From positions 1-43,013 of IMG/VR virus record IMGVR_UViG_3300046167_000702: a DNA stretch of 43,013 nucleotides; one strand, written 5' to 3'. Shown here piece by piece: positions 1-43,013 of this stretch (positions are counted from its first letter, which is position 1; each line of letters begins with the position of its first letter). A program made the position numbers and the translations under genes. Below the pieces are notes generated by a model, which was not told the origin of the DNA, searched no databases, and saw only the letters and a program-made list of their open reading frames with translations. The DNA comes from a virus.

Positions 1-1
1 A

Positions 2-46
2 GGACGTAAGCCCTCTCGTAAACGCCGTAATACAAAGAAAAAATAA
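2..46 (+). CDS. C-terminal end of a Lys/Arg-rich small protein (partial)
   Basis: The window opens inside a plus-strand reading frame whose last 14 codons are almost all Lys, Arg, Asn, Ser or Thr (GRKPSRKRRNTKKK) before TAA at 44-46. This tail resembles the C termini of the basic proteins encoded at 36646-37910, so it may be another member of that set. The rest of the gene lies outside the window. The next plus-strand gene is 3 kb away and the intervening genes run the other way, so this is the end of a transcription unit. Frame and function are inferred from composition only. Confidence 0.5.
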   Translation, partial: GRKPSRKRRNTKKK

Positions 47-113
47 CTGTCTTACAAGTGTCGGTGACTTGCTGCTACTTAACAGTCCGAAGACAAGACA
101 GTCTAAAAAGTAA

Positions 114-139
114 GAGGGCCAGCATTACTGCTAGCCCTC
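114..139. terminator. Bidirectional intrinsic terminator
   Basis: An 11-bp stem with one mismatch (GAGGGCCAGCA pairing with TGCTAGCCCTC) closes a TTAC tetraloop. A T-rich stretch (CTCCTTTTAC) follows on the plus strand, and TTACTTTTTAG follows on the minus strand. It sits between a plus-strand gene ending at 46 and minus-strand genes ending at 177 or 338, which is where a two-way terminator is expected. Confidence 0.75.
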
Positions 140-176
140 CCTCCTTTTACAATCCACTGTGTGGAGCTACATTGGG

Positions 177-281
177 TCAAGCTGTAGCTGGCTCGTAGAC
201 ATAAACTACTTCTATACAGTAGGTACAATTGGATACCCACTCTGTCTGCTGTGTGCTGTAATTAACCCTTAATTCTAGCAT
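177..281 (-). CDS. Possible 34-residue protein
   Basis: An ATG frame of 34 codons starts at 281, 57 bp downstream of the end of the 82-residue gene and on the same strand, and ends at TGA just before the terminator hairpin. The peptide (MLELRVNYSTQQTEWVSNCT and on to ...VYVYEPATA) has alternating polar and hydrophobic residues that would suit a small beta-rich protein. No family is recognised. Its position between a gene and a terminator is the main support. It could equally be a chance frame in the 3' untranslated region. Confidence 0.3.
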   Translation of the reverse strand: MLELRVNYSTQQTEWVSNCTYCIEVVYVYEPATA

Positions 282-337
282 GACGCTAATGTACAAGAGT
301 TATATACAACAACCAAGCAGCATATAGAAACTTTATA

Positions 338-586
338 TTAGCTGTGCATATTGGTGACAGCAGTGTTCCAATCAATACCTCTTTTAAATACTTCAACTGA
401 ATCAGTCAGAGTATAGGCATCTTCCTTGAGCTTGTTTGCTTTGATGAAAGCGACTGCTTCATTTTGTGCAGCCCAAGGAGTATGACTGTAGAATGGTGTA
501 CGTGTACCCTTATCCTTTCGAATAAGAACACACTTCCAAGTAGACTTGCTAGCCCACTTGCCAGATGTTTTGGCATTGGCTCCCAT
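338..586 (-). CDS. Hypothetical protein (82 aa)
   Basis: This small soluble protein is mildly basic in its N-terminal half (KTSGKWASKSTWKCVLIRKDKG), with no membrane segment and no motif I recognise. The start is well supported: its ATG overlaps the TAA of the upstream minus-strand gene by one base (TAATG at 584-588), a typical coupled junction. It is the last confident gene of the minus-strand accessory operon before the bidirectional terminator. The function is unknown. Confidence 0.7.
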   Translation of the reverse strand: MGANAKTSGKWASKSTWKCVLIRKDKGTRTPFYSHTPWAAQNEAVAFIKANKLKEDAYTLTDSVEVFKRGIDWNTAVTNMHS

Positions 587-846
587 TACTTGTCGTATTT
601 CTGTTCGTGCAATCGGTCAGCACGAGACATGAAATCTTCTGGTTCATTGCTGACAGAAAGATCATCGTCTTCATAAACTACACTAGCGGGCATGATCAAG
701 CCTTCAAGTTTATTTGCAATAACCTTTTTAAACTCAGAGATGAGGTCATCCTTGTCGCTGGCTTCGATGTCGTCAACTTGAGTAGTTACTGTAAAGAATA
801 TCTCACCACTATAGGTAGGATACTCTCGGTTATCATTTGGGTCCAT
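586..846 (-). CDS. Hypothetical acidic protein (86 aa)
   Basis: This is an acidic protein with many Asp and Glu residues, beginning MDPNDNREYPTYSGEIFFTV. A short beta-like N-terminal part is followed by a probable amphipathic helix around residues 35-50 (LISEFKKVIANKLEGLI). No conserved domain is recognised. Its stop overlaps the next gene's start by one base, and its own start lies 14 bp inside the end of the 44-residue gene upstream, so the three genes are probably translated together. The function is unknown. Confidence 0.7.
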   Translation of the reverse strand: MDPNDNREYPTYSGEIFFTVTTQVDDIEASDKDDLISEFKKVIANKLEGLIMPASVVYEDDDLSVSNEPEDFMSRADRLHEQKYDK

Positions 847-967
847 GATATTTAAATTGTTTTACTACACCGTCTTGACTTCTTTGATAAGCCAGGTCGA
901 TGCTAGGTGTGACATATTCTACACCCCAACGAGTGTAGATGTAAATGTAATCTGAATACTCATCCAT
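833..967 (-). CDS. Small hypothetical protein (44 aa)
   Basis: This short minus-strand gene starts at ATG 967 and ends at TGA 833-835, overlapping the start of the 86-residue gene by 14 bp. The peptide begins MDEYSDYIYIYTRWGVEYVT and continues with a Gln/Lys-containing tail. It has no membrane segment. Overlap with the next gene on the same strand and the compact spacing support a real gene. No family is recognised. Confidence 0.5.
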   Translation of the reverse strand: MDEYSDYIYIYTRWGVEYVTPSIDLAYQRSQDGVVKQFKYHGPK

Positions 968-981
968 AGGACTAAGATAAA

Positions 982-1004
982 GGGGCCAGCAATATGCCAG
1001 CCCC
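982..1004 (-). terminator. Probable minus-strand intrinsic terminator or attenuator
   Basis: A GC-rich hairpin (GGGGC at 982-986 pairing with GCCCC at 1000-1004, with two further inner pairs) lies 12 bp past the stop of the two-helix membrane protein gene. On the minus strand it is followed by only a short T run (TTTATC). Its sequence echoes the hairpin at 114-139. The weak T run suggests partial read-through into the downstream small genes. Confidence 0.45.
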
Positions 1005-1015
1005 GATATCACCCC

Positions 1016-1381
1016 TTATTCACGGTAAGCTTTACCTAGAATAGTTTGATAGTATTGTTTCTCCGCAGCAAGGCGGGTAGTACGACGACGATAGGTTAGT
1101 ATCGTAGAAGCGATGATACCTCCGTATAAGAAGAACTTAAGGAAGTACCATAGGAAGGTAAACTCAGACTCTAGGTCGAGTAGTACTGAGCAGAGTAGAG
1201 CGCCGATTAGCAAACCGTATGCTACGCGTTCCGCAATCTCTGTCTTGTACAGATAATCGCTCCGATGGATAACAAGCTTACGATGGTGTTCGGCTTGTTC
1301 AGGTGTCATCCCATTGACGGGATCGGGCAATGCATCCCAGTTGAGCTTATGCAATGGGATACTACGTGTGTCTTGACTCAT
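1016..1381 (-). CDS. Two-helix membrane protein (121 aa)
   Basis: The likely start is ATG at 1381, which overlaps the TGA of the upstream 26-residue gene (ATGA). The longer open frame to 1537 reads through two other small genes and has shadow-like composition. A polar N-terminal half of about 60 residues is followed by two hydrophobic helices separated by a short acidic turn (first near VAYGLLIGALLCSVLLDL, second near FLKFFLYGGIIASTILTY) and a basic C-terminal tail. An inner-membrane location is likely. No family is recognised. A holin-like or superinfection-exclusion role is possible from topology and context only. Confidence 0.65.
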   Translation of the reverse strand: MSQDTRSIPLHKLNWDALPDPVNGMTPEQAEHHRKLVIHRSDYLYKTEIAERVAYGLLIGALLCSVLLDLESEFTFLWYFLKFFLYGGIIASTILTYRRRTTRLAAEKQYYQTILGKAYRE

Positions 1382-1458
1382 GATGTAAAGGTTATGATGA
1401 TGGAAACTAAACCGATGATAGTGATTTGAATGAACAGTGCAGCTGCATAACGATTCAT
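1378..1458 (-). CDS. Single-transmembrane micropeptide (26 aa)
   Basis: A 26-codon frame sits exactly between two neighbours. Its ATG overlaps the TGA of the lipoprotein gene (ATGA at 1455-1458) and its TGA overlaps the ATG of the two-helix membrane gene (ATGA at 1378-1381). After MNRYAAA the peptide is one hydrophobic helix rich in Ile, Leu, Val and Phe, ending in FTS. The double coupling and clear transmembrane character are the evidence. No family is known to me. Confidence 0.5.
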   Translation of the reverse strand: MNRYAAALFIQITIIGLVSIIITFTS

Positions 1459-1613
1459 GGTGCAGGTGTTTGATAGGCAGCGCATGAGCCGTGGTTATGA
1501 TTACGATATGTGCTAGACGTGTAGGTGGCGGAAGCACAAGATGAAAGGAATGCTACTGCAAAGAGCAGAGCAATGGACAGCCAAAGAAGGCGGGATTGAG
1601 ATTTGTAACTCAT
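1455..1613 (-). CDS. Small lipoprotein (52 aa)
   Basis: A lipoprotein signal peptide is visible: a short basic N-region (MSYKSQSR), a hydrophobic core of about 12 residues, and a lipobox LSSC at residues 23-26 with the Cys as the predicted lipidated residue. The mature part is only about 27 residues, rich in Ser, Thr, Tyr, His and Asn, ending QTPAP. Small phage lipoproteins include outer spanins (Rz1-like) and lysis lipoproteins, but no inner spanin partner with a coiled coil is obvious next to it. It heads an ATGA-coupled membrane cassette. The role is inferred from topology only. Confidence 0.6.
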   Translation of the reverse strand: MSYKSQSRLLWLSIALLFAVAFLSSCASATYTSSTYRNHNHGSCAAYQTPAP

Positions 1614-2126
1614 GGTAAAAGGGATTAAATAAAGGGTTGAAAGGTCACAGTGCTGAGGGGTTGTTCATTAGGGTTACATAAAAGGGGTTTTGGTGGAATG
1701 CCATGCCTGCAAGGAAATGACATCCCACCTTGGGTTAACCCTCCCAAATGAAATTAGATATGGAGCATCCTATAGATGTTACTCTAGAAGATGCTCCGTT
1801 TGCACGCGATAACTATGAGGTGCGTCACGCCGGGAGCTTACCGGATAGTCATTACAATATTTAGAGAGGAGTGTATGAACTAAAGCCTCTATACTAAGGG
1901 GTGTAGCGGTACTAAACCGTCTGTGGACGCAGTTCCCAACTACACACCCTTCCCGCCACAGCAGGATTCGGATTCATCTCTACCATGTATAGGAGAGAGA
2001 GAAAGAAGTAACTAAGCTATCAACACACCTATGAGGAGCTACCCCATACTTCATTGAAGTGTGTCTTGCATGTGCACATACTGCCTTCTCTTTTTGTGGA
2101 AGGCATACTTAATTACTTCATTCATA
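1614..2126. other. Hairpin-rich region without a clear gene
   Basis: About 510 bp lie between two minus-strand genes with no convincing coding frame. I see several inverted repeats: 1692-1700 with 1721-1729 (one mismatch), the palindrome GGGTTAACCC at 1732-1741, GGAGCATC at 1762-1769 with GATGCTCC at 1790-1797, a long stem closing 1896-1951, the palindrome ACTTCATTGAAGT at 2048-2060, and TGCCTTC at 2082-2088 with GAAGGCA at 2099-2105. A 38-codon plus-strand frame at 1748-1864 could be a tiny gene but has no other support. The region may hold a noncoding RNA, a promoter/operator array or a replication-related site. Confidence 0.5.
1896..1951. ncRNA. Candidate structured RNA element
   Basis: An outer stem of about 11 bp with one bulged base (AAGGG-GTGTAG at 1896-1906 against CTACACACCCTT at 1940-1951) encloses two small overlapping hairpins, CGGT/ACCG and CGTC/GACG, which cannot both form fully. 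The alternating inner pairing resembles a small regulatory RNA or switch. The strand is undetermined. It does not fold as a standard tRNA because it lacks a proper T-arm and anticodon arm. The call rests on base pairing alone. Confidence 0.25.
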
Positions 2127-2492
2127 TTACTGTTGGTTAAGAGGTCGTCCAGTGTCATCTAACTGGTCAAGCTCTCGTCTTACAGAGATAGACAGCTTCC
2201 ATTTCTCTATAAGAGTATATACAAGTGCCTTCTGTGCAACGTAGTCATTCATGGTGTGCTTAAGAGCAGACAATACTTCTCCTGAGTCTAAACATGTAGC
2301 TATAGAGTTACACTCGTTCATCTCTTTGAGGATCTCTTCGAGTCTCGTGATGTCTGTGATAAGACGTTGACGTTTCTTCTCGCTTGATACGAGGTTAGCT
2401 GAGAAGTCTGCTTCACGCATGTATGACTCTCTGTCTTGCAACTGACACTGCTTGTCAGAAATAAGTTCTTTGGTGTAGTTAATTGTCCACAT
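2127..2492 (-). CDS. Hypothetical alpha-helical protein (121 aa)
   Basis: The preferred start is ATG at 2492 (MWTINYTKELISDKQ). A longer frame reaching 2705 would cross the terminator hairpin at 2637-2654 and the upstream gene's end, and its extra part looks non-coding. The protein is predicted almost entirely helical, with a central stretch rich in Arg, Lys, Glu and Leu (KKRQRLITDITRLEEILKEM) that could form a short coiled coil. No domain is recognised. It lies alone between a terminator and the hairpin-rich region, so it probably has its own promoter in 2493-2636. Confidence 0.6.
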   Translation of the reverse strand: MWTINYTKELISDKQCQLQDRESYMREADFSANLVSSEKKRQRLITDITRLEEILKEMNECNSIATCLDSGEVLSALKHTMNDYVAQKALVYTLIEKWKLSISVRRELDQLDDTGRPLNQQ

Positions 2493-2636
2493 AGTAAAAG
2501 GGTGTAAAGGGTGAAAAGGGATATAGTCTGTAGTACAGACATAGGATAGGTGTAGTATGTAACCCTCAAATGATGCGCATACAGCCTGGTGTGCGTAGAT
2601 GCGTCGTGTAGAACTGATGATAGTGTAATAAAAGGA

Positions 2637-2654
2637 GTATCCCCGTAGGGATAC
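2637..2654 (-). terminator. Intrinsic terminator, minus strand
   Basis: A perfect 7-bp stem (GTATCCC/GGGATAC) with a four-base loop lies 27 bp beyond the stop of the 128-residue minus-strand gene. On the minus strand it is followed by TCCTTTTATTAC. It should end the transcript that starts in the divergent region. Confidence 0.7.
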
Positions 2655-2680
2655 CCCCGACACAAGTGTGCCTTGTCGCT

Positions 2681-3067
2681 TTATTCGGCGACGATGGTGT
2701 GCCATTGACCTGTCACCGCACCCGTTTCGGGGTTGATGACTTCCTGTGGCACAAGAACGGGGAGACCGTCCTCGCCAATCACAGGGTTGTCGTTGGCATC
2801 ACGCTTGAACCTGAACAGTGGTTCAACACGTACACCTTCCAAGCGGATAGCAGACTTGGTATCGTCTGCCCATTCCAGCATGTTAGCGTATGTGCCATCC
2901 TCCTTTGCTTCAGCCCATAGGGACTTAGGCTTAGAACCGAGATACTGAAGTACCTCGATGTCCTTGAGACGGACGTTAAACATCTGTTGGCTCTTGGCAT
3001 CCTTTACCTTGCAGTAAAGCTTGCCCGTGGTCGACACGCGGGTCGGAATAAGAATCATCTTGTACAT
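2681..3067 (-). CDS. Hypothetical protein (128 aa)
   Basis: This is the first minus-strand gene out of the divergent intergenic region. The start is placed at ATG 3067; a GTG nine codons upstream and an ATG three codons downstream are alternatives. The product (MYKMILIPTRVSTTGKLYCK...) looks like a beta-rich soluble protein with a charged middle and a C-terminal part containing two turn-forming repeats (DANDNPVIGEDGLPVLVP, then INPETGAVTG). The base composition around it is more GC-rich than in the plus-strand late genes. Followed by its own terminator, it is a single-gene transcript. No family is recognised. Confidence 0.65.
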   Translation of the reverse strand: MYKMILIPTRVSTTGKLYCKVKDAKSQQMFNVRLKDIEVLQYLGSKPKSLWAEAKEDGTYANMLEWADDTKSAIRLEGVRVEPLFRFKRDANDNPVIGEDGLPVLVPQEVINPETGAVTGQWHTIVAE

Positions 3068-3199
3068 GATACTGTATTTGAGGGTTAACTGCACAACGGA
3101 CTATCCGCTGCACGACGCTGGGGGGTAGTTGATTAGGGAAACGAACCGGGGAGGTTGAACTAGGGTGGTACTCGAACGCATATTGCCGTAACTTTGAGC
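3068..3199. promoter_or_regulatory. Divergent promoter region
   Basis: About 130 bp separate the leftward gene starting at 3067 from the rightward operon starting at 3200, so it should carry promoters for both directions. A box TAACTTTG at 3189-3196 matches the Bacteroidota -7 consensus TAnnTTTG. It lies only four bases before the ATG, and no TTG sits at the expected -33 spacing, so it may be chance or drive a leaderless transcript. GGGTTAAC at 3082-3089 shares eight bases with the palindrome at 1732-1741. The assignment rests on gene orientation. Confidence 0.45.
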
Positions 3200-3382
3200 A
3201 TGTTAGAGTTCTATCCTAGAAACATACAGCTGCTCGAGCCGTATATCTTTACATTCTACGAGCAGGGTGGGGGTGACTTAGTAGTCATTACAACGACCGG
3301 GGGTGTTTATATCACTAGTGACCTAGTGGGGGAGGACATGGATGGGCTAGCATTTGACTTACTGGAAAAGCACACTAATTAA
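3200..3382 (+). CDS. Small hypothetical protein (60 aa)
   Basis: This is the first gene of the rightward operon. ATG 3200 is preferred over an in-frame TTG two codons upstream. The product starts MLEFYPRNIQLLEPYIFTFY and is followed by a Gly-rich turn and a beta-like segment (GGDLVVITTTGGVYIT), ending in an acidic helix. It is a compact soluble protein without a recognised domain. The next gene starts six bases after its stop, so the two are cotranscribed. Confidence 0.6.
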   Translation: MLEFYPRNIQLLEPYIFTFYEQGGGDLVVITTTGGVYITSDLVGEDMDGLAFDLLEKHTN

Positions 3383-3388
3383 TTTATT

Positions 3389-3667
3389 ATGGAAGGCAAG
3401 TACTATACAGATCCTAAGACACGTAAGGCTATTGATTCCTTACTACAGATGAATGCAGCTATTCAGGCTAACATTGGTACTAATAGCAAGTTGGATATTA
3501 AGAATCCGGCAGCCGCTGAGCAGTTATGGCATCAGTGGTTAGTTGAGATTAAAGTATTGGACCCTGGCTTCTATAACGACATCTCGACCACAGAAGAAAA
3601 GGAGATGGTGACCAAGAAAATCTATAGTAAGCAACGATTTCGTGAGCAGCAAGCTGAGTCTGTATAA
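3389..3667 (+). CDS. Hypothetical protein (92 aa)
   Basis: This helical, charged protein (MEGKYYTDPKTRKAIDSLLQ...) has a middle part rich in Ala, Glu and Trp (AAAEQLWHQWLVEIKVLDPG) and a basic Gln-rich C terminus. The upstream sequence AATTAATTTATT fits the A/T-rich leaders of this genome. No domain is recognised. Its position at the start of the late operon, ahead of the packaging genes, is the only hint of a role. Confidence 0.65.
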   Translation: MEGKYYTDPKTRKAIDSLLQMNAAIQANIGTNSKLDIKNPAAAEQLWHQWLVEIKVLDPGFYNDISTTEEKEMVTKKIYSKQRFREQQAESV

Positions 3668-3697
3668 TATTCTTATATTTCGGGTAAATATTTTGTT

Positions 3698-4003
3698 ATG
3701 GAAATTGTCAAGCCCGGGATAGAGTATCGGCTACACAACTTCAAGTCAGAAACTGAGTATCAAACAGTACGCTTCACTGAGAAGACACCTGTTGGTTTCA
3801 ACCCAGGAACGACCAATGAGGAAGTGGTGTCAATGTTTATCGATCGTCTGTATGCGTTACAGGCAAAAAACTTCTCTGTAGAAAACCAATGTTGTATCAT
3901 CTTACTTAAGCAGGTAAGGGTGCTGTTAAAGAAGCGCTTGAACCGTAAGATTGATAGAGTAAATAAATACCAGGAGAATGCAACTGGAGATTCAAACAAG
4001 TAA
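3698..4003 (+). CDS. Candidate Acb2/Tad1-type hairpin-domain protein
   Basis: The 101-residue product has a short beta-like N terminus, a stretch VGFNPGTTNEEVV near residues 32-44, then two helices separated by a short link containing ENQCCI (around residues 63-68), ending in a basic Lys/Arg-rich helix. This order (NPG or GTTNEEV, then a helix with DRL, then EN followed by a helix ending KKR..R) matches my memory of the Acb2/Tad1 hairpin family. Those proteins oligomerise and bind cyclic di- or trinucleotides, blocking CBASS or Thoeris signalling. The family match is from memory and unverified. The 30-bp gap before it holds a TATATTTC motif. Confidence 0.5.
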   Translation: MEIVKPGIEYRLHNFKSETEYQTVRFTEKTPVGFNPGTTNEEVVSMFIDRLYALQAKNFSVENQCCIILLKQVRVLLKKRLNRKIDRVNKYQENATGDSNK

Positions 4004-4331
4004 GAAAAGTTTTATACGTCATTACTTAGAACTTTTAAATGGTATCTTGAAGCTGACTCCACGTGAGTTGGACTCATTGTTATTGTTCCTAGAATTTGAT
4101 GCGGAAGTAGCATGTAGTATGCAAGCACGAAAACATGTGGCAGAAGCCATGAGTTTTAAGAGTGTCAGCGTACTCAACAACTATGTAAAGAGTTTGAAAG
4201 ACAAGCAGGTCATCTACAAGGACGACCACGGAGTGTACAGGTACAATGACATTGTAAAACCCAATGGAAACCTTGACACACTTACCTTCAAATTCGTCGT
4301 CTCCCAACCCTCTATTCCGCCTGGAGTATGA
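3978..4331 (+). CDS. Winged-helix-like DNA-binding protein
   Basis: Residues 5-30 form a helix, followed by LTPRELDSLLLFLEF, which resembles the first helix of a helix-turn-helix domain. AEAMSFKSVSVLNNYVKSLK around residues 55-75 resembles a recognition helix, and VIYKDDHGVYRYN resembles the wing strands. The gene overlaps the upstream one by 26 bp. Small winged-helix proteins just before the terminase may serve as small terminase subunits or late regulators. Which of these applies cannot be decided here. Confidence 0.5.
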   Translation: MQLEIQTSKKSFIRHYLELLNGILKLTPRELDSLLLFLEFDAEVACSMQARKHVAEAMSFKSVSVLNNYVKSLKDKQVIYKDDHGVYRYNDIVKPNGNLDTLTFKFVVSQPSIPPGV

Positions 4332-4332
4332 G

Positions 4333-4476
4333 ATGGATTCGCTTGACGTATTGTTTGCGTTTGAGTTCTCTATGGCTGCAGAGCTTGAGGACCAAAGTGT
4401 GTCTTATAATACTGAAGTTTTTATTGGCTCTGACACCTACTCACTAACCTACCTGATATATGCCACGCCCGAGTAA
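4333..4476 (+). CDS. Small acidic hypothetical protein (47 aa)
   Basis: The start is placed at ATG 4333, one base after the stop of the upstream gene. The longer frame from 4264 would overlap that gene by 68 bp. The peptide MDSLDVLFAFEFSMAAELED is acidic and is followed by a beta-like tail rich in Tyr and Thr. Its end overlaps the next gene by 17 bp. No family is recognised. The tight packing on both sides supports it. Confidence 0.5.
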   Translation: MDSLDVLFAFEFSMAAELEDQSVSYNTEVFIGSDTYSLTYLIYATPE

Positions 4477-4693
4477 ACTGATGGATGAGATTATTCTTGA
4501 AATAATTCAAGAGGACGGAGGTACGTATGAGGAAGTGTCAGAGGTAGTAATGAGTCAGTTCTCGTTTTTGCGTAAGCACATGGAACACGGAGCGTTCAGC
4601 ACTGTGCGTCTTCCATACCTCGGTAAGTTTTACGTTAAACCAGGACGACTATCAAGATTAAACCATGCGGTTATTCAGGGAAGAAAGCTTTAA
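4460..4693 (+). CDS. Small conserved-looking protein (77 aa)
   Basis: After a short basic start (MPRPSKLMDE), the protein has two helices and then VRLPYLGKFYVKPGRLSRLN near residues 49-68. The pattern of helix, FxFLRKHM, VRLPYLGKF, VKPGRL looks like a conserved small protein that I associate with the region upstream of the terminase in Bacteroidota phages. It is loosely reminiscent of HU/IHF-like arms but lacks a clear match. It overlaps both neighbours (17 and 29 bp). A DNA-binding or packaging-accessory role is a guess. Confidence 0.6.
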   Translation: MPRPSKLMDEIILEIIQEDGGTYEEVSEVVMSQFSFLRKHMEHGAFSTVRLPYLGKFYVKPGRLSRLNHAVIQGRKL

Positions 4694-5228
4694 GGTTGTA
4701 GTGGATACGGAACTTAGGCTAATACCTGAGTTTAAAGCGTTGCTCAGTAGAGATCGCACCACAGATAAGAAGCAAGCTGTAAAAGAGTTTAGCTTCATTT
4801 ACTTCTTCCACGACCATAAGTCGCCATATTTTATCTACCCGGAAGACGAGCGGCGCTTACGAGTATCTAATGATACCGGTTTGGGTAAAGACTACAAGCC
4901 CGATGAAAAAGTTACTGCTGCTATTGCGAAGTACTTGGAGCTGTCTAAGACTCCGACTATCCAGTCTCTTACATCTATACGTGAGGGTTTGCTTACTAGT
5001 AGTAGGCTCATTGACACTCTGCGTGAGCGTATTGAGTCTGCTCTTGCTGACCCTGATTTGGAAGACATTGAGCCTGTTGTTAGGTCCGTTACCAGAATGC
5101 TTGAGATTTCTGAGAAGCTCCCAAAGGCGATTGAAAACATCACGTCTTTGGAAGAGAAGGTGAAGAAAGAAGAGTCTAACGATACTAGAATTAAAGGTGG
5201 GGGTAAAAAAGGAATGTTTGAAGACTAA
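4665..5228 (+). CDS. Hypothetical protein upstream of terminase (187 aa)
   Basis: The N-terminal part (residues 1-75) contains aromatic-rich FSFIYFFHDHKSPYFIYPED. The rest is helical, with a segment rich in Leu, Glu and Ser (residues 85-165) that may form a coiled coil, and the end is a Lys/Gly tail (IKGGGKKGMFED). Its stop overlaps the start of the large terminase gene by one base (TAATG). By position it is a candidate small terminase subunit, which usually combines an oligomerising helical core with DNA binding. No sequence signature confirms that. Confidence 0.6.
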   Translation: MRLFREESFKVVVDTELRLIPEFKALLSRDRTTDKKQAVKEFSFIYFFHDHKSPYFIYPEDERRLRVSNDTGLGKDYKPDEKVTAAIAKYLELSKTPTIQSLTSIREGLLTSSRLIDTLRERIESALADPDLEDIEPVVRSVTRMLEISEKLPKAIENITSLEEKVKKEESNDTRIKGGGKKGMFED

Positions 5229-7237
5229 TGTTAGTAAACACACGAGAGTTTAGCCGAAGCGGTAGGCATTTTTTAGAGCACGGTTTCTACTGCGGTGATC
5301 CTTCGGGTAGTGCAGCATACTTTGAGTATTGGGCAGAAGAGTTACGTCGTTGTAAGAACGGGCACACGGTAGGTGATACTACCATTACCGGACACCACTA
5401 CTTCTACTTGAACTACGTACAGATAAAGCTGACTGACAAGGGAAACAAAAAAATTGTGAGCTTCCCTAATTTCTGGGATGGCGATTACGAATACTTCTGG
5501 TTGCAAGACATAGCCCGTAACGGAATCAAACCAGAGGATTACAAAAAACTGAACCTGTCGACTTTCGTAGACCAGGCCCATATGGATGGGAGCCGTCATA
5601 TGATTGTAGGTAAGGCACGTCGTAAGGGATTCTCTTATAAGAATGCTGCACTTGTGACCAACACGTTCAACACAGAACGTAATAGCTATACCCTTCTTTG
5701 CGCGTTTGACAAGAAGTATCTATACCCTAAAGGTATCATGGCAATGGTTACCGACAACATGAACTTCATTAACGAGCACACCGGTTGGGCAAAACGTCGG
5801 CAGGTAGTAGACAAGCAAAACCACCGTCGTGCTAGTTACATGGAATACATGTCTGGGCAGCAGGTAGAGAAAGGCTACAAGTCTGAGGTTGAGGCGATTA
5901 CGTTTAAAGACAACCCGGATGCAGCTCGTGGTAAAGATGCAAGCATTGTCATCTTTGAGGAGTGCGGGGCCTTTGACAATCTCAAAGCATCTTACTTAGC
6001 TACTAAGCCTACCGTAGAGGACGGGGGCATTACTACGGGACAGATGATTCTGTTTGGTACGGGTGGTGATATGGCTGGAGGCACGATTGACTTCGAGTCT
6101 ATGTTCTATAACCCAGAGGCGTACAACCTTTTACCCATTTCTAACATCTGGGACGAAGGGGCAGACCATACCAACTGCGGTTACTTCTTCCCTTCGTTTA
6201 TCAATAAGATTGGGCACATGGATGCTAGCGGCAATAGCGATGTTGCTGGAGCTAAACAGTCTGAGGAGGCAAAGCGGGAGCAGATCAAACGAGACGCTAA
6301 AGATGCAGGTGTACTAGATAAGCATATTACCGAGTATCCATTTACACCAAAGGAGGCTTTCTTACAGCACTCTAGCAATATCTTTCCTACCGCTACTTTA
6401 ATGGACTGGCGCAACGAGCTTATGCGTAGCGGTATGTTCAAGTCTTTAGCTGTAGCAGGACATTTAGTGCAAACTAAAGATGGCGTTAAGCTTAAACCAG
6501 ACGATCGCTTACGACCTGTACTGAAATTTCCTACACAACGCGGCGACGATACAACAGGGTGCGTTGTTATGTACCAGTCGCCTTACCAAGAAAATGGAGA
6601 GGTACCTCAGGACTTATACATTATTGCGCATGACCCGTATGCGCAAGACGGTAGAGGACAATCTTTAGGTGCTGCTTATGTGCTAAAGCGTGTTAATCCG
6701 TTTAGCCAACCCGACGATATGATCGTTGCTAGTTATATAGGAAGACCTGATACGCAGGATGAATACAACAATACCCTATTTTTGCTGTCAAAGTATTACA
6801 ACGCTCGTATAGGATTTGAGAATGACCGAGGAGAAATTATTCCTTTCGCCAAACGTCATAAGTTAATGCAGCAGCTTTTACCAGAGGTAGAAATCTTTGA
6901 TAAAACAGATAACGTTCGTATACGCAAGCTAGGCCGTAGTTACGGCATGAGCATGGGTAGTAAGGAACGTAAAGGGCAGGCAGAAATATACTTAAGGGAC
7001 TGGCTGAAAACTCCTAGAGGGCGAAGCGAGTCAGGAGAAATCAAGCTGAATCTACATCAAATATACGATATTGCACTAATAGATGAGCTTGTAAAATATA
7101 ATCGCCGGGGCAACTTTGACCGGGTGTCAGCACTAATGGTAGGCATGTTCCACTTAAAGGATTTGCATTCTAGAGAAGTCAAGGTAATAGAGCAGACATC
7201 TAATAACACATTCTTCGACCGAGCCTTCTTCTCATAA
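5228..7237 (+). CDS. terL: Terminase large subunit
   Basis: This 669-residue protein has both halves of a phage packaging motor. The ATPase half has a Walker A-like loop IVGKARRKGFSYK at about residues 126-138 and a Walker B segment SIVIFEECG at 239-247, including the catalytic Glu. The C-terminal nuclease half has acidic metal-binding candidates in YIIAHDPYAQD (464-474) and IGFENDRGE (528-536). The enzyme would pump DNA into the procapsid and cut it at headful or specific sites. Length and motif order are usual for TerL. It is followed 11 bp later by the portal gene, the classical order. Confidence 0.93.
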   Translation: MLVNTREFSRSGRHFLEHGFYCGDPSGSAAYFEYWAEELRRCKNGHTVGDTTITGHHYFYLNYVQIKLTDKGNKKIVSFPNFWDGDYEYFWLQDIARNGIKPEDYKKLNLSTFVDQAHMDGSRHMIVGKARRKGFSYKNAALVTNTFNTERNSYTLLCAFDKKYLYPKGIMAMVTDNMNFINEHTGWAKRRQVVDKQNHRRASYMEYMSGQQVEKGYKSEVEAITFKDNPDAARGKDASIVIFEECGAFDNLKASYLATKPTVEDGGITTGQMILFGTGGDMAGGTIDFESMFYNPEAYNLLPISNIWDEGADHTNCGYFFPSFINKIGHMDASGNSDVAGAKQSEEAKREQIKRDAKDAGVLDKHITEYPFTPKEAFLQHSSNIFPTATLMDWRNELMRSGMFKSLAVAGHLVQTKDGVKLKPDDRLRPVLKFPTQRGDDTTGCVVMYQSPYQENGEVPQDLYIIAHDPYAQDGRGQSLGAAYVLKRVNPFSQPDDMIVASYIGRPDTQDEYNNTLFLLSKYYNARIGFENDRGEIIPFAKRHKLMQQLLPEVEIFDKTDNVRIRKLGRSYGMSMGSKERKGQAEIYLRDWLKTPRGRSESGEIKLNLHQIYDIALIDELVKYNRRGNFDRVSALMVGMFHLKDLHSREVKVIEQTSNNTFFDRAFFS

Positions 7238-7248
7238 AATATTATCTG

Positions 7249-9447
7249 ATGACCCAGATCCCTAAACAAAAAATTGCCAGATCACGCAAGTCTAAAGACT
7301 GGGCTAGAGAGTGCATCCGCGCTTTTATTAACCGCAGCAGCTTTAGTACTAGCACAAAGCATACGGTACAAACGTACTATGAAGCGTATAACGGTAATCT
7401 CAGAGAGGCGGACTACAATTATGTAACTAACCCTTACAACAGTGAAGCATGGTCTAAGAAGAACTTTCCCGCGCGTCTACGTAATTACAACATCTTAAAG
7501 CCGGTAGTCGATTTGCTTTTAGGGGAAAAGGCAAAGCGGCCTTTAGCTTATCAAGTAGTAGTGCGTAATGCAGATATTTCTAGTAGGTACGACAAGTTTC
7601 GCAAGAAGCAAATTGAAGAGTACATGCAGCAGCTTATTATTAATGAAGCTAATGCGCAGGGGATTGAAACGGGTATGCCTAGTGAAGAGTTGCCTGTTCC
7701 TCAAGAACACATGGAGCAAGTCCTCGAAAGCTACCGGGACAGTCGGGCTATTATCGGGCAGGAGGTTTTAAACTACTTGTTTGATTGGCTAACAATGGAG
7801 GACTTAATGCAAAAGCTCTTCTTTGACTGGTTGGTGGCTGGCGAGTGCTATACTTACAAGGATGTCTGCATGAACGATGTAGAGTACTCTGTTGTTTCCC
7901 CATTAGACATTGACTTTGAGAAAGGCCCGGACGTAGATTACATTGAAGACTCTGACTGGGTTGTACGCCGTCAAATTATGAGTGTTAACCAAGTGGTTGA
8001 CCGATTTTACGATGTGCTTACGCCTAAGCAGATTGACCAAATAGAGCAACCTCACGGTAAGTACCGTAGTAATGAGGGCGGTGCTCGTTCTATGTTTACC
8101 AGTAAACCAGAAGAAGACGAGTCAGATCGTATGGTTGAGGTGCTGCATGTATGTTGGAAGTCTTTTTCTAGAGTAGGGATTTTAAACTACATCGACGAAC
8201 TAGGACAACCACAGGAAATGGTAGTGGACGAGTCATATAAGAAAGAGGACGCAGACGATATTACTTATTACTGGGTTAACGAGGTTTGGGAAGGCTACCA
8301 AATTGATAAAGACATTTATGTTTCTGTACAACCTCATGTCGTGCAGAGAAATGAAATGAATAACATTTCAGTCTGTAAAATGCCTTACAACGGGCGCATT
8401 TACAGCAACCGGCACAGTGATAACATAAGCATTATCAGCATGGGCCTTCCTTATCAAGTGCTTTACAATGTTTTCCATTATCGCTTAGAATTGTCTATTG
8501 CAAAAAACAAAGACAAGATTATGCTTATGGAAATGAATACTATTCCAAAGCGCCATGGCTGGGACGAAGAAAAGTTTATGTATTACGCAGATGCTATGGG
8601 GTATGCTTTTATTGACTCTACTGCAGAAGGCAAGAACAACGAGCGTGTAACATTTAACCAATACCAGGTATTGGACATGTCTTTGGGCCAGTATATCGCT
8701 GCACAATTTCAGCTCTTGCAAGCTATTAAGTCGGAGTGGGAAGAAATGATTGGCATTTCTCGGCAGCGCAAAGGTCAAATTAAAACTTCTGACGGTGTTG
8801 GTACGACAGAGCGCGCGGTATTCCAGTCGTCAGTAATTTCAGAAGAGCTGTTTCGACGCTTTGAAGCCTTTATTGAAAAGGAGTACCAAGGCTTGCTTGA
8901 TACTTCTAAAATTGCGTGGAGAGAAGGCAAGAAGATGACGTATGTTACAAGTGATCTGCGTACGGCTATGATAAACATAGACCCTCAAGAGTTCCAGGAG
9001 TCTGAGTACGGAGTGTTTGTCAAGAACACAAGCCGCGAACAGGACAAGTTGAACCAAATGCGGAACATGGCATTGTCATTTGCTCAAAATGGAAGCGAAC
9101 CTTCTACTATTGCGGAAATTCTTGATAGCAACAACTTTTCTAAGATTAAAGGTTACTTGCAAGAGGTTGAAGAGAAGCAAAAAGCGCTTCAAGAGCAGCA
9201 GAATCAAATGCAGCAGCAGGTAGCTCAGCAACAATCTGCCGCACAAAAAGCTCTGCAGGACGAGAAGCAGGCTTTCGAAGCACAGCAGAATGAGCTAGAT
9301 CGCACCAACAAAATGGATCTTAAAAAGTTAGAAGTAGCTTCTAAGCTTACTTCAGATGCGGATGGTAATGGGCGGAGAGACGATATTGACCGTGCAAGAC
9401 TGGATGTGGAGCGTCAAAAGGTAGAGGCCCAGAAGCAAAAAGGTTGA
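7249..9447 (+). CDS. Portal protein
   Basis: This 732-residue protein lies directly after the terminase and before the scaffold and capsid genes, the standard place for the dodecameric portal ring. The middle has typical portal features: YEAYNGNLREADY near the start, a long central domain, and a helical stretch AIKSEWEEMIGISRQRKGQI followed by a Thr/Ser-rich loop (near residues 485-520). The C-terminal 100 residues are a Gln/Glu/Lys-rich coiled coil, as in the barrel of long podoviral portals. The family is assigned from context and overall pattern. Confidence 0.85.
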   Translation: MTQIPKQKIARSRKSKDWARECIRAFINRSSFSTSTKHTVQTYYEAYNGNLREADYNYVTNPYNSEAWSKKNFPARLRNYNILKPVVDLLLGEKAKRPLAYQVVVRNADISSRYDKFRKKQIEEYMQQLIINEANAQGIETGMPSEELPVPQEHMEQVLESYRDSRAIIGQEVLNYLFDWLTMEDLMQKLFFDWLVAGECYTYKDVCMNDVEYSVVSPLDIDFEKGPDVDYIEDSDWVVRRQIMSVNQVVDRFYDVLTPKQIDQIEQPHGKYRSNEGGARSMFTSKPEEDESDRMVEVLHVCWKSFSRVGILNYIDELGQPQEMVVDESYKKEDADDITYYWVNEVWEGYQIDKDIYVSVQPHVVQRNEMNNISVCKMPYNGRIYSNRHSDNISIISMGLPYQVLYNVFHYRLELSIAKNKDKIMLMEMNTIPKRHGWDEEKFMYYADAMGYAFIDSTAEGKNNERVTFNQYQVLDMSLGQYIAAQFQLLQAIKSEWEEMIGISRQRKGQIKTSDGVGTTERAVFQSSVISEELFRRFEAFIEKEYQGLLDTSKIAWREGKKMTYVTSDLRTAMINIDPQEFQESEYGVFVKNTSREQDKLNQMRNMALSFAQNGSEPSTIAEILDSNNFSKIKGYLQEVEEKQKALQEQQNQMQQQVAQQQSAAQKALQDEKQAFEAQQNELDRTNKMDLKKLEVASKLTSDADGNGRRDDIDRARLDVERQKVEAQKQKG

Positions 9448-9517
9448 TATTAATAAAATAAACGGAAACTATACAAAATCCGTCAGATAAAACGGTATAA
9501 CTTATATTTTTACAGCA
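9448..9517 (+). promoter_or_regulatory. Intergenic gap with weak hairpin and TATATTTT motif
   Basis: The 70-bp gap between portal and scaffold genes holds a weak inverted repeat, ACGGA at 9462-9466 with TCCGT at 9479-9483, and then TATATTTT at 9503-9510, fifteen bases before the next ATG. Similar TATATTT boxes occur in the gaps before 3698 and 24634. This may be a promoter giving extra transcription of scaffold and capsid. No -33 element is visible. Confidence 0.35.
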
Positions 9518-10606
9518 ATGAATAAGGATGAATCACTGGACTTAAGTCAAGTTAGCGTAGCCAACTTGCTTAACAACAATGCTCCAAGCGATATCCCTGC
9601 TCCTGAAGAACCGGTAGCAGAAGAAAGCGCAGAAGAACAAGTAGAAGAAGTAGTAGAAGAGTCTGAGCCAGTAGTGGCAGAGGCTCAAGAAGCTGAAACG
9701 CCAGAAGCGGAAGTTGAAGAGCCTGTTGCAGAGGCAGTAGACGAAACACCTGAAGCCTCTGAGCCAGGGGTAATCGATACTCTTCGGCAAAAGTTAGGCT
9801 ATGAAGTTGAGGGCGCATTTGAGGATGACTACGACGGTGTAGTCAGCTTTACGCAGTCTGTTGCAGGAGAAATTGCTAAAGAGCAACTGGATACGGTTTT
9901 CAGCCAATTTCCAGATGTAGAGCAATACTTACAGTTTCGCTACAACGGTGGCGACCCAAAAAAGTACTTCGCAGCGACAAGCCCAGAAGTAGACTTTAGT
10001 TCTATTGAGCTATCAGAAGATAATATCTCTATGCAACGAATGGTTGTAGAAGAGCATATGGTAAAGCAAGGTTATACTCAAGATGAGATTGTAGAAACCG
10101 TGCAAGAGTATATTGATGCAGGCATTTTGCAGCGTCAAGCAAATAGGAGCCTAGGAAAATTAAAAGTCTTGCAAGATCAAGAGTCTGTGCAAGTAGTCGA
10201 AAGGCAAAAAGCAGAAGCAGCTCAACGTCAAGAGCAGTTGACTCAGCAGTGGACAAGCATTAAGTCTACTATTGATAATGGCAAATTGAAGACATTTGAA
10301 ATCCCGAGTTCGGATAAAAAGAAGTTTTACTCTTGGATGAGTGATGCAATCGACAACCAAGGCCGTACACAACGTCTGGTTGATAGAGAAGCGATGGATT
10401 TAGAAACGCAATTAGCGATTGAATATCTAGCTTGGAAAAAGCTTGACTTAAGCCGTCTAGTAACGGCTACACAGAATACGAAGAAAGCTCAGAATTTAAA
10501 GCAAAAATTACAGCAAACGCAGACTGCTAGTCGGCGTATGAAGGGCGGGGCTAACTCTGCTCAAAAGGCACCAAAGAAATTACCTTCATTGAAAGATCTT
10601 TTGTAA
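9518..10606 (+). CDS. Scaffold-like capsid assembly protein
   Basis: The 362-residue product begins with about 90 residues dominated by Glu, Ala, Pro and Val, with near-repeats such as EEPVAEESAEEQVEEVVEES, and so is strongly acidic. The rest is helical, with a Gln/Arg-rich coiled-coil region (about residues 205-250) and a basic C terminus rich in Gln, Lys and Ala. An acidic, helical protein between portal and major capsid with a basic end that can bind the capsid shell fits an internal scaffold. Sequence similarity was not tested, so the call rests on position and composition. Confidence 0.75.
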   Translation: MNKDESLDLSQVSVANLLNNNAPSDIPAPEEPVAEESAEEQVEEVVEESEPVVAEAQEAETPEAEVEEPVAEAVDETPEASEPGVIDTLRQKLGYEVEGAFEDDYDGVVSFTQSVAGEIAKEQLDTVFSQFPDVEQYLQFRYNGGDPKKYFAATSPEVDFSSIELSEDNISMQRMVVEEHMVKQGYTQDEIVETVQEYIDAGILQRQANRSLGKLKVLQDQESVQVVERQKAEAAQRQEQLTQQWTSIKSTIDNGKLKTFEIPSSDKKKFYSWMSDAIDNQGRTQRLVDREAMDLETQLAIEYLAWKKLDLSRLVTATQNTKKAQNLKQKLQQTQTASRRMKGGANSAQKAPKKLPSLKDLL

Positions 10607-10628
10607 CCCTTAATAATTAGTTTAAATC

Positions 10629-12056
10629 ATGTCTGCTGACAACATTAAAAAGCTTCGTTTATACGAAGACACGTTCAACAGTTCCTCGATGACTGATGAG
10701 AATAGCCTTGCTGCTGCTCTCCTCACTCAACCCGACGTGCTGTCCCCTGTAATTACTCATCTCTCCGGCCAGGAAGACAAGCGATTCCCGCTTTCTTACT
10801 TGACTGAGGGCATGGGTGCAACTAAGTACATCAACGATATTGAGTACGATTACCCAGTGATGGGCCGTATGAACAAAGCGTTGGAATGCTTGGATCAAAC
10901 TGGTACTGGTGCTAACCACACGCGTATTAAGTTAGTGTTTAACGAGCGATGGTTCGTTCGCCAATACATCCTTGAAGCTCCAGATGGAACTCAAGTACGT
11001 GTAATGGACGATCCTACTCCTGTAGCTAATGGCTATGAGTATAGCGTTCAACTCGTTGCATCTGATGGTGCTGGTGTAGACGCAGCTGCTTTTGAAAACA
11101 AGATGTTTGTTCAATTGTACGCTCCGGCTGCAATGAGCGGATCTCGTGGAAACGAAAGCCACTGGGTTGCTCCATCTAAAATGCGTAATCAAATCAGCTT
11201 GATTCGTAAGTCTTACGCATACGAAGGCAACATGCCTGACCGTGTAGTGAACTTCGAATTCAATGTTGGTGGACGCTCTACTAACCTTTGGTATGACTTT
11301 GAGGAGTACCAGCACATGTTGCGTTGGAAGGAAGAGACTGAATATGCATTGTGGTATAGCCAGTACAACCGTGACGCTAACGGACTCATCCACATGAAGG
11401 ATGATAACGGTAAGCCGATCTCTCTTGGTTCTGGTGTATTCGAGCAGATTCCTAACGTGGATACCTACTCTGAGTTGACTACTGCTAAGATTAAGTCTGT
11501 TGTACGGGATGCTTTGTATGGAGCAACTGATGCACAGCAGATGAACATCGTATTGTTCACTGGTATTGGTGGAATGGAAGAGTTTGATAATGCTATGAAG
11601 TCTGAGATTACTGCAGGCTCTTACATTAAGAACACTGACCCAGCTAGCTTTATCAGCGGTTCTGGTAGCAACTTGCAGTTGGGTGGATACTTCACTTCAT
11701 ACCAGCACATCGATGGGCATACAATCACTGTTCGCCACTTGCCTCTGTTTGACCACGGAGCACGTGCTATGAATAGCGATCGTCACCCAGTGACTGGTCT
11801 TCCTTTGGAATCTTACCGCATGTGTTTCCTCGATATGAGCACATATGATGGTGAGGCTAATGTTCAGTACATTTCTCGTAAGGGACGTGAGTTGATGCGT
11901 TGGGCTGTTGCAGGTGCTTCTGTACCTCCAGGGTTCGGCGGAAACGCTCTCCGTGCTACTGACGTTGACGGTTCTTCTGTACACTTCATGAAGGAGTGTG
12001 GCATTGCGATCCGTCGTGCTACGAATTGCTTGCTCTTGGACTGCACCAAGTCGTAA
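10629..12056 (+). CDS. Major capsid protein
   Basis: This 475-residue protein follows the scaffold candidate and is followed by a strong terminator, as expected for the most abundant virion protein. It starts MSADNIKKLRLYEDTFNSSS and continues with a mixed alpha/beta sequence without low-complexity parts. I infer the HK97 fold from the gene's place, since I see no diagnostic motif. The leader TTAGTTTAAATC before the ATG is A/T-rich without Shine-Dalgarno, which is typical of Bacteroidota translation signals. Confidence 0.85.
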   Translation: MSADNIKKLRLYEDTFNSSSMTDENSLAAALLTQPDVLSPVITHLSGQEDKRFPLSYLTEGMGATKYINDIEYDYPVMGRMNKALECLDQTGTGANHTRIKLVFNERWFVRQYILEAPDGTQVRVMDDPTPVANGYEYSVQLVASDGAGVDAAAFENKMFVQLYAPAAMSGSRGNESHWVAPSKMRNQISLIRKSYAYEGNMPDRVVNFEFNVGGRSTNLWYDFEEYQHMLRWKEETEYALWYSQYNRDANGLIHMKDDNGKPISLGSGVFEQIPNVDTYSELTTAKIKSVVRDALYGATDAQQMNIVLFTGIGGMEEFDNAMKSEITAGSYIKNTDPASFISGSGSNLQLGGYFTSYQHIDGHTITVRHLPLFDHGARAMNSDRHPVTGLPLESYRMCFLDMSTYDGEANVQYISRKGRELMRWAVAGASVPPGFGGNALRATDVDGSSVHFMKECGIAIRRATNCLLLDCTKS

Positions 12057-12076
12057 GTGGTATTTTGGTTAGGATT

Positions 12077-12110
12077 GGGGGAGGTGTGTTGCCTCCCCCT
12101 TTTCTTTTTT
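12077..12110 (+). terminator. Strong intrinsic terminator after the capsid gene
   Basis: A perfect 8-bp G/C stem (GGGGGAGG at 12077-12084, CCTCCCCC at 12092-12099) with a 7-base loop is followed by TTTTCTTTTTT (12100-12110). It starts 20 bp after the capsid stop. It should end or sharply reduce transcription from the upstream promoter, setting a high capsid-to-connector ratio. Confidence 0.92.
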
Positions 12111-12138
12111 AATTAGAAACTCAATAGATAAAATAGAT

Positions 12139-12948
12139 ATGTCTTCACACCTCATCACAATTAACCGTCGAGCTAACTCGACAAATCTGCCCAATGAAAT
12201 TTATACCGAGTCCAAGCGTAAGATTGGCTCAGTATTTACCAGCGGCGGAGATATTATTAGAGGATTGACTTTTGCTGAGCAGAAGCAATACCTCCCTGAA
12301 ATTTTAGGCCTTAGTCCGGCAGATCCAGAATTTAGCCGTAAGTGCCGAGAGTACTACCTGAATCTTACGGTAGATATTCCTATGGCGGGACTAGACCTTG
12401 AAGTAGGACTTGACGAAGAGGGCCACCCTCTTAATGTTCTAGACTTTATTAAATACAAGTTTGCTCTTGCTCACCCTTTTGTCGTGTCTGACGAAGAACA
12501 GGTAAACGGCAGCAAGCGTATTCAGTATTTTATTAGCGATGGTCGCAAGGAGTTAGAAGAAGCCAGCGCAAACTTAGTTATCCGCAAAGACGCGTATAAG
12601 GAGTTTATCAAGCTTACTGATAACGAAGACCGAATGAATATGGTTCTTCATGTGTACTCTTACAATCCTGGTAAAATGACCAAGGATGAGAAAGAATTGC
12701 AATTAGAAGAACTTCAAGAAGATAATCCTCTTTATTTTCTCGATATTTGCAAAGACAAGAATTTGGCACTTACAGCCCTCATCAACGAGGCTCTTAGTGC
12801 AGAGGCCCTTCGTAAAGTAGGCAACAGTATTCTAGACGGTGATGTCACCTTAGGAGATTCTATGGAAGCTGCTGTTATCTTCCTGAAGGATAAGAAAAAT
12901 TCAAACGTTTTGACGGCAATTAAAGCCAAGCTAAAGGCTTTCGCATGA
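12139..12948 (+). CDS. Hypothetical head/connector protein (269 aa)
   Basis: This soluble, mixed alpha/beta protein lies directly after the capsid terminator. Its C-terminal half contains acidic helices (MTKDEKELQLEELQEDNPLY) and an Ala/Leu-rich helix region. No motif is recognised. In phages of this type, genes between the capsid and the fibres commonly encode head-completion or connector proteins, so a virion role is likely but not shown. Its stop is one base before the next gene's start. Confidence 0.65.
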   Translation: MSSHLITINRRANSTNLPNEIYTESKRKIGSVFTSGGDIIRGLTFAEQKQYLPEILGLSPADPEFSRKCREYYLNLTVDIPMAGLDLEVGLDEEGHPLNVLDFIKYKFALAHPFVVSDEEQVNGSKRIQYFISDGRKELEEASANLVIRKDAYKEFIKLTDNEDRMNMVLHVYSYNPGKMTKDEKELQLEELQEDNPLYFLDICKDKNLALTALINEALSAEALRKVGNSILDGDVTLGDSMEAAVIFLKDKKNSNVLTAIKAKLKAFA

Positions 12949-12949
12949 C

Positions 12950-13657
12950 ATGACTGTTCAAGAGATGCACTATGCTGTGGACCAGGGGTTACAAAAAGTA
13001 GCCTCTTCGGTTTATGATTACTTCTTACCTGAAGAGGTTGACTTCTGGTTAAACCGGGCGCAGGAAAGATATATTAAGCAGCGTCTCTACAAACAGACTG
13101 ATCCGAAGAAAGTAGGCTTTGAAGGCAACGTAAAGCGTATGGACGACTTACGTATGCTTATTACAGTAGACTATGAAGATGGGGTAGTACCAAGTGCTGG
13201 TACTCCTGAGAACCCCATAGACTTTGTAAACTTTGACTTGCCAATCGACTATATGTTCCTCGTCAATGCTCGCGTGCAATTTCACGTGAACCATTGCGGG
13301 GAACAAGTCGATAATGTAGATCCTTTGGTTACCAGAGATTTACGTATTGTAGAGCAGGATAAAGTTTATCAGCAGCTTCAGAATCCTTTTGGTAAAACAA
13401 AAGCAGAAGCACCTCTAGCAGTTGTCTTCGATGATAACGTTAGAGTCTTTCAAGAGAGAGAAAAGTTTATATTAAAAACACTGCGACTAGATTACTTGCG
13501 GGTACCTGTTGACATTACCCTCTCAACTAGCGTAGATTGCGAGCTAGCAGAGCACACGCACCACGAGATTGTAGATCTCACGGTGAAAAGCATCATCGAG
13601 GCCATAGAGTCGCCACGATACCAGACTACTTCTATCGAACAACAACAATCCGAGTAA
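12950..13657 (+). CDS. Putative connector/adaptor protein (235 aa)
   Basis: The N-terminal part, LPEEVDFWLNRAQERYIKQR at about residues 26-45, recalls the helix (xxxLNxAQxRyI) at the start of connector proteins in crAss-like and other Bacteroidota podoviruses. The middle is a beta-rich region and the C terminus is helical and Gln-rich. The stop codon overlaps the next start (TAATG). A ring or adaptor protein below the portal is the best guess, based on pattern and context without a verified match. Confidence 0.6.
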   Translation: MTVQEMHYAVDQGLQKVASSVYDYFLPEEVDFWLNRAQERYIKQRLYKQTDPKKVGFEGNVKRMDDLRMLITVDYEDGVVPSAGTPENPIDFVNFDLPIDYMFLVNARVQFHVNHCGEQVDNVDPLVTRDLRIVEQDKVYQQLQNPFGKTKAEAPLAVVFDDNVRVFQEREKFILKTLRLDYLRVPVDITLSTSVDCELAEHTHHEIVDLTVKSIIEAIESPRYQTTSIEQQQSE

Positions 13658-14892
13658 TGAATAATCTTATCTCTACGCTTGTAGTAGAAGCCCTTGATTC
13701 GGGTACTGCTCAAGGCGCTATCCATGCTACTTCAGTAGCGAACTCTGCTTCCACAGGAAAGCTTGCTATTCAAGTTGACGGTGCTTTTGCAGCTGGTGAT
13801 GCTTCTGCAGCCGCTGCTAATGCTTTAATCAAGCTCAGTGCTGCTACTGTAATGTCTAACGGTACTACTTCAGTAGTTTCTTCTTCTGAGTTTAAGAAAG
13901 GGGACATTCTTTCTTCTAACTATTCTGCTGCTGTTGCTCCGGCTGATGCTACTTCTAGCATTGACTTTAGCGCAGTATCTGCTGCAAATAAGTTGGGAGG
14001 ACAGATTTTTGTACGGTTCGAGCGTAAGGATGGTAAAGGAATTAATGACTCTGAAACCTTTTCTGGCGAAACTGTAGCTCAAGTGGTTGCAGCTTTTGTA
14101 GCTCGAAAGGGTAACCGAACTACCGAGTTCGACAACTTGACTCTTTCCGATGCAGGATCAAATGTCTTAAACATTGTTGTTGACGCACGAGATGCAGAGA
14201 GCGCTTTGCACATTAGTGCAAATGATGGTGCTGCAGTCACTCGCTCTTTCCCAGCAAATGATAAAGGTTCTTTGACTATTGCAAAAGGCTTAGAGAAGTC
14301 TGGTTTCATTTCTATGGGTGCATACAATCAGTATGGCTTTCCTATCGTAGTTCCAGAAAGCTCTACAGTAGCCGGTCAGGACTACGGAATCTACACTATC
14401 GAGCTTCGCAAGAAAGTAGGAGGTCGTTTTGTGTTTGAAACGATTAAAGTCTTGATTCAAGACGATGAGGCCAGCGTACAAAAGACTGTTACGTTTATTG
14501 AAAACGTTCTCGGGTTGTCTGCTGCTGATTTGACTGTACCTGTTGTTACTAGTACTGTTGTGTCAATGGTTACTGATGCTGGCGGTGCAACTGCTGCAGG
14601 AAGTACCTATAGCACAGCTGGTGAAACTGCAATCTTCGTTAAGGCTACCAATCTTGAAGTTGGTACAACTGCAGTTCTTACAATTAATAGTGATGATGAC
14701 ACCGATACCGGTCACGGAACTGTACAAGAGTTTGCGGTGGCTACGGCTGAAGAAGTCTTTGCAGTTACAATTGTAGATGCAGGAGACTTTGCTGCTACTT
14801 CTGAAATTAAAGCTACTCTTGTCTTGCGCGATGCTAATAACAATCTTAGCGCAGGTAAAATCCAGGCAACTGCCATTACTATCGCATCTTAA
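13657..14892 (+). CDS. Ser/Thr/Ala-rich structural protein (411 aa)
   Basis: The start is placed at ATG 13657, overlapping the previous TAA. A longer frame from 13537 would overlap the upstream gene by 120 bp. The product is rich in Ala, Thr, Ser and Val with few Cys or Trp, which fits an extracellular virion protein. Residues 1-120 look like a repetitive beta segment, and the last 110 residues look like an immunoglobulin-like domain (TVPVVTSTVVSMVTDAGG... to IQATAITIAS). Head decoration or a tail appendage are both possible. No family is recognised. Confidence 0.65.
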   Translation: MNNLISTLVVEALDSGTAQGAIHATSVANSASTGKLAIQVDGAFAAGDASAAAANALIKLSAATVMSNGTTSVVSSSEFKKGDILSSNYSAAVAPADATSSIDFSAVSAANKLGGQIFVRFERKDGKGINDSETFSGETVAQVVAAFVARKGNRTTEFDNLTLSDAGSNVLNIVVDARDAESALHISANDGAAVTRSFPANDKGSLTIAKGLEKSGFISMGAYNQYGFPIVVPESSTVAGQDYGIYTIELRKKVGGRFVFETIKVLIQDDEASVQKTVTFIENVLGLSAADLTVPVVTSTVVSMVTDAGGATAAGSTYSTAGETAIFVKATNLEVGTTAVLTINSDDDTDTGHGTVQEFAVATAEEVFAVTIVDAGDFAATSEIKATLVLRDANNNLSAGKIQATAITIAS

Positions 14893-14915
14893 TAATACCC
14901 TTAATTTTTCTTACC

Positions 14916-15722
14916 ATGTCTCATACTAAACACGTATTTGTCGTCAATAATGCAAACGGCACTGGAATGCAAACTACCGAAGCCTCTCTTGGTGCTAATG
15001 ACCTCGGAGTGTACGATAACGATGAATTCCAAACAAGTATCGCAGCTTTGGACGCTGGCGATACTTTCCAACTGGCTAACTCCCAGTACTCTTCTCCTCG
15101 GTTGAAGTTCAACGATATCGTTAAAGTCGTTGATATTGACGGTACTAATGGTACTGCTCAAGTCAACACTGTGACTGTTGCTTTGGATAGCGGCCGTGCA
15201 GAGATTAAGCTCATCGATGTAACTGACGGACGCGAAAAGTTCTCTATTGCTACTTTCGAAGCTTCTGGCACTGTTGTAAATGATGTAGCTACTGCTTTGC
15301 GGGCTGCAATCAATGGTTCTACTCGGGATGTCTTTAAAGACGTAGAAGCTACTGGTTCAACTAACTCTGTAGTTATTACTGCTCCAAAGAATGTAGTATT
15401 GCGTGTGGCATGTAATGATGCTAGCTCTACTGCTCAGACAACTGCTCCAGTTCTTTCTGTTGGTACTGTAGCTGACGTAAACGCTGAGTTCGAAGATGCT
15501 CTTCCATTCCAGGGAGTGACTAACATCGCAGGACCAAACGTTGTCAAGCCTGCAAGCAATGCTGCTGGTCAATACGATCGTTTGAGCATCTATGTTGAAG
15601 CTGAAGTTGGCGCACGTTCTGATATGCACGAAATTGCAGTCTACTTTAAGTCAGACAACAATGAAATCGCAGACAACTTGGCGACAGTCTTTGGATTCTC
15701 TACTGCTACTACTCAATCGTAA
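14916..15722 (+). CDS. Beta-rich structural protein (268 aa)
   Basis: This predicted beta-rich protein (MSHTKHVFVVNNANGTGMQT...) shows the valine/threonine alternation of virion proteins. It lies 23 bp after the preceding structural gene and has the same codon and residue style. No domain is recognised. It could be a minor capsid, decoration or tail-tube-like protein. A short-tailed particle would not need a tube, so I give no specific role. Confidence 0.6.
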   Translation: MSHTKHVFVVNNANGTGMQTTEASLGANDLGVYDNDEFQTSIAALDAGDTFQLANSQYSSPRLKFNDIVKVVDIDGTNGTAQVNTVTVALDSGRAEIKLIDVTDGREKFSIATFEASGTVVNDVATALRAAINGSTRDVFKDVEATGSTNSVVITAPKNVVLRVACNDASSTAQTTAPVLSVGTVADVNAEFEDALPFQGVTNIAGPNVVKPASNAAGQYDRLSIYVEAEVGARSDMHEIAVYFKSDNNEIADNLATVFGFSTATTQS

Positions 15723-15732
15723 TAGTTAAACT

Positions 15733-16284
15733 ATGGCTACAGGATATTGGAGACTAAAAGCAGTGTCTGGCAACTTCGAGTTGTTTGATCACTTGCCTAA
15801 TGCTACTACACGTACAAGTTTGGTAGTAAAGGTTACCATTCCTGGTGCCACGGCGGAAGAAACTTTAGACGCTGCTATTATCGGCAGTTCTGGAGACTAC
15901 GCCTTAGATAACCCTTGGTCCAACCCTTTGAAAATCGAACCGGCAGATGTTACGGCAGAAACCGGTTCGACTTTCAGGGATGGAATCTATAGGTTTGATA
16001 TTTCCTTTGTTATTGGGAGTGTTACGTATGCGTTTGATGAGCGCATCTTGTATATTCCTATTATTGATGCCGCTATCAGTACTAAGCTTGATACGTACCT
16101 CGCAGGGGTATGCGATAAGTGTGCTAATGGAGGTTTGTTAGATACTCTGCAAGAACTTGTTTCGCTACGGCAAGGTGCTCAGCTAGATTTAAATGCTGGA
16201 CGCAATACTGCTGCCGCGAAAAAGGTTACCTTAATGTCCAATATCTCTACAGGGGCATCATGCAACTGTATTTGCGGTTGCTAA
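15733..16284 (+). CDS. Structural protein with Cys-rich C terminus (183 aa)
   Basis: The first 110 residues are beta-rich. Residues 120-140 carry a CDKCANGG pair, and the last residues are ASCNCICGC, four cysteines in alternating positions. Such cysteines may bind a metal or form disulphides in the virion. The remaining part is helical (LLDTLQELVSLRQGAQLDLN). The next gene starts two bases after the stop. No family is recognised. Confidence 0.6.
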   Translation: MATGYWRLKAVSGNFELFDHLPNATTRTSLVVKVTIPGATAEETLDAAIIGSSGDYALDNPWSNPLKIEPADVTAETGSTFRDGIYRFDISFVIGSVTYAFDERILYIPIIDAAISTKLDTYLAGVCDKCANGGLLDTLQELVSLRQGAQLDLNAGRNTAAAKKVTLMSNISTGASCNCICGC

Positions 16285-16285
16285 T

Positions 16286-16870
16286 ATGATTTTACTTGCC
16301 ACGGATTATAGTTCTACAGCAGAATTGACTGCAGCTATTGATACCTATTTGTCTAATGCAGCTGACATTTATGTAACAAAAGCTACGTACGATATTAGTC
16401 GTGGTTGTGATCAAACGGATTTCTTTATCAATGTCTTGCATCACCAGGTAAAAAATGGTTACCAAGACAGGGTTCAATTCTCAGGATTTGAAGACTATAC
16501 GCCTCCGCCTCCGACGCACTCGGTTACATATCTAAACGGCTTTAACACAGCTTACGGAGTCCAGCCCTCTTCTTATACAGAAGGTGCTGAAATTACAATT
16601 AGCGTAATTAGCGGGAACAGTAATGTCCAGATACTCAATACGGATATTACCTTAAATTTTGGCGCTCAGTCCCTTACTGCAACAGCTAACGCTCAAGGGA
16701 CGGCTACGTTTACTTTTACTCCTACAACTTCAGGCTCCGTTACGGTTACCTTCTGCTTTGGCAGAGGCGGCGTCGAATGCGATTGCTTTAGGTTACCATG
16801 GCGAGGTTATAGACACTTCTGTTTACTCTTTAGAAGCGTCTGCTTCTTATGGCCTATCGCGGGTTGTTAA
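16286..16870 (+). CDS. Ig-like structural protein, N-terminal part (frame break)
   Basis: The frame begins MILLATDYSSTAELTAAIDT, then a Pro-rich linker (DYTPPPPTHS, near residues 70-79) and an immunoglobulin-like domain ending ATFTFTPTTSGSVTVT at about residue 155. After that the reading turns into an improbable Cys/Arg/Phe-rich tail. The next frame (+1) carries a natural continuation from about 16745. The intact protein would run to 17903, about 539 residues. The break is probably an extra base in ACGGTTACC near 16741-16750 or a true frameshift. Confidence 0.65.
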   Translation: MILLATDYSSTAELTAAIDTYLSNAADIYVTKATYDISRGCDQTDFFINVLHHQVKNGYQDRVQFSGFEDYTPPPPTHSVTYLNGFNTAYGVQPSSYTEGAEITISVISGNSNVQILNTDITLNFGAQSLTATANAQGTATFTFTPTTSGSVTVTFCFGRGGVECDCFRLPWRGYRHFCLLFRSVCFLWPIAGC

Positions 16871-17903
16871 TAGTAATCTTGCAGTAGGTGACGAGAGTGG
16901 AGATGGGGTGGTGACAGTTAGCGATTTAACTCAAGCAATAAGCATAGGGGCGATTTCTCGTAAAGTGTTTACTAAGCATGCCACAGTTGAACTCGGCAGC
17001 TTGTTTTACAACCCCGGAGTAGGCGGCACTTTAAGCTACACTATTTCTCCTGTGGGTACATCCTATACTTATAGTAGTGCTAATTATGTAGGGGCTAGCA
17101 AAAGCATTAATGACTTACGTTATAGCTACATGATTGTAGACAGTGACGGCGATCCTAATGCGGCAGGGGATGCAGCTGTTACTCATGCGCCAAACACTCT
17201 ATCCTCAGACGGATCGTTTACAGGCGCTATTCCTATTTCTACAGATTTTAATAATCCTTTGCTGGTAGTATTTGCACTACGCAATGCTTACAACAATGTT
17301 GTTTTATCAAGCCAATCTACGGCAGGGTTAACCGCATCCATTACTTCCGGTAGTAGTTTTGAGCCAGGAGATACTATTACAGTCACTTTTGCAGACGATA
17401 CGAATGCGCTTGCGGAAGTCGATGGTAGCTTTGTATATGTGCAAGCGTTTGACAACTCGAATACTATTGGCAGCGCTTTAATGAGCGCTCAAGGTCTAGT
17501 TGGAGTAGGTAATACAGCAAGCGTTACTTTATCAGTTCCGGATAGCCTTGACCAGGATGTGTTCTTAAAAACAGGATATGCATTCTATGATGTAACCAAT
17601 GCTATTACTGTAGAGTACTTATCTGACAGCCTGGTAGAAGTCCCAACAGTTATGACTGTTACAACTGATGTAGCGCACTATACTACCCAGCTCCAAGTAA
17701 TTACTATTACTGTGGCTATGGTAAATAGTGCAACTCGTACTGACTATGAACTAAGCATTTCCGCTGTTGAAGGTAGCCTAGTTCAGGCTCTAGTAACAGC
17801 AGATAGTACTGATACTTCCACTTACACTTTTGTGTGTACTGAGGGTAACTTAATTGCTACAGATTCAATTGTTCTAAAAGTCTCGGTTAGCGAGGCAGAT
17901 TAA
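16743..17903 (+). CDS. Ig-like/dockerin-like structural protein, C-terminal part
   Basis: This is the continuation of the preceding gene in the +1 frame. It starts PSALAEAASNAIALGYHGEV and contains GDESGDGVVTVSDLTQAISI, a single calcium-loop repeat of the dockerin/EF-hand kind (DxxxDGxVxxxDL). The rest is a series of Thr/Ser/Val-rich beta domains, including SSFEPGDTITVTFADDT, likely Ig-like. The 5' boundary is set by where sensible coding begins, not by a start codon. It is probably a tail appendage or adhesion protein. Confidence 0.6.
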   Translation, partial: RLPSALAEAASNAIALGYHGEVIDTSVYSLEASASYGLSRVVNSNLAVGDESGDGVVTVSDLTQAISIGAISRKVFTKHATVELGSLFYNPGVGGTLSYTISPVGTSYTYSSANYVGASKSINDLRYSYMIVDSDGDPNAAGDAAVTHAPNTLSSDGSFTGAIPISTDFNNPLLVVFALRNAYNNVVLSSQSTAGLTASITSGSSFEPGDTITVTFADDTNALAEVDGSFVYVQAFDNSNTIGSALMSAQGLVGVGNTASVTLSVPDSLDQDVFLKTGYAFYDVTNAITVEYLSDSLVEVPTVMTVTTDVAHYTTQLQVITITVAMVNSATRTDYELSISAVEGSLVQALVTADSTDTSTYTFVCTEGNLIATDSIVLKVSVSEAD

Positions 17904-17913
17904 ATAAAGTAAA

Positions 17914-18648
17914 ATGGATATTCTTGCATTAGTTAAACAGTATTGCAAGAATCACCGAAATGAGACACACGCACGTATCGCTTCGCTGATTCTTGAAGAG
18001 AATCCGAAAGTTGAATACAGTCATAGGCACATTCGCCGTTTGGTTTCAGAGGAACGAAAGCCAAAAGCTTCGGTATCTCAAGATATTACCCCAGAACAAG
18101 CTTGTTACACTTATAAGGGGGAGGAGCCTATCCATTCCTTAGAAGAGGCTTTGAAATACTTTCAAGTAGATCTTTCTAAATGGGAGGTTTCTCGCTATAC
18201 CTGCAATAGCTGGGAAGCTCAGACCAAGCAAGGCCCGGTTACTATGCATCAGGTAAAGATGCATTTAGATAAGAAGAAAGAGGAGATTGATTTAACAGAA
18301 GTCATTGACGACTTACGTGAAACCCTTGATGGATTTCAAATCAATCGAGGACCGGGGAGCAACACTGCTGTTTTAGCCCTCTCAGACTTCCATATAGGCG
18401 CTAAAGTGGAGGCTATGGGCAATACCCCTGTATTTGATGTAAAGACGGTCATAAGCCGCTTACAAGAAGTCGCTACTCAAGTAAACCAAAAACAGTATGA
18501 AGACGTTTATGTCTGTTTGCTAGGAGACTTCATTGAATCATTTACTGGGTTGAATCATCAATCGACCTGGCACGAGTTAGAGGAGAAAGGGCCACGGCAC
18601 CAACGTAATTATTCTAGCCTACAACATTATCCGCAGATTCCTAACTAG
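17914..18648 (+). CDS. Calcineurin-like metallophosphoesterase, N-terminal part (frame break)
   Basis: The N-terminal 50 residues include a helix-turn-helix-like segment (THARIASLILEENPKVEYSH). The phosphoesterase domain starts near residue 152: LALSDFHIGA (D-x-H, 155-162) and LLGDFIES (GDxxE, 202-209) are the first two metal-binding motifs. Just after WHELEEKG the frame goes wrong, while the +1 frame continues HGTNVIILAY. An intact gene would end at 19141 with about 409 residues. The break lies in AAAGGGCCAC at 18586-18595. Phages use such enzymes as nucleases or nucleotidases. Confidence 0.75.
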   Translation: MDILALVKQYCKNHRNETHARIASLILEENPKVEYSHRHIRRLVSEERKPKASVSQDITPEQACYTYKGEEPIHSLEEALKYFQVDLSKWEVSRYTCNSWEAQTKQGPVTMHQVKMHLDKKKEEIDLTEVIDDLRETLDGFQINRGPGSNTAVLALSDFHIGAKVEAMGNTPVFDVKTVISRLQEVATQVNQKQYEDVYVCLLGDFIESFTGLNHQSTWHELEEKGPRHQRNYSSLQHYPQIPN

Positions 18649-19141
18649 CCTTGATAATGTAGCAGGGGTCTATATTGTTAGTGGTAACCATGATAGGGTT
18701 ACAATGAAGATGGAAGGAGACCCTTATGGTTCAGTAGCAGGACTGCTTGCTTTTATGCTGCAGGAAAACACCCCGTTGGATATAAGGCACAATGCCGTAC
18801 TTTTGGGAGTAGAGATAGATAGTATCTATTACATCCTTACACACAACCATCTGGGTGTTTCTAAGGGTGATTTAGGGAAGGCTTTTTGGGAGCATGGGCA
18901 GCAAGGCGTATACAACGTTATGCTAGGCGGTCACTGGCACTCACGGAAAGGAAAGCGGGTCTATACCACTATAGACGAGAAACAAGTTGATCAAGCAAAC
19001 TACCGGCAGCTAGCAGTTGCTCCTTTGTTTACGGGTAATTTTTACTCAGAAAGCAACGGGTGGAATAGCTCTGCGGGTTATACTGTAATTGTAAATAACG
19101 GACAGGGGAAACCCAATGTCTTTGAATATGTACTATCGTAA
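18593..19141 (+). CDS. Calcineurin-like metallophosphoesterase, C-terminal part
   Basis: Continuing the preceding gene in the +1 frame, this part carries the remaining motifs in correct order: IVSGNHDRVT (GNHD), YILTHNHLG (metal-binding His) and MLGGHWHSRK (GHxH). The two pieces thus have a complete set of metal ligands. Translation as drawn starts at His after the shift; an ATG exists at 18704 but would drop GNHD. The stop overlaps the next gene's start (TAATG), indicating the downstream gene is coupled to it. Confidence 0.72.
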   Translation, partial: HGTNVIILAYNIIRRFLTSLDNVAGVYIVSGNHDRVTMKMEGDPYGSVAGLLAFMLQENTPLDIRHNAVLLGVEIDSIYYILTHNHLGVSKGDLGKAFWEHGQQGVYNVMLGGHWHSRKGKRVYTTIDEKQVDQANYRQLAVAPLFTGNFYSESNGWNSSAGYTVIVNNGQGKPNVFEYVLS

Positions 19142-19536
19142 TGGCTGCAGGCAGATACAACTTTATCGTGGAGCAAGGCACTCAGCATGAGGTGACCTTT
19201 CGTTACAAAAACACTGCCGGAGCAGGGATTGCTCTTACTGGGTATAGGGCACGTATGTCTGTTAAAGATCACATTACAGATACCGACTTTGTCTACCGCG
19301 CTACTAGCAACACAACTGCGGATGATGAAACTGGGTTTTTACAACACTTCGCTATAGGCGGGGTGCAAGGAAGTCCAGAATCAGCAGGGTTTTTTACTCT
19401 GACTATTCCTACTGGAATTACTAATGCTTTTTCATTTGGGCAAGGAGTATACGATTTAGAGCTTGTAGATACTAATGGAGTCGTTACTCGGCTTTTAGAA
19501 GGCAAGTTTAAGGTTAAGCCTCAAGTTTCTACCTGA
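19141..19536 (+). CDS. Baseplate/fibre-associated protein (131 aa)
   Basis: The sequence starts YNFIVEQGTQHEVTFRYKN and continues GIALTGYRARMSVKDH, matching the pattern 'fxveqGatf...(k)d..G.pidLTGyxarmxiR' seen in small proteins near phage tail fibres. After a variable middle comes GFFTLTIPTGITN, then GVYDLELVD and a C-terminal beta strand set. It is probably an appendage adaptor or fibre-base domain. Start and stop are both coupled to the neighbours (TAATG and TGATG). Confidence 0.6.
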   Translation: MAAGRYNFIVEQGTQHEVTFRYKNTAGAGIALTGYRARMSVKDHITDTDFVYRATSNTTADDETGFLQHFAIGGVQGSPESAGFFTLTIPTGITNAFSFGQGVYDLELVDTNGVVTRLLEGKFKVKPQVST

Positions 19537-20555
19537 TGCCTAATACTGTTGAAATATATACTCAAGGCACAACTACTGTTGAAGTAACATCATCGCCATT
19601 ATCAGTAAACATTACTGAGACAGCTCACACTGTAGAGGTGGCAGCTTTAACACGTGCTGTAGGTAACGCTACTCTTACAGGAGCAATTGATGTAACGAAT
19701 ACTATCGGCGATGCTTTAGCTGGGGGTACGTACGCAGCTGGCACGACTTTAGAAGCAGTAGTAAGAGACCTTATTTCACCTTTCTTGGAACCGGCTTTTG
19801 CAAGCTTCAGTTGGGCAGCTACAGGAACACACCAAGCAAATGGAGAGCAGCTTCTAGTCGAGTGCGGTTTAGCTGCATCGGTTACAGGAGTGACTCTTAC
19901 ATTGACTAATCCAGAGAATCTAAAAAACGGTTCTAGTATAAGTGTGACAAATACTAGCACAGTACCAACTGCAATTTTAGGTTCAAGCACGAATATAAAT
20001 CCTGCGAGTCTTTCCAATCCTTTGACAGTTTCTACTTCTTACGTAGTACCGATTCAAACTACTCCTGTTGCAAGTACGGTAAGTGCCGCAGCGACGTATC
20101 TTGGAAATGATGGTTCTGGCTCAGATGTCTCGATTACAAGAAGCACAACTATTGCAGCTCGCAATAGATTGTACGTTATTACCTCTACGGCTACTAACGT
20201 GTCAAGTATTTCTTCTCTTTTATCTGGGGCACAGGCTACAGTTCTTTCTACTTTAATTGTAGACCCATCAACTGCAAAACAAAATTTATCAGTAGATTGC
20301 ACTGCTTCTACTGCAAATTCTAGTAACTTTACATACATTATTATTGCAGGCGCCGGAACTCTTGGCGAGGTAGCGGCAGAAGTAAATGGAAGGGGTGTAG
20401 CAGACTACACCGATAGCTGGGTAGCAGACAACAACAGTGGTAGTGGTTTTACCCACACTGTTGGTACAGCAAGTCCCTCATACAAAGTTTATAGAAGCAT
20501 TCAACCCGGGGCATTCGACTCGGACATTACTTTGAACATCGAAATCTTACATTGA
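19536..20555 (+). CDS. Tail fibre/appendage protein (339 aa)
   Basis: A Thr/Val-rich N-terminal section (MPNTVEIYTQGTTTVEVTSS) is followed by a segment TLEAVVRDLISPFLEPAFAS (about residues 70-90) and then repetitive Ser/Thr/Asn-rich beta domains. The segment around residues 50-90 parallels residues 100-145 of the next gene's product (DVG...STAMQIIIKALTAFQAPEAAF), suggesting duplication and divergence. It is likely a virion appendage exposed to the host. No enzyme motif is seen. Confidence 0.6.
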   Translation: MPNTVEIYTQGTTTVEVTSSPLSVNITETAHTVEVAALTRAVGNATLTGAIDVTNTIGDALAGGTYAAGTTLEAVVRDLISPFLEPAFASFSWAATGTHQANGEQLLVECGLAASVTGVTLTLTNPENLKNGSSISVTNTSTVPTAILGSSTNINPASLSNPLTVSTSYVVPIQTTPVASTVSAAATYLGNDGSGSDVSITRSTTIAARNRLYVITSTATNVSSISSLLSGAQATVLSTLIVDPSTAKQNLSVDCTASTANSSNFTYIIIAGAGTLGEVAAEVNGRGVADYTDSWVADNNSGSGFTHTVGTASPSYKVYRSIQPGAFDSDITLNIEILH

Positions 20556-20556
20556 T

Positions 20557-22251
20557 ATGGCAATCAAATTTGGTGACATACTGCAAAATCAGAACTCTGC
20601 ATACCCAATTGTAGATGGTTCTAATAATGACATCAAAGGTGTCATTTTTTCTACTGGTCTTCCTGGAGCAGGAGACTTTCCTAACAAGCGTGCGTTAGGA
20701 ACTATTCTAGTAGATACAGCTGCGGACAAGATGTACTTCTACAAAGGAGCTGATCTTGCGAACGACACTTGGAGCGATACAGATAATTGGTCAGAGATGG
20801 CGCAAGGATCTGGTGAAACAATCCAGACAGAAGATATTCCAATCTCAATTCCAACCGGAACGAGTTTTGGACGCTTTACTTCGGCTGATGGTAGTATCGA
20901 TGTAGGTAGCGGCAGTACGGCAATGCAAATTATCATTAAAGCATTGACGGCATTCCAAGCTCCAGAAGCTGCATTTACAGGCGGTGATTTGAATGTAGGC
21001 TATGATACTACTACACAAACTGTTTCTAAGACAGTAACATTTACGGTCAAGAATAATAACCAGTCAGTTGTTGCAGGTAATACTACTGGTTCTGCTTTTG
21101 CTATTAGAGAAGTAAAACTATTTAGGAAGCTTGGTAATGGAGATTATACCGAAGTAGCAAATGCCACTCCTTCTGTGAATGACTTTTCTACAAATAATTT
21201 CGCCGCTTTAAATAATGCGGGAACTCCTACAAATCAAAGCTTTTCATTTACAGAGAACGTATCGGTACTAAGTGGTAGTGCCGACTTTACGTATAAAGTA
21301 GAAGTCACTCCAAATGATTCTGCGGGTAGTGCAACAACGGTTTTTAACGTGGAAGGGGGCAACACTGATAGCGGACGCATCGACTGTGCAACGTATTCTG
21401 CCCCAGGTATTAGTAGCGTTACTACTGGACGAGCGAATACTTCCAGCCATTTTGTAGGAACTTCGGAAAGTAATAACAAACGTGAAAAGGGCAACATTGG
21501 AACAAAGCTTTCTTTTACTATAACTCAGAATACTTCTTTAGTACCTATTACTCAGTTTGCTCTAAAACGTTCGATTAATGGCGGTGCAGCTACGACTATT
21601 CTTACTGTAGGTAGTTTGAGCTTAACAGCGAATTCGAATAGACTTGTTTTTGACTCAGTAGCAACGACTGCTAATAACGTAACCGGCACAGACACTGGAG
21701 CAACAGGTTATACAAATGTGTCTAGCACTTATCCGACAGGTAATATTGACGCTAATACAATACAATACAGTATTGTAATTACTGATGAGGAGGGAACCGG
21801 TAGCTCGATTGATGTAGGTAGCGTTATTAATCTTGAGTTTCCTGCGTTGGTTGGATATGATACTCAGGGTGGAACAGGCAATGACCCTACTACACTAACT
21901 GATGGGCAAATGAGTACCGCTATTAATGCGATCCGTTCAGGTGCGCTTGCTAATCGTCGTCAGTATGAGATTATTAATACCTCAGGTACGGGTGACCCAG
22001 ATTTTGGATCCACCGGCATTTCTCTTACACCTAGTGGTACTCAGTTTACTTACATCGCTTTTCCTGCTACGTATAATGAGATTGACACGTTCCAAAAGCC
22101 TAGTACTCCTGATGAATATGGGTCATTTGGTTCTGACCCTCGGTCGGTAACTGTAGACTTTACTACGCACTATGGAATTCCGAATTCTAACTACGAAGTC
22201 TACGTTTCTAACAGTGCAGGGGCCTTTAACGGCACATACACCATTAACTAA
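20557..22251 (+). CDS. Tail fibre/appendage protein (564 aa)
   Basis: The N terminus MAIKFGDILQNQNSAYPIVD resembles that of the gene at 24998 (MAIKLADVIERSHVSFPVVE) and suggests a common attachment domain. A second part, residues 100-145, parallels the upstream protein. The remainder has beta-domain repeats rich in Thr, Asn and Ser, ending YVSNSAGAFNGTYTIN. This is a structural, probably receptor-facing protein without enzymatic motifs. Order and composition mark it as part of the fibre cluster. Confidence 0.65.
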   Translation: MAIKFGDILQNQNSAYPIVDGSNNDIKGVIFSTGLPGAGDFPNKRALGTILVDTAADKMYFYKGADLANDTWSDTDNWSEMAQGSGETIQTEDIPISIPTGTSFGRFTSADGSIDVGSGSTAMQIIIKALTAFQAPEAAFTGGDLNVGYDTTTQTVSKTVTFTVKNNNQSVVAGNTTGSAFAIREVKLFRKLGNGDYTEVANATPSVNDFSTNNFAALNNAGTPTNQSFSFTENVSVLSGSADFTYKVEVTPNDSAGSATTVFNVEGGNTDSGRIDCATYSAPGISSVTTGRANTSSHFVGTSESNNKREKGNIGTKLSFTITQNTSLVPITQFALKRSINGGAATTILTVGSLSLTANSNRLVFDSVATTANNVTGTDTGATGYTNVSSTYPTGNIDANTIQYSIVITDEEGTGSSIDVGSVINLEFPALVGYDTQGGTGNDPTTLTDGQMSTAINAIRSGALANRRQYEIINTSGTGDPDFGSTGISLTPSGTQFTYIAFPATYNEIDTFQKPSTPDEYGSFGSDPRSVTVDFTTHYGIPNSNYEVYVSNSAGAFNGTYTIN

Positions 22252-22261
22252 TACTTGAGCT

Positions 22262-24598
22262 ATGCCAATTGGATTTTCAGACCTACTAAAAACAACCGCA
22301 CAGTTAGATAATAATCTAACAAAAGGTATTGTTAATACAGACGAAACGTACGGCGGTATCCGTAGTAAAATTGATGACTGGACGGATTTACACCTTAGCA
22401 CTTTCAATAGTGGAGCAGGTTATACCTACCAAGATGATGGCACAGCGGCAGCCCCTGGGCACTTCAAGGCTTACTCCACGATGTTTTACGTGGCAGATGG
22501 GCGAAGCTTAGTCGAGGACTCTACTGCAACCGCGGACTTTATTAGACTAGACGCTTCGGGGAACTACGTAGGAAGTGGGGGCACTAAGTATGTGGTAGAC
22601 TCGGGAGCTGCTTCACCTGGTTATTATGTGCTTAAAGATGCTGCTCAGGTTGGAGGTACAGGGACTGGTACAAATAAACTACCTAAGTTTAGTATTACCG
22701 GCGCTCAAGGAAGTGATACTTCTACAGCTCTTCCGGCTGGTTATGAAAGCTTTACTGCTGCCAATAACTCGTCGCCTGCTATAACGGTAACAGATACTAA
22801 TGCTGACACCACTTTCAATTTATTATTTTCTACAGCAGGCGCAGATCAATCGCTTTTTGTAGATGCCACTACGGGTACCTTGCAGTACAATCCAAATAGC
22901 GGTACTCTTACTCTTGGAACTTCAGTTCAGTCCGTGTCACTTAGTACAGGAACTTTTGGTGCTACTGGGGATATAGTTTCAGACCTTATCCCAGGCAATG
23001 CAGCGGGTGAGTACACAGAAAGAGATCTTGGTTCTTCTACTCTTCCTTGGCACGAGCTATATGTTAAAGATGCTATCTACTTTGAGGGTACTGCAGATGC
23101 ATATGAAACACAGATTGTAGCTACAGACCCAACTGCAGATAACGTTATTACACTACCCAATGCTACAGGTACTCTCGCTTTTGAGAATGCAGATACGTCT
23201 GGTAACGCTGCTACTGCGACAGCCTTGGCAGCTGCTGTAGAAATTGGTGGAGTATCATTTGATGGTTCTCAGGATATTGACTTACCAGGTGTAAACACAG
23301 CGGGTGACCAGAACACTTCAGGTACTGCAGCAAAAGCTACAGCTATTGCAGGAGGAGCTTTAGGCAGTGTACCTTATCAGAGTGGTGCAGATACTACTGC
23401 ATTCCTTACCGGTAATACAGCTGCTACTAACCTGTTTATGCGGTCAGTGGGAACAGGCGCTGCAGCACAAGCTCCAACTTTTGCAGCAGTAACTGCAGCA
23501 GACGTAGGACTGGGGAATGTTACCAATGCAAGTCAAGCAACAATAGTAGCAGCAGCTGCTACTGCTGGCGATCTTGCGTATGTAAAGCTCGACGGTAGTT
23601 CAACTATTGGAGGTGCTGCTCCTTTGACATTTGAAGGAGCTTCTGCCGATGGGTTTGAAACTACATTGGCTGTTACTGATCCTACACAGGATAACACTAT
23701 TACACTACCAGATGCTACGGGTACAGTTGCGTTGAGTTCTAATCACTTAGGCTTCTTTGCAAGTACAACATCTGCACAACTTGCAAATGTACTTTCAGAT
23801 GAGACAGGTACCGGCAATGTGGTGTTTTCAGCTGGCCCTACTTTAACAGGTACAATCACTGCGGCAGCTGCAAACTTCTCTGGGGCTGTTTCTATTACCG
23901 GTAACCTAACAGTTGCAGGTGACTTTATTTCTCAAGAAGCCACTATTGTTACATTCCGAGATAAATTCCTTGATTTAAATGTATCAGGAGATCTGAATGA
24001 CGATTACACAAGTGACTCTGGATTCCACTTTGGACGGAGTACTTCAGGAGTTGCAGACCAACTAGATGAGAAGGCTGCATTTACTTATGATGCCACAAAT
24101 GACTTGTTTAAGTTTACGCGGCATACGGATAGTGCTACAGGTGATGTAGGTAGTGCAGATAACGTTAAAGCTCTTAAGTTTGGTGTTACTACATCAAGCT
24201 TAGGTGCAGAAGCAAACGCAACAAACGACGTTGCAGACTTGTATGCTACTGCGAATACTGCTCGTTCTAACAATACGAATGTTCGTTCTGTTGGTGCAGT
24301 ATCTAAGTGTTCTATCGATATTACTACCGACTCAAGTGATGACGGCTCTAACTTTGCTCCTGTAGCTGCAGCGGCAAATGGGTATCCTATTCAACACGAC
24401 TTAAGTAGTTCTAGTGTTTTTGTATTTGCTCTTAAGACACACCAAGCAGGTGCTGATGGTGCAGGAGGTGCTGCAACTTTGATTGCAGAGCCGCAACCAA
24501 TATTCTGCAAGTTCAAAGTAATAAGTGCTGACATTGTTGAGGTCAGTGTAGGTATTACCCTAGAGAATGAGAAGTACGATATTATCGTAATTGGATAA
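22262..24598 (+). CDS. Long tail fibre protein with repeats (778 aa)
   Basis: The N-terminal start MPIGFSDLLKTTAQLDNN is a variant of the cluster's shared N-terminal motif. Two copies of a segment near 23100-23180 and 23655-23738 (TDPTADNVITLPNATGTLAF and TDPTQDNTITLPDATGTVAL) are typical of elongated phage fibres. A distal region, DKFLDLNVSGDLNDDYTSD, resembles the beta-prism parts of marine phage fibres. It is likely a trimeric adhesin. The last 100 residues hold a compact beta domain that could contact the receptor. Confidence 0.75.
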   Translation: MPIGFSDLLKTTAQLDNNLTKGIVNTDETYGGIRSKIDDWTDLHLSTFNSGAGYTYQDDGTAAAPGHFKAYSTMFYVADGRSLVEDSTATADFIRLDASGNYVGSGGTKYVVDSGAASPGYYVLKDAAQVGGTGTGTNKLPKFSITGAQGSDTSTALPAGYESFTAANNSSPAITVTDTNADTTFNLLFSTAGADQSLFVDATTGTLQYNPNSGTLTLGTSVQSVSLSTGTFGATGDIVSDLIPGNAAGEYTERDLGSSTLPWHELYVKDAIYFEGTADAYETQIVATDPTADNVITLPNATGTLAFENADTSGNAATATALAAAVEIGGVSFDGSQDIDLPGVNTAGDQNTSGTAAKATAIAGGALGSVPYQSGADTTAFLTGNTAATNLFMRSVGTGAAAQAPTFAAVTAADVGLGNVTNASQATIVAAAATAGDLAYVKLDGSSTIGGAAPLTFEGASADGFETTLAVTDPTQDNTITLPDATGTVALSSNHLGFFASTTSAQLANVLSDETGTGNVVFSAGPTLTGTITAAAANFSGAVSITGNLTVAGDFISQEATIVTFRDKFLDLNVSGDLNDDYTSDSGFHFGRSTSGVADQLDEKAAFTYDATNDLFKFTRHTDSATGDVGSADNVKALKFGVTTSSLGAEANATNDVADLYATANTARSNNTNVRSVGAVSKCSIDITTDSSDDGSNFAPVAAAANGYPIQHDLSSSSVFVFALKTHQAGADGAGGAATLIAEPQPIFCKFKVISADIVEVSVGITLENEKYDIIVIG

Positions 24599-24633
24599 AG
24601 CATATATTTGTACCAGTACCAAAAACTTATAGC
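24599..24633 (+). promoter_or_regulatory. Short gap with TATATTTG box
   Basis: The 35-bp gap between two fibre-cluster genes contains TATATTTG at 24603-24610, a full match to the Bacteroidota -7 consensus TAnnTTTG. The only nearby TTG (24591-24593) is too close to be a normal -33 element. It may drive a separate transcript of the downstream fibre genes. Confidence 0.35.
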
Positions 24634-25017
24634 ATGTTACTAAAAGACTGTATTAACGTCTACCAGGCGTTCCAAAAACTTAGCGACAACACCCTTCCAC
24701 TGAAGACTAGTTGGATGTTAGCGCAAAACATTAACAAGCTCCAGCCGCTTGTAGAGTCGTTCGAGGATTCTCGGCAAAAGTACGTTGCATCGTTGCGTGA
24801 GAAAGCCACGACAGATGCAGATGGACAACCAGAAGTCAGTGACGACCTGGCAAATGAGTTTCGCGAAAATGTCGAAGCTCTATTGAATGAGGATCAAAAG
24901 GTCCGGCTCAAAAAGGTCACGCTCATTGACGATGGTGAATTGTCGATTGAGCCGAATGTCCTGCTTGCTGCCATGGACTATTTAATCCTCAAGGAAGATG
25001 GCAATAAAGCTAGCTGA
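24634..25017 (+). CDS. Small helical protein, DUF1617-like (127 aa)
   Basis: This helical protein has MLLKDCINVYQAFQKLSDNT, then a segment with a conserved-looking Trp (LKTSWMLAQNINKLQPLVES), then an acidic and Lys/Arg-mixed C-terminal half. The pattern of an N-terminal 'lk...l..aL..L....l..k.sw.l..n...L' recalls DUF1617 proteins, small phage proteins often near tail genes whose role is unclear. The match is from memory. It may be a chaperone or assembly factor for the fibre whose gene overlaps its end by 20 bp. Confidence 0.5.
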   Translation: MLLKDCINVYQAFQKLSDNTLPLKTSWMLAQNINKLQPLVESFEDSRQKYVASLREKATTDADGQPEVSDDLANEFRENVEALLNEDQKVRLKKVTLIDDGELSIEPNVLLAAMDYLILKEDGNKAS

Positions 25018-26443
25018 TGTAATTGAACGTTCACACGTTTCTTTTCCCGTAGTAGAAGCTCATGATAAAACTATTGTGGGCTTCTATAATGGGGCATCGG
25101 GTAATGCCCAGCAATCTTTAAAGCTATACTATAATAGCTCGGTAAAGACAAAGCTTACTTCTGACGGTACTTCGAATAATTCTGTTAAGCTTACGAGCTT
25201 ACCTTACGGTGCGGATGGTGGGGCAAATACTGCCGGTCCAACGGATGTCCGAGTAGTACCTACTGAAAGAGGGGGCCTTCTCACTATGATTGATGAGAAG
25301 CTCCTTACAGACGCTCAGGGCCAGTCTACCAACTATGCAGCAGCTTACTTAGTTAATATCGCTAACCAAGGGAGTAATAACGATACGTCACGCGATTCTC
25401 TAGGGAGATTATCTGAGCTAGTTCAGCAATTTAATAGGTACCCATCGATTACTGGTACGCTTGCAGCTGCCCAAGATGACGCAAGTAACTTTTACTTTGC
25501 AGGATACCACGATACCGATAAGGCGCATAAGAAAATTACGCTCACTGAATTGGCTGGGGGTCTTGCAGGTATTATAGGGCAACAGCTTGTGGCTGAGGGT
25601 GTGATTACAATAGACCAAGCTGGTGGTTCTGGACTGGTCGGAGATATAAATGGGGACGGTGTAGTAAGCACTGCAGACTTTCTTCTACTTAACACCTATT
25701 TAGATAATGGCGTAACTGGATTTACTGCTCTTCATACAATTATGTCTGAGCCTGATGAGGAAAGCGCTTTAATTACTCCCGTTGCAATTGGCACAAATAC
25801 AGCGCCTTTTACTTTATCCTCTGACTTTTCAGATTGGAATGTCCCTAGTAGTTTTACTGTTTCTGGGGAGGCTTACGGATTTACCGGAATCGATGTACCC
25901 ACTGGTACTAGCGCGAACTTTATCGAGTTTACTGGGCTAGATATTTCTTCTCAGTTTATGACTAATTACTATAGTCAGTACCGAGTTAAGGTCTACGTCA
26001 AAGTAAAGGCTCAATACGCGGCTCCGGATACTCTTTATGCAGTAGCGGAAATTACACTTACTTATGATGATGCTAGCTCTACGGAAGAGACCCATGCTTA
26101 CTTAATGTATAGCTCTTCAGATGGTAATATTAATATTGGTGCTCCGTCTGATTATCTTGTTGGAGGAGGCGGTAATGGTGTTCCTATAGGAGTAGAAACG
26201 GAAGTTTTATTTGGGGTGGACTTGGGAGGGCAGACGTCTCAAGGCGGCACTTACCTATTTCCTGTGTCTACTGTTAATGATACTGATAGCTTGGCAAGCG
26301 GGTTTACTATGAACCGAACAGTTGAGGGAGGCAGAATTGAGGATGTAAAGTGTAAGGTTTATTTCGTATCCGGGGGAGAGCAAGTAAAAATACAAGTGCA
26401 AAATCTCCGCATGGAGATTAACACTGATCCCTTAATATTATAA
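24998..26443 (+). CDS. Tail appendage protein with dockerin-like calcium motif (481 aa)
   Basis: The N-terminal domain MAIKLADVIERSHVSFPVVE is close to that of the 564-residue fibre protein. At about residues 216-240, GDINGDGVVSTADFLLLNTY matches a single type I dockerin/EF-hand repeat with the usual Asp, Asn, Asp and Asp ligands and the following helix. The C-terminal half is a beta-rich domain (residues 255-481), possibly a jelly-roll. It is likely a fibre stabilised or joined by calcium. The gene starts inside the end of the upstream gene, indicating coupling. Confidence 0.68.
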   Translation: MAIKLADVIERSHVSFPVVEAHDKTIVGFYNGASGNAQQSLKLYYNSSVKTKLTSDGTSNNSVKLTSLPYGADGGANTAGPTDVRVVPTERGGLLTMIDEKLLTDAQGQSTNYAAAYLVNIANQGSNNDTSRDSLGRLSELVQQFNRYPSITGTLAAAQDDASNFYFAGYHDTDKAHKKITLTELAGGLAGIIGQQLVAEGVITIDQAGGSGLVGDINGDGVVSTADFLLLNTYLDNGVTGFTALHTIMSEPDEESALITPVAIGTNTAPFTLSSDFSDWNVPSSFTVSGEAYGFTGIDVPTGTSANFIEFTGLDISSQFMTNYYSQYRVKVYVKVKAQYAAPDTLYAVAEITLTYDDASSTEETHAYLMYSSSDGNINIGAPSDYLVGGGGNGVPIGVETEVLFGVDLGGQTSQGGTYLFPVSTVNDTDSLASGFTMNRTVEGGRIEDVKCKVYFVSGGEQVKIQVQNLRMEINTDPLIL

Positions 26444-26445
26444 AT

Positions 26446-28872
26446 ATGGCAGCTTCTAAAATTCGTATTTATAAAGAAAATGGTGTTGTACATATTATTA
26501 CAACGGCAGTTTCTTTTCCGGGCGTTACTCAGGCTAGTAAGCCTACAGTACAGCGGTTTCCTACTGCAGGGGAGCTGACGGCAAGCGTTGTAGATACTAA
26601 TAAAATTAAAATTGTAGATAGCCAGGGTAACGTTATTGTCACAAACCAGCTGCCGTCACAATTTTTAGGTAAGACAGGTAGCGGTCAAATTGCTGCTACC
26701 CTTGCCGGCGTACGAGATACCCTAAACGGAACAGGGTATTTTGCTTCGGCTAAACTTGAGACACGAATCGGGTCTGTAGAAAGCGACGTAAGTACGGCTC
26801 AAACTGATATTACGGCTCTCAAAAATGCGACTAAGACTTCAACTGGCGATCGTGGGTTATTTGTAAACGATGGTAAAGGGACAACATCGTCTCATATGGC
26901 TGTTACAACTACTGCAGCTAAACTTCAAGCCGGTGGAAACACTAAAGTAAATCTGTCCGAAACTAGTCCAGGTACAATCACTTTGGATGTTCAAGCAGGC
27001 AGCACAGGAAATGAAACATCTGTAACTGCGATTACTGTTACAGGTAGTAGCAGCTTCAACAATTCGATTACCACATTTAATCAGCCTGTTGATTTTGACG
27101 CTAACGTAACGGGTCTTACTACTGGAGCTATCCCAAACTTAGCGGCTAGTAAGATTACCTCCGGAACTTTTACTACTACCCGTATTCCTAGCTTAAATGC
27201 GAGTAAGATTGGTTCTGGTACACTTGCAGATGCGCGAGTAGCTGCGTCTAATGTAACCCAGCATCAGGCTTCTCTGACTATTACTGAAAGTCAGATTAGT
27301 GATCTAGCCCACTACACAGATGCAAGTGTTAACACACATCTAAATCAAAGTAGCGCTAGTGCTGGGCAGTACTTGAAGTGGACTGGAAGCGACTATGCTT
27401 GGGGAACAGTTAGTTCAGGCGGACTAGGTAGTGTAGTAGAAGACACCTCTCCACAACTTGGGGGTCAGCTAGATGCTAACGGGCAGTCCATTGATATGGG
27501 CACGAATACTATTACAGACACTAAGGTAGGTCAGTGGGATACAGCCTATGGGTGGGGAGACCACAGCTCTGAAGGTTATTTAACCACGCTAGCGTTTTCT
27601 GCTCTTACGGGCAAACCTACCACTCTTGCGGGGTACGGAATTACAGACGCACTATCAAGTCTAGCAGGTGACACGTCTCCGCAGCTAGGAGGAGACTTAG
27701 ATGTTGATGGAAACATCATCACCAGCAATAACAATGGTGATGTAACTATAGATCCTGCAGGCACAGGAGCTATTGTCCTTAAGTCTAATGATATTAAGTT
27801 TGAGGGCGCAGGAACTGTAACTATGTCTAGCCTCAAGTTCTATGAAGCATCCGCACTCGAAGGCAACTTTGTAGCTTTAAAAGCTCCTCTTTCTATATCA
27901 AGCGATGTGACTTGGACACTTCCTGCCGCAGATGGGACTAGTGGGCAAGTTATTAAGACTAACGGCTCGGGCACATTGTCTTTTGCAACTGTACTGCAAG
28001 CTGTTAATCCGCTCATGCAAGGTACGGCTTCTATACAACCGGTAGGAGGGTTGCCAGCCGGACTAAAGATTTTCGATGATGACACAAGTCACGGTGTTAG
28101 GCTTTTAGCTCCTGACTTGACTGCAGACGTGGAATTTACTTTACCAGCTACAGACGGCAGCAGTGGGCAGGTACTTAAGACAGACGGGAGTGGTAATCTA
28201 TCTTTTGTTGCTCAGACATCTGACACGAATACAAATATTGCCAATACCAATCTAACGCTTGATGCTGACCGGACTACAGATACGGATGGTAATACACTGA
28301 CGCTTGATCCTAATGGAGGCACAGTGCGGATTAAAGACAACAGTATTGCAACACCTTACATTAATTGTGAGCAAGGGGAGTTGCAGCTACATGGCTTGAC
28401 GTTCCCTACTTCCGATGGGACAAGCGGTCAAGTACTGCAGACAAATGGCTCAGGCAGTTTGTCTTTTGCTACGGCATCAGGCGGTGGTGGTGGCGGCATG
28501 ACGGAAACACCTTTTGTTTCTATGTCTGGCCGTGCAAGTTTTAGTGCTAGTGATGAGGAAGAGCGAGTATTGATTGGTACGTCATATGGATGGTCTTTTT
28601 ATAGTCAAAGTCAAGAGATGGGAGACTGGTCTTCGTCGCAAACAATTGATTCTACTACGCATGCTTTAGCAGCTTATCTAAGAGGGCAAGCCGCACTGCA
28701 AATGCCTTCTGATGCAAAGAAGGTAAGAGTAAAAGTTAGCTATCGGGTTCAGAACGGTAATAGTACTGACTTCGGATTCAGCCTATGGTCGGGGCCAGTA
28801 GACAATAACTCTACGGCAACCACTAACCGTCACCCTGCGCGGGCAATGCGTAACGCAAACTGTAGGCACTAG
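26446..28872 (+). CDS. Tail fibre protein with repeats, main part (frame break near end)
   Basis: An 808-codon frame with the style of a marine-phage tail fibre: VVEDTSPQLGGQLDANG and a second GDTSPQLGGDLDVDGN (about residues 329 and 408), plus three related units near 27931-28473 (SGQVIKTNGSGTLSF and relatives). A Gly-rich linker (GGGGGM, near residue 685) leads to the C-terminal head domain. The final residues look wrong, and the +1 frame holds a natural continuation to 29023. The expected intact length is about 860 residues. Confidence 0.72.
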   Translation: MAASKIRIYKENGVVHIITTAVSFPGVTQASKPTVQRFPTAGELTASVVDTNKIKIVDSQGNVIVTNQLPSQFLGKTGSGQIAATLAGVRDTLNGTGYFASAKLETRIGSVESDVSTAQTDITALKNATKTSTGDRGLFVNDGKGTTSSHMAVTTTAAKLQAGGNTKVNLSETSPGTITLDVQAGSTGNETSVTAITVTGSSSFNNSITTFNQPVDFDANVTGLTTGAIPNLAASKITSGTFTTTRIPSLNASKIGSGTLADARVAASNVTQHQASLTITESQISDLAHYTDASVNTHLNQSSASAGQYLKWTGSDYAWGTVSSGGLGSVVEDTSPQLGGQLDANGQSIDMGTNTITDTKVGQWDTAYGWGDHSSEGYLTTLAFSALTGKPTTLAGYGITDALSSLAGDTSPQLGGDLDVDGNIITSNNNGDVTIDPAGTGAIVLKSNDIKFEGAGTVTMSSLKFYEASALEGNFVALKAPLSISSDVTWTLPAADGTSGQVIKTNGSGTLSFATVLQAVNPLMQGTASIQPVGGLPAGLKIFDDDTSHGVRLLAPDLTADVEFTLPATDGSSGQVLKTDGSGNLSFVAQTSDTNTNIANTNLTLDADRTTDTDGNTLTLDPNGGTVRIKDNSIATPYINCEQGELQLHGLTFPTSDGTSGQVLQTNGSGSLSFATASGGGGGGMTETPFVSMSGRASFSASDEEERVLIGTSYGWSFYSQSQEMGDWSSSQTIDSTTHALAAYLRGQAALQMPSDAKKVRVKVSYRVQNGNSTDFGFSLWSGPVDNNSTATTNRHPARAMRNANCRH
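27931..28473 (+). repeat. Three diverged 60-bp repeats in a fibre gene
   Basis: Three copies of a 60-bp unit start at 27931, 28153 and 28414. They encode DGTSGQVIKTNGSGTLSF, DGSSGQVLKTDGSGNLSF and DGTSGQVLQTNGSGSLSF. They are in the same frame, separated by about 160 and 200 bp, and diverged at the third codon positions, as expected for an old internal duplication of a fibre repeat. Confidence 0.75.
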
Positions 28873-29023
28873 CAGCATTACTGCATACAAAAAAGAATTC
28901 ACCACTACCTCATCAATTACTGATGATGCGGTTTTCATGGTTGTAGAACAGCGAGGAGGCGGGTCCGGACTCAGCACGACTTGTTATGTTTACTATAACA
29001 TTCATTTATTTTTAGTTGACTAA
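28802..29023 (+). CDS. Continuation of tail fibre head domain in +1 frame
   Basis: This frame is open from 28802 and reads plausibly from about 28825: TVTLRGQCVTQTVGTSSITA, then AVFMVVEQRGGGSGLS and a final beta strand NIHLFLVD before TAA at 29021-29023. The style matches the head domain that begins upstream and is cut short in the other frame. The boundary of the shift lies in 28802-28830, perhaps an extra A in ACTAACC. It has no start codon of its own. The following gene starts in the overlap TAATG. Confidence 0.6.
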   Translation, partial: TITLRQPLTVTLRGQCVTQTVGTSSITAYKKEFTTTSSITDDAVFMVVEQRGGGSGLSTTCYVYYNIHLFLVD

Positions 29024-29163
29024 TGGCACACGTACAAGACCCAAGGCCGGTTGAAAAACTGAAATCTAATGCTACCGTTGCTGAACGGATTGCAAAAATT
29101 AATGAGTTGGTAGACCTCGTGAACAGCATGTGGTTTACTGACGACGCAGATCATACAGAATGA
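29023..29163 (+). CDS. Small hypothetical protein (46 aa)
   Basis: A small gene lies between the fibre and the lysis-type group. Its ATG overlaps the fibre's TAA (29021-29025) and its TGA overlaps the next start (ATGA at 29160-29163). The product (MAHVQDPRPVEKLKSNATVA...) is mostly helical, with AERIAKINELVDLVNSMW forming an amphipathic helix, and ends in an acidic tail. Such short peptides after fibre genes may act in fibre assembly or attachment, but nothing in the sequence decides that. Confidence 0.6.
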   Translation: MAHVQDPRPVEKLKSNATVAERIAKINELVDLVNSMWFTDDADHTE

Positions 29164-29666
29164 AACGACCAGAGCATATGAAGCTGGAACTGTACCGTAT
29201 GAGTACAGGCAAAGACAGCACGCTAGGAACTTTGTTTCTTAGTACAGGTAAAGACAAAAGAAAGTATCTTTGCTTTACATTAGAGGACGAGCATCGTGAC
29301 GAGAAGGTGATGGCAGAAACGCGCATCCCGGCTGGTGAATACGAGATTAAGCTCAGAGACTTCGGTGGCTACCACCAGAAGTATAGCAGACGTTTTAAGG
29401 ATATTCACAAAGGAATGTTGTGGCTCCAGGACGTTCCAAATTTTAAGTATATACTGATCCACTGTGGCAACACAGATGAGGACACAGCTGGTTGTTTGCT
29501 TACTGGGTATGGCCCAAAGCGAGTATCTGGTGGAGAGTTCGAGTTATACAATAGCACCCAGGCGTATTTTGATGTGTACCCGCCTGTAGCAAACCATCTA
29601 GCGGATGGAGGTACCGTAACAATTGAAATCAAAGACTTCGATGAAATTCCAGAACGGTTGGGGTAA
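29160..29666 (+). CDS. DUF5675 family protein, lysis-associated
   Basis: The 168-residue product matches my recollection of DUF5675: YRMSTGKDSTLGTLFL near the start, CFTLEDEHRDEKVMAETRIP (residues 38-57), PAGEYEIKLRD, then the signature ILIHCGNTDEDTAGCLLTG (residues 98-116). The His and the GC pair recall an L,D-transpeptidase-like active site, but that is speculative. DUF5675 genes often sit beside holin or endolysin genes, as here. The start at 29160 is coupled to the upstream gene; MKLEL at codon 7 is an alternative. Confidence 0.8.
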   Translation: MKRPEHMKLELYRMSTGKDSTLGTLFLSTGKDKRKYLCFTLEDEHRDEKVMAETRIPAGEYEIKLRDFGGYHQKYSRRFKDIHKGMLWLQDVPNFKYILIHCGNTDEDTAGCLLTGYGPKRVSGGEFELYNSTQAYFDVYPPVANHLADGGTVTIEIKDFDEIPERLG

Positions 29667-29796
29667 CCCAAATAAGCATGCAGATAAATTTATCTACAAG
29701 CTTCGTATCGGCACTGTTACAGTGTTCGACTTTATTATTGACTTGAGTTCTAAGTTGTACTCAGTTACTTTCTTCAACTTCACAATTAAGTTCTAA
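29641..29796 (+). CDS. Small hydrophobic/aromatic protein (51 aa)
   Basis: The ATG at 29641 lies within the end of the DUF5675 gene in another frame, and TAA at 29794-29796 overlaps the start of the holin gene (TAATG). The product (MKFQNGWGNPNKHADKFIYK, then a run rich in Val, Phe, Ile and Tyr) may span or associate with the membrane. Its place between two lysis-type genes and double coupling argue for a real gene. No family is recognised. Confidence 0.55.
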   Translation: MKFQNGWGNPNKHADKFIYKLRIGTVTVFDFIIDLSSKLYSVTFFNFTIKF

Positions 29797-30242
29797 TGGA
29801 CAAACTCCGCGACACCAAACTAGGGTCGTGGCTAAAAGAAAAAGCTCCCAAGATCTTTGACACAGTAGCCGATGCATTACCAGATGCCGGACTTTTGGGA
29901 GTAGTAAAGAATCTTGTAAATGCAGACAGTAACCTTAGCCACGAGCAAAAGCTAGAGTTCGAGCGACTTGAACAACAAGAGCGTATTGCTTTAGAGGAAA
30001 ATATTACGAAACGATGGACATCAGATGTCTCGTCTAAGAGTTGGCTTGCTCGTAATATTCGTCCTTTGATTGTACTGTCTTTGACATTTATGTTTCTGGT
30101 ATTCATCCTTCTTGATACTCTTGCTCCAGTTGAGGTGCGAGATGCTTGGATTAAGATGTATGAAACTATTTTAATGACTACTATCGGCGGCTACTTTGTA
30201 GTACGTTCTATAGATAAAAACCAGCTGCCATGGCAACGCTAA
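29796..30242 (+). CDS. Holin (3TM superfamily)
   Basis: The 148-residue product has a cytoplasmic helical start (residues 1-70, with a charged coiled segment near 50-70) and WTSDVSSKSWLARNIRPL followed by a long hydrophobic helix (about residues 88-108) and a second one near 122-136. The SWLARNIRPLI motif and two-to-three transmembrane layout match the 3TM holin family (PF11351, from memory). Holins open the inner membrane at the end of infection so that the endolysin reaches the cell wall. Flanking lysis-type genes support it. Confidence 0.8.
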   Translation: MDKLRDTKLGSWLKEKAPKIFDTVADALPDAGLLGVVKNLVNADSNLSHEQKLEFERLEQQERIALEENITKRWTSDVSSKSWLARNIRPLIVLSLTFMFLVFILLDTLAPVEVRDAWIKMYETILMTTIGGYFVVRSIDKNQLPWQR

Positions 30243-30880
30243 ATGAGATTGTCTACAATATTGCTTTACAGGTAGAAAAAGCAGATGATGCGGTTCTACT
30301 GGAGCGACTGAAGTTTCATGTTGCCTATTACCGTGCGCAGTTTATTCGTCAGGATCAAAAGCGCAACCATAGCTTGCCTAGTCAGTTCGTCCAAAAGTTA
30401 GACTGCTTAGAGATGGAAGAAGCAAGCGCAATAGAGTGCTGCACTGTAGAAAATATTGGATGCACGGTATGGCGCACTAAAAAGACTATTCCGCGACCAG
30501 TACGTATTTACGATGGTAGCGAATTTGGCTATGTAGGCACTGTAGATGCTAAGCAGCCCTACCAACGAACTACAGGCGTTCAAGCAGAGTATGCCTCACA
30601 CAACAAGTGGACAGCGTCTCAGCCTCGTTACATTTATGCTAATGATCGTATCTATGTATTGAATGCTCGCCCATCTAAAATCCTACTCAAAGGAATTTTT
30701 GAGCAACCTCAAGACTTAGCGGGTTACACGTGTTGCGATAACACTGCCGCATTTTCAGAAGACAAACAGTATCCCATTTCTATGGACATGGTGCAGCGTA
30801 TTACGCAAAGCATTCTTTCTACTGAAATGCAATTAGAAAACAGGCAGAATGACAGCGACGAAGTACAGCTCAGCGAGTAG
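30230..30880 (+). CDS. crAss-like structural (ring/connector) protein (216 aa)
   Basis: The N-terminal half is helical (LNEIVYNIALQVEKADDAVL). The middle contains a Cys-Cys pair (SAIECCTVENIGCTVWR) and KKTIPRPVRIYDGS, and the C-terminal half has YANDRIYVLNARPSKILLKG followed by IFEQPQDL. This combination resembles a small virion protein widespread in crAss-like phages, which I believe forms part of the connector. The match is from memory. It overlaps the holin gene by 13 bp. Confidence 0.6.
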   Translation: MATLNEIVYNIALQVEKADDAVLLERLKFHVAYYRAQFIRQDQKRNHSLPSQFVQKLDCLEMEEASAIECCTVENIGCTVWRTKKTIPRPVRIYDGSEFGYVGTVDAKQPYQRTTGVQAEYASHNKWTASQPRYIYANDRIYVLNARPSKILLKGIFEQPQDLAGYTCCDNTAAFSEDKQYPISMDMVQRITQSILSTEMQLENRQNDSDEVQLSE

Positions 30881-31307
30881 ATACAGCACTAAGGATTCTT
30901 ATCGTTGGTTTAAGAAAAGCAACCCAGAAACAACGATTACCTATTCGTTGTATAAGCACATTATTACACGGTTTAATAAACGAGCGTGTGAGATGATTTT
31001 AGAAGGGCAGCTATTTAATATGGGTCAAAGGCTTGGTTCTATAAGAATTAAAAAGATACCTCGTACCTTTAACAAGCCCACTATTGATTGGGGTGAGACC
31101 AATCGCCTGAAGAAACAGGGGATAAAGAAGCTAGTCTATTACACTGATGATTATTATTATCGTTGGAACTGGGACAAGCATAGGTGTTTGGTAAAAAACA
31201 AGAGTGTATACACGTTTGCTCCTACAGCAGGGCAAAGCGGTAATCGGCGTAAGCTAGTACAGAAGCTGAGGACGGATGAATTTGCACACTTGAATTATAA
31301 AACATGA
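30849..31307 (+). CDS. Conserved phage protein, crAss-like module (152 aa)
   Basis: This basic protein has a helical start and LGSIRIKKIPRTFNKPTIDW near residues 62-81, then RLKKQGIKKLVYYTDDYYYR and the basic end GNRRKLVQKLRTD. This arrangement recalls a conserved small protein that sits between connector genes in many Bacteroidota podoviruses. Its function is not known to me. A zinc or RNA-binding role is not visible. It overlaps the previous gene by 32 bp and the next by 4. Confidence 0.6.
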   Translation: MTATKYSSASRYSTKDSYRWFKKSNPETTITYSLYKHIITRFNKRACEMILEGQLFNMGQRLGSIRIKKIPRTFNKPTIDWGETNRLKKQGIKKLVYYTDDYYYRWNWDKHRCLVKNKSVYTFAPTAGQSGNRRKLVQKLRTDEFAHLNYKT

Positions 31308-32104
31308 TTTACAAAACGGTCTCTTCGAAAGCTGTAATAGCTAAGGTCTTTCGAGATTTAAAACCTACTACTGATACGTGGGTAAACGATTCTGTAGAAT
31401 GGATTGGAGAGGCTTTAGAATTCATCGGCTATCATACCGGCTTAGAAAAAAAAGCTATGGAGCTGACGATTAAAAATCACCGTGCGCTTTTACCATGCGA
31501 ACTAGTTGACATCGTGCAAGTAGAATACAATGGTAGTCACTTGCATTATGGTACTGACACTACTGGCTACGATTTGCCTAATGCTGAACGTACTACAAAT
31601 ACGCAGCCCTACAATGCTAGCGAAGTTACGACTTCTGCTGTTTTTCAAACGGTTGCAAATGAGCACCCTACAGGTAATGATACTTATAAGCAGCAGAAAA
31701 CTGTAAAGTCTTCTTCCTATGGAGGAGGAGATTACTATGTAATTAACCCGGACTACATTCAAACATCCTTTGAAGAGGGTAAAGTAAAAGTTCACTTTAC
31801 CGCATACCCTATGTGTGAAGATGGGTACCCTAAGGTTCCTGATAATATTTACTATAAACAAGCGCTTGAATGGTACATCGTAAGACAGATGCTGATGGGA
31901 GGGTACACACATCCTGTATTCAATTGGGCGACGGCAGATCAAAAGTGGGGACACTACTGTGTGGCTGCTCAGAACGATGCAGCATACCCGAGCATCGACA
32001 AGATGGAGAGCTTCAAAAACATGTGGGTACGTATGGTCCCAAATATGAATGCACACTCCGATTTCTTTATTGGGAATAATACACAAGAAAGACTACAGCG
32101 ATGA
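31304..32104 (+). CDS. Connector/tail protein, crAss-like module (266 aa)
   Basis: The helical N-terminal part (TWVNDSVEWIGEALEFIGYH) is followed by NHRALLPCELVDIVQVEYNG, a beta-rich middle with a Thr/Tyr-rich variable stretch, then YYVINPDYIQTSFEEGKVKV and HFTAYPMCEDGYPKVPDNIY. The end has a helix and a Trp/Met-containing tail. The sequence style matches connector or adaptor proteins in crAss-like phages. Start and stop are both ATGA-coupled to the neighbours. Confidence 0.6.
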   Translation: MIYKTVSSKAVIAKVFRDLKPTTDTWVNDSVEWIGEALEFIGYHTGLEKKAMELTIKNHRALLPCELVDIVQVEYNGSHLHYGTDTTGYDLPNAERTTNTQPYNASEVTTSAVFQTVANEHPTGNDTYKQQKTVKSSSYGGGDYYVINPDYIQTSFEEGKVKVHFTAYPMCEDGYPKVPDNIYYKQALEWYIVRQMLMGGYTHPVFNWATADQKWGHYCVAAQNDAAYPSIDKMESFKNMWVRMVPNMNAHSDFFIGNNTQERLQR

Positions 32105-35100
32105 AGCCACTAAAAGGCATGAATTTAGATGTGTCTCCTGACTCTCAACCTCAGGGCACTTATCGTATGGCTAAAAATTGGGTCTACGATTCCGAGTTTG
32201 ATGGTCTGATTCAAGCCCCTGGCCGCACTGCAAAAGAGGAAATCATAGGGGACCATGTACTTGGGCAGCATGCTTTTGAAAATGGAGATATAGTATTTTT
32301 AGTATACAGTGCTCAAACAGCTGTAAATGATTCAATTAAACTGTGGACAGCATCTACTAACACTTACAGCACAATTTTGACGGATGCGGCTTTAGATTTT
32401 AGGCCTACACGACAATATCAAATTGTCTCATTCATTAATACCGACAACGAGAGAGTAATAATTATTACAGACAGCGTGACTAAGCCTTTAGTCATAAACA
32501 TTGATTTGCAGACTCAACCGGCGTACGCGCTGCAGAATCTTTTTCCTACTCGTGAGTACCCAACTATTTCTTTAGAGTCTCATAGCACAGGAAGTTTGAC
32601 TCCAGGCACTTACTTCTACACAGTTCAGTACGAGATGGCCGATGGTACTCGTACGGATTTTGGTCCTGTAACGGGGCCGTTTAGGGTTGTAAAAGACCCG
32701 GTAGGCATGGTTTTAGATTTAGATCGCATTGATACAAACTACCCGAAGCTTAGAATTGCCGTACTAGGCATTACTAATAGTTCAGTTGTTTCTAAAGTAG
32801 TAGCAGAGACTGCTATTACAGGAGTTTCTATGGATGTTTTTGTGCAGGGGGCGACTTTAGAAGAAGCTTTAATCGAGGAGCTAGCAATCTTGCCCGTAAG
32901 TTATAGCTCTGCAAAAACGGTAGAGTGGCACGACAACAGACTTTATTTAGGAAATGTCACTAGCTCTGTAGAAAGTGTAAGCACATACCAAGCGTATGCC
33001 AATCAAATCCAAGCTATTTGGGAACTTAAAAAGGGCAGCACATCAGGTGCGCAATCTAGGACTACAGCTGATACCAGCAATCATAAATTTATGCCTGATG
33101 AAGTTTATGCTTTTTATGTGGCGTGGGTTAGAGATGACGGGACTTACACAAAAGCCTACCATATTCCAGGACGGCCTTCTAGAAACTATGATCAAAAAAT
33201 ACCTTCTGGTGCGAGCGGCTTACCTCAAACTGCTACGCGTACTGTAAGTGAGACTGCTACTTTAACTTCTATCATTAATTCTACTAGTACTGATGAGGCA
33301 AATGAGGATGGGCATCTAAACTATCTTAAAAACGATCGAAACATTTTTGAAAGCTCAGAATCAGGCTATGATGATGTAAAGTTTTTTCACACTCGCTGCA
33401 CGGCAAGTGCTTTTACAGATACTTCAACACACCACCACGGTGAAATGGGGTATTGGCAAAATGATAATGAGGTGTACCCTGCTGATCATCCTGTCGCTAT
33501 ATCTTATGCCTGGGATTCTAGCGGTACAAGCGTAGGGTCTATTTCAAGCGCTGCAACTGCTGGCGAAAAAGTGAGGCATCACCGTATGCCTAGCCTTAGT
33601 TGGCTAATGTTTAATGTAGGCACTTTCGATTTTGATAGCTATCAAAACCACGGTTTAGACGTTCGGTTTGATTTTGTGAAGGTGCCAGTTGGGTGTAAAG
33701 GAGCTGTATTTTACCATGCTCAGAGAGATAACTCGAATAATATTGTTATGTCACATACTCCAATTCATTTTGGAGCACGTAATACTTATAGTCAATATGG
33801 GGAAGGCGGCCTGGAGTATAAGCACTACAGTACCCAAGCAGCTATTAACGCTCGTAACTCTCAAGCTCCTTTAAAGCGAGATTACAGTGGGCCAAGTTTA
33901 GGATTGAATATTAGTTCTAGCTCTTCGTTTCACAATGATACTGTTGCAGCTGCTGGGAACCCTAAAAGGCCTAATGGTACGTCCTTTCCTGCAGCTGACT
34001 ACTATACTGATAGCGACAATGATATTTCTACTTTTGCTACAGAGATTAACGATCGTCTAGGAGTCCATTATAATAAGGCAGTTTGTCATGCGCAAGATAT
34101 TGTAGGTACGAGGCCTGCGCTACCAAGCCATATGTATACTAGACTTGAGTATATGCTTATTCAAGAAGAGCACTTTCCAGACGCTGTAGAAGGCAAGACG
34201 GGAGGTTCCAGCAATACTCGTAATCATATTATGAGTTTGGCAGACTCTAGTTCTGATAATTTTTATTCAACTACAGATGATGCAGATGGGACAAATCAAG
34301 CCCGGCGTGCGCTGTTTGATTTTACAACTTTCTCGTCGGGTGTAAACCAGTCCTTCCCACAGTCGGAAGTATTGCCTTGTCGTAACCAAAGGTATCTGCC
34401 TGCAGGGGTTATAGACGAAGAGGTAAAATTCGATAATAGGTTTGCTCCCGAATGTCTTTACTGGGACTATGAAAACATTGGTAATACGCAGACGCCTTAT
34501 AGCCATGCTTCGGCATACCATAATGCAGGAGATCGGTTGTGGTATAGTGTTTTAAATAACCCAGATACTTACGGGGACACAGGATCTGGAGATACAGATG
34601 ATGCTCGTTGGACTACAACTTATAGCGGTACCACGGACTCACAACGAAACTTTCATGGCTGGCATCCTCAAGCCATGCATACAAGAGCACGTATTCTAGC
34701 CGTTCAGCGGCTACCTTTTGTAAATATCAATGCTATGCGCTTTAACTGCTATCCAGGACGAGAGCGGCAAGAGCTTGTAGCGTGTTCTAGCTATGTTTCT
34801 GGTACAACAGGTGGAATGGTTAATTCGCCTTTAATTAATGGTGGGCAAGGTTCTACTAAAAGCGTACCGATTTCATTTATACATGGCGATGTTACATTTA
34901 GTGCAACACAATATAGAGTTACTGCAGCTTTAGGTTACGACATTGGCTTTAATGACGCTGATGAAAATACTTTAGCTGCCTCTGGTAATCCTGGGACAGA
35001 CTCTACTTTAACTTCTAGAACTTATACGGAGTTGTCTGACGGTGGGACAACTTCATCGGGCAGAGGTGTAGTAATAGCTTTAATGAAAGTTAATACTTTG

Positions 35101-36588
35101 AGTCCGGTAGAATCTTTCCTGCATAACTACGACAAGGCACAGCATAAAGAAACTGAAACAGAGAGTCTTTTGCGACGTGCTGATCCAAGTGAAACTAACG
35201 ATTTAAGTATTGACGCTGACTTAATGCGGTTAAATAATTGGGTACAACCGGTTATTAGCGACGGGGCCACTCAAGATGCGAGTATTTATAGTAACCGTAT
35301 TGCCCGAAGTCGCCAGCAGTCTGCGTCTTCAGACACATTAAACTTTCGAAGTTTTGCTGCTCTTGACTTTTTTGAGCAAGACCGTAATAGAGGCAGCATA
35401 CAAAATATTCAGTCATATGGCGATAAGCTATTGATTCACCATGAGGACTCTTTGTATATAACAGTGGGTAAGGAGTCAGTACAAACTTCTACTGGAGCAG
35501 TTGTATTAGGAAGCGGGGATATCTTCAGAGTAAAACCTCAAGAGCTTACTCCCACAGACTTTGGCTTTGGAGGTACTCAGCATTGGCAGTCAGCGGTACT
35601 AACACCTCAGGGGTATTTTTGGGTAGATGCCAAGCGCAAAAAAGTTTTTCTTTACAACGGTAAAATCAATGAAATTAGTAATCGCGGTATGCGAGGGTGG
35701 TTTGAAAAAACCTTAGAGTTTGACGCTTTTTACAACGATACAAGTGGGGGAGCTATAAACACTTTTAACCCCGGGTTACAATCGACTTATGATCCTCAAT
35801 ACAATCGAGTATTACTTCTTATTCGAAAACAACAGGTAATTAATCTAGGTAATGACGAAGGAATCCCTAAAACTCTTACCGATTATTATAGTACTACTGC
35901 GCGGTATTTACCTAAGGATCAAGTTATAAGTTACAGTTTCAATAACAATGCTTGGGTTTCCTTGCATGACATGGTTTATAATGGGTTTGTAGCTTCGGCT
36001 AGTAAGCTGTATGGCTGGCAAACCAGCGGTACTAAGCATTTACTTTTTGAGTTGAATGCGTTAACAGATGCGACCGTAACTTATATCTCGGACTTTAAAA
36101 CAGGAGCTACTAGTCCTGCTTTTATTGATGTCGCCTTTCCAGCAAACGAGCCTGTACAATGGCAGTCGTTTAGTTGGCATACAAAGGCTAAAAATCACGT
36201 ATTAGGCAGTACGAATGAAGGTCATATTGATTTAAATAAAACCTTCGAAAAGGCCGCAGTGTATAACGATTACCAGTGCAGTGGAGACGTTTCTTTTGTA
36301 AGAGCAAGCGCAGTTGATGTTACTTCTGTTCAACAGGTAACCTTAAGGCACAACGGTACTAGATACCAGTTTAACGGTTTTAGAGATTTGGTGAACGACC
36401 GTACTGCGCGTTTTCTAGACCCGGACTATAACATTGTTACAGAGAACATAAACGCGTCTAAAAATTGGTTCGATCAGAAACGATTTAAAAGTACTCATGC
36501 AGTAATTAGGTTAACAGCACCTCATACTACTACAAATCTTTTATATTTGTATGACGTAGATACAAAAGTGCGCAAGGCTCATCGCTAA
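32101..36588 (+). CDS. Large tail/stabilisation ('muzzle'-like) protein (1495 aa)
   Basis: The N terminus KPLKGMNLDVSPDSQPQGTY followed by RMAKNWVYDSEFDGLIQAPG closely fits the opening of the stabilisation protein described in crAss-like phages (a 'GMN.D.s...P.gtyr.A.N...d..g.i..' pattern). The following regions look like a beta-propeller: repeated beta blades, with NRLYLGN, YTVQYEMADGTRTDFGP and a late repeat GYFWVDAKRKKVFLYNGK. It would form the distal end of the short tail. At about 1500 residues it is the largest virion protein here. Confidence 0.72.
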   Translation: MKPLKGMNLDVSPDSQPQGTYRMAKNWVYDSEFDGLIQAPGRTAKEEIIGDHVLGQHAFENGDIVFLVYSAQTAVNDSIKLWTASTNTYSTILTDAALDFRPTRQYQIVSFINTDNERVIIITDSVTKPLVINIDLQTQPAYALQNLFPTREYPTISLESHSTGSLTPGTYFYTVQYEMADGTRTDFGPVTGPFRVVKDPVGMVLDLDRIDTNYPKLRIAVLGITNSSVVSKVVAETAITGVSMDVFVQGATLEEALIEELAILPVSYSSAKTVEWHDNRLYLGNVTSSVESVSTYQAYANQIQAIWELKKGSTSGAQSRTTADTSNHKFMPDEVYAFYVAWVRDDGTYTKAYHIPGRPSRNYDQKIPSGASGLPQTATRTVSETATLTSIINSTSTDEANEDGHLNYLKNDRNIFESSESGYDDVKFFHTRCTASAFTDTSTHHHGEMGYWQNDNEVYPADHPVAISYAWDSSGTSVGSISSAATAGEKVRHHRMPSLSWLMFNVGTFDFDSYQNHGLDVRFDFVKVPVGCKGAVFYHAQRDNSNNIVMSHTPIHFGARNTYSQYGEGGLEYKHYSTQAAINARNSQAPLKRDYSGPSLGLNISSSSSFHNDTVAAAGNPKRPNGTSFPAADYYTDSDNDISTFATEINDRLGVHYNKAVCHAQDIVGTRPALPSHMYTRLEYMLIQEEHFPDAVEGKTGGSSNTRNHIMSLADSSSDNFYSTTDDADGTNQARRALFDFTTFSSGVNQSFPQSEVLPCRNQRYLPAGVIDEEVKFDNRFAPECLYWDYENIGNTQTPYSHASAYHNAGDRLWYSVLNNPDTYGDTGSGDTDDARWTTTYSGTTDSQRNFHGWHPQAMHTRARILAVQRLPFVNINAMRFNCYPGRERQELVACSSYVSGTTGGMVNSPLINGGQGSTKSVPISFIHGDVTFSATQYRVTAALGYDIGFNDADENTLAASGNPGTDSTLTSRTYTELSDGGTTSSGRGVVIALMKVNTLSPVESFLHNYDKAQHKETETESLLRRADPSETNDLSIDADLMRLNNWVQPVISDGATQDASIYSNRIARSRQQSASSDTLNFRSFAALDFFEQDRNRGSIQNIQSYGDKLLIHHEDSLYITVGKESVQTSTGAVVLGSGDIFRVKPQELTPTDFGFGGTQHWQSAVLTPQGYFWVDAKRKKVFLYNGKINEISNRGMRGWFEKTLEFDAFYNDTSGGAINTFNPGLQSTYDPQYNRVLLLIRKQQVINLGNDEGIPKTLTDYYSTTARYLPKDQVISYSFNNNAWVSLHDMVYNGFVASASKLYGWQTSGTKHLLFELNALTDATVTYISDFKTGATSPAFIDVAFPANEPVQWQSFSWHTKAKNHVLGSTNEGHIDLNKTFEKAAVYNDYQCSGDVSFVRASAVDVTSVQQVTLRHNGTRYQFNGFRDLVNDRTARFLDPDYNIVTENINASKNWFDQKRFKSTHAVIRLTAPHTTTNLLYLYDVDTKVRKAHR

Positions 36589-36645
36589 CTGAGAAAGCAA
36601 CTAAAGGTACAGAAATCAAGTACGCGCTCTCACAACACTTTAACT

Positions 36646-36873
36646 ATGGGATACGGAAAAAAGAAGCCTGTTGCGCGTAAGGCAGCTAAGGCAGCTCCTA
36701 AAATGACAATGGGTAGCGCTACTCGATACATTTCTAAGCAAATGAAAGTAGGCGGTCCTACTGCAGGTGCTATTAAAATGGCGGAGGGTATTTTAAAAGC
36801 TGCAGGTAAAAAGACTTATGGCGGCGGCACGAAGAAGCGTGTAATGAAGCGGGGCGGGAATACTCGGAACTAA
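36646..36873 (+). CDS. Very basic small protein (75 aa)
   Basis: This Lys/Arg/Gly/Ala-rich protein (MGYGKKKPVARKAAKAAPKM...) ends TKKRVMKRGGNTRN. A short mid-section (TAGAIKMAEGILKAAGKK) could be an amphipathic helix. It is the first of several highly basic small proteins, likely to bind DNA or neutralise its charge in the capsid. The stop overlaps the next start by one base (TAATG). No family is recognised for this one. Confidence 0.65.
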   Translation: MGYGKKKPVARKAAKAAPKMTMGSATRYISKQMKVGGPTAGAIKMAEGILKAAGKKTYGGGTKKRVMKRGGNTRN

Positions 36874-37100
36874 TGGGCAAGCTTTGCGCACGAGGTAAAG
36901 CGGCTGCTAAACGCAAGTACAAGGTTTATCCTTCGGCTTATGCTAATGGGTATGCGGTACAAGTGTGTAAAGGCACAAAGCCTGGAGCTGGAGGTAAGAA
37001 AAAGACTGCCTCTGGTTATAAAAAGGGAAAGAAGAAAAAGTTAGGCGGAGCAACTAAACCAGTAACGCGTAAAAGGCGTTCTACAACACGTAAGCGATGA
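36873..37100 (+). CDS. Basic small protein, 'LCARGKAAAKRK' type (75 aa)
   Basis: The start MGKLCARGKAAAKRKYKVYP, followed by SAYANGYAVQVCKGTKPGAG, is a pattern I recall from small proteins of marine phages and large DNA viruses. The second half is a Lys/Arg/Thr-rich tail (KKGKKKKLGGATKPVTRKRR...). Two Cys residues flank the conserved part. It probably binds DNA and may be packaged in the virion. The next gene is ATGA-coupled. Confidence 0.7.
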   Translation: MGKLCARGKAAAKRKYKVYPSAYANGYAVQVCKGTKPGAGGKKKTASGYKKGKKKKLGGATKPVTRKRRSTTRKR

Positions 37101-37402
37101 GCTTGCGTAGATGGTTTAAAGAGGATTGGAAGGATGTCCGTACGGGCAAGGCATGCGGGCGTAAGTCCGCTAAAGGAGGATCTAAACGTCCCTACCCTTA
37201 TTGCCGACCTACCAAGCGAGTGAATAGTAAGACTCCTAAGACATCCGGTGAGATGTCAAAAAGCGAAAAGCGTAGGAAGGTCAGAGAAAAGGTTCGTAAG
37301 GGCAACCCTGGGGGTAAGCCTACACGTGTTTCGTCTGTCAAGCGTGGTACAAAGCGTACTACGAGTAGAAAGAAACGTACAACGACTAAACGTAAACGAT
37401 AA
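37097..37402 (+). CDS. DUF5872-like basic protein (101 aa)
   Basis: Residues 5-45 (RWFKEDWKDVRTGKACGRKS ... PYPYCRPTKRVNSKTPKTSGE) match the DUF5872 pattern as I remember it: a W(K)EDWxDV segment, a CGRKS turn, and YPYCRP with paired cysteines. The rest is Lys/Arg/Thr-rich. DUF5872 occurs in marine phages, algal viruses and giant viruses; its function is unknown. The Cys pairs could hold a small metal site. The stop overlaps the next start (TAATG). Confidence 0.75.
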   Translation: MSLRRWFKEDWKDVRTGKACGRKSAKGGSKRPYPYCRPTKRVNSKTPKTSGEMSKSEKRRKVREKVRKGNPGGKPTRVSSVKRGTKRTTSRKKRTTTKRKR

Positions 37403-37608
37403 TGTCTTTTACTGACTACGAAATGATTTTACTGGCTGTAGGCCTGGTGGGTGTCTATGTTAAACTGCATGGGGAGGTCACCAAGTTGACAAGTCGAGTT
37501 TATACTTTGGAAAATGGGAACAAGAAGATTGAGCGTTCATTGGAAGCCCTTGCCTCTGATTTGGCAGAAATTAAACTTCTTCTTGCGCGCAATCAAATGG
37601 ACAAATAA
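37402..37608 (+). CDS. Small membrane-anchored coiled-coil protein (68 aa)
   Basis: An N-terminal hydrophobic stretch (EMILLAVGLVGVYVKLHG, about residues 7-24) is followed by a coiled coil rich in Leu, Glu, Lys and Arg from residue 25 to the end (VYTLENGNKKIERSLEAL). This topology is that of small phage membrane proteins and inner spanins or holin-associated peptides. It has no signal peptidase site. A lysis role is possible, but the neighbours are basic proteins, so the context is ambiguous. Both ends are TAATG-coupled. Confidence 0.65.
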   Translation: MSFTDYEMILLAVGLVGVYVKLHGEVTKLTSRVYTLENGNKKIERSLEALASDLAEIKLLLARNQMDK

Positions 37609-37910
37609 TGGCAACCAAGCGCAAATCAAATCCGATCCGGAAAACTACCCGGGGCAAAGGAGCAAACTACCGCCCAACAAAAAAGGGTGCGGGGATGACT
37701 GCAAAAGGTGTACGTGCCTACCGAAAGGCAAACCCAGGAAGTAAGCTCAAGACAGCTGTTACTGGTAAGGTTAAAAAGGGTAGCAAGGCATCGAAGCGTC
37801 GTAAGTCGTATTGCGCTCGGTCATTGGGGCAGCTTAAGCGTTCTAGTGCTAAGACAAAAAATGATCCTAACTCACGCATCCGCCAAGCACGGCGGCGGTG
37901 GAAATGCTAA
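37608..37910 (+). CDS. DUF6321-like basic protein (100 aa)
   Basis: The sequence has GANYRPTKKGAGMTAKGVRA, then YRKANPGSKLKTAVTGKVKK and RRKSYCARSLGQL. This matches DUF6321 as I recall it (GMTxKGVxAYRxxNPGSKLxTAVTGKV, then RRKSFCARSxGQ). Proteins of this kind are found in marine viruses of bacteria and algae and are rich in Lys and Arg; the function is unknown. Probably a virion DNA-binding protein. The adjacent basic genes reinforce the idea of a DNA-condensing set. Confidence 0.8.
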   Translation: MATKRKSNPIRKTTRGKGANYRPTKKGAGMTAKGVRAYRKANPGSKLKTAVTGKVKKGSKASKRRKSYCARSLGQLKRSSAKTKNDPNSRIRQARRRWKC

Positions 37911-37914
37911 TGAT

Positions 37915-38043
37915 ATGGAAGACGAATTTGACATCTCTTTTTTAGATCCTAAGAAACTTAAGGAGTCGGAAGACAAACTTAAGAATGGGGAAATTACATG
38001 CAACCTGGATGACCCAGAAGATTGCGAAAGCTGTAGCGGATGA
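37915..38043 (+). CDS. Small acidic protein (42 aa)
   Basis: The ATG at 37915 lies four bases after the DUF6321-like stop; the TGA overlaps the next start (ATGA). The peptide MEDEFDISFLDPKKLKESED and tail ITCNLDDPEDCESCSG are strongly acidic with three Cys near the end, the opposite charge of its neighbours. It might be a chaperone or partner for the basic proteins. No family is recognised. An alternative frame upstream overlaps the previous gene and is rejected. Confidence 0.55.
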   Translation: MEDEFDISFLDPKKLKESEDKLKNGEITCNLDDPEDCESCSG

Positions 38044-39872
38044 GTAAGAAATTTAATGGACATAGGTGTGAGCGACGTAATCTAACGGACTTAGTACTTG
38101 GTACAGGTCCGACAGGTAAGAAGCGCACTAAACCTAAAGCAAAAAAGCGTGGTAAGAATTTTACTACGGAGCCTGCTGCTAATAAGATGTATGATGGAGG
38201 TCCCTTAGGAGATGCAGGCACTCCAGAAGTTTTGCCTACTAACAACGCCGTACCCAGCTATCTGCAAAACGATCCTAGGTTTCAAGCTCAAACTAGGTTA
38301 GGCGTGGCAGCGGGGAACTTAATGACACGCTTTACAAACCCTATTACAGGGGAGTATTATAAAGAGTATGATCCCCGTGTTTCTTCTTTCATTGACAATG
38401 ATTTGTTAGGAGGCAAATTTGCCGCAAAGCAAGAAGACTATAATTACCGGTATTTGCCACCGGGTATGAAGGCGAAGGCAAAAAACTACCAGTACTTCGA
38501 GGAGGGCGATCCTAATATGCCTGCAGGTGCTGAAATAAACCACTTGGGTACACCGTGGAGTGCGGGTACAGTTTCAAACTTAGCCACTGCTTTTGACCCT
38601 ACTTTTCAGGGAAGCATGCGTCACTCTGATTATATAAATAGAGCTTTTCAAGGAGAGGGTAATTACACAACGGATCGAGCTAAAAAGGGCACGGACTATG
38701 AAGAAGGTGATATACTTTTTGCTGGTCGAGGAACGGGAGATACAGGTACAAAAGGCAAGGGGTATCGGGCATTTAAAAAGCTTGCTGAAGATGAAGCTGG
38801 CTATCAAAGCCATAGCGATATAATCACTTCTATTGATACAGATGCGGATGGCAATAAAACATACAATGTTATGGGAGGCAATATGAGCGATAGTTTATAT
38901 GACAGGTCCTTTACTGCTAAAGAACTAGCTCAACGTTACACGGGTCGTTTGCATAATCAGGGGATGTCGCAACAATCCGCAGCCTACCAAATGGAAAATA
39001 ATCCAGCAATGCCTGCAGGATATCCGGCAAAAGAAACTTTAGCTCTTATGCAGCAACGTTTTGGAGGGCATAATGTCCCTCAATACTTTGGAGGCGGTGG
39101 TACTGGAGGTAACGGTCAGTACTATCGTCAAATGGATAGATACTTGCGCCAGTCCGCTAGGCAAGGGCCTTCTTTAGAAGGGTTGACTGGGCCAGAATTT
39201 ATGGAGGCTATTAAAAACCAAAATATTGATGCCGGCAAAGCAAATATGCTGGGCACAGGTTTGGGGGTAGCAGGTAATCTCGTGAGTTCTATGGGGCAGG
39301 GAGAGGATGCTCGGCCGGATGACCCTTATAAATTTACTGATGCTTTAGGAGGTGCGCTTTCTGGAGCAGGTCAAGGCGCAATGTTTGGCTTACCGGGTAT
39401 GCTAGTCGGGGGTGCGTTTGGTTTAGGCAAGTCTTTGTTTAATCACCAAAAGGATAAAAACGAATTTAATCGTATGCAAGCCGAGGCTAAGGATGAACGT
39501 ACTGAAATGAATGTTAGCAATGCGCAAGATTTCAGTCGTCAAGTCTTAAATACCTACAACCAAGAAGGAGTAGGGGGGAGTTACTATGCGCGTAATGGGG
39601 GGCCTGTTGACTATGAAACCGAGAAGAACGAGGTCATACTTGCATCTCCTAATGATCCGCCTATTGCTATCGAACAAGGCGGGTATAAACAAAAAAGTAG
39701 TAATTTGTACCAGGGAAAAGGGCCGTCTCATGAAATGGGCGGGATACCTACCAAAGGTGCTACTGAACCGTTTAAAGATTCTATGGGTCAAGAACAAGAT
39801 TCACCGTATGTATTTAGCGATGCTAAAGAAATGCGTTTTGACTCAACTTCAATTTTATCTATGATCTCATGA
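38040..39872 (+). CDS. Internal virion protein (610 aa)
   Basis: A basic N terminus (MSKKFNGHRCERRNLTDLVL, then KKRTKPKAKKRGKNF) is followed by a polar region and a Gly/Ala-rich hydrophobic stretch (GALSGAGQGAMFGLPGMLVG, near residues 440-460) that could insert in a membrane. The end has a conserved-looking YETEKNEVILASPNDPP and HEMGGIPTKGATEPF motif. Proteins with this last pattern occur as internal or ejection proteins in Bacteroidota podoviruses. Its gene lies directly before a lysozyme-domain protein, typical for ejection complexes. Confidence 0.65.
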   Translation: MSKKFNGHRCERRNLTDLVLGTGPTGKKRTKPKAKKRGKNFTTEPAANKMYDGGPLGDAGTPEVLPTNNAVPSYLQNDPRFQAQTRLGVAAGNLMTRFTNPITGEYYKEYDPRVSSFIDNDLLGGKFAAKQEDYNYRYLPPGMKAKAKNYQYFEEGDPNMPAGAEINHLGTPWSAGTVSNLATAFDPTFQGSMRHSDYINRAFQGEGNYTTDRAKKGTDYEEGDILFAGRGTGDTGTKGKGYRAFKKLAEDEAGYQSHSDIITSIDTDADGNKTYNVMGGNMSDSLYDRSFTAKELAQRYTGRLHNQGMSQQSAAYQMENNPAMPAGYPAKETLALMQQRFGGHNVPQYFGGGGTGGNGQYYRQMDRYLRQSARQGPSLEGLTGPEFMEAIKNQNIDAGKANMLGTGLGVAGNLVSSMGQGEDARPDDPYKFTDALGGALSGAGQGAMFGLPGMLVGGAFGLGKSLFNHQKDKNEFNRMQAEAKDERTEMNVSNAQDFSRQVLNTYNQEGVGGSYYARNGGPVDYETEKNEVILASPNDPPIAIEQGGYKQKSSNLYQGKGPSHEMGGIPTKGATEPFKDSMGQEQDSPYVFSDAKEMRFDSTSILSMIS

Positions 39873-41329
39873 GCAAGAAAACAAAACAAACGCCTGCTGA
39901 AGTAGCAAGCAAAATTGCTCAGTTTTTAGCTAAGCAGGAAGAAACGCTCAGCCGTTATCCTGTAGGGCCTATGGCTAATAGTGCTCGCGCCAATATGAAA
40001 AAAGGGTATGCTGCACTCGAAGCTTTAAAGGGTCAGAATGAGCAAATGCGTTTAGGTCAACAAGCCGCCGCCGCACCACAACAAGCAATGAAGTATGGAG
40101 GAACGCCGACTCCTCCGGCAGTAGCTGCTACTATTTCATCAGAAACAAATTTGACTGCAGGTCAGATTGATATGATGAACTACTTAAAACTAGAGCATGG
40201 GTATAGCGATGCAGTAGCTTTAGCAGCTATTAGCCCAACCAGCAAAGAATCTGGGGGAGACAGTATGGCTGTAGAAAATTCTTATGCTAATACGAGTGCT
40301 GCAAATATTCGAGCTGTTAACAGTAGGTTTAAAAAAGCATTAGCAGATAAGACCGATGCAGAGATTGATGTCTTGAAAAAAGACCCTGAAGCATTTTTTA
40401 ATTTAGTTTACAAAGATGCTACTGGTAATGGTGCAGAGGGCGATGGTTATAAGTACAGAGGCAGAGGTCTAGTTCAACTTACTGGAAAAGCAAACTATGC
40501 AGCTGCAAGCCAAGAGCTTTTTGGAAATGATGACTTAGTGGAGAATCCGGATTTGTTATTGGACCCAGCTATTGCGGGTCAGGTAGCAGGATGGTTTACT
40601 GCTACTAGAGGTAAAGGAGTTGAAGGCTACTTAGATTTTGACGTCTCTGAAGAGAACCCAAGCCCTGAGCAGCTGCAACAAGTTATGAATGGCTCTTATG
40701 CTACTATTGCAACAGGTGGCACGCTGTCTGTGACGAAGGCTCAGGATGCAGAATACATGTCTGATAATTACGGGCAGTACTCGAGAAGTATGCCTAAAAT
40801 GCAAACATTTACTAGTGACACTCTCCCACTAGTGCAGACAAGTAATGCATATCAGGATACTTTTAACTTGCCTAATCCGCCTCCTGCTGCTCCGACTGAG
40901 TCTACTAACGCAGTGTCAGAACCGGCACAATCTAATGTTCCGCCTGAGCTAAATGATGATATTCTGCTTGAGAAAGTCTTGGAAGATCCTAAGATGCAGA
41001 AATTCATGGAGCGCAACAATGTCGCTACAGACGCATTGCAGACGGCTATTGGAGGAGATTATGTGGACATTCCAAATCGTAGTGCTTTTGATGCCAACAT
41101 TCGTCGTGTTGCACGAGACTATATCGGTGCAAGGGAGGAGTTGATTTCAGGTCCGGGACCATCTACGGATAAAGACACTACAGGTGACTCTATTGGATGG
41201 AGTGAATCTACCGGCATTTCTCGAGAGCGTTATAAAGAGTTACGTGCAAAGGCAGCAGCTGAAAATCCTGGTGAAGCTCTAGCTTACTTCCCTGGCCCTA
41301 ATGGTACCGAGGGGAGCGTTCAGTTCTAA
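39869..41329 (+). CDS. Internal virion lysozyme/chitinase-like (GH19) protein, N-terminal part
   Basis: The first 90 residues are polar with an Ala/Gln-rich linker. Residues 95-260 form a GH19-type fold: SPTSKESGGD (candidate catalytic Glu127), GAEGDGYKYRGRGLVQLTGK with GRG at 198-200 and LTGKANY, then a Trp in VAGWFTATRG. GH19 domains cut chitin or peptidoglycan glycan strands, here probably to open a local hole in the wall during DNA entry. The frame stops at 41327-41329, but the +1 frame continues for 561 codons. The break is at a GGGG run (41311-41314). Confidence 0.78.
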   Translation: MSKKTKQTPAEVASKIAQFLAKQEETLSRYPVGPMANSARANMKKGYAALEALKGQNEQMRLGQQAAAAPQQAMKYGGTPTPPAVAATISSETNLTAGQIDMMNYLKLEHGYSDAVALAAISPTSKESGGDSMAVENSYANTSAANIRAVNSRFKKALADKTDAEIDVLKKDPEAFFNLVYKDATGNGAEGDGYKYRGRGLVQLTGKANYAAASQELFGNDDLVENPDLLLDPAIAGQVAGWFTATRGKGVEGYLDFDVSEENPSPEQLQQVMNGSYATIATGGTLSVTKAQDAEYMSDNYGQYSRSMPKMQTFTSDTLPLVQTSNAYQDTFNLPNPPPAAPTESTNAVSEPAQSNVPPELNDDILLEKVLEDPKMQKFMERNNVATDALQTAIGGDYVDIPNRSAFDANIRRVARDYIGAREELISGPGPSTDKDTTGDSIGWSESTGISRERYKELRAKAAAENPGEALAYFPGPNGTEGSVQF

Positions 41330-41330
41330 T

Positions 41331-43013
41331 GCGGCCACTCCTTTAGCAACAGCGGAGGTAGAAGCTGAGGTGCCCCGTGATGCAAACGGCCGCCCGATTT
41401 TTGGTGGGATGCAGGCTAAAATCAACTATGATAATTTCAATGCGGGGGCTGAAGGCTTTCAACGCAGAGGCATTGATTTGTCTAATGCAATTAATGAAAG
41501 TCGGAACCAGTTTGCGAGAAACTATTTAATGCCTACTGCTGGGGTAATGTTAGGAGGCGCTGCTTTGCCGTATCTAGCTTCAGGCGTTGGTTTGCTTGGT
41601 GCAGGAGAGTTTGGCACAGCTTTAGGTACTGTAGGCACGCAGTTTATGGGAGGTTTAGCCATGAATCCTGCATCTATGGGTTCGATACCTGGTGTAGTTG
41701 GAGGAGGACTAAGCGCGTTGGGAATGAGCAATGCGATTAAAAAAACTACTGGTGACTACGGCTTAGAGGGCGGTCAAGCAAACGCACTTGAAGTAGCCAA
41801 TGATCCTAACATGTCAAATGTTGACAAGGCAGCGTATTTTGCTGAAATTGGAATAGGCTTGTCGCCTATGGTATTTAACTCTCCGACCGCAATAAAAAAC
41901 ATTTTCCGAGGTCGTCCAAGTGACTTTCCCGGGAGCTATGGTTCTTATTTAAATGCGCGTCGAGGTTTAATTAATACTGCAGATGATACTAGTGCTACTG
42001 TAAAGGCTACTGAAGATGCGTATCAAGCGGTTAGAGGTACAAGGGTAAAATCGAAAGGCACTGCACATAAAGCGGGTAAAGCAGACCAAAGAGCCACAAG
42101 GCTTGAGCAGAAAGCTGCTAAGGCTCAAGAAAAAGCGGCAAATGCTACTCCTAAAAATCAGCCTAAAGCAAACGCTGATGCAGAGAAAGCTTTACAAAAA
42201 GCTTCTAATGCTAGAGCCAAAGCTGCAGAATTAAAAGCTGCGGACGATGCAACATTAAAATCTCAACAGGCTGCAGGGGCTAGGCGCAATAATGCTGTAG
42301 GCCGGTCGCAAGCAGCGGACGAGGAGTTAGCGGCATTCAATCAGCGGTATAATGCTGCGCGCACGCCGTATGGTTTAACACCTTCACAACGCTTGCCTAG
42401 TCAAGTAGCGGGAGCATTAGCTCTGGGTGATATGATGCCTGGTTATAATATAGATAACAATGTAGAGCCGGCAAGCGTAGACCCTAGAGCGGTACAAGTT
42501 CAGATAGAAGAGCCTGTAGTACCTGTTGGAAATAGTGCGGTAACAGATTCTCAGCCGGGTGTAGATGCAGGCACTGGAGCAGGGGCAGTAACAGGAAACG
42601 ATACTTCAGATCCTATTGGAGCTAATTTCTCAGACGGGACAGGCACTGAAACTGCGCCAGGTACAAGAACATTTAATGATGCGGATGTTCCTATGACTGC
42701 AGATGGTTATAACCTGAACATGGGTAAAGGCAATATGCTTATGGGTATACCTGCTGCTGCAGCATTAGGGAGTGCTGCTATTCAAGGACGCGCTCTTAAC
42801 CAGTTACAAGGTCCTACGGCTCCTATTACTACAGATATTCCTGCTTTTAATTACGAAAGTACCATTGCTCAACAGATGCAAGATGTGCGAGATAATACTC
42901 GTGCTATGGGTCAAGTTGATGGACTGTCTGCACCACAATCTGCGGCAATGCGTCAAGGTTTGCTAGGAGAAAGATTTAGACAAGAACAGCGTTTACGATC
43001 TGCAGACAATGAA
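41331..43013 (+). CDS. Internal virion protein, continuation after frame break (partial)
   Basis: The +1 frame is open from before the preceding stop to the window edge, 561 codons with no stop. It begins AATPLATAEVEAEVPRDANG and has a Gly/Ala-rich hydrophobic region (GVMLGGAALPYLASGVGLLG, about codons 63-82), then a long Ala/Lys/Glu/Gln coiled coil (codons 225-330, with KAAKAQEKAANATPKNQPKA) and a variable Gly/Thr/Val-rich section. With the upstream GH19 part it would be over 1000 residues. No start codon is claimed; the gene is cut by the window end. Confidence 0.68.

Follow-up and report, generated by a model that had tools for sequence, protein, structure and literature searches.

Tad1 (Thoeris anti-defence 1), which phages produce to sequester the alarm molecules of bacteria, consists of an N-terminal antiparallel β-sheet followed by two long C-terminal helices, and its C-terminal tail (GVEGT type) helps to form the pocket for gcADPR and CDN ligands (PMC12043709). 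Acb2 (anti-CBASS 2) shares the two-helix hairpin, for which a joint Pfam domain exists (PF24729, Acb2_Tad1_hairpin), but it lacks the β-sheet and begins with a short N-terminal helix (PMC12043709). Acb4 was rejected as a candidate for the protein described here because it is not structurally homologous to Tad1 (PMC11722364). A Tad1-type domain also forms the C-terminal part of phiKZ gp184, a 230-residue protein that is annotated as structural, is a named chain of PDB entry 8y6v, and has been validated as an injected protein (PMC10449902).

In the 43,013-nucleotide stretch of viral DNA analysed here (the window), the plus-strand open reading frame at positions 3698-4003 translates to the 101-residue protein MEIVKPGIEYRLHNFKSETEYQTVRFTEKTPVGFNPGTTNEEVVSMFIDRLYALQAKNFSVENQCCIILLKQVRVLLKKRLNRKIDRVNKYQENATGDSNK. 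A first-pass annotation had described this product as a candidate Acb2/Tad1-like sponge for cyclic nucleotides, and the motifs that it quoted, NPG/TTNEEVV, DRL, EN, and a basic helix with KKR..R, are all present in the frame. The frame is a real gene under strong purifying selection. Relatives of the protein occur in 46 viral-contig loci at 69-100% identity, and the representatives of these that were read begin at the same methionine; deeper searches bring in members down to about 52% identity. Where synonymous sites are unsaturated, dN/dS is 0.03-0.12, and the gene is more conserved than its small neighbors and close to the level of the large terminase subunit (TerL). Species-genome contigs that contain relatives are mostly from Bacteroidota.

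Translation, relatives, profile searches, intermediate sequences, and structure prediction together identify the product as a divergent Tad1-family protein. Searched singly against Pfam, PHROG, PDB, and INPHARED, the protein gave weak matches or none: there was no match in Pfam, PHROG 2428 was found at 1.7e-4, and a phmmer search of PDB returned Tad1 at 0.15. The search with a hairpin profile that the first-pass annotation had proposed gave a divided answer. PF24729 was not found above its curated cut-off in the window protein, in 25 relatives, or in the whole record, whereas PHROG 2428 was matched by 25 of 25 aligned relatives (best 5.5e-6); in the window this match passes through an upstream TAA, and its N-terminal part was not counted. 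As controls, known Tad1 fragments passed PF24729 and matched PHROG 2428 at 5e-25 and 1.5e-30, while four of six related proteins passed PF24729 and two fell under the cut-off. Profiles built from the family were more sensitive: one from 25 sequences ranked Tad1 first in PDB (0.0058), and a combined 42-sequence profile found Tad1 at 8.3e-15 and phiKZ gp184 at 1.7e-4. Eleven Tad1 homologues encoded by cultured phages were compared with the window family by hhalign, which gave 95.7% (P 9e-9); column shuffling, repeated 100 times, reached no more than 13.4%, and reversing the alignment gave 0.2%.

Phage proteins with a GTTNEEVL loop bridge the remaining distance to Tad1. These intermediates, retrieved with a query that was modelled on the common Tad1 consensus, follow the pattern MKV..GHKYEL..FE..QTLQFIEK...GTTNEEVLEVLIDRL..LQ.KFPCREN..ITKLEEALMWL.KRT.DR..R.VEGT, which aligns with nearly the whole length of the window protein. 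They share its length and its start (MKV..GH.YEL..F....QT.QF.EK). The window-family profile matches them at values as low as 2e-14, and blastp of the window protein in a small database gave 34-38% identity over residues 1-80/87. PHROG 2428 was matched at 1e-20 or better by all six intermediate-related proteins tested, and the one intermediate run against PDB (L241) found solved Tad1 at 1.4e-11. Therefore, although PF24729 misses the window family, the PHROG 2428 matches, the profile-profile alignment, and the full-length intermediates establish that the window protein is homologous to Tad1 over nearly its full length.

Structure prediction agrees with this assignment. The AlphaFold2 monomer model from a 42-sequence alignment (pLDDT 89.5) has five short strands in residues 2-35 and helices at residues 40-57 and 61-97; it supersedes an earlier shallow model (pLDDT 67) for which Tad1 was already the top fold match. 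Foldseek gave 136 PDB matches, and Tad1 chains fill the first 11 places (E 3.4e-4 to 2.5e-2, probability 1.00, TM 0.54-0.67); the next match is at 0.75, and no Acb2 structure is among the matches listed. Matches in BFVD include entries titled Acb2/Tad1 hairpin and 'ABC transporter ATPase', the latter also being the name of the CbTad1 chain in PDB. The predicted monomer is thus a β-sheet with a long two-helix hairpin, as in solved Tad1 (CbTad1 and CmTad1; PDB 7uav, 8smd, 8kbb-8kbh). The hairpin anticipated in the first-pass annotation is present in the model, and the Tad1 half of its assignment stands on PHROG 2428, hhalign, the intermediates, and the fold. The Acb2 half does not, because the model has strands where Acb2 has a short helix before the hairpin, and we rejected an Acb2 identity on this architecture.

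The window protein shares with Tad1 the GTTNEE-type loop, the EN motif, and an arginine at the R109 position, but it is shorter (101 residues compared with about 125-138) and has a different signal-binding end. A midpoint-rooted tree built from 87 sequences resolves the window family as a single clade (support 1.0), set apart by a very long branch. All 19 window-family sequences keep Y10, F26, K29, G37-T-T-N-E-E42, R50, E62, N63, and R80; alignment and column counts place the GTTNEEV loop at residues 37-43 (3806-3826, plus strand), and GTTNEE is common to full-length Tad1-type proteins. Changes in the following loop and helix 2 (residues 60-93; 3875-3976, plus strand) are apparent from column counts and charge. 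The intermediates, which match PHROG 2428 and mostly pass PF24729 where checked, retain CREN, LEEALMW, DR, VEGT(H), and a near-neutral helix 2, and the window family does not. In the window family the arginine before EN has become V, A, or S, LEE has become L-K-N/Q/other, the helix-2 tryptophan is replaced by L, Q, or I, and the D83 position by R or K; the L74 position is R and the R84 position is K in 19 of 19 sequences. K71, R74, K84, and V88 are newly invariant. The VEGT tail is absent from all aligned members, in which the helix continues instead (KYQE). The mean net charge of helix 2 is +6.7 in the window family and +1.3 in the Tad1 intermediates, with pI values of 9.2 and 6.3, respectively.

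These differences include positions that correspond to the ligand pocket of CbTad1, which we take to be lined by F82, N92, R109, and R113. In the PDB chain, residues 82, 92, 109, and 113 are F, N, R, and R with a one-residue offset, and they align with L54, N63, R80, and K84 of the window protein. The equivalents of N92 and R109 are kept in all 19 window-family sequences, while the R113 position is lysine in all 19; position 54 is mostly leucine in the intermediates too. Because the C-terminal tail is gone and helix 2 is strongly basic, the gcADPR/CDN site is probably altered in the window family, as judged from sequence. The suggestion in the first-pass annotation that the ligand range may be new thus gains real support from the fixed helix-2 changes and the lost tail, and those changes offer a concrete lead toward a new ligand.

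By its TerL, the phage groups with crAss-like and FpV4-like podophages of Bacteroidota. Minus-strand genes at about 338-3094 are followed by an intergenic region (about 3095-3193), after which a plus-strand block begins; a search across the window for the Bacteroidota-type promoter pattern gave no match. The block opens with two small frames, including a fast-evolving gene of 92 residues with no assigned function (3389-3667), followed by the Tad1-like gene. It continues with a winged-helix-like gene (3978-4331), identified from weak PHROG matches and sequence reading, that overlaps the Tad1-like gene by 26 bp. An HU/IHF-like DNA-binding protein of 77 residues is encoded at 4460-4693 (PHROG 16533 at 9e-7; PF00216 at E 0.0058, under the curated cut-off), a conserved 187-residue protein with orthologues in crAss-like phages at 4665-5228, and a crAss-like TerL at 5228-7237 (PHROG 6681 at 1e-140; tblastn matches to FpV4 and crAss-like phages), all on the plus strand, and the genes for the portal and major head protein come next. 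As gene order, the earlier description of the gene as heading an operon beside packaging genes is accurate.

The arrangement is constant in related contigs. The Tad1-like gene lies upstream of TerL on the same strand in 60 of 80 TerL loci, not all of them independent; in the other 20 the contig begins near TerL and appears too short. Each of the 26 loci examined has the genes in one order: Tad1-like, winged-helix-like, HU-like, 187-residue gene, and TerL. The upstream region of TerL held no Tad1-like relative in ten reference genomes, comprising eight Crassvirales (crAss001, p-crAssphage, phi14:2, cr115_1, cr125_1, cr1_1, cr272_1, and ProJPt-Bp1), FpV4, and phi38:1. Two weak matches, obtained when the whole records of cr115_1 and cr125_1 were searched, pass through stop codons and were discarded. 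FpV4 has orthologues of the winged-helix, HU-like (1.3e-13), and 187-residue (8.6e-15) genes, and crAss001 has the 187-residue gene (1.6e-24; 3e-19 in cr1_1) with weak matches to the winged-helix-like and HU-like genes. Because FpV4 and crAss001 have these neighbors but not the Tad1-like gene, the gene is specific to the window clade, the only one to carry it among the crAss-like phage genomes checked. It is fixed there at the head of the TerL, portal, and capsid block. Cellulophaga phage phi17:2 encodes an ordinary Tad1 (PHROG 2428 at 1.1e-33), annotated only as a hypothetical protein, at 2842-3186 of L140 (phi17:2_18), three genes upstream of TerL. There the gene lies between the HU-like gene and TerL, unlike in the window clade, and this different slot hints at a separate acquisition.

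On balance we favor, as fairly likely, the reading that the gene encodes a divergent Tad1-family sponge for nucleotide signals in a marine crAss-like phage, with ligand binding predicted. The hairpins would assemble the protein into a hexamer, as in Tad1, and the hexamer would bind, without cleaving it, a cyclic signal of host defense (gcADPR or cyclic di- or trinucleotides), so that the sequestered signal leaves the defense effector off. With an altered pocket, the likeliest change would be toward another cyclic nucleotide or one that carries more charge. Placement where the structural operon begins may allow co-production with capsid proteins or loading into the virion. Some Thoeris systems sense capsid proteins (PMC12578639), and the position beside capsid genes fits both such sensing and packaging like that of phiKZ gp184. 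Against the sponge reading, arms-race genes are less typically fixed in a whole clade and slow to evolve, PF24729 goes unmatched, and the VEGT tail, the arginine before EN, and the helix-2 tryptophan are missing. If it is correct, the capsid operon of an abundant set of Bacteroidota phages opens with a counter-defense gene, beside products that some Thoeris systems sense. As the subfamily lies outside present Pfam detection, annotation would miss sponges of this type. We propose more tentatively that the family is a distinct, clade-fixed Tad1 subfamily whose rebuilt site sequesters a signal that known Tad1 and Acb2 proteins do not bind, possibly from within the virion.

The strongest competing explanation, which we regard as somewhat unlikely, is that the Tad1 fold has been repurposed for a capsid- or packaging-associated or nucleic-acid-binding accessory that works with the winged-helix and HU-like proteins and sequesters no signal. 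The strongly basic helix 2 would suit such a role, as would the loss of the tail, the arginine before EN, and the tryptophan while K71, R74, K84, and V88 became invariant. The strict association of the gene with TerL and the winged-helix gene, its conservation above that of the small neighbors and near that of TerL, and fixation throughout the clade point the same way, and Tad1 homologues in Lactococcus phage 1706 (orf71), Bacillus phage P59, and phiKZ (184) carry structural-protein annotations. However, the sheet, the GTTNEE loop, and the equivalents of CbTad1 N92 and R109 are retained, the related crAss-like, FpV4, and phi38:1 phages do without the gene, which is thus dispensable for that packaging machinery, and the ordinary Tad1 at another slot in phi17:2 suggests an accessory gene.

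It is unlikely, though compatible with the sponge reading as a variant of its delivery, that the protein is a late product that enters the capsid and is injected along with the DNA, neutralizing signals as the next infection begins. This idea draws on the presumed late-operon position and on phiKZ gp184, which matches PHROG 2428 at 1.6e-19 and solved Tad1 at 2e-6, but the long N-terminal extension of gp184 is missing from the 101-residue protein. That the protein is no Tad1 relative at all but a small protein, MazF/PemK-like or generically helical, whose motifs are alike by chance, is highly improbable, and we rejected a MazF/PemK identity because its lead shrank with deeper profiles: the first-pass matches were weak and a shallow profile ranks MazF above Tad1, but MazF scores drop with a deeper alignment and are gone with the full profile, MazF matches are confined to ~35 residues of helix, in contrast to a full-length Tad1 match with which the fold searches agree, and the PemK_toxin Pfam model gave 13.3 bits in the window protein against a cut-off of 23.1. 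With significant Tad1 profile matches and a predicted hairpin, neither of the findings that would have spoken against the original annotation was made, and the divergent Tad1-family sponge remains our preferred reading.

Several observations concern neighboring genes. The winged-helix-like gene (3978-4331, plus strand) adjoins the Tad1-like gene in every one of the 26 loci examined, and its product is a possible functional partner of the Tad1-like protein. In phages OBP, SXP01, Thanatos-2, and AhC3_1, whose hosts differ, a Tad1-type gene adjoins an RNA ligase (or 'ligase') gene, and this adjacency in four phages suggests a recurrent counter-defense pair of Tad1 and RNA repair. Elsewhere in the window, a phosphoesterase/exonuclease-like gene (PHROG 284) appears as two consecutive plus-strand frames (17914-18648 and 18704-19141) that resemble pieces of one protein, possibly separated by a frameshift, whether programmed or a sequencing error.
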